Origin: a virus
Virus record (IMG/VR): IMGVR_UViG_3300021403_000006
Coordinates: 1-64,000 of that record
Direction: 5' to 3' (one strand)
DNA: 64,000 nt
Positions 1-64,000 of this stretch are shown here, piece by piece (positions within the stretch are counted from its first letter, which is position 1; each line of letters starts with the position of its first letter). The notes below the pieces were generated by a model. The model ran no database searches, was not told the origin of the DNA, and was given only the letters and a program-made list of their open reading frames with translations. Both the position numbers and the translations under genes were made by a program.

Positions 1-91
1 AACACCGGGACTGCTCCAGGCCGTCGTTGACCGCGAAGCACAGGGGGCAGTACCACCAACGAGGCTTCTCGGCGGCGGGACGGCTGGGCAC
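1..91 (-). CDS. Partial small zinc-ribbon-like protein (3' end outside window)
   Basis: After the stop of the upstream gene the same frame stays open to the window edge. The first start is a GTG at 91. The visible 30 residues contain WWYCPLCF followed by a later Cys, which looks like the first knuckle of a zinc ribbon. The SD is weak (a GGTCC-type stretch upstream). The gene would be the next member of a minus-strand operon. The C-terminal part is cut off, so the function is unknown and the call rests mainly on the CxxC motif and gene packing. Confidence 0.4.
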   Translation of the reverse strand, partial: MPSRPAAEKPRWWYCPLCFAVNDGLEQSRC

Positions 92-103
92 GAGCGGACC
101 ATA

Positions 104-1054
104 TCAGGGACTCTCTGTGGCTTCGGGGGGGTCCGGCAAGTTCCGCTGCGTGGCCTCGGCCTCCAGGCGGTCCAGGTACCCGGCCAGGCGGTTGAAGTAC
201 TCCGGCTTGTGGCTGCCGATCTGGCCCAGCATCCAGTCCAGGCAGGGCTGCATGGCTGCTCTGGCCCTGGCGATCTCCTCGACGGACAGTTCGGCCCGGT
301 TGTCGACGGCGCGCTGGAGGACAGTGACGATGGGGGCGACTAGATGGTAGGGAAGCACCGCCTTCACGTCGGAGCCGTACTCTGCGGGCAGGTTGGCGAG
401 CAGGTTGGTGAGCCAGGCCAGCATCTCGATGGCCTCGGTGGCGCTGACGTCCGACTCCAGTGCTGCCACCCGGCGCAGGGCGAAGTTGGTGTCGGGCGAG
501 GTCATCCGGTAGATCTCCCGCACGGTGGCGTAGCTGACGGCTGCGTGGGGGGCAATCCGGCGAAAGCTGAGACCGGCGTCATAGAGGGCCACGATGATCT
601 GGTCGCGGCGAAGATTGCCATCGGTGGTGGTGCTGACCACGGCCCGCAGGGCGTCCAGAAGGCTCTCGACGTCGGCATTGTTAGATTTCCTAACACCATC
701 CCGACTGTTATTTTTTCTAACACTTCGTCGTGGCTTTACCCCCTCAGGTGGGTCGCTGGGCACGGATCCGTGCCAGGCGTGCCAGGTGCGTCGGAGTTGG
801 TGTGTGCTGTCCTTGAAAGAGGTGGTGAAGAGGGCTGGCAGAATCGGCCCAGCCAGCACCCAAGCCAGGGCCAGGATGCCTTCCAGTGCCGCCTCGATGG
901 ACTCTTTGTCCGACCCGAAGAGGCGGTTGATCCCACCGAGATGGGGTAGGGACCAGATCAAGTCGTCCAGGTCCACTACCTGCGCGAAACCCCAGACCAC
1001 GAAGGCGACGATGAACCGGTACACGTAGCGTCGGGTCCAGGGTGCGGAGAACAT
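104..1054 (-). CDS. Membrane-anchored helix-turn-helix protein, unknown function
   Basis: The protein has 316 aa. The N-terminus carries two hydrophobic stretches (about residues 10-28 and 58-78), so it is probably inserted in the membrane. Residues of about 145-185 (DQIIVALYDAGLSFRRIA, then SYATVREIYRM) read as a resolvase-like helix-turn-helix. The linker between membrane and HTH parts is locally AT-rich and coded by AAA/AAT codons, unlike the rest of the gene, and contains two 17-bp inverted repeats. The start is an ATG with a good SD (AAGGAGA). It diverges from the gene at 1226. A membrane-tethered regulator is an inference; no family was recognised. Confidence 0.6.
   Translation of the reverse strand: MFSAPWTRRYVYRFIVAFVVWGFAQVVDLDDLIWSLPHLGGINRLFGSDKESIEAALEGILALAWVLAGPILPALFTTSFKDSTHQLRRTWHAWHGSVPSDPPEGVKPRRSVRKNNSRDGVRKSNNADVESLLDALRAVVSTTTDGNLRRDQIIVALYDAGLSFRRIAPHAAVSYATVREIYRMTSPDTNFALRRVAALESDVSATEAIEMLAWLTNLLANLPAEYGSDVKAVLPYHLVAPIVTVLQRAVDNRAELSVEEIARARAAMQPCLDWMLGQIGSHKPEYFNRLAGYLDRLEAEATQRNLPDPPEATESP
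679..695. promoter_or_regulatory. 17-bp inverted repeat (candidate operator), copy 1
   Basis: TGTTAGATTTCCTAACA has perfect TGTTA/TAACA arms and extends to TGTTAG/CTAACA. It lies inside the coding sequence of the 104-1054 gene, 27 bp from a second copy. It is an AT-rich island in GC-rich DNA. Binding by a dimeric regulator is inferred. Confidence 0.45.
706..722. promoter_or_regulatory. 17-bp inverted repeat (candidate operator), copy 2
   Basis: TGTTATTTTTTCTAACA has 5-bp perfect arms around a T-rich centre. It is identical base for base to the site at 35608-35624 just upstream of terminase. Confidence 0.5.
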
Positions 1055-1225
1055 CTAGTCTCCTTGGTGGAAAGTCCTGGTCAGAGGCTTGTACCGGGAA
1101 CTTGCCGGGGATACGGTCTTGGGGGTACATCCGTGGGCTACCATCACCTGTTGGAAAAATCAAGTGGGTGGGGAAGGGTTGAAAAAATGGCAGAGGCAGA
1201 GCGAGCAAGGTAGGAGGCCAACATT
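1055..1225. promoter_or_regulatory. Divergent intergenic region between the first two gene blocks
   Basis: This 171-bp gap separates the starts of genes on opposite strands, so it should hold at least one promoter in each direction. It has two A-rich patches around 1155 and 1178, and an SD (TAGGAGG) for the plus-strand gene. No clear -35/-10 pair was identified. Confidence 0.3.
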
Positions 1226-1651
1226 ATGTCGCCAGCGGCGGTGCGGGTACGAGGGGCCGACACAACCGACGATGCCTTCGTGCGGTGCCGGACGTATAGC
1301 CACGCCTGGGATGAGTTCTATCCGATCGACATGGAAGCGCCCTGGTACGGCTGGCGGTTGTCGCTCCGATGCATGCGCTGCGGCACAGAGCGCCACGACA
1401 ACATCGCCCACGGCACCGGCCAGATGATGGGGCGGCGTTACATGTACCCGGAGGGCTACCAGAACAAGGGCGAGGATCGCCCCACCAAGGAAGTGTTCCG
1501 GGAGGAGTTGTTCGAACGACTGCGCTCCCAGCTTGAGGAGCATGCCGCCGTGGGCGGCAAGACTCCCGAAAACGGGGACACCAAGGTGACTCCGATCACC
1601 AAGAAGGCCACCGCTACCACAACCAAGAAAACCGTCAGGAAGAGAGCTTGA
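1226..1651 (+). CDS. Small Cys-containing protein with basic C-terminal tail
   Basis: The protein has 141 aa. The N-terminal half has CRTYSHAWDEF and, about 30 residues on, LRCMRCGTERHD, suggesting one zinc knuckle. The last 25 residues are rich in Lys, Thr and Ala, like the DNA-binding tails of histone H1-type proteins. The start is an ATG at 1226 with SD TAGGAGG. It is the first gene of the plus-strand accessory operon and its stop overlaps the TTG start of the ParB-like gene. I know this general type from actinobacterial phages as a conserved hypothetical protein; its function is not known to me. Confidence 0.65.
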   Translation: MSPAAVRVRGADTTDDAFVRCRTYSHAWDEFYPIDMEAPWYGWRLSLRCMRCGTERHDNIAHGTGQMMGRRYMYPEGYQNKGEDRPTKEVFREELFERLRSQLEEHAAVGGKTPENGDTKVTPITKKATATTTKKTVRKRA

Positions 1652-2505
1652 GTCCAACTCGTAAAACCACGCCTAAAGAGAATGAGACCGTCGAGATTGA
1701 GACCGTCACACCCGAAATGGCCCAGGACTGGCTTCAGGGCAACGTCGATAACCGCAAGCTGCGAGAGACCAGGGTTCTCTATTTGGCCCGGCTGTTGACG
1801 CTCAATGAGTGGGAACTGACCGGCGACGCCATCGTCTTCGATGAACAGGGCGTGCTGATCAACGGCCAGCACCGTCTGACCGCTTTGGTCGTCGCCAAGA
1901 CCCCGGCTCGGTTCCTGATCCTACGGGGGGTCCCCTCCGCGGCGCAGGAGGTCATGGATCAGGGACTGAGTCGGAACCTGGGCGACCAGCTTCACCGTCG
2001 CGGCGTCAAGTACGCCAACGTGGTAGCGGGCGCGCTGCACTGGCTCTTCCAGATGAGCTACATCGAGGAGACCGGCAACGTCCACTACTCCGATCCCTCC
2101 ATGCGACCCTCCCTGCGTGAGCTTCTCCACCTCTACGAGGCCAACACGGATCTCCCCGACGAGGCCCCCCGGCTGGGCAAGCTGGTGTACTACACCAAGG
2201 TCCGGCACGGGCCAACGCTGGCCCTCTACCACCGGCTCCTGGCCGTCGATGCCGAGGACGCCGAGGTGTTCTTCAAGAACTGGCAGGAGGGCACCGAACT
2301 GAACAAGAACGATCCCATCTGGCGGCTGCGGGAGTGGACGCTCAGCGACTCCCGCACCCGTGCCACCAGTGGGCGCGCCCCGACCTACCGCTATATGGCC
2401 CTGGCCCTCAAGGCCTGGAACTTCTGGCGGGAAGGCATGCAGATCGGAAAACTGACCTGGCACTTCTCTTCCACCAAACGGGAGCCATGGCCGACACCCC
2501 ACTAG
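1648..2505 (+). CDS. ParB-like nuclease-domain protein
   Basis: The protein has 285 aa. Residues of about 15-90 resemble a ParB/sulfiredoxin-like domain: a segment predicting actions on DNA ends with the hallmark LINGQHRLTALV, equivalent to the G-(Q/E)-H-R motif. The C-terminal 150 residues are helical with no motif recognised. It starts with TTG at 1648, overlapping the upstream TGA (TTGA). Phage proteins with this domain are often called ParB-like, but a role in partition is not implied here because no ParA partner is present. A regulatory or nuclease role is possible. Confidence 0.65.
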   Translation: MSPTRKTTPKENETVEIETVTPEMAQDWLQGNVDNRKLRETRVLYLARLLTLNEWELTGDAIVFDEQGVLINGQHRLTALVVAKTPARFLILRGVPSAAQEVMDQGLSRNLGDQLHRRGVKYANVVAGALHWLFQMSYIEETGNVHYSDPSMRPSLRELLHLYEANTDLPDEAPRLGKLVYYTKVRHGPTLALYHRLLAVDAEDAEVFFKNWQEGTELNKNDPIWRLREWTLSDSRTRATSGRAPTYRYMALALKAWNFWREGMQIGKLTWHFSSTKREPWPTPH

Positions 2506-3545
2506 ATGGTGTGCTGGGGCATATCATTGAGAACAATCCGATCAGCGGCGCGCCGCAGATCGAGGGTGAGGCCTTCGGCAAGGTCAACAAGTCCACCGAG
2601 TTCCTCCAGGCCCTGCGGCCCGCCGACGTAGTACACGTCCGGGAGCAACTGCTGCGCTGGTGGTCGCAGCCGGGTGAGTGGCAGTGGCGTTTCGCTCTCC
2701 AGGGACGGAGGAAGTTACCGGGCTGGGGTGAGAATCGCAGCGAAGAGGCCGAGGGGGCGCGCTGGTGGATAGCCGACACCATTAGGAAGGCGGAGTTGTA
2801 CTGGGTGTCGCCGGAGATGACCGAGGTGATCACCACCCTGGCCCCCTCTATTCCTGACACGCTGCCCCAACCGCCAGTTCCTGACGCTTTCGTGATGTTC
2901 ACCAAGTCCGTCCCCGGCACCGACGCCGAGACCGGGGACATGATCTACACCAGCGCCTTCCTGTGGGGCACAGCCAATCTGTACCGGATTGGTGAGGTGG
3001 TGGCGCTGGAGACCTACGCCTGGCGGGATCTGGTCCAGTTGTACCAGGGCCTACCGGAGAAGCTCCAGGATCGGTTCCGGGAGATCTACCCGATGCGGTT
3101 GATGCCGACCGGAGGTTCGGAGTGGCCGCTCGACGTCGAGACCTCCGACTTCGACAAGCTGCCCTCCGACGAGCCGCTCATGCAGCAGTCCATCCTGGAG
3201 GACCGCAAGCTGCTCTCGACGTTCTGGGCGCTGGCCTCGCAGAGGATCGTGCTTGAGACCCTGGAGCAGCCTGGGGGCCGTCAGGCCATGCGCCGGGCGC
3301 AACGAGAGGGGCGCAAGCTGGACGAGGTTCGTGTGATCCGGCTACGGGAACCCGCCACCCGCAGCCGTGGCGATGCTGGCTCGGATGTGGAGTGGTCCCA
3401 TCGGTGGATCGTCGGCAAGCACTGGCGTAACCAGTGGTACCCCGCATCCGGCCAGCACCGCCCCAAGATCATCGAGGCGTACCAGAAGGGACCAGCAGAT
3501 AAGCCCCTGGTGGTCAGGGAGACGGTGCGGGCGCTGGTGAGGTGA
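2487..3545 (+). CDS. Conserved hypothetical protein with W-rich C-terminal motif
   Basis: The protein has 352 aa and is soluble. The ATG at 2487 is preferred over upstream starts because it overlaps the previous gene by only 19 bp and has an SD (GGAG). The C-terminus contains a segment of the form HRWIVGKHWRNQWYPA followed by HRPKIIEAYQKGP. I have seen such a segment at the end of many actinobacterial plasmid and phage proteins, where it seems to be a detachable module. The function is unknown. The gene sits in the small-gene operon that starts at 1226. Confidence 0.6.
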   Translation: MADTPLDGVLGHIIENNPISGAPQIEGEAFGKVNKSTEFLQALRPADVVHVREQLLRWWSQPGEWQWRFALQGRRKLPGWGENRSEEAEGARWWIADTIRKAELYWVSPEMTEVITTLAPSIPDTLPQPPVPDAFVMFTKSVPGTDAETGDMIYTSAFLWGTANLYRIGEVVALETYAWRDLVQLYQGLPEKLQDRFREIYPMRLMPTGGSEWPLDVETSDFDKLPSDEPLMQQSILEDRKLLSTFWALASQRIVLETLEQPGGRQAMRRAQREGRKLDEVRVIRLREPATRSRGDAGSDVEWSHRWIVGKHWRNQWYPASGQHRPKIIEAYQKGPADKPLVVRETVRALVR

Positions 3546-3578
3546 ATGTACTCTCCGCTCATAGCTAGTTGGTTTCGC

Positions 3579-3698
3579 ATGACCTATTGCGCCAAGTGTG
3601 GAGACACCAGGGCCGACCATGTGACAGACCGGCGTTGCACGGTGGAGGGGTGTAACTGCAAGCGCTTCACCAGGGTGAGACTGGAAGTGGTGAGATGA
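3579..3698 (+). CDS. 39-aa zinc-finger-like miniprotein
   Basis: An ATG at 3579 opens a 39-codon frame ending in TGA at 3696-3698, which overlaps the next ATG (ATGA). It has Cys at 4, 7, 20, 25 and 27 (YCAKCG then RRCTVEGCNC), enough to bind one zinc ion. The tight ATGA coupling to the next gene and the cysteine density support a real gene despite its size. The function is unknown. Confidence 0.55.
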   Translation: MTYCAKCGDTRADHVTDRRCTVEGCNCKRFTRVRLEVVR

Positions 3699-3994
3699 GG
3701 CGCTTGATGAAGCTCAACATCGTTCTGGGCGGCGTGGCCGGGGCGCTGGCTGGTCTGTGCCTGGCGTTGGGCTACTACATCGAATCCCTCACCCTGGTCA
3801 TTGTCATGCTCAACTGCTGCGCCGCGCCCTTCTTCTGGAAGCGGGCCTTCCAGGTGGGTTGGCTGAAGGGCCGTCAGGCCATGCTCAACTCCATGGCCGA
3901 GGCCACCCGGCGGCAGATGGGCTTGATCGATTGGGTCGAGGCCGAGATGGAGCGCGACGGCTTCGTGGTCCTGCGAGAGCGTCCCGATGACTGA
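3695..3994 (+). CDS. Small membrane protein
   Basis: The protein has 99 aa. Two hydrophobic segments (about residues 8-26 and 32-48) are joined by a very short loop and followed by an amphipathic, charged C-terminal helix. This is a helical hairpin with a cytoplasmic tail. It overlaps its neighbours by ATGA on the 5' side and 8 bp on the 3' side. It is too far from the endolysin to call it a holin, and no specific family was recognised. Confidence 0.6.
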   Translation: MRRLMKLNIVLGGVAGALAGLCLALGYYIESLTLVIVMLNCCAAPFFWKRAFQVGWLKGRQAMLNSMAEATRRQMGLIDWVEAEMERDGFVVLRERPDD

Positions 3995-4193
3995 CTACGC
4001 ACGCCCGGTTGATGCTGATCATGCCCTCCTGGTCGGTGCCTTGATGGGTGCCGTCATGAACGCCAGAGTGGAAGGCTTCGATTACACGGTGCAGCCCCTG
4101 GATGACGAGGAGGGCAACCACCTGGCGACGTTTGCGATCACCGCACCTTCAGGGCGCTACTTCGTCCAGGTGGTGAAAGTTGCCCCTGAGTAA
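3987..4193 (+). CDS. Hypothetical protein, 68 aa
   Basis: This is a small soluble acidic protein with an alternating pattern in the C-terminal half (YTVQPLDDEEGNHLATFAI, then GRYFVQVVKVAPE) that predicts three or four beta strands. It overlaps the neighbours on both sides, consistent with an operon. No function was recognised. Confidence 0.55.
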   Translation: MTDYARPVDADHALLVGALMGAVMNARVEGFDYTVQPLDDEEGNHLATFAITAPSGRYFVQVVKVAPE

Positions 4194-4644
4194 CCTGCCC
4201 GGCCCCTGGCGCTGGGAGGTTCGCAACGGGCTGTGGTGGCGGATCCACGACCAGCTACGGATCGAGGACGGCCCCCACACCTGGAACGAACTTAACGTCG
4301 GCCTGGGTGGCTTCGGTGATGCCCACGGCAAGGTCTACGACCGCCAGGGTGAACCGATCCCGATCAGGGTCTACGAGGAATACCTGGCCGACCCGGACTA
4401 CAAGATCGTCCAGCAGGACGTGTTCGTCTACGAGGGCGAGCCAGTACAGGTCTCCACGGTGTGGCTGGGCCTGGACCACAACTGGTGGCCCCATGGTCCT
4501 CGCAAGATCTTTGAGACCATGATCTTCGGCGGCATCCATGACCTGGAGCAGTGGCGCTACGACACGGAGGAAAATGCCAGGCACGGTCATTCTGAGGTGG
4601 TGGCTCTGCTACAGCTAGAGCAAGCCAACAAGGAGGACCCGTGA
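4180..4644 (+). CDS. Hypothetical protein, 154 aa
   Basis: The TTG at 4180 is the start that best fits the spacing, with a purine-rich stretch (GGTGGTGAAAG) upstream. It overlaps the preceding gene by 14 bp. The protein is rich in Trp, Gly and Asp and mostly beta-predicted, with no Cys and no membrane segment. The 3' end overlaps the GTG of the next gene. No family was recognised. Confidence 0.55.
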   Translation: MPLSNLPGPWRWEVRNGLWWRIHDQLRIEDGPHTWNELNVGLGGFGDAHGKVYDRQGEPIPIRVYEEYLADPDYKIVQQDVFVYEGEPVQVSTVWLGLDHNWWPHGPRKIFETMIFGGIHDLEQWRYDTEENARHGHSEVVALLQLEQANKEDP

Positions 4645-4919
4645 GCATGAGCCAAATGACCTACAGCACCGGTAACACCGGCATCACATTGGTGCCCACC
4701 GATTCGGAGCGCATCACCACACCCAAGGGCCTTTTGGTCACCAGGGCCATCCAGATGAAGAACGGCTGGGTGGGCCAGATCATCATCGACAAGACCATCG
4801 TGTGGGAAGGCACGCCGGAGGAGGACGAGCGCGATGCCACACAGCAAGCAACGCAGCGTGTCGTGGAGCGGCTAATGGCCATCTTCTCCGACGACGCCGA
4901 TCTCGGCCCCGTGGATTGA
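4641..4919 (+). CDS. Hypothetical protein, 92 aa
   Basis: The GTG at 4641 overlaps the previous stop (GTGA) and follows an AAGGAGG SD, which decides this start over the in-frame ATG two codons later. The N-terminal half is beta-like and the C-terminal 35 residues form a charged helix (EEDERDATQQATQRVVERL). The function is unknown. Confidence 0.55.
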   Translation: MSMSQMTYSTGNTGITLVPTDSERITTPKGLLVTRAIQMKNGWVGQIIIDKTIVWEGTPEEDERDATQQATQRVVERLMAIFSDDADLGPVD

Positions 4920-5452
4920 GCTACCGGGAGACCTACGAGAACCTGTGCGTCCTCCTGGAGGAGTACGCCGACGCCGACACCGAGACGGTGGCGGAACAGG
5001 CCCTGGCCATGCTCGCCCTCACAGGTGAGGACCTTCTGGAGTCTCTAGACCCACCACCGGGATTGCAGACCTGGCTGCACTCTCACGGGGTCTCTCTCGT
5101 GGCCACCGTCGAGGCCAGGTCTCCCCGTGTCTGGGGGGTCCTCCAGGCCGAGGGGGACGAGGAAGTGGAGGAGGAAGAAGCGTTTGACGGCCTGGAGGAA
5201 CGGCAGCCGGATATGGGGCCGTCCCTCCAGGTCGGGGACTTCGTAGATTACAGGACTGCGCCCAGCGGCCCCCACAGCCAGAGTCAGATCGGTTCGGGCC
5301 GGGTCAACGCCATCACCAGCGAGGGCTGGGTCATCGTGCAGGACAGCCCGACCCATGAGCAGTGGCTGAACCCTGAAGCCGGTGACTTTATCCGGCAAGT
5401 GCGGACTCCCGAACTCTCTCCTCAACAAAGCGTTCAAGCTCCCCCATTGTGA
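4916..5452 (+). CDS. Acidic hypothetical protein, last gene of the plus operon
   Basis: The TTG at 4916 overlaps the upstream TGA (TTGA), the same coupling used elsewhere in this operon, and gives 178 aa. The N-terminal 60 residues are helical. A very acidic stretch follows (EGDEEVEEEEAFDGLEE), then a compact beta-rich domain (VGDFVDYRTAP, SGRVNAITSEGWVIVQD) that resembles an SH3-like barrel. The last 65 bp overlap the end of the convergent gene at 5388-5684. No terminator was seen between them. Confidence 0.5.
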   Translation: MSYRETYENLCVLLEEYADADTETVAEQALAMLALTGEDLLESLDPPPGLQTWLHSHGVSLVATVEARSPRVWGVLQAEGDEEVEEEEAFDGLEERQPDMGPSLQVGDFVDYRTAPSGPHSQSQIGSGRVNAITSEGWVIVQDSPTHEQWLNPEAGDFIRQVRTPELSPQQSVQAPPL

Positions 5453-5684
5453 ACAATGACCTGGTCCCGATTTTCACCGGGTGGATCTGCTTCAAATGGA
5501 TGAGGCGATACAGCATTTGTTTGCTGATCTTGCCCAAGATGAAACATGCGTCGGCCACGTTGTAGAGCAGCGGGGTGGGCTTCCACTCCTGCTCCTTGGC
5601 CTCTTCAGCGTCGACCTCAGCGTCTGTCTCCGTCTCGGCTTCGGGTTCAGCCGAGGCGACTCTGCGGACCAGCTTGCGGGGCAT
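5388..5684 (-). CDS. Excisionase/MerR-type helix-turn-helix protein
   Basis: The protein has 98 aa. Residues of about 40-95 form a winged-helix fold of the excisionase or MerR N-terminal type: NVADACFILGKISKQMLYRL, then LKQIHPVKIGTRSLFTMGEL and a last helix. The N-terminus is MPRKLVRRV, followed by an acidic Glu/Asp stretch; the basic start matches the RRLVR-type tag seen on eight other proteins. The ATG follows a GGTGAGG SD encoded within the end of the upstream gene. No integrase is visible, so transcriptional regulation is more likely than excision. Confidence 0.65.
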   Translation of the reverse strand: MPRKLVRRVASAEPEAETETDAEVDAEEAKEQEWKPTPLLYNVADACFILGKISKQMLYRLIHLKQIHPVKIGTRSLFTMGELERFVEERVRESALAG

Positions 5685-6685
5685 CAGCGCGCCCTCACCA
5701 GGCGGCGGGGCCGGGACGCCTCCGGCTCCTCGACCGGCATCGGCTGCTCCGGCAGGGCGTTGAACACGAGGCCCTCGACGGTCTTGCCCAGGTTGGTCAG
5801 GAACTCGTCCAGCACGTCATGCAGCCGCCCAGGGAAGCGGTCGATGGTCTCCACAAGCTCCCGTATGGCCCTGGTGTCCTCGGTGATCGGACCGGCTGAC
5901 TCGACCGACACAGAGACCACCTCGGTCACCACGGCGACCTCTGGGGCCTGTGGGGTCTCCTCAGGCGTATCTGGGGCCTCGTCAGGCTCTGCGTCGCCCT
6001 GGGCCTCCATGATCTCCTCGATCATGGCGGCGGAGGACTTGCGGGGCGGCAGGCCCAGCTTGAGGGCGATGTCCTTGATGTCGGCCCGGCTCAGCTTCTC
6101 CAGGTCGGATCGGGCGTAGATGGGAAGCTCCTCCTCATCTGCTTCAGCTTCCTTCTCTACGGACTCGACGTCGAGAACGCCCTGGGCGGGCGCAGCCTGC
6201 TCGGTGTTCTCCTCCTCGTTCTCTGCGATGGGTGCATTGCCGTCTGTGAGGTCCCTGACGTCTATACCGGCGTCCAGGAACTTCCCGACGATCTCGCCCA
6301 GGTCCTCCTCACGGTCCTTGTCCCACAAGACCTCCAATATCGCCGTGGGGGAATCGGACAGGATCTGCTCCATCTGCACGAACACATCGGCGACGTGATA
6401 GGTCTTGGCCGCGTCACCAGCGATCTCGGTGAAGCGCCGCCGTCCTTTGTCCGCGGTACCGGTGATGACCTCGTAGGTGATGTCGGACTGCTTGGCCATG
6501 TCGACCAGTTCTTCCATGGTGTCGGAGAACTCGTCGGTGGTGAGGGGGAAGACGAACCGGACGGCATCATCCTCACTCGTGATGCTGGCCTCAATGAACT
6601 CCTCGATCAGGTCGGTCGCGTTGTCGACGTCCATCGTCCCGGTTCCGAGAAACCCGATCGTCACCCCCTCTGCCTTTTGCGCCAT
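5684..6685 (-). CDS. Lsr2-like/SAP-like putative DNA-binding protein
   Basis: The protein has 333 aa. Residues 1-150 alternate strands and helices and could be a Rossmann-like domain (VTIGFLGTGTM, VRFVFPLT, ADVFVQMEQIL). An acidic linker follows. A short helix-extension-helix, YARSDLEKLSRADIKDIALK plus LGLPPRKSSAAMIEEIM, resembles SAP, Rho-N or Lsr2 C-terminal DNA-binding motifs. The C-terminus is RPRRLVRAR, one of the recurring basic tags. The ATG has a strong SD (AGGAGGAG). A nucleoid-type or regulatory role is inferred. Confidence 0.55.
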   Translation of the reverse strand: MAQKAEGVTIGFLGTGTMDVDNATDLIEEFIEASITSEDDAVRFVFPLTTDEFSDTMEELVDMAKQSDITYEVITGTADKGRRRFTEIAGDAAKTYHVADVFVQMEQILSDSPTAILEVLWDKDREEDLGEIVGKFLDAGIDVRDLTDGNAPIAENEEENTEQAAPAQGVLDVESVEKEAEADEEELPIYARSDLEKLSRADIKDIALKLGLPPRKSSAAMIEEIMEAQGDAEPDEAPDTPEETPQAPEVAVVTEVVSVSVESAGPITEDTRAIRELVETIDRFPGRLHDVLDEFLTNLGKTVEGLVFNALPEQPMPVEEPEASRPRRLVRAR

Positions 6686-6770
6686 GGTTGGCTCCTCCTG
6701 TGTGAACTCGTGGAGTCACTCTTAGTCCTCCCAGCGTCGGTTTGTGCCGGTCTGCGGAAAGTTCCTGGGA

Positions 6771-6806
6771 GAAAAAAGACGGTGCCCCTGGGGTGGAAGG
6801 GGCACC
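6771..6806 (-). terminator. Intrinsic terminator for the minus-strand fibre operon
   Basis: GGTGCCCC (6781-6788) pairs with GGGGCACC (6799-6806) over a 10-nt loop. Read on the minus strand the stem is followed by GTCTTTTTTC. The position, just after the stop of the 6885-7193 gene, fits the end of the long minus-strand transcript that includes the baseplate and fibre genes. Confidence 0.8.
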
Positions 6807-6884
6807 GCCTTGACGTCACCGGCTGTGAAAGGTGATGCAAGGGGACTGTATAACGATCAGGTACTAGAAGGCAAGGACTCCCTC

Positions 6885-7193
6885 TTAACGGCGACGGCCA
6901 CGGGTCTTATCCATGACTGCCGTTATCATGTTGTCTCTGTGGCTTCGTAGGACTGTATCGGTGGCGTGCAACAAGGCTGCAAGTCCAGATGCGCCCAGAG
7001 CGATCAGTACCTTTGTGTCGATGCTGCGGTGGGCCACCAGCACCGTCAGTACCCCACAGCAACACAGGTTGACGAGGGTCTTCCACCAGGCCACCTGGTG
7101 CAGCCCGATCCGCCGAGTGACCTCCTTGTACACCTCGGTCAGCTTCATGGACCCGAACCCGATGAGCAGCGCGTAACCCAGATCAGCACCCAT
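6885..7193 (-). CDS. Small membrane protein downstream of baseplate genes
   Basis: The protein has 102 aa from the ATG at 7193, which overlaps the upstream stop (TGATG). It has three hydrophobic stretches (about residues 5-15, 37-52 and 58-72), a basic middle and a basic C-terminus (DKTRGRRR). It is the last gene before the terminator. A holin or membrane-adaptor role is possible, but the lysis genes lie elsewhere in the window, so the function stays open. Confidence 0.55.
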   Translation of the reverse strand: MGADLGYALLIGFGSMKLTEVYKEVTRRIGLHQVAWWKTLVNLCCCGVLTVLVAHRSIDTKVLIALGASGLAALLHATDTVLRSHRDNMITAVMDKTRGRRR

Positions 7194-9745
7194 CAGGACG
7201 GCGTGGCCAGCAGGGTGCTGGTGCCTTGGAGGGCGATGGCCGGGTGGACCCACTGGGTGGGATCGAGCGGGGCCAGGGATGCCTCGGCTCCGAAGATCTC
7301 GGTGTGGCTGCTTCCCATGGGTATCCAGCGGTAAAGCTCGGACTCCAGTCGTTGGATCCTGGGGACCCGGCGACGGTAGTAATAGGTGGCCCCGTGGGAG
7401 TCCTCTAGATAGTCAGAATCTCCAGGGAACATGCTGATGTCCATATAGGGCGGAGTGGACTGTCCCGGTGCCAGCATGGCCGAGTTCAGAAGGAAGATAG
7501 CGTTCTGTGCATACGGGAATCGCACGAACGGATACATGCTGATTGGTTGCGCGCCGGTAATGGGTTCAGTGGGAGGATCCGCCATCCAGTACTGCGAGGG
7601 GTCATTCGGTGGGCACGAGTAGCGGGTCAACGTGGTCGTCAAGGTGTAGGTGGAGAACACCTCGACGTAGGTGTTGTCCGGGTAATACCACCGAAAGCCA
7701 ATCAGCATGACCGCGTTGGAAGGATCTGTGACGGCGAGGTAGTCGGCGTAGACACTGAAGTTGAATGGCTGGAACGCCGGAACCGAGAAGGGACCCAGGT
7801 TGCCGTTGAGTGGGGGCTGGGCGGCGGCGGGGAACCAGTTCCCCTGACTGGTGGGCGCTCCGATGGAGAAGTAGTTGTTGTTCATGGCGAACCATCCCAT
7901 GGTGGGATCGAGCCATGTGCGAGCCGGGTTGACGAGGACCTCGCCGGGGAACCAGTCGCCCTTATCGTTCGGCAATGCCCAGGCGGTAGACGGATTGGTG
8001 ATCCAGCCCTTGGGGATCGTGGGTAGTGGGGTCGTCCAGGCGTTGACCAGACCGAACCACACCATGGCGTTCGGTGCGGCGGCGGCGACCTGGAGCGACC
8101 CGACACCATTCACGGCGGCTGGGGCCAAGTCCTCGGCACTCACGTAGTGGATGTTGAGACCGCAAGTGAAGTTCACCGACGATTGCTGTGGATTGACCGC
8201 CGGACTGATCCCATCGAACCCATTAGCGAAATCGGTCAGCGTGTTGGACAGCAGGTTCGCTGACTGGGGACTGAGGATGACCTTGACGTCACGGGGGTAG
8301 TCGTAGGGCGTGGTACCCGTGTTGACGCCGATGTCGCCCGGCGTGCAGGGCCACAGACCCATGAGGGTCACATAGTCGGCCTCGTTGGCCAAAGCGCCGA
8401 CGATATGAATGACTGGGTAGATGTGGTAGAAGGCGGCTTGCTTACCCGGACCGTTGGGGTACGGGTTGATGGGGGCGGTGACCGTCATGATGGTCCAGTG
8501 CCCTGCTGTCCCGGTGAAGGCCGTCTCCCCCACGATCTGAACGGCTACGCCATTACCGACATCACCCCAGACTGACAGCCGCACCGATCGAGCCGCGCTG
8601 CACCAGAACTGGACCCGCCAGGTCACGAAGCCGGGTCCGTAGGTCTGGGACATAAAGTCGGTGATGGGTACACGAGCCGTGGTGACCCAACGATCGCCCG
8701 TCCCGGTGGCCGCGATCCGTATGCCGCTGTTGTTGTAGGTCGGATTGGGGCCGGGCTGGAAGCCGGGATAGGTCTCCAACGGATTGGTCATCCCAGTAAT
8801 CGACCCGCTCAGCAGATTGGGGATCTGGGTGATGGTCAGACCGGCGGCGTTGACTGGGTTGGGGGGCGGGAAGTGGGTGACCGCCGGAGGCCAGACCTGC
8901 CAGGTGCCGATCGAGGTCTCACCGATGCTGTCATCACGGCAGAGCATCACGTTGTAGCCGTGGTGCGCCAGCGCGGCCATGGGGTAGCTGGTCAGGATCG
9001 AGCAGAACTCGCTGATGCCTCGTGGGCTTCCCTTGAGCTTATAGAGGTGGATGGCGTTGCTGATCAGCGTGCGTTCCTGTTGCATGCCGATCTCTGGCTC
9101 ATTCTGGAGGCCAAGCTGCTGGGCCATCAGCGGCAAGAGCGCGCCGGAGCAGTTCATGGGATCGTTGAGACTCATCAGCGACTCAAGCTCGGTGCGGATG
9201 AAGTCCACCTGGAAGCCCAGCAGTGACAGGAAGCGCTGTAGAGGAGGTTGGGGGTTGTTGACCGGCCACGGGTTGTAGGGGTCCACCAGAACGGCGTCCT
9301 GGTCCCGATACGCCATGGGTAGCAGGCTGTACAAGCGGAAGCCGTAGCCCCAGTTGATGGGCACCAGGGCGATCAGATCGGTGCAGCGAATCCACTCCTG
9401 GCTACTGTTGGACCAGCCCCACATCGTGTAGTAGTAGAAACCACTGCCCAGGCCGGTGTCAGTGAGGTTGGCGGGCCGACCGACCGATTCCGAAAAGGTG
9501 GGCGTGGTGGTCGTATCCCCCCACAGGTACGTGCCGTCATCCTCATCCTGAGGAAGGTTGTGGGCGTTGCGGACGAGGCGCAGATAGGTGCAGTCGGTTG
9601 AGTTCGGCTTCTGCCAGGTCAAGTGAAGGGTGGAATAGTCCAGCGCCATCGCCTGGAACGGGTCCACAGAGAAGTCGGGGCGAACCAGGCTGGGGTCGCG
9701 GCCGAAGCGAGCCTGCCCATAGACATCGATTCCGTAGATACCCAC
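7193..9745 (-). CDS. Large baseplate/tail protein with gpI-like domain
   Basis: The protein has 850 aa. The N-terminal part (about 30-120) looks like a fibronectin type III fold (LDYSTLHLTWQKP). Residues of about 140-260 contain LLPMAYRDQDA, a helical stretch with QRFLSLLGFQVDFIRTELES, and LYKLKGSPRGISEF; this pattern matches the P2 gpI-like phage tail protein domain of the baseplate periphery. The rest (about 280-850) is beta-rich and Trp/Pro/Asn-rich, as in fibre or host-recognition regions. It follows two paralogous fibre genes and the gpJ-like gene, the usual wedge order. Confidence 0.75.
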   Translation of the reverse strand: MGIYGIDVYGQARFGRDPSLVRPDFSVDPFQAMALDYSTLHLTWQKPNSTDCTYLRLVRNAHNLPQDEDDGTYLWGDTTTTPTFSESVGRPANLTDTGLGSGFYYYTMWGWSNSSQEWIRCTDLIALVPINWGYGFRLYSLLPMAYRDQDAVLVDPYNPWPVNNPQPPLQRFLSLLGFQVDFIRTELESLMSLNDPMNCSGALLPLMAQQLGLQNEPEIGMQQERTLISNAIHLYKLKGSPRGISEFCSILTSYPMAALAHHGYNVMLCRDDSIGETSIGTWQVWPPAVTHFPPPNPVNAAGLTITQIPNLLSGSITGMTNPLETYPGFQPGPNPTYNNSGIRIAATGTGDRWVTTARVPITDFMSQTYGPGFVTWRVQFWCSAARSVRLSVWGDVGNGVAVQIVGETAFTGTAGHWTIMTVTAPINPYPNGPGKQAAFYHIYPVIHIVGALANEADYVTLMGLWPCTPGDIGVNTGTTPYDYPRDVKVILSPQSANLLSNTLTDFANGFDGISPAVNPQQSSVNFTCGLNIHYVSAEDLAPAAVNGVGSLQVAAAAPNAMVWFGLVNAWTTPLPTIPKGWITNPSTAWALPNDKGDWFPGEVLVNPARTWLDPTMGWFAMNNNYFSIGAPTSQGNWFPAAAQPPLNGNLGPFSVPAFQPFNFSVYADYLAVTDPSNAVMLIGFRWYYPDNTYVEVFSTYTLTTTLTRYSCPPNDPSQYWMADPPTEPITGAQPISMYPFVRFPYAQNAIFLLNSAMLAPGQSTPPYMDISMFPGDSDYLEDSHGATYYYRRRVPRIQRLESELYRWIPMGSSHTEIFGAEASLAPLDPTQWVHPAIALQGTSTLLATPS

Positions 9746-10594
9746 TCAGACCCCCACAGCCATCCACGTCAACGCGACGTAAGCCTGGCGGTCGACCACG
9801 ATGTCCTCGATGAACTGGATCATGGCTCCCTGGTTGCTGAGTGATAGGAGAGTCAACTGGTCTTCCATGTACTGGAAGGTGTACCAGCCCAGCATGCTCT
9901 CTCCAGGGAAGGGATTCTTCATGAACACGAAGGTGAGGAGTCCGGAGAAACGAGCAGCGCTGAAGTCGATCCAGGCGTTGCCGTTCGCATCAGTCAGCCC
10001 ATAGAAGCGCCCGCCGGTCATACGATAACGCTGCGGGGCTGGCCCCGTGATGGGGTGTGCCGACCTCCCGTTGAGTGTCGACTGAATGATCGAGCGCACC
10101 TGAGGGGCAGTCAGGTAGCCAGCGCCCTGAGCCTGGGACAGAGTGGCCAGATGGTTGCCAGCGGTGGCGTTCTTTCCTCTGACGGCGGCGGAGAAACCTC
10201 GTGCGCCGTCTGCCCGCACGTACTGCGTATGGACGTCGGCGTTGTTCCCGCTGAGTTGGGCGTGAACGTGATTGTGAGAGGGCGGTGGGGTCGGATAGAT
10301 GGCGTTGTTGCTTGTGTCGATGCGCCCGGAAGACTTGTTGTTGTAGAGGTACCTGATCTCCTGACCCATGGTGGTGGTACCTGGAACCACGGTGACCTTG
10401 GCTCCAGTGATCCCCATGTTCTGTTCCATGGCGAGGACCTCGTCATGGATCTCGTTCGTGATCTTGGCCCGGTCGATGGTGAGGTCGACAGTGCTGCTCG
10501 GATTGCTCGGATCCGTCACGATGTGATTGGCATTGCCCGGCTGGTCCTGGTAGGTCAGGAACGACTTGATCGAGGACGGGTAGGACGCGGCCAT
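9746..10594 (-). CDS. Tail fibre-like protein, paralogue B
   Basis: The protein has 282 aa. It is clearly related to the product of the adjacent upstream gene. Both start MAA(S/T)YP, and both carry NEIHDEV.A.EQ, YNNK, a His-rich H.HVH segment, Q(Y) before a G.SRPV/FSAAV-type strand, LSQ.QG.GY and TDANG, and both end W M . . G V. Phage fibre proteins often use HxHxH rows to coordinate metal ions along the trimer axis, which the H-N-H-V-H segment may do. It overlaps neighbours by one base. Confidence 0.65.
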   Translation of the reverse strand: MAASYPSSIKSFLTYQDQPGNANHIVTDPSNPSSTVDLTIDRAKITNEIHDEVLAMEQNMGITGAKVTVVPGTTTMGQEIRYLYNNKSSGRIDTSNNAIYPTPPPSHNHVHAQLSGNNADVHTQYVRADGARGFSAAVRGKNATAGNHLATLSQAQGAGYLTAPQVRSIIQSTLNGRSAHPITGPAPQRYRMTGGRFYGLTDANGNAWIDFSAARFSGLLTFVFMKNPFPGESMLGWYTFQYMEDQLTLLSLSNQGAMIQFIEDIVVDRQAYVALTWMAVGV

Positions 10595-11343
10595 CAGACC
10601 CCGATCATGATCCAGGTCAAGCTGACATGCATGTTGGGCTGCCAGGAGTAGTCATGGGAGAACTGGACGATGGCGTAGGTCCCGGCTGCCCCAACCAGAG
10701 TCACCTGGGCCTCGATCCAGTTGTAGGGCGGGCAGGGACTGCTTCCTTGCGGGGGGATCTTGGTACACACGAAGGACTGCACGGTGCCCACCGGGGTGCC
10801 AAAGGGCACGACCACCTGACCGTTGGCGTCGGTGCAGCCAGAGAACAGCCCGCCCTGGACCTTGAAGTTCGGAGCTTGAGCCGGGCCAGCCAGTGGTGCC
10901 CCACCCGTGGCACCGGACATCAGAGTCCCCAGAGCAGCCTCCACCGCGGCTGCGACCTGGGCCGCGTTCTGGTAGCCCATGCCTTGGAGTTGACTGAGCG
11001 GGAGCAGATGCGTCCCGGTGGTAGCCCGCTGTCCGGCCACCGGGCGGCTGAAGCCGGGGTAGCCATTGACTTGCATGTACTGCGGATGGTCGTTGCCCTG
11101 GTTGTCGTTGAGCAGAGTGCTATGCACATGGGTGTGCGTGGTGGGTGCCTTGTTGTTGTAGAGATCCTGGATCGCTCCGGCGAAGCTGGTGTACGGCGTC
11201 CCAGAAAACGGCGTGGTTCCCAGCACCTGCTCGATGGCGATCACTTCGTCATGGATCTCGTTGACCGAGTAGGCCCAGATGACGTCGGTGTAGTCGTGGA
11301 AGGTGTTGAAGACCTTCAGGGCGATGGGATAGGTCGCCGCCAT
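10594..11343 (-). CDS. Tail fibre-like protein, paralogue A
   Basis: The ATG at 11343 is chosen because it overlaps the upstream stop and aligns with the start of the paralogue. The protein has 249 aa: an N-terminal helical adaptor (NEIHDEVIAIEQVLG), a His-rich segment (THTHVH), a repeat-like middle and a beta-rich C-terminal domain. It is a tandem duplicate of the next gene. The adaptor probably attaches to the baseplate and the C-terminal half is the variable tip, which is inferred from fibre architecture in general. Confidence 0.65.
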   Translation of the reverse strand: MAATYPIALKVFNTFHDYTDVIWAYSVNEIHDEVIAIEQVLGTTPFSGTPYTSFAGAIQDLYNNKAPTTHTHVHSTLLNDNQGNDHPQYMQVNGYPGFSRPVAGQRATTGTHLLPLSQLQGMGYQNAAQVAAAVEAALGTLMSGATGGAPLAGPAQAPNFKVQGGLFSGCTDANGQVVVPFGTPVGTVQSFVCTKIPPQGSSPCPPYNWIEAQVTLVGAAGTYAIVQFSHDYSWQPNMHVSLTWIMIGV

Positions 11344-13220
11344 TAGTAGTTGATTCCTCCGTTGGCCGTGACGTTGATCTGGTATGCCTGGGGAATCTCG
11401 TATACGGCGCACACGATATCTCCGACCGTGGTGGCGACCTCGTTGCGGAAGAGCGCAGTCACATTGACGTAGTCGACTCCCTCGACGTTCATGATGGCGT
11501 GGTAGACGCTGGACAAACTGACCCGATAACCAAAGTCGACTACAGAGAAGAGGAAGAGGTTCTTGATCGCCGCGATCGCTGCGGACTGTACGGCTGCGTT
11601 TTGGTATTGAGGCAGGACCTGCACTGAGGCGGTCACGTTGCAGGGCACATATCCTGTCGACAGGACGCCCGCCTTGCTGTACTGCGGAGCCACGACCACA
11701 ACCGACGTGGTCACCATCTTCTTGTCGTCCAGGTAGCCGGTGTAGGCCGAGTTGGTGACCGAGGGGGCCAGGGCACCTACCGCCGCGTTCAGCGCTGCCA
11801 CCGTGGTGATCGGATCATTGCCGAACCCGAAGAAGTCACCCGCCGGATGGATGTACACGTTGACGGCGTTATACGCGGTGGACGTGGCTGCCGCTTTGGC
11901 GATCTGAGGGATATTCAAAGTGAGGGCGGAGTAGTCATCCAGACTCACTGCTCTGTTGATGGCCGTGATCGACAGGGGCGCGTGGATGCGTATGTGGTCG
12001 GTTGTCTCGACGTCCGCTCCACCAGAAGCGGGTTGGGGGTTGGTGACGGTGGTGATGTTCCCCGGCCCGTTCTGCAACTGGGTCAGAGTGCTGGCTGCCA
12101 CGTTGCCAATGGAACCGCCACCCACCATGTAGTCGGCGGTGATCAGAGCGCCCGGCGCAGGTATACGCCCGGCGATGTTGTCACCGAAGCCGACCGTCAC
12201 CACCCCGTTGGCGTCAGTACTCAAGGTGTAGGCCGGATCACTGGAGAAAGCGTCCACGATGCGCTGGAAGTACTGCCATGGCAGTGGGCCACTGCCCTCA
12301 TCGACATAGACCACCACGCTGCCGTCGATGACCGGGGTGTTGAAGAGGGTGAACTTCTGGGCTGGGGTGCCGTCCGAGATGCCGATCCCCTCACCCAGCG
12401 TGGACTGCCCATTCATGGCTGGTACTAGTCCGCTGTACGTCGAGGGCGGGGCGGGCTGATACTGGACACTGATGGTGGAGCCGTTGGCCGGGATGGCCCC
12501 GTTAGTACCGTTGCCGAACTGGATGATATTGCCCTGCACGACGGTGAAGACCGTGGCTGTGCTGGCTACTCCAGCGAAGGAGTTTCCCGGAGCCAGGGTC
12601 CATGTTGTCGCACCGACCGTCACGGTCTGGTTGCCGTTGCCCCCGTTGAAGATGTACCAGGGCGTGTGAGGCGGGTTGGGGTCAGCAGCTTGCAGCACGA
12701 TCACCTGGTTGGGCTGACCGTTGCTCGTGGCGGTCACCGTGTGCGTGACACCGTCGCCGAAGATCCAGAGATCCTGCGTCGTTTCGAAGATGACGGGCGT
12801 ACTGCCGATGGTCGCCACCTGGGTGGAGTTGGCCGGGATCAACACGGGCGCAGACGGCGCGTTGATCGTGAACTGCAACGTGGCATTCGCGGCCACATTG
12901 CCGTGGGGCGTGTAGTCGAGCAGAGTGGCCAGATTGAGGATCGACTGACGCTGTTGAGCCGTTGCAATGAACGACTCATTCGCGACGCGATCGCTGTAGA
13001 AGTTCAGGATGTCGCCCATGTAGGCGAATAGCTCGATCAGCACGATCCCGAAGTCGCCGGGCGAGCGATCAGTCCACTCCGGCATGTAGGACGGGATCAA
13101 CGTCAGCAGATCGTTGACCAACGAGGCGTAGTCCCGACTGGTGTAGTCGATTGGCGGGACATTGATGCCGGTGGGGATCACATCGGAGATCGTCCCCAGC
13201 GAGACCGGTGCGACGCTCAT
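11343..13220 (-). CDS. Baseplate J-like wedge protein
   Basis: The protein has 625 aa. The start has the typical gpJ/gp6 features: PPIDYTSRDYASLVNDL near residues 22-38, EWTDRSPGDFGIVLIELFAY (about 48-67) and a helix with SDRVANESFI. Later segments (GDNIAGRIPAPGA, TDHIRIHAP, INRAVSLDDYSALTL) match the conserved core that binds the gp25-like protein. Length and order (gp25-like, then J-like, then fibres) agree with contractile-tail baseplates. The stop overlaps the next ATG. Confidence 0.85.
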   Translation of the reverse strand: MSVAPVSLGTISDVIPTGINVPPIDYTSRDYASLVNDLLTLIPSYMPEWTDRSPGDFGIVLIELFAYMGDILNFYSDRVANESFIATAQQRQSILNLATLLDYTPHGNVAANATLQFTINAPSAPVLIPANSTQVATIGSTPVIFETTQDLWIFGDGVTHTVTATSNGQPNQVIVLQAADPNPPHTPWYIFNGGNGNQTVTVGATTWTLAPGNSFAGVASTATVFTVVQGNIIQFGNGTNGAIPANGSTISVQYQPAPPSTYSGLVPAMNGQSTLGEGIGISDGTPAQKFTLFNTPVIDGSVVVYVDEGSGPLPWQYFQRIVDAFSSDPAYTLSTDANGVVTVGFGDNIAGRIPAPGALITADYMVGGGSIGNVAASTLTQLQNGPGNITTVTNPQPASGGADVETTDHIRIHAPLSITAINRAVSLDDYSALTLNIPQIAKAAATSTAYNAVNVYIHPAGDFFGFGNDPITTVAALNAAVGALAPSVTNSAYTGYLDDKKMVTTSVVVVAPQYSKAGVLSTGYVPCNVTASVQVLPQYQNAAVQSAAIAAIKNLFLFSVVDFGYRVSLSSVYHAIMNVEGVDYVNVTALFRNEVATTVGDIVCAVYEIPQAYQINVTANGGINY

Positions 13221-13651
13221 TATGTGGTGACCTCGACGCCAACGCCGCCCAGGGTGACGGTGACGCTATAGGTAGTAGGGGCTGACCCCACCGAGAACTG
13301 GATGTCCAGCATGACGACGCCGGAGTAATCTGGCTGAGGAATGAAGTCGATCTGATTGATCGTGACGTTCGGTTCCCAAACAGCGACGGCTTGCTGGACG
13401 TCATTGATGATCTGGTTCTCGATCAGCGGATCACCGTTCTCCCAGACGAAGTTGAAGATCCCGGCCCCGTAGCTAGGCCGCATGACCCGCTCTCCAGGGT
13501 TGGTCAGCAGTATCGCCAGGATGTGGTTGCGTGCCCAAGCCACTGGGTCAGTGTCATAGGCGACTTCTCCGGCCGCGTCGATATTGAAAGGTTGAGCCAT
13601 CTCCCATACCGGGGGAAGCTGGCGGAAGTTGGTGGGGACGATGAAGCTCAC
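13220..13651 (-). CDS. gp25/gpW-like baseplate wedge protein
   Basis: The protein has 143 aa, a normal length for the family. WARNHILAILLTNPGERVMR followed by PSYGAGIFNFVWE, and the following helix and strands, are the hallmark of the gp25-like (GPW_gp25) fold. The ATG overlaps the previous stop (ATGA), and the next gene is the J-like wedge partner, as in most contractile tails. Confidence 0.88.
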   Translation of the reverse strand: MSFIVPTNFRQLPPVWEMAQPFNIDAAGEVAYDTDPVAWARNHILAILLTNPGERVMRPSYGAGIFNFVWENGDPLIENQIINDVQQAVAVWEPNVTINQIDFIPQPDYSGVVMLDIQFSVGSAPTTYSVTVTLGGVGVEVTT

Positions 13652-14466
13652 GGGAGCGCCCTCACCGTCATGAAAGCGAAGGGTGCGCCGACCCGGCCTG
13701 AGAGTCCAGCGGTGGAGTATTGGTGCTGGACGCTCAAGGTGTCGCCGACCACGCAGGGAATGATGTCGGTAGCTTGGGCCGTGTAGGCCGCGTTGGCGAT
13801 GGTGGAGTCAGGACTACCGCCCCACGTCTGTCCGACTCCGTTCTTGCAGAGCCAGATGTTGCACCACTGATTGGCTGCCGTGGTGGCAAAGCCAACCTGG
13901 GCTGAGATGAGGTAGTCGGCGTTGATGGGGCAGGTGAAGATCCCTCCGGCAAACCCCGTGCCCCACGAGATCGTGTCGAACCCGTAGGTGACGAGCGTGG
14001 TTGAGGTGGGGTAGGCGGCAACTCGACAAGCACGAGCGTGGATAGGGCCGGTAGGGGTCGGAGCCGAGAACTGCCGGATGTCCTTGGGGGTGAGCGTCGT
14101 GGTCCCAGTGATCGACATGAGCGGGATCTCGTAGATCCCGTTCTGGTTCTGGGTGGGAACGGTCTGGCCCGGCACGAAGTAGAAGGCGATCGAGCGGGCG
14201 GTGGGATCCATACGGGCCACGACCATGCCAGCACCAGTGACGCCGACCGTCTTAGGGGAGTCACTCTCCCCGTAGTAACCATCGATCCACACCGCGCCGG
14301 TCTGGATCGTCACCACGGAGCCAGCGAGACTCGGTCGTAGGGCGTTTAGGTAGCTGGGTACGACACCGGATCCGTACCACAGACGGGCCATGAGCCGCCA
14401 ACGGGCCGAAGTGGCGGTAGCACCCGACCCGGTGTCGAAGGGGAAGTAGTTGTCGACTACCGTCAT
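13648..14466 (-). CDS. Virion appendage protein, paralogue with C1q-like tip
   Basis: The protein has 272 aa. The N-terminal 110 residues are paralogous to those of the 14609-15451 gene: both have (Y/F)FPFD.G.GA, ARWR.MA.LW, YLN.L...LAG and GYYGE. The C-terminal 125 residues (HARACRVAAYP onward, ending APFAFMTVRALP) have the strand spacing of a C1q/TNF-like jelly roll, common in phage tips. Attachment through the shared N-terminal module and recognition through different C-termini are inferred. Confidence 0.6.
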   Translation of the reverse strand: MTVVDNYFPFDTGSGATATSARWRLMARLWYGSGVVPSYLNALRPSLAGSVVTIQTGAVWIDGYYGESDSPKTVGVTGAGMVVARMDPTARSIAFYFVPGQTVPTQNQNGIYEIPLMSITGTTTLTPKDIRQFSAPTPTGPIHARACRVAAYPTSTTLVTYGFDTISWGTGFAGGIFTCPINADYLISAQVGFATTAANQWCNIWLCKNGVGQTWGGSPDSTIANAAYTAQATDIIPCVVGDTLSVQHQYSTAGLSGRVGAPFAFMTVRALP

Positions 14467-14702
14467 TCTTCAGGCTCCTGGGGCGGTGGTGCGTTGTGCT
14501 GCGCCCAGAGCCAGTCCGGGAGCAGGTCACTTGGATTAGGGGGGGACTCGGAGACTTCTTCTCCGGTGTCGTGATTGATGAACTTTCCGTCCTCGTAGTC
14601 GAGCGTGATCACGCCGCCGGAGGTCGAGCTACCAGGGTCAACCCCAGTGTCATCGAGGTCACTGATATCTGAGGTCCCGGCGTCCCCGCTGTCACTCGCC
14701 AT
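14463..14702 (-). CDS. Small acidic low-complexity protein
   Basis: The protein has 79 aa, rich in Asp, Ser, Gly and Pro, with one predicted strand hairpin (VITLDYEDGKFINHDTGEEV). The start at 14702 overlaps the end of the upstream frame by 94 bp. An SD-like GGAAAG lies upstream, but the spacing is long. It may be a virion linker or assembly factor. The function is unknown. Confidence 0.5.
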   Translation of the reverse strand: MASDSGDAGTSDISDLDDTGVDPGSSTSGGVITLDYEDGKFINHDTGEEVSESPPNPSDLLPDWLWAQHNAPPPQEPEE

Positions 14703-15451
14703 CCCAAAGTCTTCTTTCCTTGAGTCGTCGGTATTAGGGCTGAGAGGCCGACCGGAATAGCAAGCTGTCCACCAGCAGGGCCAGCCCCTGGAATGCTCGG
14801 CGTAATAGTCGGCGAAGTCTGTTGATCGGATTGCCCGAACTGGTACGTCAACTGGCAGATGGCAGTCTGAGCTTGGCTGGCGTCAGTGAAGGTGACCAGC
14901 AACGTGCCGTTCAGCATGGCCCAGGTCGTGTATGGGACTCTCGACGTCAGAATGTTCATCTGGCTGGTTGTACCGGTCCCGACCGAGACTGGGCCAGGGG
15001 CGCTGTTCCACCATCCCATACCCATGCCTGATGTGAACAGGTTGCGGAGGTCGACCAGGGTCGTACCACTCACCAACCAGAGTGGCATCTCCCACTTGTT
15101 GGCATCCTGCTCGTAGTTGGTGGCCGGGTTGGAGCCGTAGTCCACCACCTGGTCGCGGTAATAGATCGAGACGTTCTGGTTGACGAGATCGGCTCCGGCC
15201 ACGACGGTGCCGTTGGTTCCCACCCCGGTGATGGTCTGAGGATTCTGGACCTCGCCGTAATAGCCGTGGAGGAACAGGCCTCCGGTCTGGACTGTCACGG
15301 TCGTGCCCGCCAGGGTGGCGTTGAGTTGGTTCAGGTAGTTGGCCAGGATTCCGTCCGGTGCCCATAGCTGAGCCATCTTTCGCCAACGAGCGGTATTGGC
15401 GGGTGCGCCATTACCCAGGTCGAAGGGAAAGAACTCGTCAAGTAGGGCCAT
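14609..15451 (-). CDS. Virion appendage protein, paralogue of the downstream fibre gene
   Basis: The protein has 280 aa. Residues 1-70 share FFPFDLGNGA, ARWRKMAQLW and LFLHGYYGE with the 13648-14466 product, so the two arose by duplication and differ in their C-terminal halves. The C-terminal part is beta-rich and has no recognised family. The last 94 bp overlap the next gene in another frame, so the true end may have shifted by a recent loss of a stop codon. ATG start; packed against the preceding gene without a gap. Confidence 0.6.
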   Translation of the reverse strand: MALLDEFFPFDLGNGAPANTARWRKMAQLWAPDGILANYLNQLNATLAGTTVTVQTGGLFLHGYYGEVQNPQTITGVGTNGTVVAGADLVNQNVSIYYRDQVVDYGSNPATNYEQDANKWEMPLWLVSGTTLVDLRNLFTSGMGMGWWNSAPGPVSVGTGTTSQMNILTSRVPYTTWAMLNGTLLVTFTDASQAQTAICQLTYQFGQSDQQTSPTITPSIPGAGPAGGQLAIPVGLSALIPTTQGKKTLGWRVTAGTPGPQISVTSMTLGLTLVARPPAA

Positions 15452-15847
15452 CTACGCTTCCGGCTCCTGCCCAATGGTGTGTAGAGCGCCCGGATTGATC
15501 CCCGTCTGCTTCTGCCCGTGGGTGCGGGCGTTCAGGTAGTCGGTCATATGGGACGGCACCTGCCCCATGCCCAACGTGTAACGCATCGCAGCCCCCATCC
15601 CGGCCCGCCGGAAATACTGGGCACGAGTGTGTGCCTCCACCACGTTGCTGACGGCCTGTTTCACGGCGGGCTTGTTGAACTGAAGTCCGTTGGCGTTGCG
15701 GTTGACGAAGTGACCTATGCCCGAATCGGCAAAGCGGGACGGGAACTTCATCTGAAGCTGCTCAGCTTGCGGCTGCGGACCCCTGGAGACACTCGGCCCC
15801 TGACGAGGGACACTCCCAATATCGAATAGTGATCCTTGGTCCGACAT
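15452..15847 (-). CDS. Hypothetical virion-region protein, 131 aa
   Basis: The ATG at 15847 is chosen because a strong SD (CTGGAGGTAAGG) ends just before it. The N-terminus is MSDQGSLFDIGSVPRQGPS. Gln/Ser/Pro-rich segments precede a helical basic core (KQAVSNVVEAHTRAQYFRRA). It lies in a run of similar low-complexity, probably intrinsically disordered proteins between fibres and recombination genes. The function is unknown. Confidence 0.55.
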   Translation of the reverse strand: MSDQGSLFDIGSVPRQGPSVSRGPQPQAEQLQMKFPSRFADSGIGHFVNRNANGLQFNKPAVKQAVSNVVEAHTRAQYFRRAGMGAAMRYTLGMGQVPSHMTDYLNARTHGQKQTGINPGALHTIGQEPEA

Positions 15848-15849
15848 CC

Positions 15850-16164
15850 TTACCTCCAGGGTTCGTAGGTGTTCACTGCGGCTCGGTCTGGATCCGATGT
15901 GTAGTGCCATGGCTCGTACCTATCGACCCCTGCTGCCGCCCGTCCTGGATCTGATGTGTAGTGCCATGGTTCGTTTCGATCGATCCCTGAGCTTGACTGT
16001 CTCGGTTGTTGACTGGGAGGCGTTTCATGGAACTGTGGTCCGAGATTTCTATTTGCATTTGGTGTAGCTACGGTTCTCCGCCCGAACAGACCCTTGCGCC
16101 CGCTTCTACCCTTCTGGGCCTCTCGTGCCCATTTCGTTTCGGAGTATGGGATCGCATCGGCCAT
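15850..16164 (-). CDS. Repeat-containing protein ending in EPWR
   Basis: The protein has 104 aa. After a basic N-terminal helix it carries the repeated unit DR(N/Y)EPWHYTSDP.RAA twice, plus a degenerate third copy ending YEPWR at the C-terminus. The codons for the final PWR contain the SD (GGAGGTAAGG) of the next gene. The start has the same SD sequence, which lies in the final PWR codons of the gene before it. The function is unknown; short Trp/Tyr repeats suggest a binding peptide. Confidence 0.55.
   Translation of the reverse strand: MADAIPYSETKWAREAQKGRSGRKGLFGRRTVATPNANRNLGPQFHETPPSQQPRQSSSGIDRNEPWHYTSDPGRAAAGVDRYEPWHYTSDPDRAAVNTYEPWR
15885..15976 (-). repeat. Two tandem copies of a 27-bp core repeat
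   Basis: The core GATC(C/T)GATGTGTAGTG, followed by CCATGG(C/T)TCGT, occurs at about 15892 and again 63 bp later at about 15955. It encodes the EPWHYTSDP peptide on the minus strand. The near-identical DNA suggests recent duplication. Confidence 0.6.
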
Positions 16165-16166
16165 CC

Positions 16167-16670
16167 TTACCTCCAGGGCGGGGCGAGCTTGCGTAGCTGG
16201 GTGGTACGTCCGACGCCTCCAGTCGCGCCCTGCATGGACTGCTGGGCTGGGCTGTAGTTGGGCAGCAGTGACAGCTTGGGAGCGTTGCGCTCGACCAGTA
16301 CCTCGGTGCCGAAGGGCACGCCCTGGGCCATGCGCCTCAGCCCTCGGTCGGGCTGTAGCTGGCGAGGGAAGAAGTAGTCAGCCGGGTCGATCTTCTCGCC
16401 CTTGTGAACGCCCCGGACGTAGGAGCGCTGGTTCTGTCGGGTCTTGAGGCTGTCGAGCAGCCGGTCACCACGGCGGGTGTTGATCGTTCCCAGGTACCCA
16501 TCCGGGTACATAGCCTCCGGCGTACGGTTGTAGGCGCTGCGTCGGGCATCCAGGGCGTCGCGGTAGTACGGCCCCATGCCACCGCCGCCCCCGGCGGTGT
16601 TGGCATTGCCGGGCGCGCCGTAGTTGTACGGCGGCAGAAACTGCCAGGGTGTGAAGGTGCCCCTGGGCAT
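16167..16670 (-). CDS. Hypothetical virion-region protein, 167 aa
   Basis: The N-terminus is aromatic/Pro-rich (FTPWQFLPPYNYGAPG) followed by a Gly-rich linker and a basic helical stretch (DALDARRSAYNRTPEAMYP). The C-terminus is LRKLAPPWR, sharing the PWR end and embedded SD with the next gene. No motif was recognised. It is part of the low-complexity set at 14.4-17.4 kb. Confidence 0.55.
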   Translation of the reverse strand: MPRGTFTPWQFLPPYNYGAPGNANTAGGGGGMGPYYRDALDARRSAYNRTPEAMYPDGYLGTINTRRGDRLLDSLKTRQNQRSYVRGVHKGEKIDPADYFFPRQLQPDRGLRRMAQGVPFGTEVLVERNAPKLSLLPNYSPAQQSMQGATGGVGRTTQLRKLAPPWR

Positions 16671-16671
16671 G

Positions 16672-16923
16672 TCAGCCTGTTATCGACGTGGCGTCGAAGA
16701 AGCTCCTGACCTCTTCGGATCGAGAGTGAGCGACGGGCATCAACTGGCCGAGAAAATGTGGATCCTGTGGATCCCGGATTGAGGCGTCTTTTTCTGACGC
16801 CACCATGTCGTAGGTCGGGCCGTGCGGCTCCTTGAGGACGTGGTCGGCGTACTCATAGCTGCCGCCGCCTCCGCTCGTGGGGGCCGAACTCGCCCCCCAG
16901 GTTCCTCCTCTGCCGTTACTCAT
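16672..16923 (-). CDS. Hypothetical protein, 83 aa
   Basis: A Gly/Ser-rich N-terminus (GRGGTWGASSAPTSGGGGS) leads into a charged segment with HVLKEPHGPTYDMVASEKD and a short C-terminal helix. The ATG overlaps the upstream stop (ATGA). It is probably disordered. The function is unknown. Confidence 0.5.
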   Translation of the reverse strand: MSNGRGGTWGASSAPTSGGGGSYEYADHVLKEPHGPTYDMVASEKDASIRDPQDPHFLGQLMPVAHSRSEEVRSFFDATSITG

Positions 16924-17432
16924 CCCATCCCCTGTTCGCTCATGCCCGTCGAGAACGACGCGGCTCGGCTGGACTGGGAGGGCACGACCCGACCTCCACC
17001 CTGGGTAGGTACCGGAGATTGCTCCGGCATCTTCATCGAGGGAGACACGGTCAGTCGGGCACCAGCGGACTCTCCTGGCGACAACCGGCCACGAGCCGGA
17101 TGCGGCTCAGCTTGCACCCCGGCCTTCACTCCGGAGGCGAAAGCGGCGTTGTCAGAAGACAGTGGAGACTCTCCACGTCCATAGGTGTCGCTGCCGGTCT
17201 CATAGCTATCCGGCACGCCTTTGAGGTGCCCTGCTGATCCCATAGAACGACCTCCAGTCGAAGGGACGGACACGTTTCCTCTTGCTGTTGCTTCTGCTTG
17301 GCTCAATGCCGCGTCACCGCTGGGTGGGTAACCACCCCAGTTACCTTCCCCTCGTTCAGCCATCATCATGTGGCTGGAGGAAGCGCCCATACGGCGGCGG
17401 ATTGCGTGGCCTACCTTGCGCTGATCTGCCAT
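16920..17432 (-). CDS. Hypothetical disordered protein, 170 aa
   Basis: Ser, Gly, Pro and Ala dominate after a basic N-terminal 15 residues (DQRKVGHAIRRRMG). The ATG has an SD (AGGAGA-type, reading TCTCCTAT on the plus strand). It is the first gene after the replication block in the minus direction. A role as a virion or assembly protein is only inferred from its neighbours. Confidence 0.5.
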   Translation of the reverse strand: MADQRKVGHAIRRRMGASSSHMMMAERGEGNWGGYPPSGDAALSQAEATARGNVSVPSTGGRSMGSAGHLKGVPDSYETGSDTYGRGESPLSSDNAAFASGVKAGVQAEPHPARGRLSPGESAGARLTVSPSMKMPEQSPVPTQGGGRVVPSQSSRAASFSTGMSEQGMG

Positions 17433-17453
17433 AGGAGAAATGCTAGAGCGGGG

Positions 17454-18050
17454 TCACCTTCCGACCCGGACCAGTCGGCGTTTGGGAGCTACCGCGGTCG
17501 GGTCAAACTCGGTGCGACCTTCCAGGTTCTTGCACACGTCTTGCTGGAACTGCGTCATCTCTGGGTCGGCGTCCATGGCGTAGGCGACCCTGGCCAGCAC
17601 ATAGGCCTCGGCGATGTTGGTGTCATTGAAGTCCATGCTCCAGCGCTTGAGTACCTCCTTGGGGATCATCTCCTTCTTGGTGTTGCCGTTCCCGGCCACG
17701 AACTTCTTGAGTTGCTGAGGAGCCACCAGCACCGGGTAGGCCCGCCGATCACTATGTGGGAAGTGAGCCAGGATGGTGAGCTTGATGGTGGCCCCGATCT
17801 CCCCGGAGGCGTGCTGGCCGTACCTCTCGGCCATCGAGTAGGCCTCCATGGCGATCATCTTGATCTCCCCGATCTTGTCGAGCTTGCGTAGCTCGTCGTG
17901 GATCTCCACCATCAGGCGACGTAGCCGCAGTACCCCTGATGGCATGGTGCCCTTGGGCTTCCAGGTGGTGATCAGCCCTCTGGACGGACTCCAGGCCACC
18001 AGGGCGCAGTTCTTGGAGCCGGGGTCGATGCCCACGTAGATGTCGGTCAT
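17454..18050 (-). CDS. RuvC-like Holliday junction resolvase
   Basis: The protein has 198 aa with an RNase H-like fold. Acidic residues in the expected order are D9 in YVGIDPGSKN, E69 in MIAMEAYSM, and D143 with E148 in FNDTNIAEAYVLA. The conserved K-rich segment TKKEMIPKEVLKRW lies between them, as in phage RuvC proteins. It likely resolves branched DNA before packaging. The C-terminus is PKRRLVRVGR, one of the recurring tags. It ends the replication operon and overlaps the gene before it by ATGA. Confidence 0.85.
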   Translation of the reverse strand: MTDIYVGIDPGSKNCALVAWSPSRGLITTWKPKGTMPSGVLRLRRLMVEIHDELRKLDKIGEIKMIAMEAYSMAERYGQHASGEIGATIKLTILAHFPHSDRRAYPVLVAPQQLKKFVAGNGNTKKEMIPKEVLKRWSMDFNDTNIAEAYVLARVAYAMDADPEMTQFQQDVCKNLEGRTEFDPTAVAPKRRLVRVGR

Positions 18051-18259
18051 CGACCTGGATCTTCCGCGTACCTACCCTTGTGCCGTAGAACCTCCTCCAA
18101 CTCCGGGGTGAAGTCCTCCTGCTCAGACCAGTCCTCTTTCAGGGTCTCAGCCAGCCGGAAGGTCAAGGGGCTGAACCTGACCGGCGCACAGTGCATGCAG
18201 GCGTTGGCCTTGTCCATGTAGTAGAAGTGATCAAAGGCCCACAGTAGGGCGTCTTTCAT
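18047..18259 (-). CDS. Hypothetical protein with CxxC, 70 aa
   Basis: The protein contains KANACMHCAPVRF around residues 18-30 and a charged helix after it. The single CxxC could bind metal only as a dimer or with His residues. Both ends overlap neighbouring genes by ATGA, so it is translated with the RuvC-like and upstream genes. The function is unknown. Confidence 0.55.
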   Translation of the reverse strand: MKDALLWAFDHFYYMDKANACMHCAPVRFSPLTFRLAETLKEDWSEQEDFTPELEEVLRHKGRYAEDPGR

Positions 18260-18807
18260 GGCGCTCCTCGATCTGCTCGCCGGTACCCCGGAGACTTGGC
18301 GTCGGTGCGCCGGGTCAGTTCCCGGCTCACCACGGCGGCGTCGCGCTCGGCTGACTCAAACAGCATCTGCTTGAGCTTCTTGCGGGCGTAAACGACCTTC
18401 AGGACGTCTCTGGCGCTCTGTACGGCTGGCTCCAACTCCATCTGCGCTCGCACCCAGGTAACGGCCTCTGAGACCCTCTCCGGCTTGTTGGCGGTCATGT
18501 AGAGACCCTCCAGCTTGCGAACCTCGGCGTCGGCGTAGCGCTCCCGGATCTCCTCGATAGCAGCCTGGTTCTGGAAGAAGTCCGTCCAGCGGGTCAGTTG
18601 CACAAAGAGGGCCATGAGTTCCTTGTCGGTGAGGTCATCCAGGTCCTCCTCCAGCTTGGGCAGACCGAACTCCGGCTGCTCAGGCTCCGCGATCCCCAGA
18701 TCTCGATAGACGTCGCGCCGGACGCCGTTCACCGACCTGGCCCACACTGCTGTCTCGTGCAGGCTCAGTGGCCTTTGCCGCTTGAGCCGCCGTGGAGCGA
18801 CGGACAA
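18256..18807 (-). CDS. Helical protein beside recombination genes, tagged at N-terminus
   Basis: The TTG at 18807 is preferred because AAGGAGG lies 4 bases upstream; the GTG at 18828 would lack an SD. It gives 183 aa. The N-terminus is MSVAPRRLKRQRP, a variant of the RRLVR tag, then mostly alpha-helical charged segments (LDDLTDKELMALFVQLTRW, AAIEEIRERYADAEVRKLEG). The position between the Cas4-like and RuvC-like genes suggests a recombination accessory role such as a mediator, which is inference only. It overlaps the Cas4-like frame by 128 bp. Confidence 0.55.
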   Translation of the reverse strand: MSVAPRRLKRQRPLSLHETAVWARSVNGVRRDVYRDLGIAEPEQPEFGLPKLEEDLDDLTDKELMALFVQLTRWTDFFQNQAAIEEIRERYADAEVRKLEGLYMTANKPERVSEAVTWVRAQMELEPAVQSARDVLKVVYARKKLKQMLFESAERDAAVVSRELTRRTDAKSPGYRRADRGAP

Positions 18808-19744
18808 GGATCCTCCTTCGGGGTTCACCGCCACTCCTCTCGTATCGTTTGCAGTCCGGGCAGCCGTCGAAAGGGCAGGCCGGGATGTTGCCGCCCTGGA
18901 GGGCCATGACGACCTGGCTGGCCCAGTCCAACCGGTCGGCGATGCGCTCTTCCCGGTACTTGACCACCATTTCCTTGACTCGTTGGTTCCATTTGCATTC
19001 GTAGAGGTAATAGAAGGTCTCTGGCGCTCCCATGTAGCTGTAGAAGTGACCTTGACGAATGTGGGACGGGAACGGCACCCGTATGGAGTCCCATAGGCCG
19101 TCGTAGTCCAGGAACTCTCGGTTCCGGCCATTGATGTTCAGCTTGTAGGTGTGGGCCTTGATCAGTTGAGGGGCCTCAAACCGCAGGCTGTTGACCCCGA
19201 TGGACTTGATCTCGATGCCCGCTACATCCCGGTCGAGTCCATCGGCGTGCCCAGCCATCATCAGGCTGGGGCGGTACAGCGGCACCTCGTCGTAGCGAAG
19301 GAACTCCCGCTTAGCCCCGCACTTCTCACATTCCTGGGGAGCCGTATCGACCCAGGCGTACTTGCAGTCCATGCAATAAAAGACGCCCTTCAGCCGCCCC
19401 AGATCCCAGATACGGCTCTGCCACTTTTTGTGGATCTCCTTGCCCTCATCGAAGATCATCCGCATCTGCCAGTGGGTGACGGGGGCCTCCTTGTGAGGCT
19501 CCTGCCCGGCCAAGCGGTAGTAGCTAGCCCTGGGACACCATTCCGAGTGCGACATCTCCGAGGGATGCAGCACGTCGCTCCGCCGCCCGTCGTTGTCGTC
19601 TTTGGTCAATAAGGCTCTTTGAATGTCGCCAAGGAGCCGGGTCTCTCGCTTGCTGGTTTCTAACAATGCGCGCAAGTTGGCGTCGATTACGGGACGGCGC
19701 TGCGGTGATGGCGATGATTTTTCCAGCGAGGAGAGCCGCTTCAC
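18680..19744 (-). CDS. Cas4-like PD-(D/E)XK exonuclease with Fe-S cysteines
   Basis: The protein has 354 aa from the GTG at 19744 (SD GGGAG). Features of the RecB/Cas4 family are LHPSEMSHSEWCPRASYYRL near residue 70, a zinc-like insertion with YCMDC and CEKCG, the catalytic D in MAGHADGLD, E and K in AGIEIKSIG, and a C-terminal cysteine group ACPFDGCPDCKRYE. The first Cys and the last three probably hold a 4Fe-4S cluster. The tail has PRRRILVRR, similar to the recurring tag. Next to RecA it would process double-strand ends. Confidence 0.75.
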   Translation of the reverse strand: MKRLSSLEKSSPSPQRRPVIDANLRALLETSKRETRLLGDIQRALLTKDDNDGRRSDVLHPSEMSHSEWCPRASYYRLAGQEPHKEAPVTHWQMRMIFDEGKEIHKKWQSRIWDLGRLKGVFYCMDCKYAWVDTAPQECEKCGAKREFLRYDEVPLYRPSLMMAGHADGLDRDVAGIEIKSIGVNSLRFEAPQLIKAHTYKLNINGRNREFLDYDGLWDSIRVPFPSHIRQGHFYSYMGAPETFYYLYECKWNQRVKEMVVKYREERIADRLDWASQVVMALQGGNIPACPFDGCPDCKRYERSGGEPRRRILVRRSTAAQAAKATEPARDSSVGQVGERRPARRLSRSGDRGA

Positions 19745-20036
19745 GGTGCCGCTCCCGCCTGATTCTGCGCCGTTCCCTTTCGGAACACCCGCCCCAGACG
19801 CCCCACTTCTCCCCGTTGCTGAGGGCGTAGTCGAGACACTGGTCGAGGACCGGGCAGCGGCCTGGGTGGTCCGGGTGGGTTCCCAGACAGACCGCCTTGG
19901 CCTCGTTGACCTGACCGTTGTGCTGGTGATCGGCGTAGAACAGGTTGCTGGCGCTGTTGGCGCACACGTCGTGACGCTTGGCTTGGTCCATCCACGACGT
20001 CGGCGAGGCCCGCTCGTAGACCGGGGGCAGCACCAT
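19524..20036 (-). CDS. WhiB-like protein with expanded Cys spacing
   Basis: The ATG at 20036 gives 170 aa. Cys at 25, 50, 61 and 67, then KWGVWGG at 78-83 and the basic SERERRRIRR, define a WhiB-like iron-sulfur protein. The usual Cys2-Cys3 spacing in the family is CxxC. Here it is C-x10-C (AKAVC-LGTHPDHPGR-C), an eight-residue expansion, while Cys3-x5-Cys4 is normal. The conserved core ends about where the Cas4-like gene begins; the remaining 70 codons overlap that gene and may be untranslated in nature. The 5' half overlaps the nuclease frame. Confidence 0.65.
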   Translation of the reverse strand: MVLPPVYERASPTSWMDQAKRHDVCANSASNLFYADHQHNGQVNEAKAVCLGTHPDHPGRCPVLDQCLDYALSNGEKWGVWGGCSERERRRIRRERHREAALLAGKIIAITAAPSRNRRQLARIVRNQQARDPAPWRHSKSLIDQRRQRRAAERRAASLGDVALGMVSQG

Positions 20037-20355
20037 CTCCACGTCCACCAGCAGCCAGTTCGTGATAGTCGCGCTCGGTAAGGACCACGAAATGTTCTCG
20101 GCATAGCTCAAAGCCGAGAACTGGGCGTCGAGACTCGACCACTGCGTGCTGTCGAAGCTGTCGGAGGTCGTCGTACTTGAGCGTGATGGAGCGCCGGTTG
20201 TCGGTGCGCTTGAACTCAACCAGTTCCCGCTCGGTGCGACCATCATTTCTCCGATCCCACCTAGCACCTGACCTGGGGTTACGCACGCCCCCAAAGCGCT
20301 CCATCCCTTCCCGCTCTTGCCGCCTGGACCTCGACAGGCGGTCGCCGACGCTCAC
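19741..20355 (-). CDS. PD-(D/E)XK-type nuclease, long frame overlapping WhiB
   Basis: The start is a GTG at 20355, overlapping the RecA stop (GTGA). Residues of about 45-100 (ELVEFKRTDNRRSITLKYDD, then RRPVLGFELCREHFVVLTER) show an E-x-K motif on a strand and a hydrophobic strand pair, as in small phage PD-(D/E)XK nucleases or resolvases. This homology-like part ends near 20055. The frame then stays open for another 100 codons through the WhiB gene, with a composition (Arg/Gln/Gly-rich) that looks non-coding. A natural stop may be missing through an indel. Confidence 0.5.
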   Translation of the reverse strand: MSVGDRLSRSRRQEREGMERFGGVRNPRSGARWDRRNDGRTERELVEFKRTDNRRSITLKYDDLRQLRQHAVVESRRPVLGFELCREHFVVLTERDYHELAAGGRGDGAAPGLRAGLADVVDGPSQASRRVRQQRQQPVLRRSPAQRSGQRGQGGLSGNPPGPPRPLPGPRPVSRLRPQQRGEVGRLGRVFRKGTAQNQAGAAP

Positions 20356-21461
20356 TTCTTGACCCTGGCCAGACGCCTAGTGGGACGCCGCTGTTCCTCC
20401 GGGCGTTGCTTGCCCTTCGCTGCGACCTCCAGTACAGCACCGCGCAGCTTTTCTTGCAACGACAGGTCCCAACGGATTTGTTCCTCCAGGGACGATCGAC
20501 CATGCCAGGACTCCTCGCCGAAGTGGTAGTACGACCCCTTAACGGTGAAAACCTCGTAGTAAATGGCGAGGGTGGTCAACTCCTTGGCCGGGTCGTAGCT
20601 ACCTGGGGGGATGCGAAGCTCGTTGTGGTCGAAGTAGAAGTCGAAGCTGGCGACGCGCTCTGGGGGGTAGCTCTTGTTCTTCTTGGTGAGGCACTTTACG
20701 GAGATCCCCACCTTGCGCTGGTTGCGCTTCTCCCCCTCGGTGATCCAGTCGTCGCGTTTTAGCTCGACTCTGGTGTTGTACCAGTAGTTCTTGGCTCGGC
20801 CCCCTGGGGTGGTGCGAGGGTCGCCGAACATGATCCCGATCTTCTCCCGCCACTGGTTGACCATGAAGCAGGTCACGGGCCGGTCGGACTCCACCAGGCT
20901 GCGCTTCATGGCCGTGTAGGCCTTGCGGAAGAACTTGCCCATGAGCCGGGCCACCTGGCCGACCTGCTGGTCGTCCATGCTGCCCTCGGTCTCCCCGATC
21001 GGCGACAGCGCCGGGAGGGAGTCGATCACTAGGGCGTCGACTGTGCGGGTCTCCAGGATGCGGATGGCGGCGTTGGTGGCCTCCTCCAGGACGTTGGTCT
21101 GCATGACCACGATGCGGTCGATGTCACAGCCCAGGTCCCTTGCCCATTCGGGCACGAACTCCTCGGCCGCGATCCAGAACACCGTCCAGTGAGGGTCCTT
21201 GGCTTGCTGGGCGGCGATGGTCTTCAAGATGATGGTGGTCTTGCCGGAGGACTCGTCGCCGTAGATCTCGTGCCAGGCGTTGACCGTCCAGCCGCCACCG
21301 AGAGCCGTGTCGAGTGCCAGAGACCCACTGGAGATGCGAGGGATGTCGGAGAAGCGAAGCTGGCTACCCCAAACGACGGTCTCCGGGCCGTACTCCTTGT
21401 TGATTTCCGCCATCACGCCCAGCACGACCTTGTGGCTGTCTGGGGGTGCTTTGGTTGTCAC
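20352..21461 (-). CDS. recA: RecA-like recombinase
   Basis: The protein has 369 aa. The Walker A is GDESSGKT at 68-75, preceded by the RecA entry segment ISSGSLALDTALGGG. VDALVIDSLPAL is the Walker B strand, with EGSMDDQQVGQVARLM as the loop 1 region. FMVNQWREKIG and TTPGGRAKNYWYNTRVEL correspond to loop 2 and the following helix. It would catalyse strand exchange for phage recombination and replication. The C-terminus is TRRLARVKK, a variant of the recurring tag. The start is GTG overlapping the previous TGA. Confidence 0.92.
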   Translation of the reverse strand: MTTKAPPDSHKVVLGVMAEINKEYGPETVVWGSQLRFSDIPRISSGSLALDTALGGGWTVNAWHEIYGDESSGKTTIILKTIAAQQAKDPHWTVFWIAAEEFVPEWARDLGCDIDRIVVMQTNVLEEATNAAIRILETRTVDALVIDSLPALSPIGETEGSMDDQQVGQVARLMGKFFRKAYTAMKRSLVESDRPVTCFMVNQWREKIGIMFGDPRTTPGGRAKNYWYNTRVELKRDDWITEGEKRNQRKVGISVKCLTKKNKSYPPERVASFDFYFDHNELRIPPGSYDPAKELTTLAIYYEVFTVKGSYYHFGEESWHGRSSLEEQIRWDLSLQEKLRGAVLEVAAKGKQRPEEQRRPTRRLARVKK

Positions 21462-21574
21462 TTTTTGCTGGTCTTCTTGGCGGGTGCCTTCTTGGCGGTC
21501 TCCTTCTTCTCCTCCCCCTTCTTGCCGAAGGGCGCGGCCTGCTTGCCCCCGAAGGGCTGCTTCTTAGTTGCCAC
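21458..21574 (-). CDS. 38-aa Lys-rich histone H1-like peptide
   Basis: A GTG at 21574 with SD AGGAG (inside the previous gene) opens 38 codons ending at 21458, overlapping the RecA GTG. The sequence begins VATKKQPFGGKQAAPFGKKG and ends in Lys/Ala/Thr repeats (KKAPAKKTSKK). It contains no hydrophobic core, so it is disordered and would bind DNA or RNA by charge. The tight overlaps on both sides argue for a real gene. Confidence 0.6.
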   Translation of the reverse strand: MATKKQPFGGKQAAPFGKKGEEKKETAKKAPAKKTSKK

Positions 21575-21923
21575 TGTTCGCTCCTATCCGTACGAGACGT
21601 CGTTTCCGTTTCGGTCGCCACACCGAGATCTTCCGCTTGTGAGCGTTGACCCCCTGGGAGATCACGGACTTGCCGGTGTCCTCGATCAGGCCGAGGTTCT
21701 TGGCCCTGGTGATCAGCGAGTTGGCTGCCAGCTTCTTGGAGCGGGCATCGGGGTCGTTCGGATCGAGGAAGACCTCGTCCCAGAGGTCATCCATGGAGAA
21801 CTCCCGGCCGCGGCCGATGACCTTAACCAGGCCGTCCCAGACCTCCTGCTTCCAGGGGTCGTCGCCCTTGAGCCGGTTGATGTCATCCGGCTCACCCAGC
21901 ACTTGTATGTCTGAGTACCTCAT
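21564..21923 (-). CDS. Winged-helix-like protein with RRLVR tail
   Basis: The protein has 119 aa. KQEVWDGLVKVIGRGREFSM, then ARSKKLAANSLITRAKNLGL and IEDTGKSVIS, have the helix-helix-wing order of a winged helix. The C-terminus is RPKRKRRLVRIGANSGN; the codons for the last residues contain the SD for the following peptide gene. It lies in the RecA operon. A role in DNA binding is inferred from the fold pattern. Confidence 0.55.
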   Translation of the reverse strand: MRYSDIQVLGEPDDINRLKGDDPWKQEVWDGLVKVIGRGREFSMDDLWDEVFLDPNDPDARSKKLAANSLITRAKNLGLIEDTGKSVISQGVNAHKRKISVWRPKRKRRLVRIGANSGN

Positions 21924-21932
21924 ATGCAGGGA

Positions 21933-22142
21933 TCAGGTGGCTTTTCCGCGCTTGGGCTGAGGTTTTCTTCCCGACTCCCTGGTCTCAGCCGCCTTCTCCG
22001 CCATCTGATGACGTCGCTTCGGCCCCTGAGCCGAGGCGTTGGAGATCGCCGCCGCCTTGGACTTGGAGTATCCCTCCTTCTTCAGGTCCTCGTACATCTT
22101 CGGCTTCTTGATTGATGGACCTGGGTCCTTACCTCCGGGCAT
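21933..22142 (-). CDS. DUF7218-like small protein
   Basis: The protein has 69 aa. GPSIKKPKMYEDLKKEGYSK followed by SKAAAISNA is the hallmark of a small helical family found in actinobacteria and their phages (GPSI-x-DP-x-Y-E-x-L). The C-terminus is basic (GRKPQPKRGKAT). The start is an ATG with SD AGGAGGA encoded by the end of the preceding gene. The molecular function of the family is not known to me. Confidence 0.65.
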   Translation of the reverse strand: MPGGKDPGPSIKKPKMYEDLKKEGYSKSKAAAISNASAQGPKRRHQMAEKAAETRESGRKPQPKRGKAT

Positions 22143-22680
22143 TTCTTCCTCCTACTCGGACGAGCCGTCTCCGCGGTACGTGTTCTTGCATGGTTCGTCG
22201 GGCGGTCCGGCCCAGGTACCACACCTCCATGGGCCGGTCGTTCCAGGACGGGCGTTTAGCCCCTGAGGCGCGTATCCACCCGTGCTTCATGAGGTTGGCT
22301 CGCATCCCTTTGGCTGAGTCGAGGAAGATGCCGGTATAGGCCTGTAACTCGTGGTCTGTCAGACCGTTCTCCGCATGGTAGAAGGCCCATAGCACCTGAT
22401 AAGCGTGGGTGCGGCGAATCTCTAGGTCCCCGGCGTCGCCGTCGCGTTGGGGTAGCCGGATGATGTCCTCCAGGTCGGCCAGATTGGCCTCAGTGTCAAG
22501 GGGTAGCGGATCACCGGTTCGACGCTTGACCTTGTAGTGACAGATGGTGCAGAAGTCGTGGCCGTTGGTCCGAAGCTCATGCACGATCTGTCGCGCTTCA
22601 GGTCCGGAGATCCCGTGGTGCCTCAGTACCTCACGGGCACGGGCGTTTAGCCGACGAGCGAGGTCATAGGTGACGCTCAT
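22129..22680 (-). CDS. Winged-helix protein with CxxC and RRLVR tail
   Basis: The ATG at 22680 is preferred since it overlaps the previous stop (ATGA). It gives 183 aa. The N-terminal half has DFCTICHYKVKRRTG, an HNH-like or zinc-knuckle start lacking its second pair. Residues of about 95-150 (VLWAFYHAENGLTDHELQAY, then KGMRANLMKHGWIRASG) form a winged helix. The C-terminus is VPRRRLVRVGGRNARR. It is part of the RecA operon and may be a regulator or replication accessory protein. Confidence 0.6.
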   Translation of the reverse strand: MSVTYDLARRLNARAREVLRHHGISGPEARQIVHELRTNGHDFCTICHYKVKRRTGDPLPLDTEANLADLEDIIRLPQRDGDAGDLEIRRTHAYQVLWAFYHAENGLTDHELQAYTGIFLDSAKGMRANLMKHGWIRASGAKRPSWNDRPMEVWYLGRTARRTMQEHVPRRRLVRVGGRNARR

Positions 22681-23171
22681 CGGACGCTGGACCAACTGAA
22701 GTCGCCCGGTACCGAGGGATCGGCTTCAAAGTGGCTCTGACCACCGGGGTTGTCGGTGCGGGCGAAGGCGACCGGCCCGGAGCTACTCATCCCCACCGCG
22801 TTCAGCAGGGTGCCGGACTGGGTGAAGAGGTCGCCGTTGAAGCCGCAGTCGGTGCAGAGCGGCGCGGCCTCGGTGTGCGCCCAGCGCCGCCGGAAGTAGT
22901 TGGAGCCGCCACAGCCGGGGCACTGCCCGACCTTGCCGATGCTGGAGGGTGCCTTGTTGACATAGCCCTGGCGCTGGACCTGGCCGTGGGTAGTGTCGCC
23001 GTTGCCTCCCGGCTGGCCGTAATCCACCTCCTGGCGCGGACCAGTCGGGGGGTACTGCGGCTCCCAGCGCACCGCCGGGCCATAGCTGGTTGGAGCGGGT
23101 GGCGGCGGCGGCTGCTGCTGCCGATTGACTACCCCTCCCAGGCGGCGCTCCCACCAACTGATGTCACTCAT
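22677..23171 (-). CDS. Zinc-ribbon protein, 164 aa
   Basis: The N-terminus MSDISWWERRLGG is followed by a long Pro/Gln-rich linker. Then comes a zinc ribbon with QCPGCGGSNYF and LCTDCGFNGD, spaced about 20 residues apart. The tail is hydrophilic. The gene sits directly after the polymerase gene and overlaps the next gene. It may bind nucleic acid or a polymerase-associated protein. The function is unknown. Confidence 0.6.
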   Translation of the reverse strand: MSDISWWERRLGGVVNRQQQPPPPPAPTSYGPAVRWEPQYPPTGPRQEVDYGQPGGNGDTTHGQVQRQGYVNKAPSSIGKVGQCPGCGGSNYFRRRWAHTEAAPLCTDCGFNGDLFTQSGTLLNAVGMSSSGPVAFARTDNPGGQSHFEADPSVPGDFSWSSVR

Positions 23172-23177
23172 GGTTCC

Positions 23178-25193
23178 TCACTTGCACTCGGCCCAGTTGT
23201 TGCCGACACTGATGTTGACCTCCAGAGGCACGTCCAGTACCGGCCTGGTGCCGAGACGGATGTCCTCCATGGCGGTCCGCACCAACGGTAAGACCTCGTC
23301 CACTTGGCGCTCGGCCACCTCGATGACGAACTCATCGTGGACTTGAAGCACTAATGCGGCGTCAAAGTCCTGGAGAGTCTTATGGACCTCTACGATCGCA
23401 ATCTTGGCGATATCGGCCGCGGTCCCTTGGATTGGATGGTTCACGGCTTGACGTTCGGCGTAGCTGCGTTCCTTCCAATCATCGGAGGTGATCTCTGGCA
23501 ACCGGCGCTTGCGCCCGTACAGGGTCTCGACGTAGCCGTGTTCCCAGCAGAAGCGCTTCACCGTCTTGCCCCACTTCTTGACACCGGGGTAGGCCCGATG
23601 CCAGGCGCTGTAGACCTCCTCGGCTTCCCGGATCGGGATCCCGGACATGGCCTCCACCCGGCCCGGCCCACCCTCAAAGGCGAAGTTGAAGTTGGAGTTC
23701 TTGGCGATAGCTCGCTGCTCGCCGGTCACCTGGTCCTGAGGGATCCGCCAGATGAGTGAGGCGGTCTGAGCGTGCAGGTCCAGGTTGTGGGTGTAGGCAT
23801 AGACCAGGAGCCGGTCCTTGGTCTGGTGGGCCAGGATGCGAAGCTCGATCTGGCTGTAGTCGGCGACGATCAGCTTCTTGCCCGGTGGGGCGCGGAACAG
23901 CCGCCGCACCATGGTGGCCTCAAAGGTCTCCTTGTGGCGAGCAGGGATGTTCTGAAGGTTGGGATCGGAGCAGGACAGCCGCCCGGTCTTGGCACGGGTC
24001 TGGTTCAGACTGGCCCGGATCCGGGAGTCCTCATCAATGTGAGGGATGTAGCCGGAGATGTAGGTCGACTGGAGCTTTTGAAGATCCTTGAACTCCAGGA
24101 CCATTCCAGGAACTGGGTGCCTCTTGGTCAAGCCCTTGAGCGCCTGGGCGCTGGTCGATCGCGCTCCGCCTTCGGTCAGGAACTCACAGCGCAGTTTGGC
24201 CTCGTCATAGAGGTAGTGGGCCAACTGGGCGGTGGAGTTCAAGTTGATGCCGTCGCGCTCAACCCACCGGGGTCGCTCACACTTGCACGCCCCGACCATC
24301 TCCCGGATCTCCGCCAGCTTCTCCGTGAACTGACGCTCCAGTTCGGGCCGGATGTGGTGGAACTCCTCCAGGTCCACAAAGGCCCCGGCCTGGCGCATGT
24401 TCATCAGGACGTGCATGACCTGCATCTCCAGGTCGAACAGGTCAGCCAGCTTCCGGGCGGTGGCCTTGGTGAGCTTGGGGTGGATCTTCCACCACAGCAT
24501 CCAGGCCATCTTGGCGTCGACCAGTGAGTAGCGAACCGCCTTCTCAAAGAAGGTCGTGTAGGCGTGTTCGCCCAGCTTGTCGGCGTAGGCCAGGCCCAGA
24601 TATCGCTTGCTCAGCGCCCCCAGCTTGTAGCTGGGCAGGTTCTCGTTGAGGAGGAAGATCAGGGTGAGGGTGTCGCCATAAGGCGGAGGCGGGATCGCGC
24701 CGTCGTAGTACTTGGCGATCGAGAGCAGGTCGAAGCTGACGTTCTGACCGATCTTGCGCCGGTCGGAGAACAGCAGTGGCTCCAGGGCGGCGAAGACGTC
24801 ATCGACCTCCAACTGCTGGCGGGGGTCGGGGTGCCCGCAGGGTATGACGTCGGCACGCCCTGGACCGGCGAGGCTGATTGACCACACCGCGTTGGTCCGG
24901 GCGTCCAGGGCTGGCTTGTCCTTCTCCGCCGCCAGGCGGCACAGGTCATCGCACCACTTGCGTCCATGCCGGGGCGGGAACTCTCGCCCGCAGGATGGAC
25001 ACACGACGGTGCGGGTGGCGGCACGAGACGTCCCCTTGGTCGCAGGTGGGATGTCGCCCGGCAGGGTGAGCATGCGGACCTTGCGGCTGGCCCTGGTCTC
25101 TACGTCAAGGGCGAACTCGCCGAAGCGCTCGTAGGTCGCGACGACGTCCTTGAGGTCGTCAACGCTACGGATGGTCTTGGTGGCGAGGTTCAT
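23178..25193 (-). CDS. polA: Family A DNA polymerase with 3'-5' exonuclease domain
   Basis: The protein has 671 aa. Exonuclease motifs are FALDVET (D30, E32), IGQNVSFDLLSIAKYYDG and the YSLVDAKMAW region. Polymerase motifs are A VADYSQIELRILAH, B AIAKNSNFNFAF and C ALVLQVHDEFVIEV. Motif B differs from the usual K-x3-NFG-x2-YG. Between exonuclease motifs I and II lies a compact C65-P-S-C68 ... C81-x3-C85 element (CPSCGREF, then KWCDDLC) resembling the zinc finger of HNH enzymes. It replicates the phage genome. The start ATG has only a weak SD. Confidence 0.93.
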   Translation of the reverse strand: MNLATKTIRSVDDLKDVVATYERFGEFALDVETRASRKVRMLTLPGDIPPATKGTSRAATRTVVCPSCGREFPPRHGRKWCDDLCRLAAEKDKPALDARTNAVWSISLAGPGRADVIPCGHPDPRQQLEVDDVFAALEPLLFSDRRKIGQNVSFDLLSIAKYYDGAIPPPPYGDTLTLIFLLNENLPSYKLGALSKRYLGLAYADKLGEHAYTTFFEKAVRYSLVDAKMAWMLWWKIHPKLTKATARKLADLFDLEMQVMHVLMNMRQAGAFVDLEEFHHIRPELERQFTEKLAEIREMVGACKCERPRWVERDGINLNSTAQLAHYLYDEAKLRCEFLTEGGARSTSAQALKGLTKRHPVPGMVLEFKDLQKLQSTYISGYIPHIDEDSRIRASLNQTRAKTGRLSCSDPNLQNIPARHKETFEATMVRRLFRAPPGKKLIVADYSQIELRILAHQTKDRLLVYAYTHNLDLHAQTASLIWRIPQDQVTGEQRAIAKNSNFNFAFEGGPGRVEAMSGIPIREAEEVYSAWHRAYPGVKKWGKTVKRFCWEHGYVETLYGRKRRLPEITSDDWKERSYAERQAVNHPIQGTAADIAKIAIVEVHKTLQDFDAALVLQVHDEFVIEVAERQVDEVLPLVRTAMEDIRLGTRPVLDVPLEVNISVGNNWAECK

Positions 25194-25209
25194 GTGAAGT
25201 CCCTATGGT

Positions 25210-25260
25210 GAGGGGGAGATCCACTGTCGGGGCGGGTGTTCCTTCAGTGGCCTCCCCCTC
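25210..25260 (-). promoter_or_regulatory. Long imperfect hairpin between the SSB-like and polymerase genes
   Basis: GAGGGGGAG-AT-CCACTG (25210-25226) is repeated inverted as CAGTGG-C-CTCCCCCTC (25245-25260), giving 15 paired bases with a small bulge and an 18-nt loop. It lies in the 113-bp gap between the two genes. There is no U run on the minus strand, so it could be a transcript-stabilising or processing structure, or a protein-binding site that tunes polymerase expression. Confidence 0.55.
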
Positions 25261-25306
25261 TGGGCAGGGCGACGGCCTGGCGGATGGCAGCGTCACCACA
25301 GCCCGA

Positions 25307-26002
25307 TCATTCGGTCGCCATGTCGGCGACCTCTTGCAGTTCCTTCCGGCTGGAGCGTTCCAGGGAGGAGTCGTCCCAGAGCTTGCTGTCGAACTTGGCG
25401 ATCTCGTCCTCGGACAGCGGCTTGAAGTTCCAGTCCTCCTCCAGGTCGCGGACCTTGACCGGGCGGATCTGGGTGCGCTTGGTCTTGTCACCCACCATGG
25501 AGATGGCGAAGTAGCGACCAGACAGCGACTCGTTCTTGGCGTACTTGTCGAGGGTGTCGGTGATGGTCATGCCGCACTCGTAGGTGGTCAACTGCGGCAC
25601 GTCGCCGACCAGGTCTAGGATGTTGAACCGGACCCTGGCGGTCGGGGTGTCGACCTCGTCCAGAGGGCAGTCGTCCTGGGAGCAGATGTAGCTCATCTTG
25701 TGGCCCTTCGGGACCCAGTCGCACCAGTGCTGGAGGAAGGAGGCGTAGGGGTCGTCCTCCAGGAACAGGATCAACTGCTCCTCGTCGGGGACCTTGTAGA
25801 GCTTCGACCACTTGGAAGGGGCGTTGGCCTTGGTGCGCCGATAGCCCTCCCAGCCCTTGGCTACCGCCAGGTCGCTGTCGTCGTCGGCGGTGTCTTTCTC
25901 AGGCGGGGCGGAGCGGCCTCGGTCTCTCTGGAGACGCCGTGGACGTTCCTCTTCTTCGTAGGCCTCCGCTTGGCGCGGACTGCGAACCAGTCTTCTTGGC
26001 AT
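25307..26002 (-). CDS. Candidate single-stranded DNA-binding protein, tagged
   Basis: The ATG at 26002 has a good SD (AAAGGA). It gives 231 aa. The start is MPRRLVRSPRQAEAYEEEE, the recurring tag followed by acidic residues. The core has FLEDDPYASFLQHWCDW, MSYICSQDDCPLDE, VRFNILDL and FAISMVGDKTKRTQIRPVKV; this order resembles the phage SSB-like families encoded beside DNA polymerase, in which the segment is DCPLC. The last stretch is acidic (LSEDEIAKFDSKLWDD), as in SSB tails that recruit partners. The assignment is by pattern and position, not by a firm motif. Confidence 0.5.
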   Translation of the reverse strand: MPRRLVRSPRQAEAYEEEERPRRLQRDRGRSAPPEKDTADDDSDLAVAKGWEGYRRTKANAPSKWSKLYKVPDEEQLILFLEDDPYASFLQHWCDWVPKGHKMSYICSQDDCPLDEVDTPTARVRFNILDLVGDVPQLTTYECGMTITDTLDKYAKNESLSGRYFAISMVGDKTKRTQIRPVKVRDLEEDWNFKPLSEDEIAKFDSKLWDDSSLERSSRKELQEVADMATE

Positions 26003-26306
26003 GTTGGTTCCTTTGCACGATGGCAGGTGGTGGTGGTGTTTGCAGAAAGTCGTCAGCAAGGTTGGGGCTGATCTCTGACCACTCGGCGATGGTCTCCAGT
26101 TCTTCTCTGGCCAACCGATCGACCTCGATGTTGAGCGTGGCTCGCATCTGGTCAATGAGCCGTGGTCGCTGATTGGACGCAGCCCAGGCCTCGTCGTCAT
26201 AGCCGAGGTCAAAGTGGCTGATCTCCGCCCCGACCTCGATGTGGGCCGTTTCGTAATCCCTGACCCGCACGAGGTACCGGCAGTTCTTGGTCAGCTTCAC
26301 AGCCAC
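25899..26306 (-). CDS. Hypothetical protein, 135 aa, overlapping the SSB-like gene
   Basis: The first 75 residues alternate strands and helices (VKLTKNCRYLVRVRDYETAH, LIDQMRATLNIEVDRLAREE). The last 35 residues, basic and low-complexity, overlap the start of the SSB-like gene by 104 bp in another frame and may be a by-product of that overlap. The ATG overlaps the end of the MerR-like gene. The function is unknown. Confidence 0.45.
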   Translation of the reverse strand: MAVKLTKNCRYLVRVRDYETAHIEVGAEISHFDLGYDDEAWAASNQRPRLIDQMRATLNIEVDRLAREELETIAEWSEISPNLADDFLQTPPPPAIVQRNQHAKKTGSQSAPSGGLRRRGTSTASPERPRPLRPA

Positions 26307-26770
26307 TCCCTCCAGGCAGCCATGACTCGTCGTGTGAACTTCGTCCGTTGGATTCGGGGCGGATTGTCGTTAAGCAGACCCTCCTCTTTGGCGATTGCGA
26401 CGATGCCCTCGATCTGGGCACGACTCCATAGACGTCTGCCTGCGTCTCCACGAGTACCTGCGAGTGGAGGTGTCTGGTACTTCGCTTTCGGCAGCCAACC
26501 TTTTCGAATCCACGCCCTTAGGGTCACGGAGTCGCGGTGCAGGGCTTTGGCCAAGCTGCCGATCGGAAACATCTCCAGGTCGGCTTCCCGACCATCGGCG
26601 AAGCGGACGTGCTTCTTCCAGGGTCGGGCGTCCCAGGACTGGTTCGCTTTGGCCTCGGCTCGCTCCACGGCCACACGCTCCTGCCGGGCCTGCCTGGACT
26701 CCCGCCGCTTGCGCCGGGAGCCGGGGTAGTACTCATCGAGATCGGCGAAGCTCGGCATCGGGAAGGCCAT
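26297..26770 (-). CDS. MerR-like DNA-binding protein
   Basis: The protein has 157 aa. A basic helical N-terminus precedes FPIGSLAKALHRDSVTLRAW, then IRKGWLPKAKYQTPP and RRLWSRAQIEGIVAIAKEEG; this is the helix-turn-helix plus wing of the MerR or phage regulator type. No effector domain follows. It overlaps both neighbours by a few bases. It is probably a transcriptional regulator of the early genes. Confidence 0.65.
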   Translation of the reverse strand: MAFPMPSFADLDEYYPGSRRKRRESRQARQERVAVERAEAKANQSWDARPWKKHVRFADGREADLEMFPIGSLAKALHRDSVTLRAWIRKGWLPKAKYQTPPLAGTRGDAGRRLWSRAQIEGIVAIAKEEGLLNDNPPRIQRTKFTRRVMAAWREWL

Positions 26771-27237
26771 CAGTTCACCGGCCTGTCGGCGTCGTCCAGC
26801 AGGATCAGGCTGTAGCTGACCCGCTGGGGGAACATCCGCGACAGTTCGTCGTCAGTGATCTTCCGGTCGTAGTAGGCGGCGTGGACCTTGCCCTCGTCCA
26901 GCACCGGCACCCACTCGACCACCTCGTCCCACAGGCCCTTCTCCTTCAGGATCCGCTCGGCCACCTCGGTATTCAGCCCGGTACCCACGGAGCGCTGAGC
27001 CTTCAGCCTGAGGATCTTGCGATCGCCGACCGGCTCTCCCAGTTCCAGAAAAATAGACCCTTTGCTCGGCTCTGTTTCACCAAACCGTTGGACGATTTTT
27101 AGCAGAGCGTCTTTGCCTTCATTCAGCGAGCTTGTTATCAGCTTTGACTGGAACTTGACGCCCCACCAACCTTCAACCTGATGGCGCAGCGTGGCCAGGT
27201 CCAAGGCCTCTTCTTCTCGCCGACGCAGTCTTGCCAT
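26770..27237 (-). CDS. Hypothetical protein, 155 aa
   Basis: The N-terminus is basic (ARLRRREEEALDLATLRHQ), then WWGVKFQSKLITSSLNEGKD and a beta-rich middle. It has no Cys and no membrane segment. The ATG is preceded by a 64-bp gap after the SLOG-like gene, in which TTGACATAGGTCA is the only promoter-like sequence. The function is unknown. Confidence 0.5.
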   Translation of the reverse strand: MARLRRREEEALDLATLRHQVEGWWGVKFQSKLITSSLNEGKDALLKIVQRFGETEPSKGSIFLELGEPVGDRKILRLKAQRSVGTGLNTEVAERILKEKGLWDEVVEWVPVLDEGKVHAAYYDRKITDDELSRMFPQRVSYSLILLDDADRPVN

Positions 27238-27301
27238 GCCCTGAAGGGTAACGGCACTGACCTATGTCAAAGGGTCAATGGCGGCAAGTTCCGATAGGTT
27301 T

Positions 27302-27631
27302 CTAAGCCCCGTATGCGCTCACAATGAACGCCGGGATCCCTTCGCTCTCTGCACGTCTCAGCAGCTTTTCCGTGTCACGGTTCTGACTCAGTCGATCCAT
27401 GAAGGCCACCACGATGTTGGGCCGGACCCAGTCCTTTACGCGACGATGCTCCAGGTGCTTGAAGAAGGAAACTTCTTCCTCAAGCCCCCGGAGCGATCCG
27501 TCGTCCAGGATGATGATGACCTCTGTCCACTGGCGTCCCTGGGTATTCAGTCCTTCCAGGAGTGCCCGCATCAGCAAGGTGTCGTCAGTAAGACGACTCC
27601 CACAGAAGAGGTAGCGAGGTCCGTACCTCAG
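27302..27631 (-). CDS. SLOG/YspA-like nucleotide-binding protein, start unclear
   Basis: The frame contains RYLFCGSRLTDDTLLMRALL, the phosphate-binding first strand and turn of SLOG proteins (YspA/DUF2493-type), then TEVIIILDDGS, NIVVAFMDRLSQ and a last strand GIPAFIVSAYGA. These are the Rossmann-like features of the fold. The first ATG (27577) would remove the G-S-R motif, so translation probably begins earlier. CTG at 27631, overlapping the upstream TGA, is the only suitable codon. SLOG proteins bind nucleotide derivatives. The role in the phage is unknown. Confidence 0.55.
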   Translation of the reverse strand: MRYGPRYLFCGSRLTDDTLLMRALLEGLNTQGRQWTEVIIILDDGSLRGLEEEVSFFKHLEHRRVKDWVRPNIVVAFMDRLSQNRDTEKLLRRAESEGIPAFIVSAYGA

Positions 27632-28089
27632 TGCGTACCGTTCATCTCTACTCGATGCTCTTCGACGGCAGTCAAGATTTGTGACACCGCTGTGCTGATT
27701 TGCTCGTTGAGTTTGCCGTAGGATCGGTCCTCTTTCCGCACGGCGTTCTTCCTTGTGTACGCAGCTTGTTTCCCCAGATTCCGAAGCCTGGTCCTGGTGT
27801 CACGAGACTGCTTACGCAAGGGTCGTACCGACTGCATCTGCTCCTCGCCCGCTGGTAAGTACTGGAAGACGTTCTTCTGCTCCTCTGGATCGTATGAGCA
27901 GTTGGTGATGCATGCCCCTCGGTCCTGCGCCCAGTGACGAACGGCGGACATATCCGTGGTCAACGAGGTGTCCACCTCTCGCTCCAAGGCGTACGCAAGT
28001 CCGGTATACGTGTACTTCACATGGGGGTGATCCCTGAGGAAGTCATAGAGTTCCTGACGTCGACTTTCGACGTAGTCGCTATCGCTCAT
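27628..28089 (-). CDS. Winged-helix-like protein, 153 aa
   Basis: The first 80 residues (QELYDFLRDHPHVKYTYTGL, AYALEREVDTSLTTDMSAVR, then NVFQYLPAG) resemble a winged helix. The rest is a basic, helical stretch (TRTRLRNLGKQAAYTRKNAV). It overlaps the gene before it by ATGA. It is probably DNA-binding. The function is unknown. Confidence 0.5.
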   Translation of the reverse strand: MSDSDYVESRRQELYDFLRDHPHVKYTYTGLAYALEREVDTSLTTDMSAVRHWAQDRGACITNCSYDPEEQKNVFQYLPAGEEQMQSVRPLRKQSRDTRTRLRNLGKQAAYTRKNAVRKEDRSYGKLNEQISTAVSQILTAVEEHRVEMNGTH

Positions 28090-28880
28090 CGCTGCTCCTC
28101 GGCAAGTAGTTCTGACAAGGAAGCATCGGTGATGCCGCCCTCGTTCAGATAGGCCGTCAGGAAGTCGAGCGTTGCCTGTAGTCGGTTGAGCAACCCTTCG
28201 ATGGCGTCGCGGACATCTGTGGTCGGCGTCCCGCTCTTGGCCAGGACCCTCACGGCATAGTCGAACTTGTCGTTGCCGTCCTGCATGGCCTCGATGGCAT
28301 CAATGGCTGTCGCTTCGCCTGGATCAGTCGCATCACGCGCTGGTGTGTTCTTCTTTCGCTTCAAGGCGATCCGAAAGTCGTTGGCGGAAACGGGATACCG
28401 GCTCCCACGCTCACGCTTCCGGGCAATCGAGGCGGTGGCCTTCATCCAGGCGATCTCGTCAATCTCGCCGTCCTCCAGTTCAGGCAGGCCAAGGTCACCA
28501 GTTCGGGCGGCCTCGCAGAGGACGGCCAAGACTTGTCGCTTCCGCTCGTCCTTCCCGGCCTCCTGGTGAGTCCTAAAAGCCGCCTCTTCAAAGCGGTCTT
28601 CCGGTGACCACGCCACTGCAACCATCCGCAAATCCTTCAGGGACGCCGGGGTGTACGGCTCTCCCGCTGGGGTCTCGACACCTTCCTCCAAGAGGCGGTC
28701 GGCTGCCTCCCTGAGCAAAGCAGCGACGTCGCTACCTTGATTTGCCGACTCCGACTTCCTGTCTCCTCCTTTTGCTTGGGCTGGGATATCTGCCGCCAGG
28801 GCTTCAGCCAGTTTCCAGGCCCCGGTTGACTCACCTCCCATGCGTTGCTGGGCTGCCTTCACGATCCGATCGAAAGCCAT
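28086..28880 (-). CDS. Early protein with GDRKS motif, 264 aa
   Basis: The ATG at 28880 has a perfect SD (AAGGAGG). The first part has AKGGDRKSESANQGSDVAAL, a Gly/Asp/Lys motif I associate with phage early or regulatory proteins. Then come helical segments and a basic region (IARKRERGSRYPVSANDFRI). The codons for NQGSDVAALLRE carry the second copy of the palindromic repeat found beside terminase. The function is unknown; a plasmid or replication-initiation-like regulator is possible. Confidence 0.5.
   Translation of the reverse strand: MAFDRIVKAAQQRMGGESTGAWKLAEALAADIPAQAKGGDRKSESANQGSDVAALLREAADRLLEEGVETPAGEPYTPASLKDLRMVAVAWSPEDRFEEAAFRTHQEAGKDERKRQVLAVLCEAARTGDLGLPELEDGEIDEIAWMKATASIARKRERGSRYPVSANDFRIALKRKKNTPARDATDPGEATAIDAIEAMQDGNDKFDYAVRVLAKSGTPTTDVRDAIEGLLNRLQATLDFLTAYLNEGGITDASLSELLAEEQR
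28708..28742 (-). repeat. 35-bp repeat, copy related to the palindrome at 37541-37564
   Basis: The reverse complement begins AATCAAGGTAGCGACGTCGC and ends TGCTTTGCTCAGGGA. It matches 37538-37572 in 32 of 35 positions, including the 12-bp palindromic core AGCGACGTCGCT. It is coding here. The orientation is inverted relative to the other copy. Confidence 0.7.
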
Positions 28881-28970
28881 CGGAACCTCCTTCTCCCTGC
28901 GATGCTCTACAGCATTAGCACTCGCCAATCGTGGATTCGCCCTGCTGCGGAAAATAGTCATGAAAAAGTT

Positions 28971-30527
28971 TCACACCTCGTGTTCCGCCAAGAACCGGCT
29001 CAAGCTCTGGAGGTCAAGACTTAGCCGTCCCTTGCGGCTGATGCCCTTCCCATCCACCACGGCGTCGGCCACCTTCTGCTTCTGCGCCAGCAGGGCATGC
29101 TGATACTCATCGATACTGTCTGACACTTGGAGAGACAGAAGCGTCACCTGAGGGAAGACAGATGATAAACGTATGATCCGGCTCTGTCTCTGGGCGTAGG
29201 CCCCGGCGCTCCAGGGCAGGTCGTAGCTGATCAGGTAGTTGGCCATGGGTAGGTCGAGGCCAATGCCCCCGGCATCCGAACTCAAGAATAGCCTCGTCTC
29301 CGGGTCACTGGCGAACTGCTGCTTCACCTCGTCGCGCCGCTTCTCGGTGACGTCACCGGAGAAGATCACCGACTTGGCCAGCCCGTTGGTAGCGGTGGCC
29401 AGTAGGTCCAGCATGCCCTTGAAGAAGCTGAAGATGACGATTTTGTTGGCTGGGTCGGCGTTGAGGATGTCGGTGACAAGCTCGATGGTGGTGTCGAGCT
29501 TGGGTGAGCCTTTGAGGTTTTCCAGCCTGCCAGCCTCGTGTAGCTCTTGGGCGTACTGCGACCCGCCTCGTCCGGGTGTCTCACCCCGGTACTTGGCGGC
29601 GGAGATCCGCAGAAGCTCCGGGTGATCGCAGACCATGCGAAGGGCCAGGAGCTTGGCCATGATCCGGCCCCTGGCTTCACCTTGATCCTCGCCGTGGTAG
29701 AAGCTCGACAGGCTGAAGTTGCCCCAGGTGGAGATGGCGTCGGCGAGGTCGGCCTCTAGGTCGTGGACTACGTTGCGATAAAGCCGGGCGGCGGGGCCAT
29801 CAAGTTCGATCGGCACCACTTCCTCGCTGACGGCGGGAAGCTGGTCGGCGACCTGGGCACGGGTGTGCCGAATCATGTGGTCGGAGAGCAGCCGGTGCAG
29901 GGTGGGCAGGTTGCGGTAGAGCTTGACCCGGCCCCAGTGGTCCCGGACACAGAAGGCTCGATCGAAGGTGCGGAAGTCGCCCAGCACACCGGGGTCGACC
30001 CACTCCATCAGGCTGAAGGCCTCCTCGGCTCTGTTCTCGATCGGCTGGCCGGTCAGTGCCCAGCGGTATTCGGCCCGGAGCCGCTTGATCTTCTTCGACC
30101 GCTTGGGCTTGAAGTTCTTGAACCAGGTGGCCTCGTCGCAGACCACGTAGTCCCTCGGCAGCTTGCGGATCACGTCCCAGTCCGAGACGAGCGTCTCCGG
30201 GTTCATGATCAGGTACTGGGCCTCTTGGTTCATGTAGGCGCGGTAGCAGTCCTGACGCTGGCGGGCGTCACCGGAGACCACGATGACGTCGGCCTTCCCC
30301 TCGGTGAACTGGTCGATCATGCGCCGCCACTGGAGCTTAAGGCTGGCCGGGCAGATCACGAATCCGGCCCCGATCTCTTGCTGATCGATGAGGCGTTCCA
30401 CCGCAGCGATCACCACGACGGTCTTGCCCAGGCCCATCTCCATGGCCAGCAGGATTCGTCGCATGTTGATCATGCGCTCTACTGCCGCCTCCTGGAAGTC
30501 ATACAGCGTCCCGGTGAAGGCGCTCAC
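28971..30527 (-). CDS. SNF2-family DNA-dependent ATPase/helicase
   Basis: The protein has 518 aa. The Q-motif-like YDFQEAAVERM is followed by Walker A MEMGLGKT (29-36), CPASLKLQWRRM (motif Ia), DEAT (131-134, motif II), WALTGQPIENRAEE (III), and in the second lobe KIVIFSFFKGMLDLL (IV), DAGGIGLDLPMANYLISYDL (V) and YAQRQSRIIRL (VI). This is a complete SNF2-type two-lobe core without extra domains. It probably remodels DNA-protein complexes or moves branched DNA. The GTG start overlaps the primase stop. Confidence 0.9.
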   Translation of the reverse strand: MSAFTGTLYDFQEAAVERMINMRRILLAMEMGLGKTVVVIAAVERLIDQQEIGAGFVICPASLKLQWRRMIDQFTEGKADVIVVSGDARQRQDCYRAYMNQEAQYLIMNPETLVSDWDVIRKLPRDYVVCDEATWFKNFKPKRSKKIKRLRAEYRWALTGQPIENRAEEAFSLMEWVDPGVLGDFRTFDRAFCVRDHWGRVKLYRNLPTLHRLLSDHMIRHTRAQVADQLPAVSEEVVPIELDGPAARLYRNVVHDLEADLADAISTWGNFSLSSFYHGEDQGEARGRIMAKLLALRMVCDHPELLRISAAKYRGETPGRGGSQYAQELHEAGRLENLKGSPKLDTTIELVTDILNADPANKIVIFSFFKGMLDLLATATNGLAKSVIFSGDVTEKRRDEVKQQFASDPETRLFLSSDAGGIGLDLPMANYLISYDLPWSAGAYAQRQSRIIRLSSVFPQVTLLSLQVSDSIDEYQHALLAQKQKVADAVVDGKGISRKGRLSLDLQSLSRFLAEHEV

Positions 30528-31414
30528 CAGAACGCCGCCAGGGTGAGATCATCCATAGCGGACTTCACTTGGTGTGGCGCTAGTTCGCCGGGATCCTTCC
30601 CTCTGCTGCTCCCATAGTCGAAGATCTGGATGGGGATGCGGTGGTGCCACTTCTCGGTCAATAGCCGCCGGGTCTCGTTGCGCCCGGCCTCGTCATTATC
30701 AAGGGCGAGGGTCAACTCATCGAAGCGTTCGATGATCAGGCGCATCTGGGCGTCGCTCACCCCGGCCCCGAAGCTGGCCACCGCCGGATAGCCCAGGCCG
30801 TCCAGGTACGCGACGTCGAGCGGACTCTCGACCAGGATCACGTAGGGACTGTTGCGGGGTAGCTGTATGCCGAAGAGGGTGAGGGACTTGCGGATGCCGG
30901 GGGGTCGGTTGCGTACCCACTCCGCACTCTTCGATTGCCAGCCCCAGAGGTCGCCGGTTGGTCCGTAGATGGGGAAGATCCAGGCGGATAGCTCGTAGTC
31001 CCAGCGGACACCGAACCGGTCGACGGATTCGGGGTCCAGGTGACGGCGCGCCATGGCCCGTGCCGGTGGCGGGCCGAACTCGGCCAGCTTGGTGGCCAGG
31101 TCGCGGCTGGGGACCGGCGGCTCCCAGGTGCGCTCCTCGTTCGGGCTGTCCAGGTCGACATCGAACCGGCGCACCAGTTGGTGGGCGTCCCACAAGCCCA
31201 GCTTGGTGACGTCCATTATCAGCTTGACGAGGGACCCTCCGTATTCGCAGGAGAAGCAATGGAACGCCCCGGTACTCCTATTTACAAAGAAGTGGCGGGG
31301 AGTGCGTTCAAGCTCCCCGGTGCGCTGCTCGTGCATCGGGCAGCGTGCCCCGATCTCATTGTCCCTGGGCTGTATGTCCTCAACGCCGATGTGTTCTAGG
31401 AGATCCTCGATCAC
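30524..31414 (-). CDS. dnaG: DnaG-type primase
   Basis: The protein has 296 aa. The N-terminal zinc-binding domain has C25-P-M-H28 and C53-F-S-C56 (FHCFSCEYGGS). The TOPRIM domain has VILVESPLDVAYLDGLGYPA (E196) and LTLALDNDEAGRN (D239, D241). It is shorter than cellular DnaG because the helicase-binding C-terminal domain is absent, common in phages. It primes lagging-strand synthesis with the adjacent DnaB-like helicase. The GTG start overlaps the helicase stop. Confidence 0.88.
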   Translation of the reverse strand: MIEDLLEHIGVEDIQPRDNEIGARCPMHEQRTGELERTPRHFFVNRSTGAFHCFSCEYGGSLVKLIMDVTKLGLWDAHQLVRRFDVDLDSPNEERTWEPPVPSRDLATKLAEFGPPPARAMARRHLDPESVDRFGVRWDYELSAWIFPIYGPTGDLWGWQSKSAEWVRNRPPGIRKSLTLFGIQLPRNSPYVILVESPLDVAYLDGLGYPAVASFGAGVSDAQMRLIIERFDELTLALDNDEAGRNETRRLLTEKWHHRIPIQIFDYGSSRGKDPGELAPHQVKSAMDDLTLAAFW

Positions 31415-32658
31415 GCGTCATCATCGTCCATGTCATCAGAGCCGAAGTTGATCTCTCCGGTCTCAATAATGGCCCCATGTTCCCAGTCCAGGGCGAGCCG
31501 TACGTCCTTGCGCGGACAGTTCCTGGCGGCGATGATCCGCAGCAGGATCTCTCGGTCGCTGTCTTTGATCTCCTCCACCCCGAAGATGACGTCCGAGTCC
31601 TGCGCGAACGAGCTTGAGTAGCCGATCGAGTCCAGGGTCAGCCCCCGCCGTGATTTCCAGGTCAAGGCCTGCGTGGTCTGCACGATCGGAATCTGCATCC
31701 GCTGGGCCAGCCGCTTGAGGGAGCGAGTGATCGACGTCAGCGCCTGCGGGCTGTTCGGCTCGACGCCGGGGACCTCGGAGTCCATGAGGTAGGTCCCGTC
31801 GATGAAGGCCACGTCCGGCTTGTACTGACTGATCTTGGAAGCGATCGCTGACACCGTGGTCGTGGCGGCGGGATCGTGAATGAACACCAATGGCTGAAGG
31901 TCCTCGATGCCGTGCATCATCCGGCGGAGTTTGGTCCGCTCCTTCGGGAGCAGCTTGCCGTTCTGAAGCCGGGTCAGGCTGATCCCGGCCCGGAGGGCGT
32001 CATGCCGGGTGGCCTGCTCCTGAGTACTCATCTCGAAACTGGCGAAGAGGGTGCGGTGCCCCCCCAGGTGGCAGGCGATGTTCATGCACATCAGCAGCAT
32101 GGACTTGTAGGTCTTCTGGAGGCCGACCAGGGTGACCAACTGCTCCTTCTGGAGGCCGCTGGTGGCCAGGTCCATGGTGGGGAATCCGGTCGGCAGCCCC
32201 TGGATGCCGGGTGTGGTGGCCAGCCGCTCGTAATGCTCCATGCGGGCCTCCGTGGTCTTGGTCAGATCCTCGTCGCGCAGATCCGCGATCTCGGTGTGGA
32301 GGTTCTCCAGGGAGGAGTTGAGGATCTTGATGGCGATGTTGGAGTCGCCGCGGCGCAGCGGCTCCTTGATGGTGTCGAGCATCCCGTTGAGCAGTGAGTA
32401 CTGCCGCTGGTCGCGTAGCTCGCCCAGGTAGTAGCCCAGTGGTTCGGGGGTCTCGATGAGGGCGTAGCCGGGGAACCGGTGCCGGAAGGCCTCTTCCCCC
32501 GGCGTCACCCCATGCTCGCTCCAGTGTTCCTGCATCCACCGGAACACCTGGGCATTGTCGGGGTCCATGAAGAAGGCCGGGCCAATGCGGGCCTCGGCCA
32601 CGTCGTTGAAGCCGCCGACCTCGATGACCTTCGACAGGGTGGCCCACTCGACGTCCAT
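31411..32658 (-). CDS. dnaB: DnaB-like replicative helicase
   Basis: The protein has 415 aa. It has a DnaB-type N-terminal helical domain, then the RecA-like core. GIQGLPTGFPTMDLATSGLQ introduces the core. The Walker A reads GLQKTYKS (179-186) with Tyr where Gly is normal. FASFEMSTQEQATR is the H1a strand with the catalytic Glu. VAFIDGTYLM is Walker B. IPIVQTTQALTW and a switch-type segment follow. The acidic tail is DDMDDDDA. It unwinds DNA at the fork and pairs with the primase and DnaC-like genes. Confidence 0.85.
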   Translation of the reverse strand: MDVEWATLSKVIEVGGFNDVAEARIGPAFFMDPDNAQVFRWMQEHWSEHGVTPGEEAFRHRFPGYALIETPEPLGYYLGELRDQRQYSLLNGMLDTIKEPLRRGDSNIAIKILNSSLENLHTEIADLRDEDLTKTTEARMEHYERLATTPGIQGLPTGFPTMDLATSGLQKEQLVTLVGLQKTYKSMLLMCMNIACHLGGHRTLFASFEMSTQEQATRHDALRAGISLTRLQNGKLLPKERTKLRRMMHGIEDLQPLVFIHDPAATTTVSAIASKISQYKPDVAFIDGTYLMDSEVPGVEPNSPQALTSITRSLKRLAQRMQIPIVQTTQALTWKSRRGLTLDSIGYSSSFAQDSDVIFGVEEIKDSDREILLRIIAARNCPRKDVRLALDWEHGAIIETGEINFGSDDMDDDDA

Positions 32659-33101
32659 CAGGACCGCCAGGCCTTTTCACTGAAGAAGAAGCCGTGTGGT
32701 CCGAACGACCAGCGTTGCTCCTCCAGGCCGTAGTACACCCGGACCACGTCGGGCATGGAAGACAGCATCCGGCCCAGGTCCTCGGCTGACTGCCAGAACA
32801 CGTACCGGAACGGCAGGTTCTGGCGCTCGACCAGCCGGGCCACCGCCTCCGCGAACTCTGGTGTCCTGGTGGTGACGGCTATGTCCATCCGTAGGTGAGC
32901 CGTGTTGAGCAACGACCAGGCAGCCCTGATGGCCTGGTCATGGATGACCCAGTAGCTGACGGCCTGGTCCCACACCTTCATCGATCGCTTGAGGGACTCC
33001 ATGACCTGGACGGCCTTCTTGCTGGGCAGAGTGGCCACCGCGCCTTCCCAGATGAAGATGATCCGGCGCTGGACCCCGGTGCCTAGTTGTCCCTTCTCCA
33101 C
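32658..33101 (-). CDS. Hypothetical protein in replication operon, 147 aa
   Basis: The pattern RIIFIWEGAV, RMDIAVTTRTPEFAEAVARL, FRYVFWQSAEDLGRML and VVRVYYGLEEQ gives alternating strands and helices with an acidic residue after the first strand, which could be a HAD-like or Rossmann-like fold. No catalytic motif is convincing. It overlaps both neighbours. The function is unknown but its position between helicase and loader suggests a replication role. Confidence 0.5.
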   Translation of the reverse strand: MEKGQLGTGVQRRIIFIWEGAVATLPSKKAVQVMESLKRSMKVWDQAVSYWVIHDQAIRAAWSLLNTAHLRMDIAVTTRTPEFAEAVARLVERQNLPFRYVFWQSAEDLGRMLSSMPDVVRVYYGLEEQRWSFGPHGFFFSEKAWRS

Positions 33102-33706
33102 CGGAAGTCATCCCCTTCCACCAGGATGACCTGGGTGGCCTCCATCAGCAGGCTCGACAGTCCCTCGCCGTAGCGTTGATCCAGTTCCGACATCGGCAGA
33201 TTGCTGGTCACCAAGGTCGGCAGGTTGCGATTCCATCGGGAGCGGACGGTGTCGAAGAACTCGGCCTGGGACCACCCTGACTCCGAGGGATACTCCCGGC
33301 CCACGTCATCGAATAGCACCCAGTCGGCGCTGTGCTTCGACACGCCCTGGATGTAGCGCAGGTGCTGACGGAGCTTGACGTACTCGTCCACGATCCGCTC
33401 GTCGTCGCTGGCCTTGATGAGGCTATGGAGCGCGAACTTGTCCTTGTGGAGGGCGACGTACACGGCCAACTCGATGGCCTCGATGCGGTAGCCACGCTGG
33501 ATGACCTCGTTGAGGACGACGCTGGCCAGCAGGGTCTTGCCAACCCCGTTGGGGCCGAGAAGGGTCAGCCCCACCCCGGTGTGGCGGGACTTGTCGAGTT
33601 CCTTCAGGTACAACTCCACCGTCCGGACCGCCACCTCGTACACCTCGGTCGGGGTCTCGACGTCCCCGATGCTCTTGTCCTGGTACGGACCGAAGGTCTG
33701 CTTCAT
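33083..33706 (-). CDS. DnaC-like helicase loader (AAA+ ATPase)
   Basis: The ATG at 33706 overlaps the WhiB stop and has SD GGGGAGG. It gives 207 aa. Walker A is GPNGVGKT (51-58). Walker B is WVLFDDVG (D133, D134). A sensor 1-like segment LPTLVTSNLPMSEL and an Arg pair in DQRYGEG follow. The length and motifs fit the DnaC/IstB-type loader that opens the DnaB ring. An upstream open frame into the WhiB gene is not used. Confidence 0.85.
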   Translation of the reverse strand: MKQTFGPYQDKSIGDVETPTEVYEVAVRTVELYLKELDKSRHTGVGLTLLGPNGVGKTLLASVVLNEVIQRGYRIEAIELAVYVALHKDKFALHSLIKASDDERIVDEYVKLRQHLRYIQGVSKHSADWVLFDDVGREYPSESGWSQAEFFDTVRSRWNRNLPTLVTSNLPMSELDQRYGEGLSSLLMEATQVILVEGDDFRWRRDN

Positions 33707-34242
33707 AGTTCCTCCCCAAGGAAGTAAGGCCCGCAGGTGGTGCATTGGTACTGCTGGCGGCTGGTGATCCGGTCCCGGCCCTCCCGGACCACGTACTGGT
33801 TGCTGCCGCAGCCGGGGCAGGCCGGGATCTCCAGGTGGCGCTGATCGCGCTTGCGGAGGCCCAGGCGCTCCCGCTTGCGAGCCGCGGCCTTGGCAGCCTT
33901 GGCGGCGTAGTTGAACTCCTTCGGCCAGTCCCAGAACTCCTCCCGGCCCGACCGGATCCGATCCCTCTGGTCGGGATCCATCCCGGCGACGATCCCGAAC
34001 GATCCGTCCTTGTCGCAGTCTCCGTAGAGGCTCCACAAGGTGCAGGGGTGCAGCATCGGACAGGTGGCGCACAGCTTCTTGGCCACAGCCTGTTCGCTTA
34101 GGTCGCTGCTGTAGAAGAAGTGCCACTGGTCGATGCAGGCGCAGCGGCGATCCTTCTTGAACTGGTCGGTGATCACTCTTCTCCTCCCAACGCGGAACCA
34201 CACCGGAGGCAGCTTCCCCTTCGGGTTGGTAGCGACGGTCAT
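33703..34242 (-). CDS. WhiB-like protein with C-terminal zinc ribbon
   Basis: The protein has 179 aa from the ATG at 34242. RRCACIDQWHFFY provides C34/C36, and KKLCATCPMLHPC provides C58, C61 and C67 in the C-x2-C-x5-C spacing. The glycine turn reads GIVAGMDPDQRDRI in place of the usual GVWGG. A zinc ribbon with CPGC (142, 145) and CTTC (167, 170) is fused to the C-terminus. The WhiB part should hold a 4Fe-4S cluster and bind the host sigma factor, by family knowledge. It leads the operon with the helicase loader. Confidence 0.78.
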   Translation of the reverse strand: MTVATNPKGKLPPVWFRVGRRRVITDQFKKDRRCACIDQWHFFYSSDLSEQAVAKKLCATCPMLHPCTLWSLYGDCDKDGSFGIVAGMDPDQRDRIRSGREEFWDWPKEFNYAAKAAKAAARKRERLGLRKRDQRHLEIPACPGCGSNQYVVREGRDRITSRQQYQCTTCGPYFLGEEL

Positions 34243-34313
34243 GATGAGGCCACCCTGGAGGCGGATCGCACGGAGCAGGAACAGTTGGACGAGGATGAGG
34301 TGGTGGATCGGGA

Positions 34314-35132
34314 TCACGACCGACCCAGCCAATACTCTGCACCTTGGGTGTGACGCTCACGACCGTTGGTCAGCCAGCCCTGGTCCCCCTCGACCTGGTA
34401 GCGCCGGTCGCCAGGGTGATGACGCTGGCGCAGCTTCACCAGACCGAGGAGTTCCTCACGGCGGGAGACGAAGACCTGCCAGGCTGGGCGGCGTGATCGC
34501 TGACACCATTCTGGGTGCCGGACGAACTCCTCCATCATCTGGCGAACGAAGGTCAGATCCACCTGGTAGTCACCCTGGAACTTCTTGACCTGACTGCACA
34601 ATCCTCGCCAGTACAGATGGCCTGGGATGGTCTCCATTCTGTGGGCCTCCACCAGGTTCGTGAAAAAGTCCCGACACAGTTCGACTCGTAATCCTGAAGG
34701 CCTGGGGGTACGTGTACCCCCATAAAACTGGGCAGACTTCCCCATTACCCCAGGGATTCGGCTCGCTGCGCTCGCCTCACCGAAAAGCGGAAAGATCGCG
34801 TCGTCGGCATCCAGTCGCTTCGCGACTAGACTGCCTCCTTCGCGCCCGGCTGCGCCGGGTTGAGCGGCAAGTTCCGCCAGATTTTTTTCGACCAGGACTC
34901 GGAAGCCCTCGTCCACCTTCTCCGCCCACTCCAGGTCGAGCAGGCTCTGCAACGCATCCGCCGTCTCCCGCCAGCTAAAGGCCAGGTCCCGTGAGATAGC
35001 GCTGATCAGGCCATCCCACCCCAGGGGAATGATCCTCGATTTCCGCCGCCGCGACCTCCTAGTCACCCACTCGTGGACTCCGTTGAACCCGGCGTCCGAA
35101 TCAGAGCAAGGCTTCGCCCACCCGTCGTCCAT
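34314..35132 (-). CDS. Winged-helix-like replication-region protein, first gene of operon
   Basis: The ATG at 35132 gives 272 aa; an ATG at 35174 would add 14 residues, and SD evidence is weak for both. The segment SRIIPLGWDGLISAISRDLA, then FSWRETADALQSLLDLEWAE and VDEGFRVLVEKNL, is a likely winged helix near the N-terminus. A low-complexity middle follows, then a helical C-terminal domain (DFFTNLVEAHRMETIPGHLY). It opens the replication operon opposite terminase and might be an initiator or regulator. No family was recognised. Confidence 0.5.
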   Translation of the reverse strand: MDDGWAKPCSDSDAGFNGVHEWVTRRSRRRKSRIIPLGWDGLISAISRDLAFSWRETADALQSLLDLEWAEKVDEGFRVLVEKNLAELAAQPGAAGREGGSLVAKRLDADDAIFPLFGEASAASRIPGVMGKSAQFYGGTRTPRPSGLRVELCRDFFTNLVEAHRMETIPGHLYWRGLCSQVKKFQGDYQVDLTFVRQMMEEFVRHPEWCQRSRRPAWQVFVSRREELLGLVKLRQRHHPGDRRYQVEGDQGWLTNGRERHTQGAEYWLGRS

Positions 35133-35326
35133 ATTCGTCACCCCTTGGTGCGACCCCATTGACAGGGATCCCACCTATGTCATTCACAGCCGTGGCATCT
35201 AAAAAGGCCTACGTCCCACCCTATGGCGGTGATCGGTCACAATCGCGCCCCTTGCGGTCCCCTGTCAAGCCCCAAATGACCAGGATTAAATAACCAGTAA
35301 ATGGCTAAGCTAACGTCGATCTGTTG

Positions 35327-35339
35327 GGAGTATTACTCC
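35327..35339. promoter_or_regulatory. 13-bp palindrome, candidate operator
   Basis: GGAGTA-T-TACTCC is a perfect inverted repeat in the divergent control region, close to AT-rich DNA that could be a promoter. Function is inferred only from symmetry and position. Confidence 0.4.
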
Positions 35340-35607
35340 TATATCAGCCGACGTCCCTACAGGTCCCCCGACGTCAATGACACTCCACTGAACAGTCCAC
35401 TGGTTCCCCTCCACCTGTTCTGGCTCATGGCCATCCTTCCCATTCCCCACCACCCGCCGGGGGAACCGCCCTGCCTATGAAGGACACCAAGGATCCACGG
35501 GGTCCGGGTGGTGGTGCTGGGAGATGTCTACCCTGGCGTGCGGCCCCCGTCAAGCCAAACCGGAAAAAAGCTCCACCCGTTCTGCCGATGGACTGCCGAC
35601 AGTGACT

Positions 35608-35624
35608 TGTTATTTTTTCTAACA
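35608..35624. promoter_or_regulatory. 17-bp inverted repeat upstream of terminase, copy 3
   Basis: TGTTATTTTTTCTAACA is identical to 706-722. It ends 10 bp before the GTG of the terminase gene, so a bound protein or an RNA hairpin here could block transcription or translation start. An operator for late expression is inferred. Confidence 0.5.
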
Positions 35625-35634
35625 GTTTCGCTGG

Positions 35635-37320
35635 GTGGTCAAGGGGCTGGATCCGCCCCCACGTAGCGTGGATTCGGTGACGTACGTGGCCGATCCGGCC
35701 CTAGAAGACGATGTAACTGCATCGGACGACGACCTCTCGGAACTATCCGAGTTCGCGCCCGCCGTCCTCGATCCTAGTGATCAACAGTTTGTGGACCGCC
35801 TTGTGGATAAGGTGTGGGAGTTCACGGTCATCTTCTCCGGGGTGGAGATGTTCCCGTACCAGGCGGCGCTCGGTCGGCGCATCATCGAGTCGGTGATATC
35901 TGGGGACGGGGCCACCATCACCGGAGAGCTTTCCCGCCAATCCGGCAAGACCGAGGTGGTCGCCAACGTCGCGGCCAGCCTGATGATCTTGCTGCCCAGA
36001 TTGGCGGAGATGTTCCCGGAGTTCGACCCGCTACAGAAGTTTGCCCGTGGGGTAATGATCGGCTGCTTCGCCCCGGTGGAACAGCAGGTGGAGACCCTTT
36101 TTGGCCGCGTGGTGGACCGGCTCACCAGCGAGCGGGCGCAGGAGATGCTGGAGGACCCCGACATCGATGACCAGGTGAAGCCGGGGTCGCGCCGGGTCCG
36201 GCTCAAGAAGTGCCAGAGCTTCTGTGCCATGCAGACCGCCAACCCCAGGGCCAAGATCGAGTCCAAGAGCTATCACGTCATCTTCGTTGACGAAAGCCAA
36301 TCCGTAGACGAGTACGTCCTCAACAAGTCCATCACGCCCATGGGTGCCTTCTACCTGGCCACCATGGTCATGACCGGCACCCCCGACGTGACCAAAGGCG
36401 TCTTCTACAAGACGATCATGTTCAACAAGCGGCAAGAGCTACGCCGCGGTTCCAAGAAAAATCATTTTCGATTCGACTGGAAGTTCTGCGCCAAATATAA
36501 CCGCAACTACGCCGCCTACATCCGGGGCGAGGCCATGCGGATCGGCGTCGACAGCGATGAGTTCCGGCTCAACTACGCCCTGGAGTGGTTGCTGGAACGG
36601 GGCATGCTCATAACCGAGACCCGGATGGACGAGCTTGGCGATCCCACCATGCCCATCCTTCCGGCCTACTGGCGCAGCCCCCTCATCGGCGGCATCGACT
36701 TCGCCCGCAAGATGGACTCCACCGTGGTCACCGTCATGTGGGTGGACTGGGACCGGCCCGATGAACTGGGCCTCTACGATCACCGGATCCTCAACTGGCT
36801 GGAGATGCACGGTGAGGAGTGGGAGGAGCAGTACTTCCGCATCGTGGACTTCCTCTCCAACTACTCCGTTGTGGCGCTAGGGGTGGACGCCCAGGGAGTT
36901 GGCGATGTTGCTGCTGACCGGCTGAAGCGCCTCCTGCCAAACATCCAGGTCGAGCCACTGTCCTCCCAGATCGGGGATCAGTCCCTCCGGTGGAAGCACC
37001 TCCAGCAGTTACTCCAGCGCGGCCTGCTGTCCTGGCCCGCCCACCCCAAGGCCCGCAAGACCAAGACCTGGAAGCGATTCCGCCAGCAGATGATCGACGT
37101 CGAAAAGAAGTACCAGGGCGCTCACCTCCTGGTGGAGGCCCCCAACGAGGCCGGGGTCCATGATGACTATGTCGACAGCCTGGCCTGCGCCGTGATCATG
37201 AGCAAGGCCCTCATGGTGCCGGAGGTCGAGATCAGCGCCAGCCCCTGGGCCTCGACGCCACGGGTCACCCGCCCAATGCGCCGCCCAAGACGCCAGACAG
37301 AGGGTGCAGGACGTCGGTGA
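35635..37320 (+). CDS. terL: Terminase large subunit
   Basis: The protein has 561 aa. The ATPase has GELSRQSGKT (97-106) as Walker A and VIFVDES (215-221) as Walker B with catalytic Glu, followed by the coupling motif VMTGTPD. The RNase H-like nuclease has D355 in GGIDFARKMDST, the GVDAQGVGD strand, and a late Asp in HDDYVDSLA. The GTG start has a poor SD and lies just after the inverted repeat. No small terminase subunit was recognised. The 3' end overlaps a minus-strand frame by 56 bp. Confidence 0.9.
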   Translation: MVKGLDPPPRSVDSVTYVADPALEDDVTASDDDLSELSEFAPAVLDPSDQQFVDRLVDKVWEFTVIFSGVEMFPYQAALGRRIIESVISGDGATITGELSRQSGKTEVVANVAASLMILLPRLAEMFPEFDPLQKFARGVMIGCFAPVEQQVETLFGRVVDRLTSERAQEMLEDPDIDDQVKPGSRRVRLKKCQSFCAMQTANPRAKIESKSYHVIFVDESQSVDEYVLNKSITPMGAFYLATMVMTGTPDVTKGVFYKTIMFNKRQELRRGSKKNHFRFDWKFCAKYNRNYAAYIRGEAMRIGVDSDEFRLNYALEWLLERGMLITETRMDELGDPTMPILPAYWRSPLIGGIDFARKMDSTVVTVMWVDWDRPDELGLYDHRILNWLEMHGEEWEEQYFRIVDFLSNYSVVALGVDAQGVGDVAADRLKRLLPNIQVEPLSSQIGDQSLRWKHLQQLLQRGLLSWPAHPKARKTKTWKRFRQQMIDVEKKYQGAHLLVEAPNEAGVHDDYVDSLACAVIMSKALMVPEVEISASPWASTPRVTRPMRRPRRQTEGAGRR

Positions 37321-37543
37321 TGGCGTTGTTCATCTTCGTCGCGGCCCCGGCGATCGCCGGTTCAGCCTCGGACTCCAACTGCGACTTGGCCGACTGAGCG
37401 CCAAGCTGGGCCGAGTACGGGGTGACGGCCTGCTGAAGATCGGCCTGGGCCGGGCCACTCGGATTGCCAGCCGTGCCCGTCGCCCTCTGCATGGACGTCT
37501 GCGCTGCCCACAGGTCGGACACAGCCTCAGGGTACCCAATCAA
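37265..37543 (-). CDS. Tape-measure-like fragment on the opposite strand
   Basis: The frame is open from 37588; the first standard start is the TTG at 37543, without an SD. The 92-aa product ends with AQLGAQSAKSQLESEAEPAI, then AGAATKMNNAITDVLH and PLSGVLGG. It aligns over about 46 residues with AQLQAQSAQSQVETQAEPAL, ending LLHAVNPLASLFGG, in the tape measure protein encoded at 56455-56600, with roughly 26 identities. The protein is more conserved than the DNA, which supports real coding. It overlaps the terminase 3' end by 56 bp. The function is unknown. Confidence 0.6.
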   Translation of the reverse strand: MIGYPEAVSDLWAAQTSMQRATGTAGNPSGPAQADLQQAVTPYSAQLGAQSAKSQLESEAEPAIAGAATKMNNAITDVLHPLSGVLGGALGG

Positions 37544-37564
37544 AGTAGCGACGTCGCTACTTTG
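37541..37564. repeat. 24-bp perfect palindrome
   Basis: CAAAGTAGCGAC is followed directly by its reverse complement. Both strands encode the peptide QSSDVATL. Within 37538-37572, 32 of 35 bases match a site inside the gene at 28086-28880. It may be a binding or recombination site. Confidence 0.8.
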
Positions 37565-37639
37565 CTCCGGGATGTTCCACGTTGAACGCTAAATGAGTTG
37601 ATCACTTATATCTGAGGTACTGGGTGGTCTCATTGGGGG

Positions 37640-37666
37640 AAAAGGCCGTGGCTAGCCTTTTCTTTT
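37640..37666 (+). terminator. Probable intrinsic terminator after terminase
   Basis: AAAAGGC (37640-37646) pairs with GCCTTTT (37655-37661) over an 8-nt loop, and CTTTT follows. It lies between terminase and the next plus-strand gene. It has a short T run on the other strand too, so it may act both ways. Confidence 0.55.
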
Positions 37667-37692
37667 AACCGGTCACAGAAGGAGTTTGCCCC

Positions 37693-38094
37693 ATGAGCCT
37701 TGGCCCGGAACCGCAGTACCCAGAAAGAGGTAGGTACGCCTACGACCGGACTATGGGTCCCGATCAGCCTGGCGGTCGTGGGCCTCTTCGGTTCGAAGAG
37801 GGCCTCGCCACCGACACTGATCTGCCCAGGGACTTCACACGAGGCATGACCGAGTTCATGCTCTCGGCACCGGGCCGGATCGGTCACGTCGATCCGAACA
37901 CCCAGTTCAAGATGCCGGAGGAGACCATGGCGGAGCGCTCCCATGTTGGCTCCGCGGCCTGGATCGACGCCCCCACCATGCTCGGCGAGTTCGCCCACGG
38001 CAGCTTCACCGACCAGGCTGAGGTCCGCTACGAGGAAGTCGTCCGCAATGGGCGCATCCAGAAGAGGCGGGCACCCGAAGTCGTCAGCGACTGA
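37693..38094 (+). CDS. Hypothetical head-region protein, 133 aa
   Basis: The ATG has a strong SD (AGAAGGAG). The protein is hydrophilic, with Pro/Gly-rich first 40 residues and short helices later. Its last base overlaps the next ATG (TGATGG). It sits between terminase and portal, where small head or regulatory proteins are common. No family was recognised. Confidence 0.55.
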   Translation: MSLGPEPQYPERGRYAYDRTMGPDQPGGRGPLRFEEGLATDTDLPRDFTRGMTEFMLSAPGRIGHVDPNTQFKMPEETMAERSHVGSAAWIDAPTMLGEFAHGSFTDQAEVRYEEVVRNGRIQKRRAPEVVSD

Positions 38095-39563
38095 TGGCCA
38101 GGAAGCGGCCCGGCGCGCCCGCAGGGCGGGCACTTCAATACGAAGACCTCGACCCTGAGGGTCGTCGCGCTGCTCGTGAGAACTGGGCGGAGATGGGCAA
38201 GGCCAAGTCGCGCCATGCCGGAGCCGTCGCTGCCGCCCAGGAGGCTCAGACCACCAGCACGAACCCGGAATACGTCAAGAAGATGGGGCATCGGGAGTCA
38301 TCACTGGGGACGATCGGTCCACACCTGGAAGACAAGCCCATGACGCTCCAGGGAGCGTCGGCGGCACGGGTCAAACTGGTCCACCAGGGGGCGGCACGAG
38401 CCAAAGAGGCCGGTGGCGGAGACCTGGGCGGTGCCGACTGGTACTTCGGTCATCACAACCTCATCCGGGAGGCGGGCCGACAGCATGGCTTCAGTTCCCA
38501 CGAGGCCATTGCTGCCACTACCGCGCTCAGCCCACTGAACGCTCCGGAGTCGGAGCGGCCCGCCGGGGCCGCAGCCATGAAGCTGACGGCGGAGCCTCAC
38601 ACCGTCACCATCAGCAAGGAGCTACACCAAGCCACCAAGGCCCCCATCAAGCGGATGGGGAAATCGTGGCAGGGGCAGGGACTGGGGGAAGTTCCACCGC
38701 TTCCCAAAGAGCATGTCGGTCAGGAAGTCAAAGTCCAGGATCTTCATCCCGTGCATGTCGCCGCCATTGGGTCGGTGACCGCCAAGATGCGGAACAAAGG
38801 CAAGCCAGTCGAATCCAGCGCGCCGGAGGCCTTCACCGCCATGGGAGCCACTCGGCTCTCTGACGAGGTGGCCCGTTCGATTGGCCACCTCCGGGGCGAC
38901 ATCCCGCACGAAGACGTGATCTCACCCCACGGTGGTCCCAAGGTCTGGAGCTACAAGGAGTCCACCAAGGCGGCGGTACCGGGCAGCGCAGAGCATGGCG
39001 AGTTCGCCACCCGGATGCACCACTTCATCCACGGCGACCCTCACCAGGGAGTCATGGACCTATGGGGCCTGCGCCACTCCGACCAGGGGATCCTCTCGCC
39101 AGAGCATCACACCGCCGAGGACACCTGGATGCAGTCCATCTCCACTCGGCAGACCCCGCTCAACGTGCCGGGCAGCCGGGGCCGTGGCGTGAGCGTGGCG
39201 AAGATGGCCGGGAGCGACCCCAAGCTCTCCGCCGCCGACGCCATGCGGAAATCGTCACCGACCTCGGAGGCCGCCGTCGCCGACGACCCCCGCCTGACCG
39301 GCACTGGCATCGCCCACGCCCTCAACAACAAGGCCACCCGCATGGCGGCAAACAAGGTCAAGATCCAGATGGGGCACGAGACCGCCAACATGCCCGCCGT
39401 GGCCGTCCAGGCCATGTCCTGGACAGAGCAGCGCCGCCAGGCGGATAAGGACCCGGAGTACAAGATCGCCCAGATGTCGGCGGATCACCGCAAGCAGGTC
39501 GGGAACAGCCGCCAGTTCCGCCAGCAGAGCTTGTTCAGCCCCAAGAAGTACGAGGAGCAGTGA
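38094..39563 (+). CDS. Conserved phage protein of DUF7178-like type, 489 aa
   Basis: Residues of about 110-160 have GGADWYFGHHNLIREAGRQH, then HEAIAATTALSPLN. This is a helical motif ending in an (A)LSP turn that recurs in actinobacterial plasmid and phage proteins. Further on DLWGLRHSDQGIL, and the late PAVAVQAMSWTEQRRQAD, fit the same family. The N-terminus is basic. The family has no established activity that I know. It lies just before the portal, so it may be a virion or injected protein. Confidence 0.55.
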   Translation: MARKRPGAPAGRALQYEDLDPEGRRAARENWAEMGKAKSRHAGAVAAAQEAQTTSTNPEYVKKMGHRESSLGTIGPHLEDKPMTLQGASAARVKLVHQGAARAKEAGGGDLGGADWYFGHHNLIREAGRQHGFSSHEAIAATTALSPLNAPESERPAGAAAMKLTAEPHTVTISKELHQATKAPIKRMGKSWQGQGLGEVPPLPKEHVGQEVKVQDLHPVHVAAIGSVTAKMRNKGKPVESSAPEAFTAMGATRLSDEVARSIGHLRGDIPHEDVISPHGGPKVWSYKESTKAAVPGSAEHGEFATRMHHFIHGDPHQGVMDLWGLRHSDQGILSPEHHTAEDTWMQSISTRQTPLNVPGSRGRGVSVAKMAGSDPKLSAADAMRKSSPTSEAAVADDPRLTGTGIAHALNNKATRMAANKVKIQMGHETANMPAVAVQAMSWTEQRRQADKDPEYKIAQMSADHRKQVGNSRQFRQQSLFSPKKYEEQ

Positions 39564-39796
39564 TGTCCTACGTCCAGAACGAGCCGGTGCCCTACATGGA
39601 TCTCCAGACCCTGTGGAACGACCGGCGCGATCCTCATGCCAGTCCGCTGGCGTCCTCGCCTCGACGTGAGGAGGCCCGTGGTAAAGGGGGCAGTGGCCTG
39701 GCCAGCGCGGTTGAAGGCATCTTCCGCAGTGGTGTCGGCGACGACGGGACCACCTCTAAGTTGCCCGACGAGCGCTTGTACCAGGGCCAGAAATGA
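39563..39796 (+). CDS. Hypothetical protein, 77 aa
   Basis: The ATG at 39563 overlaps the upstream TGA; a GTG one codon earlier is possible. The protein has an N-terminal aromatic/acidic stretch (YVQNEPVPYMDLQTLWNDRR) and a Gly/Ser-rich remainder. The function is unknown. Confidence 0.5.
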   Translation: MSYVQNEPVPYMDLQTLWNDRRDPHASPLASSPRREEARGKGGSGLASAVEGIFRSGVGDDGTTSKLPDERLYQGQK

Positions 39797-39957
39797 ATCG
39801 GCATCACCCTCGTCACGCCGCACTTGCATCCCGAACGTCCAGCCAGCACTACAAGCAAGCGCAGGCTCGTGCCCTCAAGTCCATACAGAGTCGTAGGCGT
39901 CTCCCTCGCACTCAGGTCGACTATTACATCCAACGGATAACCGCGCCTCCTCGATAG
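39793..39957 (+). CDS. 54-aa basic protein before the portal
   Basis: An ATG at 39793 overlaps the previous TGA (ATGA), and the TAG at 39955-39957 directly abuts the portal ATG. The sequence is rich in Arg, His and Gln (HHPRHAALASRTSS, then SIQSRRRLPRTQ). The perfect fit between its neighbours supports a real gene. Confidence 0.55.
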   Translation: MNRHHPRHAALASRTSSQHYKQAQARALKSIQSRRRLPRTQVDYYIQRITAPPR

Positions 39958-41715
39958 ATGGCCATCCAGTTCCAGTCGCCTAGCTATCGGGCGGCGTCCT
40001 CCGACCTCACCATCCAGATCAGCCCGCTCGGCCTGGTCGAGCTAGCTGACGAGGAGTTTGAGGTCCACGGGCCGCGGCTCAACCGCTACGCCATGAACTG
40101 GGCCTTCTACTTGGGCTACCACTGGGCGCAGCGCCCCGACCTGGGGGAGCCGCAACTCACCTTCAACTACACCAGGGCACTCTCCGACTTCACCACCAAC
40201 TTCGTCTTCGGCAAAGGCGTGGGCTTCCGGTCCCCCGATGCCACCGGGGCCATCGTGCCCACCCGGCTCCAACGCGTCTGGGAGGTTGACAATAAGAAGG
40301 AGTCCCTGCTATGGGAGTCCGGGGCCATGGGGTCGGTGACCGGCGACTGTTTTATCAAGGTGGCCTACGAGGAACCGTGGCAAGATCCATCGGGGATGCC
40401 GCATCCGGGGCGGGTGCGGATATTGCCCCTTAACTCCGCCTTCTGCTTTCCGGAGTGGCATCCCCACGACCGCAACCGGCTCATCCGCTTCAAGCTGAAG
40501 TACCGCTTCTGGGGCACGACCCAAGAAGGGACGCGCCAGGTCTTCAGCTACACAGAGCTACTCACAGAGAGCCGTGTAGAGGAGTACGTCAACGACGAAC
40601 TCATCGACGCGCGTGACAACCCGCTCGGCGAGATCCCCGTTGTCCACATCAGCAACCTGCCGATCCCTTCATCGCCGTGGGGCATGCCTGACATCCAGGA
40701 CGTCACCGTCTTGAACCGGGAGTACAACGAGAAGGCCACCGACATCAGCGACATCATCAACTACCACGCCGCTCCGGTGACGGTAGTGATCGGGGCACGA
40801 GCCTCCAACTTGGAGAAGGGCACCCACCAAACCTGGAGTATCCCCAACAAGGAAGCCAAGGTCGAGAACCTGCTCTTCGACCCTCAGGGCATCGAGATGT
40901 CCATCAAGTACCTGGAGGTCATAAAGCGGGCCATGCACGAGATGACCGGCGTGCCGGTTACCGCCCTCGGCGAGGAGCAGGCCATCTCCAACACCAGCGG
41001 TGTGGCGCTGGCCATCCAGTACCAGCCACTGATGAATCGCTTCCATCTCAAGGCCACTCAGTACGGCGAGGGCTTTGCGGCGGTCAACAAGCTGGCGCTC
41101 AAGACGCTCTTCATGAAAGAGCCGGAGATGCTGGTCTACAACCCGGAGATCGACCCCCCGCTCCAGGATGACCAGCTTCCGATGCTGGACCCGATGGACC
41201 CCATCACCTATGAGAACACGGTCCACTTCCAACCGCCTCTGCCCGTCGACCAACTGGTCAAGCTCAACGAGCTTCAGGTCAAGATGGCTCTGGGCCTGGA
41301 GTCCAAGCGTGGTGCCCTGATCGAGCTTGGTGAGGAGCAGCCCGATGAGAAGCTCCAGGAGCTTTTCCACGAACTGATCGATGACGCCGAACAACAGGCC
41401 GCGCTGGAGTACCTGCGGTCCATGGCAGCCAGCTTCACCGTGAACATGACCGGCATGATCCCGCCGGACGGTCCTGTACCTCAGCCCCCGCCACCGGCCA
41501 ACGGCAACGGAAACGGGGACGGCAAGCCAGGAGTCAAGTCAGCGGGCGGTCCGGGCGTCAACAGCGCCCCAGGTTCAGTGCCCAAGCTGGGCGTGCTACC
41601 TGGCATCGACCTGACCGACTCCGACGACGTCAAGAAGATGCAGCAGCGCATCGTCGCTCTGGCGCACGGGACCACGATGCCCCAGCGCCGAGTCCCCGAA
41701 GAAGACGACACCTGA
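39958..41715 (+). CDS. Portal protein
   Basis: The protein has 585 aa. FNYTRALSDFTTNFVFGKGV, GDCFIKVAYEEPWQDPSG and IPVVHISNLPIPSSPWG, then NREYNEKATDISDIINYHAA and the stem/crown region with ISNTSGVALAIQYQPLMNRF, match the SPP1 gp6-like portal family. The C-terminal 80 residues are Pro/Gly/Asn-rich and disordered. It forms the dodecameric DNA channel. Its place after terminase and before scaffold and capsid is typical. Confidence 0.88.
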   Translation: MAIQFQSPSYRAASSDLTIQISPLGLVELADEEFEVHGPRLNRYAMNWAFYLGYHWAQRPDLGEPQLTFNYTRALSDFTTNFVFGKGVGFRSPDATGAIVPTRLQRVWEVDNKKESLLWESGAMGSVTGDCFIKVAYEEPWQDPSGMPHPGRVRILPLNSAFCFPEWHPHDRNRLIRFKLKYRFWGTTQEGTRQVFSYTELLTESRVEEYVNDELIDARDNPLGEIPVVHISNLPIPSSPWGMPDIQDVTVLNREYNEKATDISDIINYHAAPVTVVIGARASNLEKGTHQTWSIPNKEAKVENLLFDPQGIEMSIKYLEVIKRAMHEMTGVPVTALGEEQAISNTSGVALAIQYQPLMNRFHLKATQYGEGFAAVNKLALKTLFMKEPEMLVYNPEIDPPLQDDQLPMLDPMDPITYENTVHFQPPLPVDQLVKLNELQVKMALGLESKRGALIELGEEQPDEKLQELFHELIDDAEQQAALEYLRSMAASFTVNMTGMIPPDGPVPQPPPPANGNGNGDGKPGVKSAGGPGVNSAPGSVPKLGVLPGIDLTDSDDVKKMQQRIVALAHGTTMPQRRVPEEDDT

Positions 41716-41734
41716 AAGGAGCCATGAGTAGTAC

Positions 41735-42541
41735 ATGACCGTCACCGAACCACAGACAACGCCGCCGGAACCACCCGACCCGAACGACCCGAACAACATC
41801 ACTGTCGAGGTTCCCGGTCAGCCCCCTGCTCAGCCGCCCCCGCCGACGTCCGGCAACCGTCAAGCCCGCAGTGGCGCTGATGTCCAGACGTTCACCGCGG
41901 AAGATGTCGAGCGGATTCGTCAAGAGGAGCGTGCCCGGTATGGGACCGTCACCTCACAACTGGACGAGTTAAACGCAGAGATCTCCAGATACCGCCAGGC
42001 AGACGAAGAGAGAGCCAAGGCCGACGACAAGATCCGTAAGGACGCCGAGAAAGCTGAAAAAAAGAAGCAAGAAGAGGAGATGGAGCTTCGTGATTTAATC
42101 ACGAAGAAGGACCAAGAGTGGGAGGAAAAGCTCGCCGCTGAGCGGGCAGAGCGTGAGCGCACTCTGGCTGTCCTGGAGCAAGAGCGCCGTCATGCGACCC
42201 TCCAGAACTACCTCTCCCAGCAAATGATGGAGAAGGGTGAGCTAATCGCTCCCCAGTTGCGGAAGCTCGTGGCCGGTAACAGTGAGCAGGAGATCGACGC
42301 CAAGATCTCGGAACTTGTAGACATCTCTGAGAGTCTCCTGGGCGATACACAACAGTTATTGCAACGTCAGAACGCTCAACGTCCGACCGTTGGAGTGACG
42401 GCCCCGCCAGTCGGTCCGGTGGATATGACTGGGGGAACGCGCACGTATACGCCAGATGACATCAAGGCGCTGACACCCGAAGAGTACGCTGCCCAACGTG
42501 AGTCATTGCTGCGTGCGGCGTCCAATAGTCGTAGGCAATAG
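41735..42541 (+). CDS. Scaffold-like coiled-coil protein
   Basis: The protein has 268 aa. A Pro-rich disordered N-terminus is followed by a long coiled coil (about residues 50-200) dense in Glu, Lys, Arg and Gln, for example ERIRQEERARYGTVTSQLDE and KAEKKKQEEEMELRDLITKK. A hydrophobic patch (LIAPQLRKLVAG) and a short C-terminal helix follow. This build and the position between portal and major capsid fit an internal scaffold. Confidence 0.75.
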   Translation: MTVTEPQTTPPEPPDPNDPNNITVEVPGQPPAQPPPPTSGNRQARSGADVQTFTAEDVERIRQEERARYGTVTSQLDELNAEISRYRQADEERAKADDKIRKDAEKAEKKKQEEEMELRDLITKKDQEWEEKLAAERAERERTLAVLEQERRHATLQNYLSQQMMEKGELIAPQLRKLVAGNSEQEIDAKISELVDISESLLGDTQQLLQRQNAQRPTVGVTAPPVGPVDMTGGTRTYTPDDIKALTPEEYAAQRESLLRAASNSRRQ

Positions 42542-42559
42542 GAATCAGGAAGGCCGGAA

Positions 42560-42582
42560 ACTCAAGGCCATTTTTTGAGAAA
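42560..42582 (+). terminator. Weak hairpin with T run before the capsid gene
   Basis: CTCAA pairs with TTGAG around GGCCATTTT, and a GGCC repeat lies just upstream. The T run is part of the loop or stem, so full termination is doubtful. It may cause pausing or mark an RNA-processing site that raises capsid message. Confidence 0.3.
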
Positions 42583-42595
42583 GTGAGGTAGGCAA

Positions 42596-43603
42596 ATGCC
42601 TTCCAGCATCACCGGCACTCCTCTTCTGAGCGCCTCACCCACCGGGTATCCCGGTACGAACTCCCAACTATCTCCAGCGATCCAGGTGATCTGGTCGAAG
42701 GAGATCCTGTTCCAGTCGATGCCGGTGCTGCGCTTCGAACAGTTCGCGGTGAAGAAGACGGAACTGGGAATCCAGCCCGGACTCCAGATCAACTTCATGC
42801 GTTACAACAACCTCGGAGACGCCACACAGTTGGTTGAGGGTGTCCGCATGCAGACCGCGGCTCTCACCGCCTCGCAGTACGCCATCACCGTGGCGGAGCA
42901 GGGCTACGCCGTCGCTGTCAGCGAGCTTCTCCTGAACTCGTCCTTCGATGACGTGATGGCCTCGTCCTCCCGGCTGCTGGGCCGCAACATGGCCAAGTAC
43001 CTGGACGGCTCCGCTCGTGACACGCTCTACAACGCGTCGTCGGTCATCTGGGGCTACGCCCTCCCGGCTCCCACTGCCACCCGCACCCCGCTGTCGCCCT
43101 ACGACGCCGGGACGGTCGGCACCCAGCAGACCGACCTGACCACTGGGGCCAGCAAGGGCACCTTCTACATGAGCGTCAACGTGACCAAGGACGCCGTGGA
43201 GACCCTGGCCACCAAGAACGTGCCCCGCATCGGCGAGACCTACGTGGCCTTCATCGATCCGCACCAGTCCCGCCGCCTGCGTGACAACCCGGAGTTCATC
43301 GAGGTCACCAAGTACGCGGCCCCCGGCAACTTCATGCTGGGCGAGATCGGTCGGCTCAATGACACCGTCTACATCGAGACCACCCAGATTCGGCAGCAGC
43401 AGCCTGCCGGGGCGGGTACGCCGGTCGTTCACTGGGCGCTCTACCTGGGCGACAACGCCTTCGGGCACGCCATCGCTCTGCCGGTCGAGCTTCGCGACGG
43501 CGGCGTTTTGGACTTCGGTCGTGAGCATGCCCTCTGCTGGTATGCCATCTGGGGCTTCGGTCTGATCACCGATCAGGCTGTCGTGATCGCCCAGACCAAC
43601 TGA
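42596..43603 (+). CDS. Major capsid protein
   Basis: The protein has 335 aa. SPAIQVIWSKEILFQSMPVL near the start, LGDATQLVEGVRM as the loop region, a long spine-like helix (VMASSSRLLGRNMAKYLDGS), YVAFIDPHQSRRLRDNPEF and FMLGEIGRLNDTVYIETTQI fit an HK97-fold capsid protein of the N4 gp56-like type. It follows the scaffold-like gene. The ATG has an SD (AAGTGAGG). Confidence 0.85.
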   Translation: MPSSITGTPLLSASPTGYPGTNSQLSPAIQVIWSKEILFQSMPVLRFEQFAVKKTELGIQPGLQINFMRYNNLGDATQLVEGVRMQTAALTASQYAITVAEQGYAVAVSELLLNSSFDDVMASSSRLLGRNMAKYLDGSARDTLYNASSVIWGYALPAPTATRTPLSPYDAGTVGTQQTDLTTGASKGTFYMSVNVTKDAVETLATKNVPRIGETYVAFIDPHQSRRLRDNPEFIEVTKYAAPGNFMLGEIGRLNDTVYIETTQIRQQQPAGAGTPVVHWALYLGDNAFGHAIALPVELRDGGVLDFGREHALCWYAIWGFGLITDQAVVIAQTN

Positions 43604-44139
43604 TGCCGAGGGGAACAGCACAACGAGGGGACTTCACCGGCCAGGAACGTCAGAGACTGACCGAGGAGAAGGCGAAGGAACTGGCGGAGCGTCAGAAGGA
43701 GATCGGCCTCGTCAACCAGGTCGACATCGTGGTCGAGGAAGAGGGCATCTTCGACCCGATCACTGGTGAGCTAGAGGAGCTTCCCGAAGACGCTCAGGCC
43801 AGGATCGAGCAGATGCAGGAGCAGCCGGTGGTGGTGGACGACGATCCCATCCTGGATCCCGCCCACCCGGCTCAGAACTACGACCCCATGAAGGACCTCA
43901 GGGACCTGGAGACCAAGCAACACGCCAAGCCGGTCGTTACCAATCCCATGGAGGTCCAGGACCTGGGGCCGGAGCCGATCACCGTCGATGACGAGTGGCG
44001 GGTGGTCCGGGTCAACACCGACATCGAGGAGATGACCTACGGGGTCGAACACAACTACACGTTCCTGCGAGGTCGTCGCTACCGAGTTCCCAGGGATCTC
44101 TATGACTGGCTCGAAAGCCGAGGTGTGGTTTACCACTGA
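43603..44139 (+). CDS. Acidic head-region protein, 178 aa
   Basis: The N-terminal half is a charged helix (RQRLTEEKAKELAERQKEIG) and an acidic linker. The last 60 residues (EWRVVRVNTDIEEMTYGVEH, then FLRGRRYRVPRDLYDWLESR) form a small domain common after capsid genes in actinophages. It may be a head-completion or minor head protein. ATG overlaps the capsid stop. Confidence 0.55.
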   Translation: MPRGTAQRGDFTGQERQRLTEEKAKELAERQKEIGLVNQVDIVVEEEGIFDPITGELEELPEDAQARIEQMQEQPVVVDDDPILDPAHPAQNYDPMKDLRDLETKQHAKPVVTNPMEVQDLGPEPITVDDEWRVVRVNTDIEEMTYGVEHNYTFLRGRRYRVPRDLYDWLESRGVVYH

Positions 44140-44444
44140 TGACCGACGTCGAGCCGGAGGTCCGAACCTGCGACAAATGCGGCCAGCAGGACAACGAGCC
44201 GCACCACGTTCAATACGTCGCCAACAATCCGGCCAGTCCTGACCTCTCCGTCAGCAAGCATGTTCGATGCTGCGCCGAGGATGGCTGTCCGATCTGCACC
44301 GCGGATGTGCATGCGGCTGAGCAGGCCGGGTTCGACCCCGAACACCTGAGCGACTTCGTTCAGCACCGGCCTGAGGACCACCAGCAGCGGCTCCACGATG
44401 AGTTCGGCGTCGAGTCCCCTGATGTCCAGGCTGAGGAGACGTAA
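44139..44444 (+). CDS. Zinc-finger protein in head operon, 101 aa
   Basis: CDKCGQQDNEPHH at residues 11-23 and RCCAEDGCPIC at about 43-53 supply four to six Cys plus His for zinc. The remainder is acidic and helical. ATG overlaps the upstream stop (TGATG). The function is unknown. Confidence 0.55.
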   Translation: MTDVEPEVRTCDKCGQQDNEPHHVQYVANNPASPDLSVSKHVRCCAEDGCPICTADVHAAEQAGFDPEHLSDFVQHRPEDHQQRLHDEFGVESPDVQAEET

Positions 44445-44827
44445 TGGCGAACCTGGTCAGTACTGAGGCCAACGCCCTCCTGGGCGCATCATCGGGCCAG
44501 GCGGCGTACGTGGCCCCCACCGCCCCCATCAGGGTGGCCCTGGTGACCGCCACCGGCAGTGCCACCGCCGCAGGCACGGAGGTGACCGGCGGCAGCTATG
44601 CCCGTCAGACCATCACCTTCGCGGCCCCGGCGGGTGGAGCTATCTCTTCCAACGTGGCTCTGACCTACACCAATATGCCCGCCTGCACCGTGACCGGAGT
44701 GGATGAGTTTGACTCGGCCACCACACCCGTCCGGCGCTGGTTTGGCAACCTCTCCTCCTCCAAGACGGTCAACGCCGGAGACACCTTCTCGATCGCATCA
44801 GGGTCGTACACCAAGACGCTGAGCTAA
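44444..44827 (+). CDS. Beta-rich structural protein, 127 aa
   Basis: PIRVALVTATGSATAAGTEV, then GGSYARQTITFAAPAGGAIS and VRRWFGNLSSSKTVNAGDTF, ending in IASGSYTKTLS, form a beta sandwich known from many actinobacterial phage head-tail regions. The family is usually annotated as a minor structural protein or decoration-like protein. Overlaps both neighbours by one base. Confidence 0.6.
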   Translation: MANLVSTEANALLGASSGQAAYVAPTAPIRVALVTATGSATAAGTEVTGGSYARQTITFAAPAGGAISSNVALTYTNMPACTVTGVDEFDSATTPVRRWFGNLSSSKTVNAGDTFSIASGSYTKTLS

Positions 44828-45003
44828 TGACCGTCCTGGAGGCCTCGACCACGGTGCAGATCAGCGCCGTCACACAGCCGAAGCCGCCTCCGTCCTTGGC
44901 TGACCAAATCGCCTCCGTGGCCGGGCGAGATCCCATCCTCCTGGGCGCGACCGGCTACATGGACACGGTCTTCACGTCCCGGCTGGCGGGTGACTCGGAG
45001 TAG
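44827..45003 (+). CDS. 58-aa protein, last gene of the head block
   Basis: ATG at 44827 overlaps the upstream TAA (TAATG), and the frame ends with TAG at 45001-45003, directly against the end of the convergent collagen-like gene. The sequence has Pro in the middle (TQPKPPPSLADQIASVAG) and a C-terminal GATGYMDTVFTSRLAG. No terminator lies between the two convergent genes. The function is unknown. Confidence 0.5.
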   Translation: MTVLEASTTVQISAVTQPKPPPSLADQIASVAGRDPILLGATGYMDTVFTSRLAGDSE

Positions 45004-45840
45004 TCACGGTACGTCGCCAATGGCGAGGAACCCGAAGGCCGAATCAGTCAGCACCCCGTCTACATTGCCGACTGCCACGACAGCGAGTGTCGTGGTGATC
45101 TGATCAACCGTGATCTCACCGGTCTGAACACCGGTACCGGCATTGACAGCCGGGTTGCCGAAGATCTTGGTGGCGATCATGGTCGGTGTGGACTGGAACG
45201 GGACAGTGAAGGTGATCTGGTAACGACCAGTACTCAGGTGGGTCACTGTCCATCCGGTTCCATCAAGGACACCGCCCGCCGCACTGACATTCCCCCGTAT
45301 CTCCGGTGGTGTCGGACCTGGAGGGCCTTGAGGTCCCGCTGGACCTACTGGTCCGGTTGCCCCGGTAGCTCCCGTCGCGCCAGTTGCCCCTGTCGCACCA
45401 GTCGCTCCGGCTGGTCCCCTCGCTCCTGTCGCTCCTGTCGCTCCTGTCGCTCCTGTCGCTCCTGTCGCTCCTGTCGTCCCCGCTCCTCCGGCGGGACCCC
45501 GTGCGCCACTAGCTCCCGTTGCTCCAGTCGCGCCGATGGCTCCTCTTGCTCCCACGGCCCCCACGGGTCCAATAGCTCCACTCGCACCTGTTGATCCCTG
45601 ATTACCCGGTGCGCCTGGCGTGCCGACCCCGGCTGGTCCGGCGGGACCGGCTGCTCCTCGTGGTCCAAGTGGTCCGGTCAGCCCTCGTGGACCGGCGATG
45701 CCTGGTCGTCCAGGTGGCCCAGTGGTGTGGGTGTTGCTCTTCCCAGCCATGAAGCTGGTTACTACCGCTGCTGCAACGAGGACGGCGGTCATAACAATGA
45801 GAAAGCCGGAGGACACTGCTCCCTGGTTACGCTCCCTCAT
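45004..45840 (-). CDS. Membrane-anchored collagen-like protein with C1q-like tip
   Basis: The protein has 278 aa. A hydrophobic helix at about 12-30 follows a charged start. Collagen G-X-Y repeats run from about 43 to 178, with long GAT runs, and a beta-rich C-terminal domain ([20 protein letters not shown], then [10 protein letters not shown]) is C1q-like. A trimeric stalk with a globular tip is expected. The N-terminal hydrophobic segment is unusual for a virion fibre and could be a membrane anchor or signal. It ends the lysis operon. Confidence 0.7.
45421..45476 (-). repeat. Tandem 9-bp repeat encoding Gly-Ala-Thr
   Basis: CGCTCCTGT is repeated six times without change. On the minus strand it encodes the collagen tripeptide GAT. 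Identity at the DNA level points to slippage or recent expansion. Confidence 0.85.
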
Positions 45841-46018
45841 CGCCCAGGACCTCAGGATGGGCCATCCGTACTTTGTGAAGCTGTGCTTCCAAGGTTTCGG
45901 CCTGGCGATGGCTCTGGGCTAACTCTTCCTCGCACGCTTTGGAGCCTGTCTTGCGGGCGCGGATCACCGCTGCCCAGGCCGTCAGGACTGCGGCGATCGC
46001 GGTGCCGATAGCAGCCAA
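45827..46018 (-). CDS. Small membrane/coiled-coil protein after endolysin (holin or accessory candidate)
   Basis: The TTG at 46018 gives 63 aa; a CTG at 46063 with SD TGAGGA right after the endolysin stop would add 15 hydrophobic residues. One transmembrane helix ([20 protein letters not shown]) precedes a coiled coil ([20 protein letters not shown]). This layout suits a holin-like or spanin-like accessory protein. Overlaps the collagen-like gene start. Confidence 0.5.
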
Positions 46019-46072
46019 GAAGACCCCGTCAAAAGTTACGCCGCCGACTGTGAATGCAAACAGATTGTGTCC

Positions 46073-46942
46073 TCAGGTCACAGGCGCGGTCCAACTAGCA
46101 GTCCACGTCTGCGGACCCACCAGCCCATCTACACCCAGCCCTTTCTCTTGCTGGAACTGGCGACAAACGCTCTGTGAGTTGGGACCGTACTTCCCATCGA
46201 CTCCGCCGATGCCTGACCATCCTCTGGCGACCATCTGCCGTTGCCATGTCGCCACGTTCGTGTTATCCACTCCGCCGTAGTAGCCGGAATGACAGTTTGG
46301 ATCATTTGATGGTGGCCCCAGGTATCCGCTGGACGGATAGGGAAAGGGAGGTGCTGCTCCGGCGGGAGGGGGTTTAGGGGCTGGTGTCGGAGGTGGGGTC
46401 GGACCCGGAGCCGGAGCCGGTGATCCTCCCGTCGCAAGGCTGAGGACGTAGGACCACGGGAAATACTGACCCGGATCGACGTGGCCTCCACCCCAACTAC
46501 CTAGGTCGCCGTGGCCGCACACGCCAGCCGACCCGCCTTGTGCCTGCTGAGGTGTGAGCTTGACGATGGGGATCCCGAACGCTGCCGCCTCTTCCTTGAT
46601 CCACTGGGCGCAGTTGGCGAGCATATTGGAATGGCTCTTCCACTGGGCATCGCTCCATAGGTAGCCACCTGAAGGAGTGCATAGCTCGTTTTGAACGGCA
46701 TAAGGGTTTGCGTTCGCGGCCGTCCAAGCCTTATTCGACCGACCGCAATATTCTCCCACCGTGTTAGGCGTATCGTCCGTGCCTACGTGAGATGAGACTT
46801 GGCTGGACGGATTTGCAAAAAAGTTTCCCAAGCTCTGGTATGTCGTGGCACCTTCACTTGTATGGATCACTATGAGCCTGACCTTGGCTCCGCCCCGGCT
46901 GGAGACGTTGGGGCTGGGAATGCCCACACGGACTAGGGTCAT
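46073..46942 (-). CDS. Endolysin: N-acetylmuramoyl-L-alanine amidase with binding domain
   Basis: The protein has 289 aa. The amidase_2 domain has LIVIHTSEGA (H27), VSSHVGTDD (H52), and GHGDLGSWGGGHVDPGQYFP with the zinc His and catalytic region. A Pro-rich linker (PAPAPGPTPPPTPAPKPPP) joins it to a C-terminal peptidoglycan-binding domain (WQRQMVARGWSGIGGVDGKY, then FQQEKGLGVDGLVGPQTW). It cuts the bond between glycan and peptide in the host wall at lysis. Confidence 0.92.
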   Translation of the reverse strand: MTLVRVGIPSPNVSSRGGAKVRLIVIHTSEGATTYQSLGNFFANPSSQVSSHVGTDDTPNTVGEYCGRSNKAWTAANANPYAVQNELCTPSGGYLWSDAQWKSHSNMLANCAQWIKEEAAAFGIPIVKLTPQQAQGGSAGVCGHGDLGSWGGGHVDPGQYFPWSYVLSLATGGSPAPAPGPTPPPTPAPKPPPAGAAPPFPYPSSGYLGPPSNDPNCHSGYYGGVDNTNVATWQRQMVARGWSGIGGVDGKYGPNSQSVCRQFQQEKGLGVDGLVGPQTWTASWTAPVT

Positions 46943-47137
46943 CTACTCCTCCTCTGCTGGTTCGGCTGCTGCTCCTGGGGTTCCGTCGTTGGCCAGGGAT
47001 TCACCGTGTTCCTCCCCGTCGTCTTCCTTCGGCTCAGGCCACTCCAGGTCCTCACCATCCGGACCTCGCACGTCGTCACCGGCCATGGGGGAATCGTCAG
47101 GTTCTGGGGCAGGGGTCGGCTCTTCTGTAGTACTCAT
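46943..47137 (-). CDS. Small acidic disordered protein, 64 aa
   Basis: The ATG at 47137 follows SD AAGGAGG. The sequence is almost entirely Glu, Asp, Pro, Gly and Ala. It lies between a collagen-like protein and the endolysin. No fold or function was recognised. Confidence 0.55.
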   Translation of the reverse strand: MSTTEEPTPAPEPDDSPMAGDDVRGPDGEDLEWPEPKEDDGEEHGESLANDGTPGAAAEPAEEE

Positions 47138-47150
47138 TGGGTTTCCTCCT

Positions 47151-47939
47151 TTAGTTGATGATCCAAGAGACGCTGTCGAGGAAGACCTGGCCGGTGGTAT
47201 TGGTGGCTGGGAAACGCAGCCGGATGTTTCCGTCGATGCCAATATCAACCCGGTAAGTGCGGGCCGGGATCACGTCCTCCACTGCCATCACCGTGATTGG
47301 ACGTTGCGGAGTGGTATTGAGCGGGCACGACAACATGACGGAACCCTCCGTGGGATTCCCGCCTGGGAAATAGATCTCTCCGGCCAGTTGGCAGCGGCCC
47401 CAAGCGTCGACCATGTACTGCAAAGCAGAACCCGGTACCCCTTGCCAGGGACTGGTGACGTAGGCATTCAGACTGCTCCAGGTGGGCGGTGCCAGTTGAC
47501 CCATGTCGCCTTGCGCCCCAGTGGGTCCTACCGGACCTTGTGGTCCAGTAGGCCCGGTGGCTCCCTGGTCTCCTTGCACTCCTCCCAGGCCGGTATTACC
47601 TGCCAGGCCTTGCGGGCCAACCGCGACGTCAAGGGTGATCCAACCCTGGACGCTGTCGTAGAACCACACCACAGGTGGTGTTCCGACCAACCAGATCATG
47701 CCGCTGTTCTCCGGCGGGGGCACCGAGGGTAGATAGCTCTCATCGAGGACGACTTGGGCGATAACGAACCCACCGGGAGGGCCTTGCGGCCCAACCGGTC
47801 CCATGTCTCCTTGTGGACCAGTCGGTCCCTGAACTCCCCCTGGGCCTTGTGGACCGGGAGGTCCGGATGGTCCCGGCAAACCAGGGACCAGGATCTCCAC
47901 AATGTCTTCGGTAGGAGTGGTGACGATGGCGTTAGACAT
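47151..47939 (-). CDS. Collagen-like tail appendage protein
   Basis: The ATG at 47939 overlaps the upstream stop. It gives 262 aa. After a short N-terminal segment, two collagen-like blocks (about 25-62 and 110-150, for example [13 protein letters not shown]) flank a small beta domain with [18 protein letters not shown]. The C-terminal 100 residues are beta-rich. It is probably a fibre or head-surface protein. A paralogous design is seen at 45004-45840 and 60965-62104. Confidence 0.65.
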
Positions 47940-48385
47940 CAGTCGTAAGACCCCCTGGTGGCGACGGTGAGTGCGGGATTCGCTTGGTCGATCGGCTGGG
48001 TGATATTCGGCTCGACGCTGAAGAAGCCGCGCATGATGCGGTCCTGCACTCCAGTGGCGTAGAGGGCGAAGAGGTCGTAGTTGTACGAGCGTCCGATGCC
48101 CCAATACCCCACGGCCTGGACGGCTCCGGGGTAGTTCCCCCACTGGAAGTAGGTGAGACTGTCCTCAGGGGTGATGTGGAGTTGGATCGAAGCGCCGTCT
48201 TCCAGGACGGTGCAACGGCTGGTCTGCTCGTCCAAGCGCAGGGCCAGCACGCCGTTGGCGTTGCGGATCTCCATGACCGCCTGATCGATGGCGATGAGCA
48301 GCCCGGTATAGGGGTCGCGCAGCCGAACGACCTTCTGCCAGTCAGCCCCGGCGTCGAGTTTGAAGTCGTATCTGACCAGGGGCAT
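47939..48385 (-). CDS. Hypothetical structural protein, 148 aa
   Basis: [20 protein letters not shown] begins a beta-rich domain ([35 protein letters not shown]). [20 protein letters not shown] follows near the end. Such proteins occur in phage structural regions, possibly as a tail or fibre connector. The function is unknown. Confidence 0.5.
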
Positions 48386-48388
48386 CGC

Positions 48389-48892
48389 TCACCACACCAA
48401 GGTCTGGACAAAGAAGTCCTGCTGCTGCATGTCGTTGACGTTCTCTTCGTTCTTGACCTGCTCGCCCAGAGCCGAGACGGTCAAGTAAGTGCCGTTGACA
48501 AACCCCTGCTTCTCGTACTTGGTGACGCGGTAGACGTTGTTGTCGTAGGAGAAGCGATCCCGGAAATGCGCCGCCGTGTTGAGTGGCCCCAGGCGGAACC
48601 GGTCATTCGCCTCAGTGACCTGGAAGCACACGCTGGCCGTGGACAGGACGTAGAAGCCTTCCTCGGAATCGATGGGATCGTCCTGGCGAAAGTCCAGGAA
48701 CAGGACGGGCAGGACCACGGGCGGGTACCACACCCGGCTCGGACCCTCGTCGTAGACCGGGTTCTTGGTTGAGGCCATGGAGTCGTATTCGAACCACAGC
48801 ACGCTCTCGCCCCAGTAGCGCTGGTAGCTCCGCATGGTCTCGTTCATGCGGAGCAGACGATCTTTGGCGTACCAGCCGGGTGTGTAAGGCAT
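48389..48892 (-). CDS. Hypothetical head-tail or virion protein, 167 aa
   Basis: RLLRMNETMRSYQRYWGESV opens a mixed alpha/beta protein with FRDRFSYDNNVYRVTKYEKQ and a C-terminus with FFVQTLVW. This general pattern recalls head-closure or connector proteins, but no clear motif was found. It is in the minus-strand block between membrane genes and collagen-like genes. Confidence 0.45.
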   Translation of the reverse strand: MPYTPGWYAKDRLLRMNETMRSYQRYWGESVLWFEYDSMASTKNPVYDEGPSRVWYPPVVLPVLFLDFRQDDPIDSEEGFYVLSTASVCFQVTEANDRFRLGPLNTAAHFRDRFSYDNNVYRVTKYEKQGFVNGTYLTVSALGEQVKNEENVNDMQQQDFFVQTLVW

Positions 48893-48896
48893 CAGA

Positions 48897-49154
48897 TCAC
48901 TCCCCGTTCTTTCCGCTGTTGCGGGTGCCGATGTACGCTCCCAGCAGACCCGTCAGCCCTCCGGTCCCGGCGATAAGAACCTGGGTGGCGTTCTCTGATA
49001 GCTCGATCACGGGGCGAGAACTGAAGATGATCTGCGCCATGGTGGCGATCAGGATCAGGATCACCATCAGACCAAGCGAGGCAGCTAGGACCAGGGCGAC
49101 CTCGTCCACTGGGCGTCGACCCTTCGGTGGCGGGGGCGGGCTTGATGGTTCCAT
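48897..49154 (-). CDS. Membrane protein, 85 aa (holin candidate)
   Basis: A Pro-rich, basic N-terminus precedes two hydrophobic segments: VALVLAASLGLMVILILIAT and ATQVLIAGTGGLTGLLGAYI. The C-terminus is short and charged (GTRNSGKNGE). Two segments and the length fit a class II holin. The endolysin is 2 kb downstream in the same operon. Confidence 0.5.
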   Translation of the reverse strand: MEPSSPPPPPKGRRPVDEVALVLAASLGLMVILILIATMAQIIFSSRPVIELSENATQVLIAGTGGLTGLLGAYIGTRNSGKNGE

Positions 49155-49325
49155 TCACGAGGCCACCGCAGGCGGTGTCGGCTCGACTGGTCCCTCTGAA
49201 CTGCCAGGGTCGTGTTGTTCCAGCCAGTGGCTTAGGAACGAGATGATCTTCGGTCCGAGGGTGGTGAGGCACAGCACCGCGAAGCCGATCAACGCCGAGA
49301 TCAACGCCTGCACGGTGCCGCTCAT
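49155..49325 (-). CDS. Membrane protein, 56 aa (holin or accessory candidate)
   Basis: The ATG at 49325 overlaps the previous stop (ATGA). One hydrophobic helix (VQALISALIGFAVLCLTTLG) is followed by a short soluble tail (WLEQHDPGSSEGPVEPTPP). It could work with the next membrane protein. The function is inferred from position only. Confidence 0.5.
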   Translation of the reverse strand: MSGTVQALISALIGFAVLCLTTLGPKIISFLSHWLEQHDPGSSEGPVEPTPPAVAS

Positions 49326-49705
49326 CCGTAGACCTCTCGGACGTAGACGAACGCACACAGGAAGCTCCAGGCGATGAAGATCAGCCCGAAGCCCAACCGG
49401 TATTCCCATTGGGCAGCGATGAGGAAGAACCCGGCATAGCAGGCGTAGGCAGCCCACACCCCTGCCGACACGGCAATGGGCCAGGCATCCCGGTGCGGCT
49501 TCAGGAACCCTGACAGGCGGGCGAGGAGCGCCAAACTGGCAGCCCAGAACAACCCGTCCAGCACCCACTCCAACGCTGGGATCTGCGAGCTTCCCGGCCC
49601 GTGTCGGAAGCTGAAGGGGATACTGGCCCCAGCGTCCGCGATCAGAACGCAGACGATGAAGACCGGGTGGACCCGGACCTTGTGAAAAAGGACTGACTCG
49701 GTCAC
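49322..49705 (-). CDS. Membrane protein with four hydrophobic segments, 127 aa
   Basis: The GTG at 49705 overlaps the upstream stop (GTGA). Four hydrophobic segments are visible: VFIVCVLIADAGASIPFSF, VLDGLFWAASLALLARL, AVSAGVWAAYACYAGFFLIA and LGFGLIFIAWSFLCAFVYV. It heads a run of three membrane genes in the lysis block. It could be a holin of unusual size or a membrane modifier. Confidence 0.5.
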   Translation of the reverse strand: MTESVLFHKVRVHPVFIVCVLIADAGASIPFSFRHGPGSSQIPALEWVLDGLFWAASLALLARLSGFLKPHRDAWPIAVSAGVWAAYACYAGFFLIAAQWEYRLGFGLIFIAWSFLCAFVYVREVYG

Positions 49706-50817
49706 CACCAGCCCACCCATCCGGTGTTGATCGTCGTGAACTGCCAGTAGTACCCCTGCCCGGTCTTGGGGTCGACGTCCCTGGTGGGGTCGATGTTGGT
49801 GTTGGATTGGGTGCAGACGTAGCGCCGGTTCTCGTAGTCGATGAGGTCGTTTTTGTTGTAGGGACGTGTGGAGTCCCACAGGCCCTGGTAGGTGTACATC
49901 TGCTGGGTGACATCGATGGCTGGCATTTCCCGTTGCGGCCAGGTGATGTCGTCGTACTCCTTCGAGCGATAAAGAGGAACGAGCCTCTTCGTCGTCCTAG
50001 AAACTCGCCGGAGACGAGACATGGTGATGCGGTACAGCCCCACGCCCAATGCCGAGGACAGCATCATGTACTGCTGCTGAAGCTGGCCGATCATGGCCGT
50101 GATCTGCTGGAAGGTCTGGCTGATCGGGATGGTCACGCCGTCCGGGGTGTGAACGTCGTGCTGCTGCGCCGCCCCCACGGCCATGTCCCACAGGGCCATG
50201 ATCGTGACCAGGATCGAGATGGGGTACTCCTCGACCTCGGAGATCATCATGGGCTGCGGTGAGCCATAGCTCGTTGGCTGCCCAGCAGAGTTCAGTGGAG
50301 GTGGCCCCGGCGGCGGTGGGTACCCCACATCGATGTCGTCGGTCGGGTCCGTCCCGTAGGTGTGCTGGATGTAGGCGGTCCGGACGTAGAGGTCAAGCTC
50401 AGAGGGCAGATAATCCCGGTAGAACGTGCCCTGAGCCACCACCAGGATTCCTTGGGCCGGAGCCTGCTGGAACGTGATGATCCCGCCATGGTCGTCCAGG
50501 AAGAAATCCTGGCCGATGACCTGGCTCTGGGTGCCTCCCGGCGTGGTGTCGGTGAGGACTACCTGGAGACTGGCGCGCTCGATGTTCTCGACCGGCAGTT
50601 CGAACCGCCAGGCCACACCGCTGCACGTCTGCCGGACCAGGAAAGGACGGGGCAGGTCGCGCAGACGCAGTCGAGCCATCTGCCCGATGCGCTGTGTGGA
50701 CGAAGGGTTGACGGGCGGGTAGAGCAGCCCCTGATCGGTATCGGGGTACTGGCCCGGTTGACCAGCCGTGACGTCATAAGGATTGGGCAGCCCTGAAATC
50801 GGCCCGGTCATCGACAC
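49702..50817 (-). CDS. Virion protein with C-terminal Trp/Tyr-rich module, 371 aa
   Basis: The N-terminal part has RLRLRDLPRPFLVRQTCSGV and beta-rich segments (RASLQVVLTDTTPGG). A Pro-rich linker follows. A helical middle has ILVTIMALWDMAVGAAQQHD and FQQITAMIGQLQQQYMML. The C-terminus (YQGLWDSTRPYNKNDLIDYE, RRYVCTQSNTN, GYYWQF) resembles carbohydrate-binding modules of the CBM5/12 kind. It may attach to the capsid or neck and bind cell-wall sugars. Confidence 0.5.
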   Translation of the reverse strand: MSMTGPISGLPNPYDVTAGQPGQYPDTDQGLLYPPVNPSSTQRIGQMARLRLRDLPRPFLVRQTCSGVAWRFELPVENIERASLQVVLTDTTPGGTQSQVIGQDFFLDDHGGIITFQQAPAQGILVVAQGTFYRDYLPSELDLYVRTAYIQHTYGTDPTDDIDVGYPPPPGPPPLNSAGQPTSYGSPQPMMISEVEEYPISILVTIMALWDMAVGAAQQHDVHTPDGVTIPISQTFQQITAMIGQLQQQYMMLSSALGVGLYRITMSRLRRVSRTTKRLVPLYRSKEYDDITWPQREMPAIDVTQQMYTYQGLWDSTRPYNKNDLIDYENRRYVCTQSNTNIDPTRDVDPKTGQGYYWQFTTINTGWVGWW

Positions 50818-50941
50818 ACTGGCAAGGCTACTTACGGGTGGTCAGGGGGCCTGTGCCACCCGGAGTTACGCTTGGCTCGTCCGGCCCGCTCACGTCGGTC
50901 TTGCTGTAAATCGCTAAAAATCGCCCAGAGATCCGAGGAAA
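50818..50941. promoter_or_regulatory. Divergent gap between lysis block and tail block
   Basis: This 124-bp region lies between divergent starts and should contain promoters both ways. An A-rich segment (TAAATCGCTAAAAATCG) lies about 40 bp before the plus-strand ATG and could include a -10 element. No convincing -35 was found. SD for the plus gene is GAGGAAA. Confidence 0.35.
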
Positions 50942-51328
50942 ATGACTTCCTCTTCTTTTTCCTGTGTCAACACATCCGACCTGGACAAGCTCGCCAAGGC
51001 AGCCAGTGCCTACAAGCGAATGTCCAGCGTCAAGGTGGTCACCCAGGCCGCGACGCAGGCAGGAGAACACCTCAAGACGGCGATGCAGAAGACCATCACG
51101 GGCGAGTCAACCCTCCGGGATTACCACGACGTCGCCGATGCAATCAGCGTCGGATCAGGGTCCAGCAATGTCTATGTGGGTCTCCCTGACTCTCACCCGC
51201 TATATAGCCGTGCCCTGGACATGCATAAGGTCTATCCCGTCTCCGACGTGGTGATGGATCTCACCCAGCAGCAAGGCGACACCGAGGCGAAGTTCCTCGA
51301 CGCTCTGGCGGAGGCGATCAGCAAGTGA
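50942..51328 (+). CDS. Tail completion/neck protein, HK97 gp10-like
   Basis: The protein has 128 aa. TSDLDKLAKAASAYKRMSSV and KVVTQAATQAGEHLKTAMQK form an N-terminal helical part, and the C-terminal half mixes strands and helices. The size and order (before the tail terminator-like protein and sheath) fit the HK97 gp10-like group. No catalytic function is expected. Confidence 0.55.
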   Translation: MTSSSFSCVNTSDLDKLAKAASAYKRMSSVKVVTQAATQAGEHLKTAMQKTITGESTLRDYHDVADAISVGSGSSNVYVGLPDSHPLYSRALDMHKVYPVSDVVMDLTQQQGDTEAKFLDALAEAISK

Positions 51329-52062
51329 CTCTCGTCAACCCGCCCAACGACGTCGTCGCCAACCCACCCTTCCTGGGCCTCTACACCGAGGAGGACATGG
51401 GCCTCAAGACCCTCCTCCAGGGCGTCACCGTCACCGACCTCAACACCGCCGAGAACGCACCCCGACAGGTGCCGGTGTGGTTCCACAACCCGGAGCGGGA
51501 AGAGCGCCGCATCACCTACCCCAACATCACCATCAACTTCACCGGGGAGCGCATCGCCCACGAGCGGGAGCATCGGGGCTGGGTGCCCATCGGCTACCGC
51601 TACCTCCAGAACATTCCTTTCGACGGCGAGGTCCCACCCTCGGTCAACTACCCGATCCCCCTGGACTTCGACTACACGGTGACGTGCAGCGCTCGGATCA
51701 ACCAGCACATCTCTCAGATCTCAGGCAGCCTCACCCAGGGCCGTCTCCATCCACGCTTCGCTCAGGTGACCTGCCCAGGCGGCACCGTCCGACGCGTTGA
51801 AGTCCTCGCCGTCACCAGAGGTAACGGCATGGAAGCCGACAAGCGGATCTTCCGTCAGATCTACCAGGTCCGCATCCCCACCGAGGTCGAGGACATCGTC
51901 GCAGTGGCCAACACCCGTGTCCGCAACGTCCTCCTGACCATTGTCGACAAGACCAGCGGGCGCACCGTCTTCGGTCCCGACCTGATCTCCAAGACCGCTG
52001 ACCAGTCCTACGCATATCCCTCGATTCAAGGCCAGTACCGCTCAGAGACTCCAGGAGACTAA
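51325..52062 (+). CDS. Tail terminator-region protein, 245 aa
   Basis: The GTG at 51325 overlaps the upstream TGA. RRITYPNITINFTGERIAHE and WVPIGYRYLQNIPF, then a beta-rich C-terminal half, recur in actinobacterial phages with contractile tails just before the sheath gene. It is probably a neck or tail-end protein. The family is not named to my knowledge. Confidence 0.55.
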   Translation: MTLVNPPNDVVANPPFLGLYTEEDMGLKTLLQGVTVTDLNTAENAPRQVPVWFHNPEREERRITYPNITINFTGERIAHEREHRGWVPIGYRYLQNIPFDGEVPPSVNYPIPLDFDYTVTCSARINQHISQISGSLTQGRLHPRFAQVTCPGGTVRRVEVLAVTRGNGMEADKRIFRQIYQVRIPTEVEDIVAVANTRVRNVLLTIVDKTSGRTVFGPDLISKTADQSYAYPSIQGQYRSETPGD

Positions 52063-52064
52063 GC

Positions 52065-53654
52065 ATGGCAACTCTCACCCGTCCCGGCGTTTACATCGAC
52101 CTGTCGTCGTTCCCCACGTACGCCAGCGCCACGCCGGGGGTCGCGGCGGCGTGCTTCGTGGGGTCTGCGCCCAGGGGACCGCTCACGCCGACCTTCGTGA
52201 CCTCGTGGAAGGACTTCACCCGCCAGTACGGAGGCTTTGAGACCGCCTACCCGCCCAGCGCCCTGCACCTAGCGGTCTTCAGCTACTTCTCGGCGGGTGG
52301 TACCACCGCCATCATCATCCGGGCCTATCGCCTCGATACCTCAGGACCAGTAGCCGCGGACTTCACTTTCGATGACCAGGCCACAACCACTCCGCAGCCC
52401 ACCCTTCAGATTGCCGCGAAGAACCCTGGACAGTGGGGCAACAGCGTCTACGTCGACATCGTCCCCGGCACGATTCTTCCTCCCACCGGTAGTGCCAACA
52501 CCACACCACTGAGCTTCAGCGTGATCGTGAAGTACCAAGGCACCAACCCGGTGAACATAGTGGAGCGCTGGGAGAACGTGTCGATGGTGCCCGGCTCCAC
52601 CAACGCCGGTCAGAACAACTACGCCGTAGACGTCATCAACAATCCCTACGCCGGGTCCACCTTCATCACCGTCACCGACGTCGGCATCCTCAACGCCACT
52701 CCCACACCTGCCCCCCAAAACAACCCGGCTGCGACGACGGCGAGTCAGGCGCTGGAGGACGGTGACGACGGTAGCTCGCTGACCCTCACCGACATCACCA
52801 CCGCGGTCCAGCAACTGGACCAGTATCCCGACCAACCGTTCGTGCTGAACCTTCCCGGTATCAGCGACGCCACCACGCTCGGTCCGGTCATCGGCTACGC
52901 CCAGAACCGGGGTGACGTCTTCCTCGTGATTGACTGCCCAGCACAAATGTCTGATCCGGCGACTGTGGTGTCCACGGCTCAAGGCTTAGGAGCCACAGCG
53001 CAGGCTGCCTTCTACTACCCCCAGGTGCAGATCTCTGATCCGTACTCGCCAGTCGCTGGTCGTACCCGCTTGATCCCCCCCGGCGGGTTCGTGGTCGGTC
53101 AGTACATCTCCACCGACATGTCCAGAGGAGTGGCCAAGGCCCCAGCCGGTCTGGGGGCATCGCTACTCGGTGTCACGGGATTGGAGTTTGTCCTCACCAA
53201 CGATGAGCAAGGCGTCCTGACTCAGGGCAACGTCAACTGTCTCGTATCCATCCCCGGCTCTGGGGTGGTGATCTGGGGAGCGCGCACCCTGTCTCCCTAC
53301 CTGGTCACCCGCTACGTGTCGGTGGAGCGCACGATCATCTACCTCCAGACCGAACTCGTGGCGCTCTCCAAGTTCGCTGTCTTCGAACCCAACGACTGGG
53401 TGCTGTGGAACCAGATCGTGTCGGTCATCAATCAGTTCTTGACCGCTTTCTGGCAGAGCGGGGGGCTGCAAGGTCAGAGCGCATCCGACGCCTTCTACGT
53501 CACCTGCGATGGCACCAACAACACACCGATGACCATCCAGCAGGGCGTCGTCAACATCGAAGTGGGCGTCGCGCTCCAGTACCCCGCCGAGTTCGTCGTC
53601 ATCAGCATCGGTCAGTGGGCCGGTGGTCAGAACGTCGCGGTCACCACGTCATAA
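52065..53654 (+). CDS. Tail sheath protein
   Basis: The protein has 529 aa. The start TRPGVYIDLSSFPTYASATP followed by VAAACFVGSAPRGPLTPTFV and FTRQYGGFE is the signature of the sheath family. LDQYPDQPFVLNLPGISDA and FLVIDCPAQMSDPATVV belong to the middle domain, and the C-terminal region VWGARTLSPYLVTRYVSVER is the conserved core strand and helix. It polymerises around the tube and contracts at infection. Confidence 0.92.
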   Translation: MATLTRPGVYIDLSSFPTYASATPGVAAACFVGSAPRGPLTPTFVTSWKDFTRQYGGFETAYPPSALHLAVFSYFSAGGTTAIIIRAYRLDTSGPVAADFTFDDQATTTPQPTLQIAAKNPGQWGNSVYVDIVPGTILPPTGSANTTPLSFSVIVKYQGTNPVNIVERWENVSMVPGSTNAGQNNYAVDVINNPYAGSTFITVTDVGILNATPTPAPQNNPAATTASQALEDGDDGSSLTLTDITTAVQQLDQYPDQPFVLNLPGISDATTLGPVIGYAQNRGDVFLVIDCPAQMSDPATVVSTAQGLGATAQAAFYYPQVQISDPYSPVAGRTRLIPPGGFVVGQYISTDMSRGVAKAPAGLGASLLGVTGLEFVLTNDEQGVLTQGNVNCLVSIPGSGVVIWGARTLSPYLVTRYVSVERTIIYLQTELVALSKFAVFEPNDWVLWNQIVSVINQFLTAFWQSGGLQGQSASDAFYVTCDGTNNTPMTIQQGVVNIEVGVALQYPAEFVVISIGQWAGGQNVAVTTS

Positions 53655-53663
53655 GGAGGACAC

Positions 53664-54275
53664 ATGACCAGTCGCCCGCTGAACTCAGATCCACTGCGGA
53701 ACTTCCGCTTCAACGTCAACATCAACCACCCAAACATCCCGACCCTGCCTCGCATGGGCTTCATGGCCATGTCCGGCCTGGCCGTCAACAACGAAGTCAT
53801 CCCTTACCGCGAAGGCGGTAACAACACCACGACCCGCAAGATGCCCGGCCAATCCGACTTCGGCCCCATCACCCTCACCAGAGGGTTCATGGCCGCACCA
53901 GTAATGACAGCCGGTGCAGTCGGCACCGGCATCGGGACCAACGAGATCTACAAGTGGTTCAGCCAGATCTTCGCGGTCAACGTGGGCAAGGGCTTCGGCA
54001 GCCCCACCACCAACTTCCGCGTCGGTGTGACCATCGATGTCCTCTCTCACCCCATCACCACCACCGGGTACGCCGCCGGGGTCGACAACCCGCCTCCGAT
54101 CAAAGCTCGCTTCCTGGTCTACAACGCCTGGCCCATGGGCTACTCCTTCTCCGACCTGGAGGCTGGCGGCAACGCCGTCTTCATCGAGAACCTGACCCTG
54201 GCCCACGAGGGCTGGGCGCTTCTTACCGCCAACCAGGATCCCTCCAGCTTCCTGTCTAGCTCAGCGACGGTATGA
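53664..54275 (+). CDS. Tail tube protein (gp19-like)
   Basis: The protein has 203 aa. DPLRNFRFNVNINHPNIPTL, then MGFMAMSGLAVNNEVIPYRE, RKMPGQSDFGPITLTRGFM and a late GYSFSDLEAGGNAVFIENLT with LAHEGWALL match the T4 gp19-like tube family. The SD is AAGGAGG. It follows the sheath gene as usual. Confidence 0.9.
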   Translation: MTSRPLNSDPLRNFRFNVNINHPNIPTLPRMGFMAMSGLAVNNEVIPYREGGNNTTTRKMPGQSDFGPITLTRGFMAAPVMTAGAVGTGIGTNEIYKWFSQIFAVNVGKGFGSPTTNFRVGVTIDVLSHPITTTGYAAGVDNPPPIKARFLVYNAWPMGYSFSDLEAGGNAVFIENLTLAHEGWALLTANQDPSSFLSSSATV

Positions 54276-55093
54276 CGGTCTTCGAACCATCGCCGATCGA
54301 TCCACTAGCTGAACCCGACGCCGCCAACGAGAGGGTCAAGAGCCTTACGTCGGCTCCGATCCCTTTGATGAAGCCGCCGACCGGCAACCGCACTCTGCTA
54401 CCGGGCGGTTACCTGGATGACGAAGGCAACGTCCACCGTGACGCTCGCATCCGGGAGATCAACGGGTCCGACGAAGAAGCCATGGCTCGTGAGCTACGCA
54501 ACCCGACCATCAACATCCCAAAGGTGGTCGACCTGCTTCTCAAGCGCACAGTGGAAGCGGTTGGAACAATCGACCCGGTCCCACCAACGGTCCTCAATGA
54601 CATGCTGACCGGTGATCGGGCCGCGCTCATGCTGGCCGTACGGATCCTCACCTTCGGTCACGACTGGGAGGTGCCGGACTTTCCCTGCCGCATGTGCGGA
54701 GAGACCTTCGGCACCATCGTGGAACTGGACTCGATTCCCATCAAGAAGCTCGACAACCCCATGGTCCAAGAAGTCGACGTCGAGTTACGCAACGACCACA
54801 CCGCCACCGTTGTCCTCCTAACCGGTGGCGTCCAGCTTGAGATGGTTGGCGACGGGAACCGGACCGGCCCGGAAGAAGCCACCATCGCTATCGACCGCTG
54901 CATCCGCAAGCTCGACGGCATGCCCGTAGCCGGACCCGTCGCGCAAAAGATGAGCATGGCTGACCGGCGCAAGATCGTCGCCGCCATGAGTGGATCTCAG
55001 CCCGGCCCCCAGATGGAGGAGGTGATGGTCACATGCACCGAATGCGGAAGGGAGGCCAACTACACCGTCAGCCTGGTCGACTTATTTCGCTAA
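54272..55093 (+). CDS. Tail assembly chaperone, upstream frame
   Basis: The protein has 273 aa. It lies between tube and tape measure, the normal place of tail chaperones. Two zinc-like knuckles, FPCRMCGETF (about 130) and VTCTECGRE (about 252), resemble gp26/gp24-like baseplate chaperones. The stop TAA at 55091-55093 can be bypassed by a +1 shift at TTA-TTT-C, which would join the 51-codon extension in the next frame. Confidence 0.7.
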   Translation: MTVFEPSPIDPLAEPDAANERVKSLTSAPIPLMKPPTGNRTLLPGGYLDDEGNVHRDARIREINGSDEEAMARELRNPTINIPKVVDLLLKRTVEAVGTIDPVPPTVLNDMLTGDRAALMLAVRILTFGHDWEVPDFPCRMCGETFGTIVELDSIPIKKLDNPMVQEVDVELRNDHTATVVLLTGGVQLEMVGDGNRTGPEEATIAIDRCIRKLDGMPVAGPVAQKMSMADRRKIVAAMSGSQPGPQMEEVMVTCTECGREANYTVSLVDLFR

Positions 55094-55241
55094 CACCATC
55101 ACCCCCTTCGACCTCCTCTACCTCCAGTACCAGCGGATCTCGGAACGGTTCCCCGGTTGGGGTCTGTCCGAGATCAAAGCCATGCCCCACTTCGAACGTC
55201 GCCATTGGGTCGACGTAGTACTGAGCAACGTCGATGGCTGA
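55086..55241 (+). CDS. +1 frameshift extension of the tail chaperone
   Basis: The frame encodes FANTITPFDLLYLQYQRISE, then RFPGWGLSEIKAMPHFERRH and WVDVVLSNVDG, ending in TGA at 55239-55241. This has the look of the second tail chaperone of many phages. Upstream in this frame a TGA lies at 55023-55025, and no ATG, GTG or TTG occurs before the ITPF motif. Therefore it must be made by frameshifting. A slip of tRNA-Phe from TTT to TTC at 55085-55088 fits. The product would have about 322 aa. The TGA overlaps the tape measure ATG. Confidence 0.75.
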   Translation, partial: FANTITPFDLLYLQYQRISERFPGWGLSEIKAMPHFERRHWVDVVLSNVDG

Positions 55242-58206
55242 CGGTTACGGTGCCGGGCTGTTTGACTCCCAAGGCCCCAAGGATTTTGCCTCCGCGGTCG
55301 GGGGTATCTCGACCGAACTGAACTCGGTCAAGGGGGCCTTCACCTCCTTCGGTACTGAGGCCAAGAGCGCCCTGTCGGGCGTCTCCAGCGCCGTCGATGG
55401 CCTGATCCAAAAGCTGAGCCAAGTCACTAGCCAGCTACAGCAGGGCCTCACCGCGGCTGGCGGAGGCGGCGGTGGTATGGGTCAACCCACGTCTCCCAAG
55501 ACCAGCGGAGGCGGCGGGAGCGGACAGACCGGCTCCAACGTCAACGCCCAGGGCTGGTCACCTGACGCTGCGCCCAAACCAAACGCCGGAACCGGTGCCG
55601 GTGCGCCCCTGACCGGGATGGAGCAGAACACGGCTGGTGACGGGCCGACTCAGTTCCCCAAGCAGGAACCAGGCAGCGCCCAGCCCGGCTCTACTCCTTC
55701 CCAGACCGGTGGCTTCCTGGGGATGGGTCAGGGCAGTGCGTCCACCATGGGGCAACGGGCTATGCAGTCCATGATCCCTGCCGCCATCGGCGCAGCCACT
55801 AATGCGGTTGGGGGCCTGACGAGTACGGCGGTGCAAGGGGCCAGCATCGGTCAGATGTACGCCCCGGCCTTCGGCGTCAGTTCCCGCAGCCTCTATGTAA
55901 TGCCGAAGGGCATCCTGGCCCAGAACCCCCAGGACTACGCTCAGTCCAACTACTACGCCATGCAGAACCTGGGCATGGCCCCAGGCACCCAGAACTGGTC
56001 CTCCATCATGGGACCCGGCGGTGGTCTCAACCAGTTGATGACGCTGGATCCCGGTCTAACCCGCCAGCAAGCCGCCCAGAGCTTCGGCAACATGATGGCC
56101 CCGCAGACCTTGAACCAGCAGATGGCGTTCGGTCTCAACTTCAGCCCCGGCGGGAAGATGGAGACGCCACAGCAGCAGTACCAGCAAATGTTTCAGCGGC
56201 TCACCATCAACGTGCCTGGTGGCAAACCCACCGGGGCACAAGTCGAAGCCTGGCTACGTCCTGGTGGTCCCTGGTCATCGAACCTGGCCTCGGCGGGCTG
56301 GCAGCCAGGTAGTGCGGAGTACCAGGGCTTCGTGAACTACGCCCTCACCCAGGTGGGAATGCAGGGCCAAGGCAAGTCACTGGTCGGGTCGAATATCAAC
56401 CTCGGTACGACGTCCGGTGCCCAGCAAACCCCACTGGGTAACACCCCGGCCTACGCTCAGCTTCAAGCCCAGAGCGCACAGTCCCAGGTCGAGACCCAAG
56501 CCGAACCGGCTCTGGCCCAAGCCGCTAAAGACCTCAACGAGGCCGCGACCCAACTCCTCCACGCTGTCAACCCGTTGGCCAGTCTCTTCGGTGGCGGCGG
56601 GCCAGGAGGAATGGTCGGATCCATCGTCGGCATGGGCGGTATGTATATGGGCGGCAAGCTCCTGGGCAAAGTGGGCGGCAAGGTTCTCGGCTCAGTTGGC
56701 GGCAAGGTTCTCGGATCTTTTGGCGGCAAGCTCGGCAAGCTCGGTGATCTCCTGGGTGGCGGCACTGCCGCCGAGGCTGAAGGAACGGTCGCCAAGACGG
56801 CAGGGAAGGGGATGTTCGGCAACCTCCTCAAGGGAGGTCTTGGCAATCTGTTTAAAGGCGGGGCGGGTGCTGCGGGAGCAGAGGCAGGAGAAGTTGGTGG
56901 TATAGAAGCAGCCGGTGCAGGCCTCGACGCCACAGGTGTAGGTCTGCCGGTTGGATTGGCGTTGGGGGCTGTCGGTTTAGGTCTCGGCTTCCACAAGCAG
57001 ATCGGCAGCTTCATTGGTGGACTCTTTGGTCACCACAAGAAAAAGTCCACCGCCGCACCAGATGGTACTGAAACCGGTGCGAGCGATGACGTGTCCTCCC
57101 TCCTGGCTTCTAAGCCTGCCCCCAACAGTCTCCTGGCCTGTCTGACTTCACAGGTCAAGGCCAACGACAACACCGTCATCAGCGTCCTGATGAACAAGTC
57201 ATCGGCTATGCCCAGAATCGGTGGCGGAGGGGCGATGGGTGGCGGTCGTATACAAACCATGAGCGCCTTTAGCCCCCTTGGCACAGGCGGCGGAGGCGGA
57301 GGCGGCGGAGGCGGAGGGGGAGGCGGAGGCGGAGGCGGCGCATCTGGGAGTGCCACGGGGTCTGCTCCTTCGCAGCCTTACACCTGGACCTACAAGAGCG
57401 GCGGCATCGGCCCCCAAGACATGTCTGGGATGTTCATGACGACATCCTCCAGTGGCGGTGGCGGCGGTGGTGGCGGTGGTGGTGGCGGTGGTAATGGCGG
57501 CAGTTCTGGCCCAACAACCCTCAGTGGCAGCGGCAACGTCCAACAGGCGTACAACTATTTCCTTAGTAAGGGCCTCAAGGACTACATGGCGGCTGGCATC
57601 GTAGGCAACTTGGCCCAAGAGTCCGGGGTGAACCCGGCGTCCACTTCGCCAGGTGCAATGGGCATTGCTCAGTGGACACCACCGACTGCGCTGCAAGCCT
57701 GGGCCAAACAGCAAAACCGTAGTGCCACCGACATGTCAACTCAGTTGGACTTTCTGTGGATGCAGATGAACTCGACCGAGAAGGGGGCGCTCGTGGCCTT
57801 GCAGGCCTCGACCGACGCCGCCTCTGCCGCCCAGGCATTTGAGCAGCAGTACGAACGGGCCGGAATACCGATGATGCAGAATCGGGTCAAGTACGCCCAG
57901 ACCGTTCTGTCAACCAAGGGAGCCAGCTACGCCCGTGGCTCCCAGTTGATCGACCGCACCCAGCTTGCCCTCCTGCATGCCGGTGAAGCGGTGGTGCCTG
58001 CCGCCGACAACTACTCCGCCTCCCCTTACAACAAGAACGGAGCAGGCAACGGCGGTGGAAACACCGTTCACCTCAACTTCAAAGCGGGAGCCGTTGTGCT
58101 GCAAGTGCCGCCCTCTTCCTCCCAGCAGGACATGGAGAACCTTGCCAACCAGTTCGTCGCGGCCATCTCCAAGCCCGCTGTCCTCGCCGGAGTCAGGTCC
58201 ACGTAA
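55234..58206 (+). CDS. Tape measure protein with tail lysozyme domain
   Basis: The protein has 990 aa, Ala/Gly/Gln-rich. Helical segments with AQSAQSQVETQAEPALAQAA (about 410-430), a Gly-rich hydrophobic part (about 450-600, for example GMYMGGKLLGKVGGKVLG) and two long Gly runs precede a lysozyme-like domain (about 768-890): NYFLSKGLKDYMAAGIVGNL, then AQESGVNPAS (likely catalytic Glu) and GAMGIAQWTP. It sets tail length and probably opens the wall at injection. About 46 residues are repeated in the minus-strand gene beside terminase. Confidence 0.88.
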   Translation: MADGYGAGLFDSQGPKDFASAVGGISTELNSVKGAFTSFGTEAKSALSGVSSAVDGLIQKLSQVTSQLQQGLTAAGGGGGGMGQPTSPKTSGGGGSGQTGSNVNAQGWSPDAAPKPNAGTGAGAPLTGMEQNTAGDGPTQFPKQEPGSAQPGSTPSQTGGFLGMGQGSASTMGQRAMQSMIPAAIGAATNAVGGLTSTAVQGASIGQMYAPAFGVSSRSLYVMPKGILAQNPQDYAQSNYYAMQNLGMAPGTQNWSSIMGPGGGLNQLMTLDPGLTRQQAAQSFGNMMAPQTLNQQMAFGLNFSPGGKMETPQQQYQQMFQRLTINVPGGKPTGAQVEAWLRPGGPWSSNLASAGWQPGSAEYQGFVNYALTQVGMQGQGKSLVGSNINLGTTSGAQQTPLGNTPAYAQLQAQSAQSQVETQAEPALAQAAKDLNEAATQLLHAVNPLASLFGGGGPGGMVGSIVGMGGMYMGGKLLGKVGGKVLGSVGGKVLGSFGGKLGKLGDLLGGGTAAEAEGTVAKTAGKGMFGNLLKGGLGNLFKGGAGAAGAEAGEVGGIEAAGAGLDATGVGLPVGLALGAVGLGLGFHKQIGSFIGGLFGHHKKKSTAAPDGTETGASDDVSSLLASKPAPNSLLACLTSQVKANDNTVISVLMNKSSAMPRIGGGGAMGGGRIQTMSAFSPLGTGGGGGGGGGGGGGGGGGGASGSATGSAPSQPYTWTYKSGGIGPQDMSGMFMTTSSSGGGGGGGGGGGGGNGGSSGPTTLSGSGNVQQAYNYFLSKGLKDYMAAGIVGNLAQESGVNPASTSPGAMGIAQWTPPTALQAWAKQQNRSATDMSTQLDFLWMQMNSTEKGALVALQASTDAASAAQAFEQQYERAGIPMMQNRVKYAQTVLSTKGASYARGSQLIDRTQLALLHAGEAVVPAADNYSASPYNKNGAGNGGGNTVHLNFKAGAVVLQVPPSSSQQDMENLANQFVAAISKPAVLAGVRST
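57287..57345 (+). repeat. Gly-codon tract, poly-glycine linker 1
   Basis: Mostly GGC, GGA and GGG triplets encode an unbroken run of about 19 Gly within the tape measure gene. A second run of GGC/GGT codons lies at about 57452-57495. They separate the membrane-like part from the lysozyme domain and are probably flexible linkers. Confidence 0.75.
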
Positions 58207-59525
58207 TGCCCACCCAGAACCCATCCGACGTTCAGAAGCCCGGTGATCAGGCCCTGGCGATAGCGAAGCAGCAGATCGGCAAGCCGTATGTCTACGGGGC
58301 GACGGGACCCAATAGCTTCGACTGCTCCGGGCTGATGTACTACGCCTACCTGCAAGGGGCTGGCATCAACGTGGGCCGTGACACCACCTCACAATGGAAC
58401 AACCAAACCTCTCTGTACACCGTCTTCGACGCCTTCAACGCCCAGGGAAAGACACTCTCCCAAGACCAACTGGAAGACGGCGACCTCCTGCTCTACTTCC
58501 AGCCGGGCAACAGTGGACCCAACGCCCACGTCAAGATGTACGCCGGAGGCGGGCAGACCATCGAGGCTCCGTACACCGGAGCAGTCGTCACCTACAACCC
58601 GGTGGACCTGGTGGGCGACACCGCGGAGCCTTTCCATGGTGTGAAGCGGACGACTGGAAGTAGTGGAGGCGGAAGCACAACCGGCGGCGGAGGAGCCAGC
58701 ACTGGCGGTAACTCTGGGCAAGGGAGCGGGAGCGGCAATAACCCCACCGGGCTGACCGCCCAGCAAATGCAGGACATGGGCAAACAAATCGCCGCCCTGA
58801 AAGACCCTCGCAGCAATCTACCCTTCTCGGCCAAGTTCCAAGGCCAGGCAACCCCAGGTTCTGCTGGCAGCTTCACCATGAAGCTGGGCGGATCGAACTA
58901 CATGCCAGCCACCCAACTCGTGCGGGGCGGCATGATGGAACTGGTAGCGAAGCAGTTCAAGTGCTACTTCATGATGAACCCGCAGCAGATCTCGGTCGAG
59001 GCGGGCATCAACACCTCGCAACTCTCCCCCTTCCAGCAGGACTCCTCGGTCTGGCAGTCCGGCGGATACTTTGTCACCAACCAGACCGTCAGCTTCACCG
59101 TGTACTTCAACCGGATGTACGAGGTGTGGGGAGGCGACGTTCAGGGACCCTCCCAGGAAGGCTGTCGGTGGGACACCCGTGCCCTAGAACGCCTCATGGG
59201 CATCTTCGACGCGGTGGCAGCCCACGGCGGGAATACCGGCCTCGGCACCAACGGATGGGGTGAATGGCCTGCCAGCATGATGCCGTTACAGATCGTTTTC
59301 GGAGGCCAGAACTCCCTCCAGTTCCAAGGCGTGTTGAGTTCCTTCGATTACGTCTTCACCATCTTTGACGCCAACATGATCCCGGTTGAGGCCTACGCCG
59401 ACATCACTGTCATGCGGGTCTACAACCCCACCCAATCCGGAGCCGACCTGACCAACGCCCTGGTCACGATGACCGGGCAAAAGGGTCCCACGAACCTACC
59501 GGGCAAGCGGGCCTTTACGAGATGA
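58206..59525 (+). CDS. NlpC/P60 peptidase fused to tail tube/hub-like domain
   Basis: The protein has 439 aa. The N-terminal 145 residues are NlpC/P60: GKPYVYGATGPNSFDCSGLM with C40, and GPNAHVKMYAGGG with H108. A Gly/Ser-rich linker follows. The C-terminal half (VAKQFKCYFMMNPQQISVEA, then FTVYFNRMYEVWGG and VFTIFDANMIPVEAYADITV) is like proteins that bridge tube and LysM protein in contractile injection systems. It would cut peptide cross-links in the wall. Confidence 0.82.
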   Translation: MPTQNPSDVQKPGDQALAIAKQQIGKPYVYGATGPNSFDCSGLMYYAYLQGAGINVGRDTTSQWNNQTSLYTVFDAFNAQGKTLSQDQLEDGDLLLYFQPGNSGPNAHVKMYAGGGQTIEAPYTGAVVTYNPVDLVGDTAEPFHGVKRTTGSSGGGSTTGGGGASTGGNSGQGSGSGNNPTGLTAQQMQDMGKQIAALKDPRSNLPFSAKFQGQATPGSAGSFTMKLGGSNYMPATQLVRGGMMELVAKQFKCYFMMNPQQISVEAGINTSQLSPFQQDSSVWQSGGYFVTNQTVSFTVYFNRMYEVWGGDVQGPSQEGCRWDTRALERLMGIFDAVAAHGGNTGLGTNGWGEWPASMMPLQIVFGGQNSLQFQGVLSSFDYVFTIFDANMIPVEAYADITVMRVYNPTQSGADLTNALVTMTGQKGPTNLPGKRAFTR

Positions 59526-59797
59526 TCGTCAGCGGCTCCCGTTACGCAGGCCAGCCTGTGGTCAGCGTCCCCACCGACGCGGCGGGCGACACTGATATCG
59601 CTGTCTTCGGCCCGACCCCCACCCTGCCCGCCACCTTCGCCTACTACACCGTGGTTCAGGGAGACCGTCTCGACATCATCGCCAACAACCTGTACGGCGT
59701 CCCGGACTACTGGTGGCGGATCGCGAACGCCAACCCTGAGATCTTCTACCCCGATGACCTGGTCGTCGGCTCGATCATTCGGATCCCATCGTCATGA
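59522..59797 (+). CDS. LysM-domain baseplate protein
   Basis: The protein has 91 aa. The LysM motif is YYTVVQGDRLDIIANNLYGV, then PDYWWRIANANPEIFYPDDL and GSIIRIP, almost filling the C-terminal half. It corresponds to gpX/gp53-type LysM proteins that sit between hub and wedge. ATG overlaps the previous TGA (ATGA). Confidence 0.88.
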   Translation: MIVSGSRYAGQPVVSVPTDAAGDTDIAVFGPTPTLPATFAYYTVVQGDRLDIIANNLYGVPDYWWRIANANPEIFYPDDLVVGSIIRIPSS

Positions 59798-60981
59798 TCA
59801 GAGCCAACGCCGTCCCCATCTTCGACCCTGGTGGTCGTGCTGCTCAGAAGACCGTCAACACCGTCAAGGTCTTGATGACTGAGAACATGCACGACACCGC
59901 CATCATCACCCTACGCGGCGAGTCAACCGATGCCCCGGAGCTACAACCAGGCACCCCCGTGCAGATGCAATACGGCTGGTCCACCATCGACATGGACTAC
60001 TTCTACGGCTACGTCGACCACATCGAAACCCACTACGACCGGGCAGTCGGTGACAGTTCCACCCTAGAAGACGTGGTTTGCCTGGGAGCCAGCTACTCCC
60101 TCAAAGACCCATTCATCGGTGGCTGGACCAACGTGCAGGCCTCCACCCTGGTGACGCAGATCTCCAAGCAATACTTCCTGTCATCGGTGGTCGAAGACGA
60201 TGACACGGTCTGGCCACAGTTGGCCGCGCCTGGAGACTCTGCCTGGTGCTTCCTGACCCAACTGGCCAGCAAGACCGGCTACAGCCTGGCCTGTAACAAG
60301 ACCAGGGTCCGCTTCGTCTCTGTCGACCTCGCCATGAAGCGGTACACGCCCACCATGCCGGTCTTCTATTCACGCAACACTGCCGGTACCACGGCCCAGC
60401 AATCGATCACCAAGTTCCAGGCCCTCACAGGTGAAGCGCTCGCCCTTGCTGGTCACACCAAGGCAACACGACAAGTTAGCGGTCTCGACCTCCGCACCGG
60501 CCAGATCATCAGCGCTACCAACGACGCCTCCGATCCCACACCGTTGGGCCAAAACTCCAACTACCCCTTCTTCAGTCAACAGGTCTCCACCAGCGTGGTC
60601 TCTAGCCAGGGACACGCCCACGCGGTACTGGCCGGGATGGCTCAGAACAACCGCTTTGCCTTCCAGGCCACCGCAACCCTGGGCGGCCTCACCGCGGTCA
60701 AACAAGGCATGCCGATCGTCATCTCCGGCATCGACAGCAACAACGACGGCACCTGGTGGGTCCAAGAAGTCACCCACAAGATCAAGTCACAGAGCTATTC
60801 CCTGGACGTCTCCCTCGGCCGCGACGCCACCGGGGACAATGGCACCTACCCGGTCCAGGGCACCTCCGTGGTCTTCACGCCCATAAATCCTGTCGGTTAC
60901 GTCGTCGCCAACATCCCACCCACCAAGCTCGTCAACAACCGCTGGCGAGCCGCCCACGCCTCCAATGTCGGCATCCGTTAG
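59794..60981 (+). CDS. Baseplate hub protein, gpD/gp27-like
   Basis: The protein has 395 aa. [40 protein letters not shown] and [20 protein letters not shown], then [20 protein letters not shown] and [10 protein letters not shown], match the fold order of late control D (gpD) and gp27 hub proteins. [17 protein letters not shown] lies near the C-terminus. It forms the trimeric ring between tube and spike. Overlaps neighbours by 4 and 17 bp. Confidence 0.8.
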
Positions 60982-62104
60982 CCCCGCCGCGGCCCCGACC
61001 CCGCCGACGCCCCCGCACTACGGGGGTGTGTACGCGGCCAAGGTTTATTCCATCACGGATCCCAATCATCTCAGGCGGATCCAGATGTATATCCCTCAGG
61101 TCTTCGGTGACAGCCCGCTCAAGATCTGGGCACCGCCGATCGCCCAAAGCACCAATACCCCAGTAGTCGGCAGCGTCGTCTGGTGCATCTTCCAGGGTGG
61201 GGACCCGGCCTACCCCACCTACATGCCTCAACAGGTAGGGGGAGGGTCCGCAGGCCCGACCGGACCCTCTGGCCCAACCGGACCCTCCGGTCCACAAGGC
61301 ATCACCGGAGCAGGAGGAACCACAGGCGCGACCGGAGCCACAGGAGCAACGGGTCCCACCGGCCCGTCAGGCGGGCCTCCTGGCCCCACAGGGCCTACCG
61401 GACCCACCGGGCCGATCTCGACAGTTCCTGGTCCCACCGGGGCGACTGGAACTGTTGGGTCGACCGGAGCCACTGGGCCAACGGGTGCCACCGGTCCTCT
61501 CGGAGGACCCACTGGCCCAACCGGCCCACCAGGTCCACCCGGCCTCACCTACATCCAGACCATCACCGCCCCCACCGCGGCAGGATCGCCCTACACGGTC
61601 ACCCACAATCTGAACACCCACTACCCCCTGATAGAGCTATGGGACGCCGTCAATGGCCACATGCTGGTGACCAACGCGTCCGTGGTGGACGCCAACAACA
61701 TCACCCTCAGCTTCCTCCAGAACCCTCCCCACGACGTCACCGTGGTGGTCACAGGCGGCGCTACGGGCATGACCGGTCCCGCCGGGCCGACCGGCCCTAC
61801 CGGTGCCACCGGCCCGTCTGGTGGCCCTCCAGGTCCAACCGGAGCCACTGGAGCCACTGGATCAATCGGTCCCACTGGTCCGCAAGGCCCAGCCGGTGAC
61901 GCAGGCACGACATTCTTCGTATGGAACCAGGCCTCCGCCGCCACCACCTGGATGATCAGCCACACCCTGGGCTTCAACCCGAACGTATCGGTAGTCGACT
62001 CCACCGGCATGCAGATCTTCCCCGGCGATCTCAAGTACCTCGACGTTGCCACCATCCAACTTGACTTCTCGGCTGCCGTAGGTGGCCTGGCGTACCTGAG
62101 CTAG
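60965..62104 (+). CDS. Central spike/OB-fold protein with collagen-like and fibre modules
   Basis: The protein has 379 aa. The first 90 residues ([29 protein letters not shown]-type strand, [23 protein letters not shown]) form an OB-fold of the gp5/gpV type. Then come collagen repeats (about 98-185), a 70-residue beta module ([20 protein letters not shown], then DANNITLSF), a second collagen block and a last beta module ending GLAYLS. The spike tip domain is replaced by fibre-like modules. Confidence 0.72.
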
Positions 62105-62113
62105 GAGCGACTG

Positions 62114-63286
62114 ATGCCTTCTTTCTACGGTGCCGTTGACCTCACCAAGAACGAGCTTCGTAACGCCGTCGTCCAAAACCTGGGGTCGGCACCGGCCTCA
62201 CCAGTCCAGGGCCAGATCTACTTCGACAGCACCGCCCACGTCCTCTATTGGTACAACGGCACCGTCTGGGTCAGCGCGGCAGGAGCATTGCCCTCCTCGA
62301 CGGTCACCACCGCGGCCATCGGTGACGCACCGGTACCTGGCGCAGCCACTGTTTACAGCGCAGGTGACCATAAGCACGGCATGCCTGCCTTCGGTACGGT
62401 CCCAGGCACTAACTCACCTGGGACTGGCGCGAATGGCGGGTCGGCAGCAACTGTCAGCCATTCTGACCACATCCATGGCTGGACCTCCGCCGTTGGTTCT
62501 TTGGACATGGGCGGCAACTTCATCATCAATGTGTCGGATCCCGCCTCGCCACAACATGCCGCCACCAAGAACTACGTCGACAGTTCCATCGCTGGCCTGA
62601 CCTGGAAGGCCCCGTGCCGGGCTGCCACCACTGCCAACATCACCCTGTCAGCCCCCCAGACCATTGACGGAGTGGCCGTGGTGGCTGGTGACCGGGTGCT
62701 GGTCAAGAACCAGACGACCCAGAGCGGCAACGGCATCTACGTGGTAGCCGCAGCAGCCTGGACCAGAGCCACCGACGCGTCCACCTCAGCACAGCTTGTC
62801 GACGCAGCCGTCTACGTGTCCTCCGGCACCACCCAAGCCGACACCGCCTGGACCCAGGTCACCGACCCACCCATCACCATCGGCACCACCAACCTGGTCT
62901 GGGTGCAGTTCTCCGGAGCGGGCACCTACAGCGCCGGTAACGGCCTCACCCTGACCGGCAATGTCTTCGCAGTCGGAGCAGGCACCGGCATCCTCTCTAC
63001 CCCCGGCCAGGTGGCTGTCGACACCACCGTCATCGCCACCCAGGCCTACGTCACCACCGCCATCACCGGCATGGCCAAGAAGTACGCCGCAACCCTGGCT
63101 GGCACCGCCTCACCGGAAATCATCACCCACAACCTCAACACCAGAGACATACAGGTGTCCGTCTACAACGGCGCTTCTCCGTACGGCGCGGTCCAGGTGG
63201 ACTGGCAAGCCACCACGGTCAACACCGTGACCATCAACTACAACCCCGCCCTCGGAGCGGGCTACCGAGTGGTCGTGATGGGCTAA
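62114..63286 (+). CDS. Tail fibre-like protein, 390 aa
   Basis: LGSAPASPVQGQIYFDSTAH with VLYWYNGTVWVSA near the start is the repeat unit common in phage fibres. VSHSDHIHGWTS and AATKNYVDSSIAGLTWKAPC are further fibre motifs. The C-terminal 70 residues (EIITHNLNTRDIQVSVYNG, ending GYRVVVMG) are a version of the THNL module found in both neighbouring genes. ATG has SD TAGGAG. Confidence 0.7.
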   Translation: MPSFYGAVDLTKNELRNAVVQNLGSAPASPVQGQIYFDSTAHVLYWYNGTVWVSAAGALPSSTVTTAAIGDAPVPGAATVYSAGDHKHGMPAFGTVPGTNSPGTGANGGSAATVSHSDHIHGWTSAVGSLDMGGNFIINVSDPASPQHAATKNYVDSSIAGLTWKAPCRAATTANITLSAPQTIDGVAVVAGDRVLVKNQTTQSGNGIYVVAAAAWTRATDASTSAQLVDAAVYVSSGTTQADTAWTQVTDPPITIGTTNLVWVQFSGAGTYSAGNGLTLTGNVFAVGAGTGILSTPGQVAVDTTVIATQAYVTTAITGMAKKYAATLAGTASPEIITHNLNTRDIQVSVYNGASPYGAVQVDWQATTVNTVTINYNPALGAGYRVVVMG

Positions 63287-64000
63287 TGCCTCGCACCTAC
63301 GGCACCACCAATGTGATGCCCTACGCCACCGCGCCCCCGGTGGGGGCCGTGGGCGACGAGTACTACAACACCACCACCAAACAACTCTTTCTCTCGGACG
63401 GCACCGCCTGGAACCCAATAGCGGGCAGTGGTGGCGGCGGGGGCGCACCCTACGCACCGGTACAGACCACCCCACCTCCAGCCAGTAGCCCCACCATCTC
63501 GCCTCCGGTGGGCCTGCTCTGGGTGGACACCGGTACTACAAGCTCTGGCACGAACCTCATCTATTACCAGACGCTGACGGCTCCGTTGGCAGCCGCGCCC
63601 GCCACCGTCACACACAACCTGGGCACCATCTATATCCAGGCGCAAATGTGGGACGTCGTCACCGGCCTGCTGGTCGGTGCCCAGATCAAGATCATCGACG
63701 CCAACAACATCCAGATCTCGGTCACCCAGAACATGCCCAACAACGTAAACGTGGTGGTCATGGGCCAGCCGGGTCCTGGCCTTCCGGTGAACCCACCGGA
63801 CTACGCCACCAAGCTCTACGTTGACCAACGCACCCCGAACCTGCCGCCCCCGGTCACCTCAGGGTCAACAATCCAGACGTACACAGACGTGCTGGGTGAC
63901 GTGTGGGTTGCGCTCAACGGTGTGAACGCTGGAGCCTGGAGGCGGGCCAGGGATGTACTGCACGCACGGTATTACAAGGTTACTGCCTTCACCTCTTTGG
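63286..64000 (+). CDS. Tail fibre-like protein, partial at window end
   Basis: ATG at 63286 overlaps the previous TAA. The 238 visible codons have no stop. YYNTTTKQLFLSDGTAWNPI is a fibre repeat, a Gly-rich linker follows, then another THNL module (PATVTHNLGTIYIQAQMWDV, DANNIQISVTQNMPN, VVVMG) and DYATKLYVDQRTP. The rest lies outside the window. It is a fibre or baseplate appendage. Confidence 0.65.
   Translation, partial: MPRTYGTTNVMPYATAPPVGAVGDEYYNTTTKQLFLSDGTAWNPIAGSGGGGGAPYAPVQTTPPPASSPTISPPVGLLWVDTGTTSSGTNLIYYQTLTAPLAAAPATVTHNLGTIYIQAQMWDVVTGLLVGAQIKIIDANNIQISVTQNMPNNVNVVVMGQPGPGLPVNPPDYATKLYVDQRTPNLPPPVTSGSTIQTYTDVLGDVWVALNGVNAGAWRRARDVLHARYYKVTAFTSL

Follow-up and report, generated by a model that had tools for sequence, protein, structure and literature searches.

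Small phage proteins that combine a constant signal with a variable body, or that target the tape measure protein (TMP), have been described in a few systems. The internal proteins IPI-III of phage T4, which differ greatly among relatives, have a 10-residue capsid targeting sequence (PMC9026906). The superinfection exclusion protein Ltp is a lipoprotein that binds the TMP (PMC3952083). Two conserved domains of phrog_3170 occur together in Mycobacterium phage Sebata gp107, which is encoded in a head gene region. Leaderless genes are common in Mycobacterium tuberculosis, where a TANNNT motif has its centre 7-12 bp upstream of transcription starts (PMC3898074).

We analysed a 64,000-nucleotide stretch of viral DNA (positions 1 to 64,000 of IMG/VR record IMGVR_UViG_3300021403_000006; hereafter the window) from an uncultured, contractile-tailed phage group. 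A small gene lies antisense at the 3' end of the terminase gene, and its frame is homologous to residues ~391-454 of the TMP of the same genome (Table 1). The small protein and the TMPs of this phage group are homologous over a 44-residue segment, in which they have their conserved residues in common. The small protein differs from the TMP in its length (85 versus ~990 amino acids), in being encoded on the opposite strand with its own promoter and tag, and in having no lysozyme domain. It is too short to span a tail, and its gene adjoins terminase rather than lying between the tail tube/chaperone and hub genes.

Table 1. Positions in the window of the small antisense gene, its flanking elements and the tape measure gene.
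Feature	Position	Strand	Basis
Terminase large subunit	35635..37320	+	Pfam Terminase_6C
Antisense small gene of 85 aa with GTG start, ending within terminase 3' end	37265..37522	-	Family kept beside terminase, sole open frame, pN/pS 0.41-0.52
Overlap of small gene and terminase 3' end, 56 bp, opposite strands	37265..37320	-	Coordinates
TMP-like helix module TPYSAQLGAQ...ITDVL, 39 aa	37307..37423	-	Profile-profile match to TMP
Constant N-terminal tag MSDLWAAQTSMQRATGT (family D.WAHQTSMQRATG)	37472..37522	-	Invariant residues, tag profile
-10 box TACCCT, 6 nt before GTG, putative leaderless promoter	37529..37534	-	TANNNT in 30/31 distinct relatives
Insert of ~80 bp between -10 box and conserved upstream box, holding palindrome CAAAGTAGCGACGTCGCTACTTTG (37541-37564)	37535..37615	.	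Comparison with relatives
Conserved box GGTACTGGGTGGTC, shared divergent promoter region	37616..37629	.	Exact or near-exact in many relatives
-10 box TAGCCT, divergent promoter of 133-aa head-region gene	37653..37658	+	CTAGCCT at same place in most relatives, then AGGAG/GGAGG site
Next gene, 133 aa, constant neighbour, head region	37693..38094	+	tblastn, 77-94% identity in close relatives
TMP, 990 aa, C-terminal Phage_lysozyme2 domain	55234..58206	+	Pfam and PHROGs
Source segment in TMP, residues 404-442	56443..56559	+	Kept in all seven TMPs compared

The initial annotation, made from the window alone, described an open minus-strand frame at 37265-37588 that overlaps terminase by 56 bp and matches the TMP, and all of this held. 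The Smith-Waterman score of the antisense frame against the TMP is 133, compared with 45 ± 6.5 (maximum 79) over 2000 shuffles; the runner-up frame in the window scores 54. An independent tblastn comparison gives an E value of 1.3e-10. A profile of the antisense family matches the TMP of this phage and those of six relatives (E values 2.6e-9 to 2.9e-15), with no non-TMP match below E 0.8 and no match to reversed frames below 0.39. Profile-profile comparison of the small family with the TMP returns a probability of 97.6% (E 3e-12) over 44 columns. Structure predictions for the small protein and for TMP residues 150-470 are helical, at a confidence too low for them to be relied on (pLDDT 55 and 43).

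Within a 39-residue core, the small gene and the TMP are identical at 23 of 39 amino acids (59%) and 74 of 117 nucleotides (63%), so the earlier claim of lower similarity in DNA than in protein was inexact. Core matches nonetheless fall 24, 32 and 18 of 39 over codon positions 1, 2 and 3, which argues for conservation at the protein level. Residues common to small-gene modules and TMPs follow the pattern TP..QL..QS..S...S..EP..A.....LN.....L. In the TMP, segment 404-442 forms a local conservation peak and is followed by a poorly conserved Gly-rich stretch. The TMP gene also encodes a long polyglycine stretch (window positions 57030-57356), with polyproline on the opposite strand.

We identified 46 loci in a terminase search of IMG/VR, 40 of which (L001-L038, L041 and L042) we treated as close relatives. 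These are mostly metagenome fragments; one (L020) ends before the tag, leaving 39 that cover the site. All 39 encode the small gene antisense at the terminase 3' end. The tag pattern detects 36 of them, including L032, which is cut before the start, and the other three (L016, L022 and L034) are divergent members. Several loci are near-identical and L001 matches the window itself, so upstream regions and starts were counted over 31 distinct sequences, which include the new loci L088 and L106. The small gene was not detected beside terminases of ~52% identity (L039, L040 and L044-L046), and the annotations of Streptomyces phages LuckySocke and BRock show no such gene beside terminase. A protein-level search did not find the small protein in isolated phages, similar DNA was not found in phages and plasmids, and no member was confirmed in a bacterial genome collection. 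Terminases ~50% identical to this one occur in Streptomyces phages and, together with the promoter type described below, suggest that the hosts are probably actinobacterial.

Comparison among relatives establishes the antisense frame as a conserved coding gene under selection. The frame is open and intact in all distinct relatives; over 26 distinct genes, stops in the other five frames total 35-61, and these frames are open in at most 7 genes. Across 14 module-bearing genes, the tag has a pN/pS of 0.41 and the part of the module that does not overlap terminase one of 0.52; both values are rough, as synonymous sites are close to saturation. The third codon position is the most variable. With the codon-position matches, these ratios uphold the initial annotation's view that the frame is under selection; stops in homologues, which it had named as possible counterevidence, are absent from every distinct gene. 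Its other suggestion, a decayed duplicate, or more broadly a neutral remnant of a TMP fragment, would fit the repeated loss of the module among relatives but is refuted by the intact frame, purifying selection (pN/pS ~0.5) and the conserved start, promoter and tag, and we regard it as scarcely credible.

The same data bear on whether the locus acts through regulatory antisense transcription, in which an RNA opposite terminase would damp terminase and the peptide would be secondary. A transcript from 37522 would run antisense into terminase, and the payload varies more than the promoter does. However, the tag has accumulated many synonymous changes while being kept at the protein level (pS 0.64, pN 0.26), the reading frame is open in all distinct genes, and there is no Rfam match, on which ground a non-coding RNA was also rejected. 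We therefore consider an antisense regulator very improbable. The small protein has no PHROGs or NCBIfam match and no significant Pfam match, and a search of open-licence papers found nothing relevant on TMP mimics or antisense terminase genes. As judged from these databases and that literature, the family appears to be undescribed.

Comparison of 31 distinct relatives fixes the start at GTG 37522-37520, giving a protein that begins MSDLWAAQTSMQRATG. The initial annotation had seen no good standard start and had pointed to a TTG (37543) and to protein-like residues before it (NIPEQSSDVAT). We rejected this start and leader: the residues upstream are not conserved, and NIPEQSSDVAT comes from an insert peculiar to this phage that contains a perfect palindrome. 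A TANNNT motif lies 6-7 nt before the RTG in 30 of the 31 distinct genes, compared with a background of 0.5% over every RTG in these loci; binomial probabilities for this enrichment assume independent relatives and so are only indicative. This is the placement expected of leaderless actinobacterial genes whose transcription starts at the RTG (rule from PMC3898074). Nine genes do not share the common upstream box and have unrelated upstream sequence, and eight of these keep the motif (TATGAT, TATCTT, TACCAT, TATTCT, TACGGT, TAGCCT, TACGCT and TAGGCT). The persistence of the motif at 6-7 nt despite unrelated upstream sequence indicates leaderless expression, with the promoter of the small gene on the opposite strand to the head and tail genes.

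Most relatives have the box ACCACCCAG immediately before GTACCCT, and in most the two divergent -10 boxes stand back-to-back, ~32 bp apart; they are farther apart in the window through its ~80-bp insert. The 24-bp palindrome in this insert has a second copy, with two mismatches, at 28716-28739 within a 291-aa gene (28086-28961, minus strand). The copy in that gene reads NQGSDVAALLREA and the plus strand at 37541 reads NQSSDVATLLRD, and the palindrome may be a piece of displaced coding sequence and not an operator. A AAGTGATCAACTCA(C/T)TT-like inverted repeat lies near the small-gene promoter in the window (37590-37608) and in the upstream regions of L002-L005, and is possibly an operator in these closest relatives. 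We dropped a candidate ParB-type parS site (TGTTCCACGTTGAACG), which is present in one copy and is not kept in most relatives.

The most conserved part of the small protein is not the TMP-like part but the 12-15 residue N-terminal tag, in which W5, A6, T9, M11, R13 and A14 are invariant among 14 aligned proteins. What follows the tag differs widely. About half of the distinct genes carry the TMP-like helix, others carry a terminase-antisense tail, and a few carry unrelated sequence. L016, L017 and L024 have near-identical promoters and a common tag, with three different payloads between the tag and the terminase end, and module loss distinguishes L006 from L013. On the terminase tree, module presence requires 9 changes, at least 5 of which are forced by supported branches. 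In these comparisons, the TMP-like part is dispensable and is swapped among close relatives. Because it has been lost or replaced in many lineages, the module is not essential for TMP function there.

Small-gene modules are 52% identical to one another, slightly above their 48% identity to TMPs, and a tree, though weak, does not reject a single origin. The segment is present in every TMP and in only some of the small genes, which makes one old duplication out of the phage's own TMP the simplest history. Recurrent copying from each phage's own TMP was rejected, as module and TMP from the same genome are not specially similar (59, 51 and 49%, in the only three pairs with a module).

Sequences in four relatives connect the locus to phrog_3170. 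In L042, the tag is fused to a domain that corresponds to the C-terminal part of this family; in L011, L037 and L026, a same-strand gene immediately upstream matches its central domain. Both domains are absent from the window's own small gene. The extra gene in the latter three relatives lies on the minus strand, with the small gene on one side and the head gene on the other (L011 2964-3881, L037 1312-2076 and L026 11804-12598). It is homologous to Sebata gp107, contains the motif HDFFGHA...GEEAAW..H..M.S..AREAMTSETRGQNSYLNY and ends in QLRLF or similar. We take this ending to resemble a sliding-clamp binding motif. The L042 terminase (6496-8955, plus strand) contains an in-frame, intein-like insert of ~270 aa directly after an FDW.(F/Y)C motif.

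A constant tag joined to a hypervariable remainder would also fit virion cargo, in which the tag acts as a loading signal into the head or tail and the rest is swappable cargo ejected into the next host. The phrog_3170 fusion and neighbouring genes are consistent with such a role, and the T4 internal proteins provide a precedent for a small accessory protein of this design (PMC9026906). The likeness to T4 is one of sequence organization, however, and the tag is not homologous to the T4 signal. Across the window and the relatives' loci, many of them partial contigs, the tag profile detects only this gene above noise, and no scaffold or other cargo carries the tag there. On this search we rejected the idea that the tag is common to other virion proteins. 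As the tag is not common to several proteins, we do not file the small protein with the T4 internal proteins. The small gene also has a promoter of its own that lies opposite the late genes, and we consider a cargo function rather unlikely.

We tentatively favour a different reading, to which we give a little less than an even chance: the locus would be an independently transcribed accessory gene encoding a tag and a payload, here a TMP helix that would bind the TMP's partner, compete with it or co-assemble with it. The tag would dock the small protein on a partner that does not vary among these phages. The TMP-like helix would engage whatever the TMP segment engages, whether the TMP itself, a tail protein or a membrane-side injection partner, and the small protein would thereby become a decoy or a co-assembling partner of the tape measure. 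The initial annotation had proposed a small mimic of the TMP that perhaps binds the chaperone or controls tail assembly. Its mimicry idea remains live, given a real gene with a selected TMP-derived segment. Because the module is dispensable, it is now unlikely to act as an essential chaperone-like factor in tail assembly, the case for an essential part in chaperone binding is weaker, and an accessory decoy, co-assembling protein, virion cargo or exclusion factor would fit better.

As an exclusion factor, the helix would occupy a site needed by an incoming TMP, or bind that TMP, and block DNA entry by related phages; payload swapping would then reflect an arms race. The TMP is a known target of Ltp-type exclusion proteins (PMC3952083), which are likewise small accessory phage proteins with a likely interaction network that includes the TMP. 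The small gene is also a fast-changing accessory gene with its own promoter, in phages with a common conserved TMP segment. However, Ltp is a TMP-binding lipoprotein, whereas the small protein copies the TMP, and on inspection of its sequence no signal peptide, lipobox, membrane segment or cysteine is visible. Moreover, versions without the module retain the tag. We regard exclusion as improbable and rank it third, after the favoured decoy or partner and virion cargo, although the data do not decide among them. A broader and doubtful proposal is that the locus is an undescribed site of exchangeable payloads, in which different C-terminal modules are swapped in behind a leaderless promoter and constant tag opposite terminase, and at which a captured TMP helix serves as a diffusible mimic against competing phages or is loaded into virions.

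Standard annotation can easily miss genes of this kind, which are short, antisense, partly over terminase, begin with GTG and have no ribosome-binding site. Comparison among relatives places the start and promoter with single-base precision and reveals a fast-swapping accessory locus within a head gene block that is otherwise conserved. The constant tag is a candidate docking or packaging signal. The free copy of a conserved TMP segment offers a ready probe for what that part of the TMP binds.

Follow-up and report, generated by a model that had tools for sequence, protein, structure and literature searches.

The ParB-like protein ParT of the Streptomyces plasmid SCP2 binds an 18-bp inverted repeat that lies within its own coding sequence (PMC12260392). 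In the deposited sequence (AL645771) the SCP2 parT gene contains TGTCTCCAATTGGAGACA, which codes for VSPIGDI and adjoins the helix-turn-helix (HTH); equating it with the published ParT site rests on its length, symmetry and place. Phage N15 has a ParB protein with inverted-repeat sop centromere sites spread over the genome, as part of a full ParABS system. Palindromic DNA inserted in protein-coding genes is represented by the Rickettsia palindromic elements, which are about 100-150 bp long and related to one another in sequence. Among phages, the 17-bp palindromic repeats of cluster O mycobacteriophages are dyad-symmetric sequences dispersed in the genome, both within and between genes (PMC4351075), and the start-associated sequences of cluster K include extended inverted repeats that closely precede gene starts (PMC3203893). 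The locus described here shares these features, but with 2-3 copies per genome as against more than 30 near-identical ones in cluster O, and with 1-2 lineage-specific copies as against the many copies, conserved between genomes, of cluster K.

The stretch of viral DNA that was analysed (the window, 64,000 nucleotides) is part of a 65,138-base virus record. At positions 37541-37564 it carries a perfect 24-bp palindrome, CAAAGTAGCGACGTCGCTACTTTG, that is, CAAAGTAGCGAC followed by its exact reverse complement. No other perfect palindrome in the window is as long, the runner-up being 16 bp, and about 0.004 palindromes of 24 bp would be expected in 64 kb. Positions 28716-28739 match the 24-mer with 2 mismatches (0 such matches expected in shuffles). 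When this second copy is extended to 28708-28742 (NQGSDVAALLRE), its reverse complement agrees with 37538-37572 at 32 of 35 positions (91% over 35 nt, E about 4e-5), making it the top-ranking inverted-repeat pair in the window. The original prediction was therefore accurate as to both the palindrome and its 35-bp relative. The right flank, CTCnGGGA, lies outside the palindrome and is common to both copies. In the viral collection, matches beyond the 16-bp core are confined to one contig, identical to the window over 5,407 nt and possibly not an independent assembly; the 24-mer is thus unique to this phage. A core common to other phages was considered and rejected, the four exact matches of the 16-mer being unrelated and having the look of chance.

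The palindrome lies beside the terminase large subunit gene (35635..37320, plus strand; Terminase_6C). This gene was used to find relatives, of which there are 46 in the viral collection; gene order agrees with that of the window in most of those for which flanking sequence exists. Between terminase and a plus-strand gene at 37693 is a small minus-strand gene for 85 aa (37265..37522), kept in 16 relatives as judged by protein matches and a candidate target of regulation. Its start is taken to be the GTG at 37522, on the basis of ATG starts in three relatives (L011, L012 and L027). Since the small gene starts at 37522, the palindrome is located 18 nt upstream of that start, within the spacer between the small gene and the divergent gene at 37693, and not at a junction of converging reading frames as had been proposed; the plus-strand frame 37304-37585 found no support. 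A promoter scan detected no promoter-like sequence near the palindrome. Part of the small gene (37301-37424) shows an inverted likeness to 56442-56565, within a 990-aa gene (55234-58206), of 64.5% over 124 nt (E 2e-8). Elsewhere in the window, collagen-like GXX repeat proteins are encoded at 45004-45840 and 61231-61948, on opposite strands.

When the window is aligned on both flanks with the relative L013, it has exactly 36 extra bases, 37535-37570. The insertion is clean and its centre is the dyad centre of the palindrome; no clear target-site duplication accompanies it. Absence of the 36 bp from L013 therefore indicates that the palindrome moved to 37541. Directly after the insert, TGTTCCACGTTGAACG (37573-37588) is nearly palindromic and similar to the parS consensus of bacteria; only L013 shares it. 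In another relative, a perfect 22-bp palindrome, GCAGCCGGCCTAGGCCGGCTGC, is found at the 3' end of terminase (L024:5149-5170).

The proximity to the terminase large subunit gene could suggest an integrase attachment site or a packaging (cos/pac) site. We give this almost no credence, as none of the examined relatives whose terminase is 80-88% identical has the palindrome and no integrase occurs among the neighbouring genes examined. A serine-integrase attP was ruled out, the neighbours being terminase, portal and replication genes. A degenerate 22-mer of the core, AARGYAGCGACGTCGCTRCYTT, has no match among 84,980 bacterial and archaeal genomes, which speaks against an attachment site shared with the host. 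A conserved terminase-linked site is likewise ruled out: at up to 3 mismatches the 24-mer is missing in all 31 relatives searched, and because it is absent there from relatives, it has no conserved role at the terminase site.

The other copy (28708..28742, minus strand; 24-bp core 28716-28739) does lie inside a gene, as originally stated. This gene, 28086..28961 on the minus strand, encodes QGSDVAAL at the site, directly after KGGDRKSESAN, and two pairs of the core are mismatched there, each being G.U in the sense RNA. Together with a second gene that overlaps it (27628..28089, minus; no match in Pfam, PHROGs or PADLOC), it occupies a cargo slot between an SNF2-type helicase gene (28971..30527, minus), which is its upstream boundary, and the gene at 26770. 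The slot is variable, being empty or filled with other genes in relatives. The 28086-28961 product, which counts 266 aa from an inner ATG and which we propose to be a DNA-binding protein, has no match in Pfam, PHROGs, NCBIfam or PADLOC and no direct relatives in viral contigs, genome contigs, phages or plasmids. Its single-sequence fold is helical and poor (pLDDT 51.6), and a structural search with this model gave no convincing match. Homology to the slot gene of L055, suggestive by eye, was not significant and was set aside.

The slot genes of three related genomes, G007, G004 and G002, were reached by synteny rather than through a palindrome search. They contain palindromes of 32 bp (AACCGCTATCGGAAGATCTTCCGATAGCGGTT, locus L061), 28 bp (TCGCTTCAGCCGGATCCGGCTGAAGCGA, L058) and 22 bp (GGTGAGTCCTATAGGACTCACC, L056), respectively, each in a linker near the HTH region and each of a different sequence; the slot genes of G007 and G004 are ParB-type. 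None of 60 synonymous-codon shuffles reproduces the palindrome in L056, L058, L061 or a further locus, L098, and the same procedure is not significant for eight control genes of the window. Mere codons of a common gene family thus fail to explain the group, while for the window gene copy taken alone 43 of 60 shuffles reach its palindromicity, which is not significant. The longest loop-free palindromes in 759 kb lie mostly within slot-type HTH-linker genes, and several members of the palindrome family have no loop. No second copy of the L058, L056 or L098 palindromes is present in their contigs, which are fragments, and database searches with L098- and L102-type proteins returned no relative or one weak match. 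In another slot region, a 26-nt near-palindrome, CTATTCAGGCGGTTCCGCCTGAATAG, falls within an open frame of 323 codons that runs on the opposite strand (L065:4057-4082).

A binding site is favoured because ParB-type and other HTH slot genes carry different palindromes at the same place, sometimes with a second copy. Of the conserved site for a dimeric protein that had been envisaged, the palindromic form and its place do recur in the relatives' HTH slot genes, whereas the sequence is not conserved (0/31 relatives). The recombination junction offered as the alternative is borne out inasmuch as the 37541 copy is an insertion absent from L013, but the recurrent slot-gene palindromes favour a protein-binding site. 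Overall, the observation behind the original prediction is partly confirmed and its interpretation partly supported.

The kinship of several slot proteins with ParB was assessed with a profile of six ParB-type proteins (the G007 and G004 slot proteins, phi16 gp42 and three further phage proteins), which matches Spo0J/ParB/Noc structures with E 7e-11. A single-sequence fold of the 301-aa G007 ParB was poor (pLDDT 43.9). ParA (PF13614) was not found in the window's record (G000), G007, G004 or G002, while all control genomes were positive; N15, in contrast, has the full ParABS set. As in SCP2, a palindromic site is present near the HTH inside ParB/ParT-type genes, with two mismatched pairs in the window's own copy. 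In both cases the inverted-repeat site lies within a ParB-type gene, beside the HTH, and proteins lacking a recognisable CTPase domain exist (PMC12260392). SCP2 differs in having ParA and a single 18-bp site, as against palindromes of 22-32 bp and ectopic copies near gene starts in the phages. On the best-supported reading the site would act in the manner of ParT-parS. We do not assign it to a partition system, since ParA was not found, the window's protein has no ParB match and binding is inferred.

Additional copies are also present in G007, which has three against two in the window, the two elements being unrelated in sequence. Besides the slot-gene palindrome, the core of G007 recurs at 36914, with 5 mismatches and 11/12 paired within itself, and at 70261, with 3 mismatches. 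A start codon follows the 36914 copy at a distance of 12 nt; compared with G008, this copy lies within 41 inserted bp, which consist of 36 bases plus a repeated ATGAC. This flanking repeat resembles a target duplication, but could be chance because a tandem of ATGACC and ATGACC is already present in G008 at that place. The third copy (L119:10762-10785, that is, G007:70261-70284) lies inside a 493-codon open frame and encodes DMGRSSDN, in the same frame as AIGRSSDS of the slot gene. Both noncoding ectopic copies, in the window and in G007, precede a start codon by 12-18 nt, and each is missing in a relative. Two phages with unrelated palindromes have thus each gained a noncoding copy by insertion, close upstream of a gene.

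These insertions, demonstrated against empty sites (window versus L013, G007 versus G008), recall the Rickettsia palindromic elements. They could be attributed to a tiny mobile palindromic element of about 36 bp, moved by some enzyme into protein linkers and intergenic sites and serving as no binding site for the slot protein. In favour of such an element are the cleanness of both insertions (36 bp, and 36+5 bp with its ATGAC repeat), the centring of the window insert on the dyad and the three copies in G007. It is nonetheless unlikely in our estimation: there are just 1-2 ectopic copies per genome, the window and G007 elements have no common sequence, and inside genes the palindromes are specific to linkers adjacent to the HTH. 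In further contrast to the Rickettsia elements, each phage has its own sequence, of about 36 bp, and related copies across many loci or genomes are lacking.

The CTCnGGGA flank, shared beyond the palindrome, points to descent of the spacer copy from gene 28086. It lends something to the earlier suggestion that one copy is a scrap of a related gene, although a copied piece centred exactly on the dyad does not fit that suggestion. Hairpin-driven template switching could have copied a quasi-palindromic piece of gene 28086 once into the spacer and perfected it to an exact palindrome devoid of function. Indeed, both differences between the copies inside the palindrome convert mismatched G.T pairs to matched pairs, as quasi-palindrome correction does. 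We regard this course of events as distinctly improbable, since it leaves unexplained the relatives' differing slot-gene palindromes, the covarying arms (see below) and the second such insertion, in G007.

The possibility that the element acts as an RNA hairpin affecting the translation or stability of a transcript has only a slim chance of being correct. Folding of the sense RNA predicts a 10-bp hairpin for each copy, maintained in the gene copy by G.U pairs, and the spacer copy falls within the presumed leader of the small gene. However, the z-scores of these folds are weak (spacer copy, -1.3 to -1.8; sense strand of the gene copy, -1.6), several family members are loop-free palindromes, and the ectopic copies retain sequence and not merely pairing.

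An independent sample was obtained by scanning for DNA that codes for KGGDRKS, the motif preceding the site in the window's gene and one on which no literature was found. Of the 30 viral loci that it returned, roughly half are real proteins, which fall into several architectures. Inverted repeats with the arms ATCAAA/TTTGAT lie downstream of the motif at seven distinct KGGDRKS loci, in unrelated phages and in more than one reading frame. When six such sites are aligned with the window gene without gaps, 80.6% of cells are paired, versus 30-43% when the alignment is slid. The same alignment, which is small and whose structure was picked by eye, contains 14 double changes, and its covariation score was reached in 0 of 500 shuffles. 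At L083 and L095 the inverted repeat follows KGGDRKS directly; L095 encodes a Dam-type methyltransferase (Pfam PF05869), and L083 looks by eye like a member of the same family. Because the L095 protein is a Dam-type methyltransferase, the KGGDRKS linker module occurs outside ParB proteins as well.

To our mind the chances are about even that the 37541 palindrome is a second, inserted copy of a parS-like or operator-like site carried inside the gene of its putative binder, 28086-28961. The original copy would be the one embedded in that gene, in a linker beside the HTH region, as in SCP2 parT, and the 36-bp insertion would have delivered the ectopic copy to 37541, directly upstream of the small conserved gene beside terminase. 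We infer that the slot protein binds the palindrome. A bound dimer at 37541 would then block or modulate the small gene, or mark the DNA.

More tentatively, and with odds somewhat against it, many phage ParB-type or HTH proteins may carry their own cognate palindrome within the gene, in an HTH-adjacent linker. Gene and site would then form one travelling module, with the palindrome evolving per lineage and copies of about 36 bp being seeded near gene starts. If so, the single case of SCP2 ParT would be generalised to phages, as DNA-binding genes that carry their own binding site, and horizontal transfer of such a gene would therefore always bring a working site with it. The pairs of slot gene and palindrome would offer material at hand for work on the evolution of ParB-type specificity, and from the short insertions one could read how new sites are seeded.
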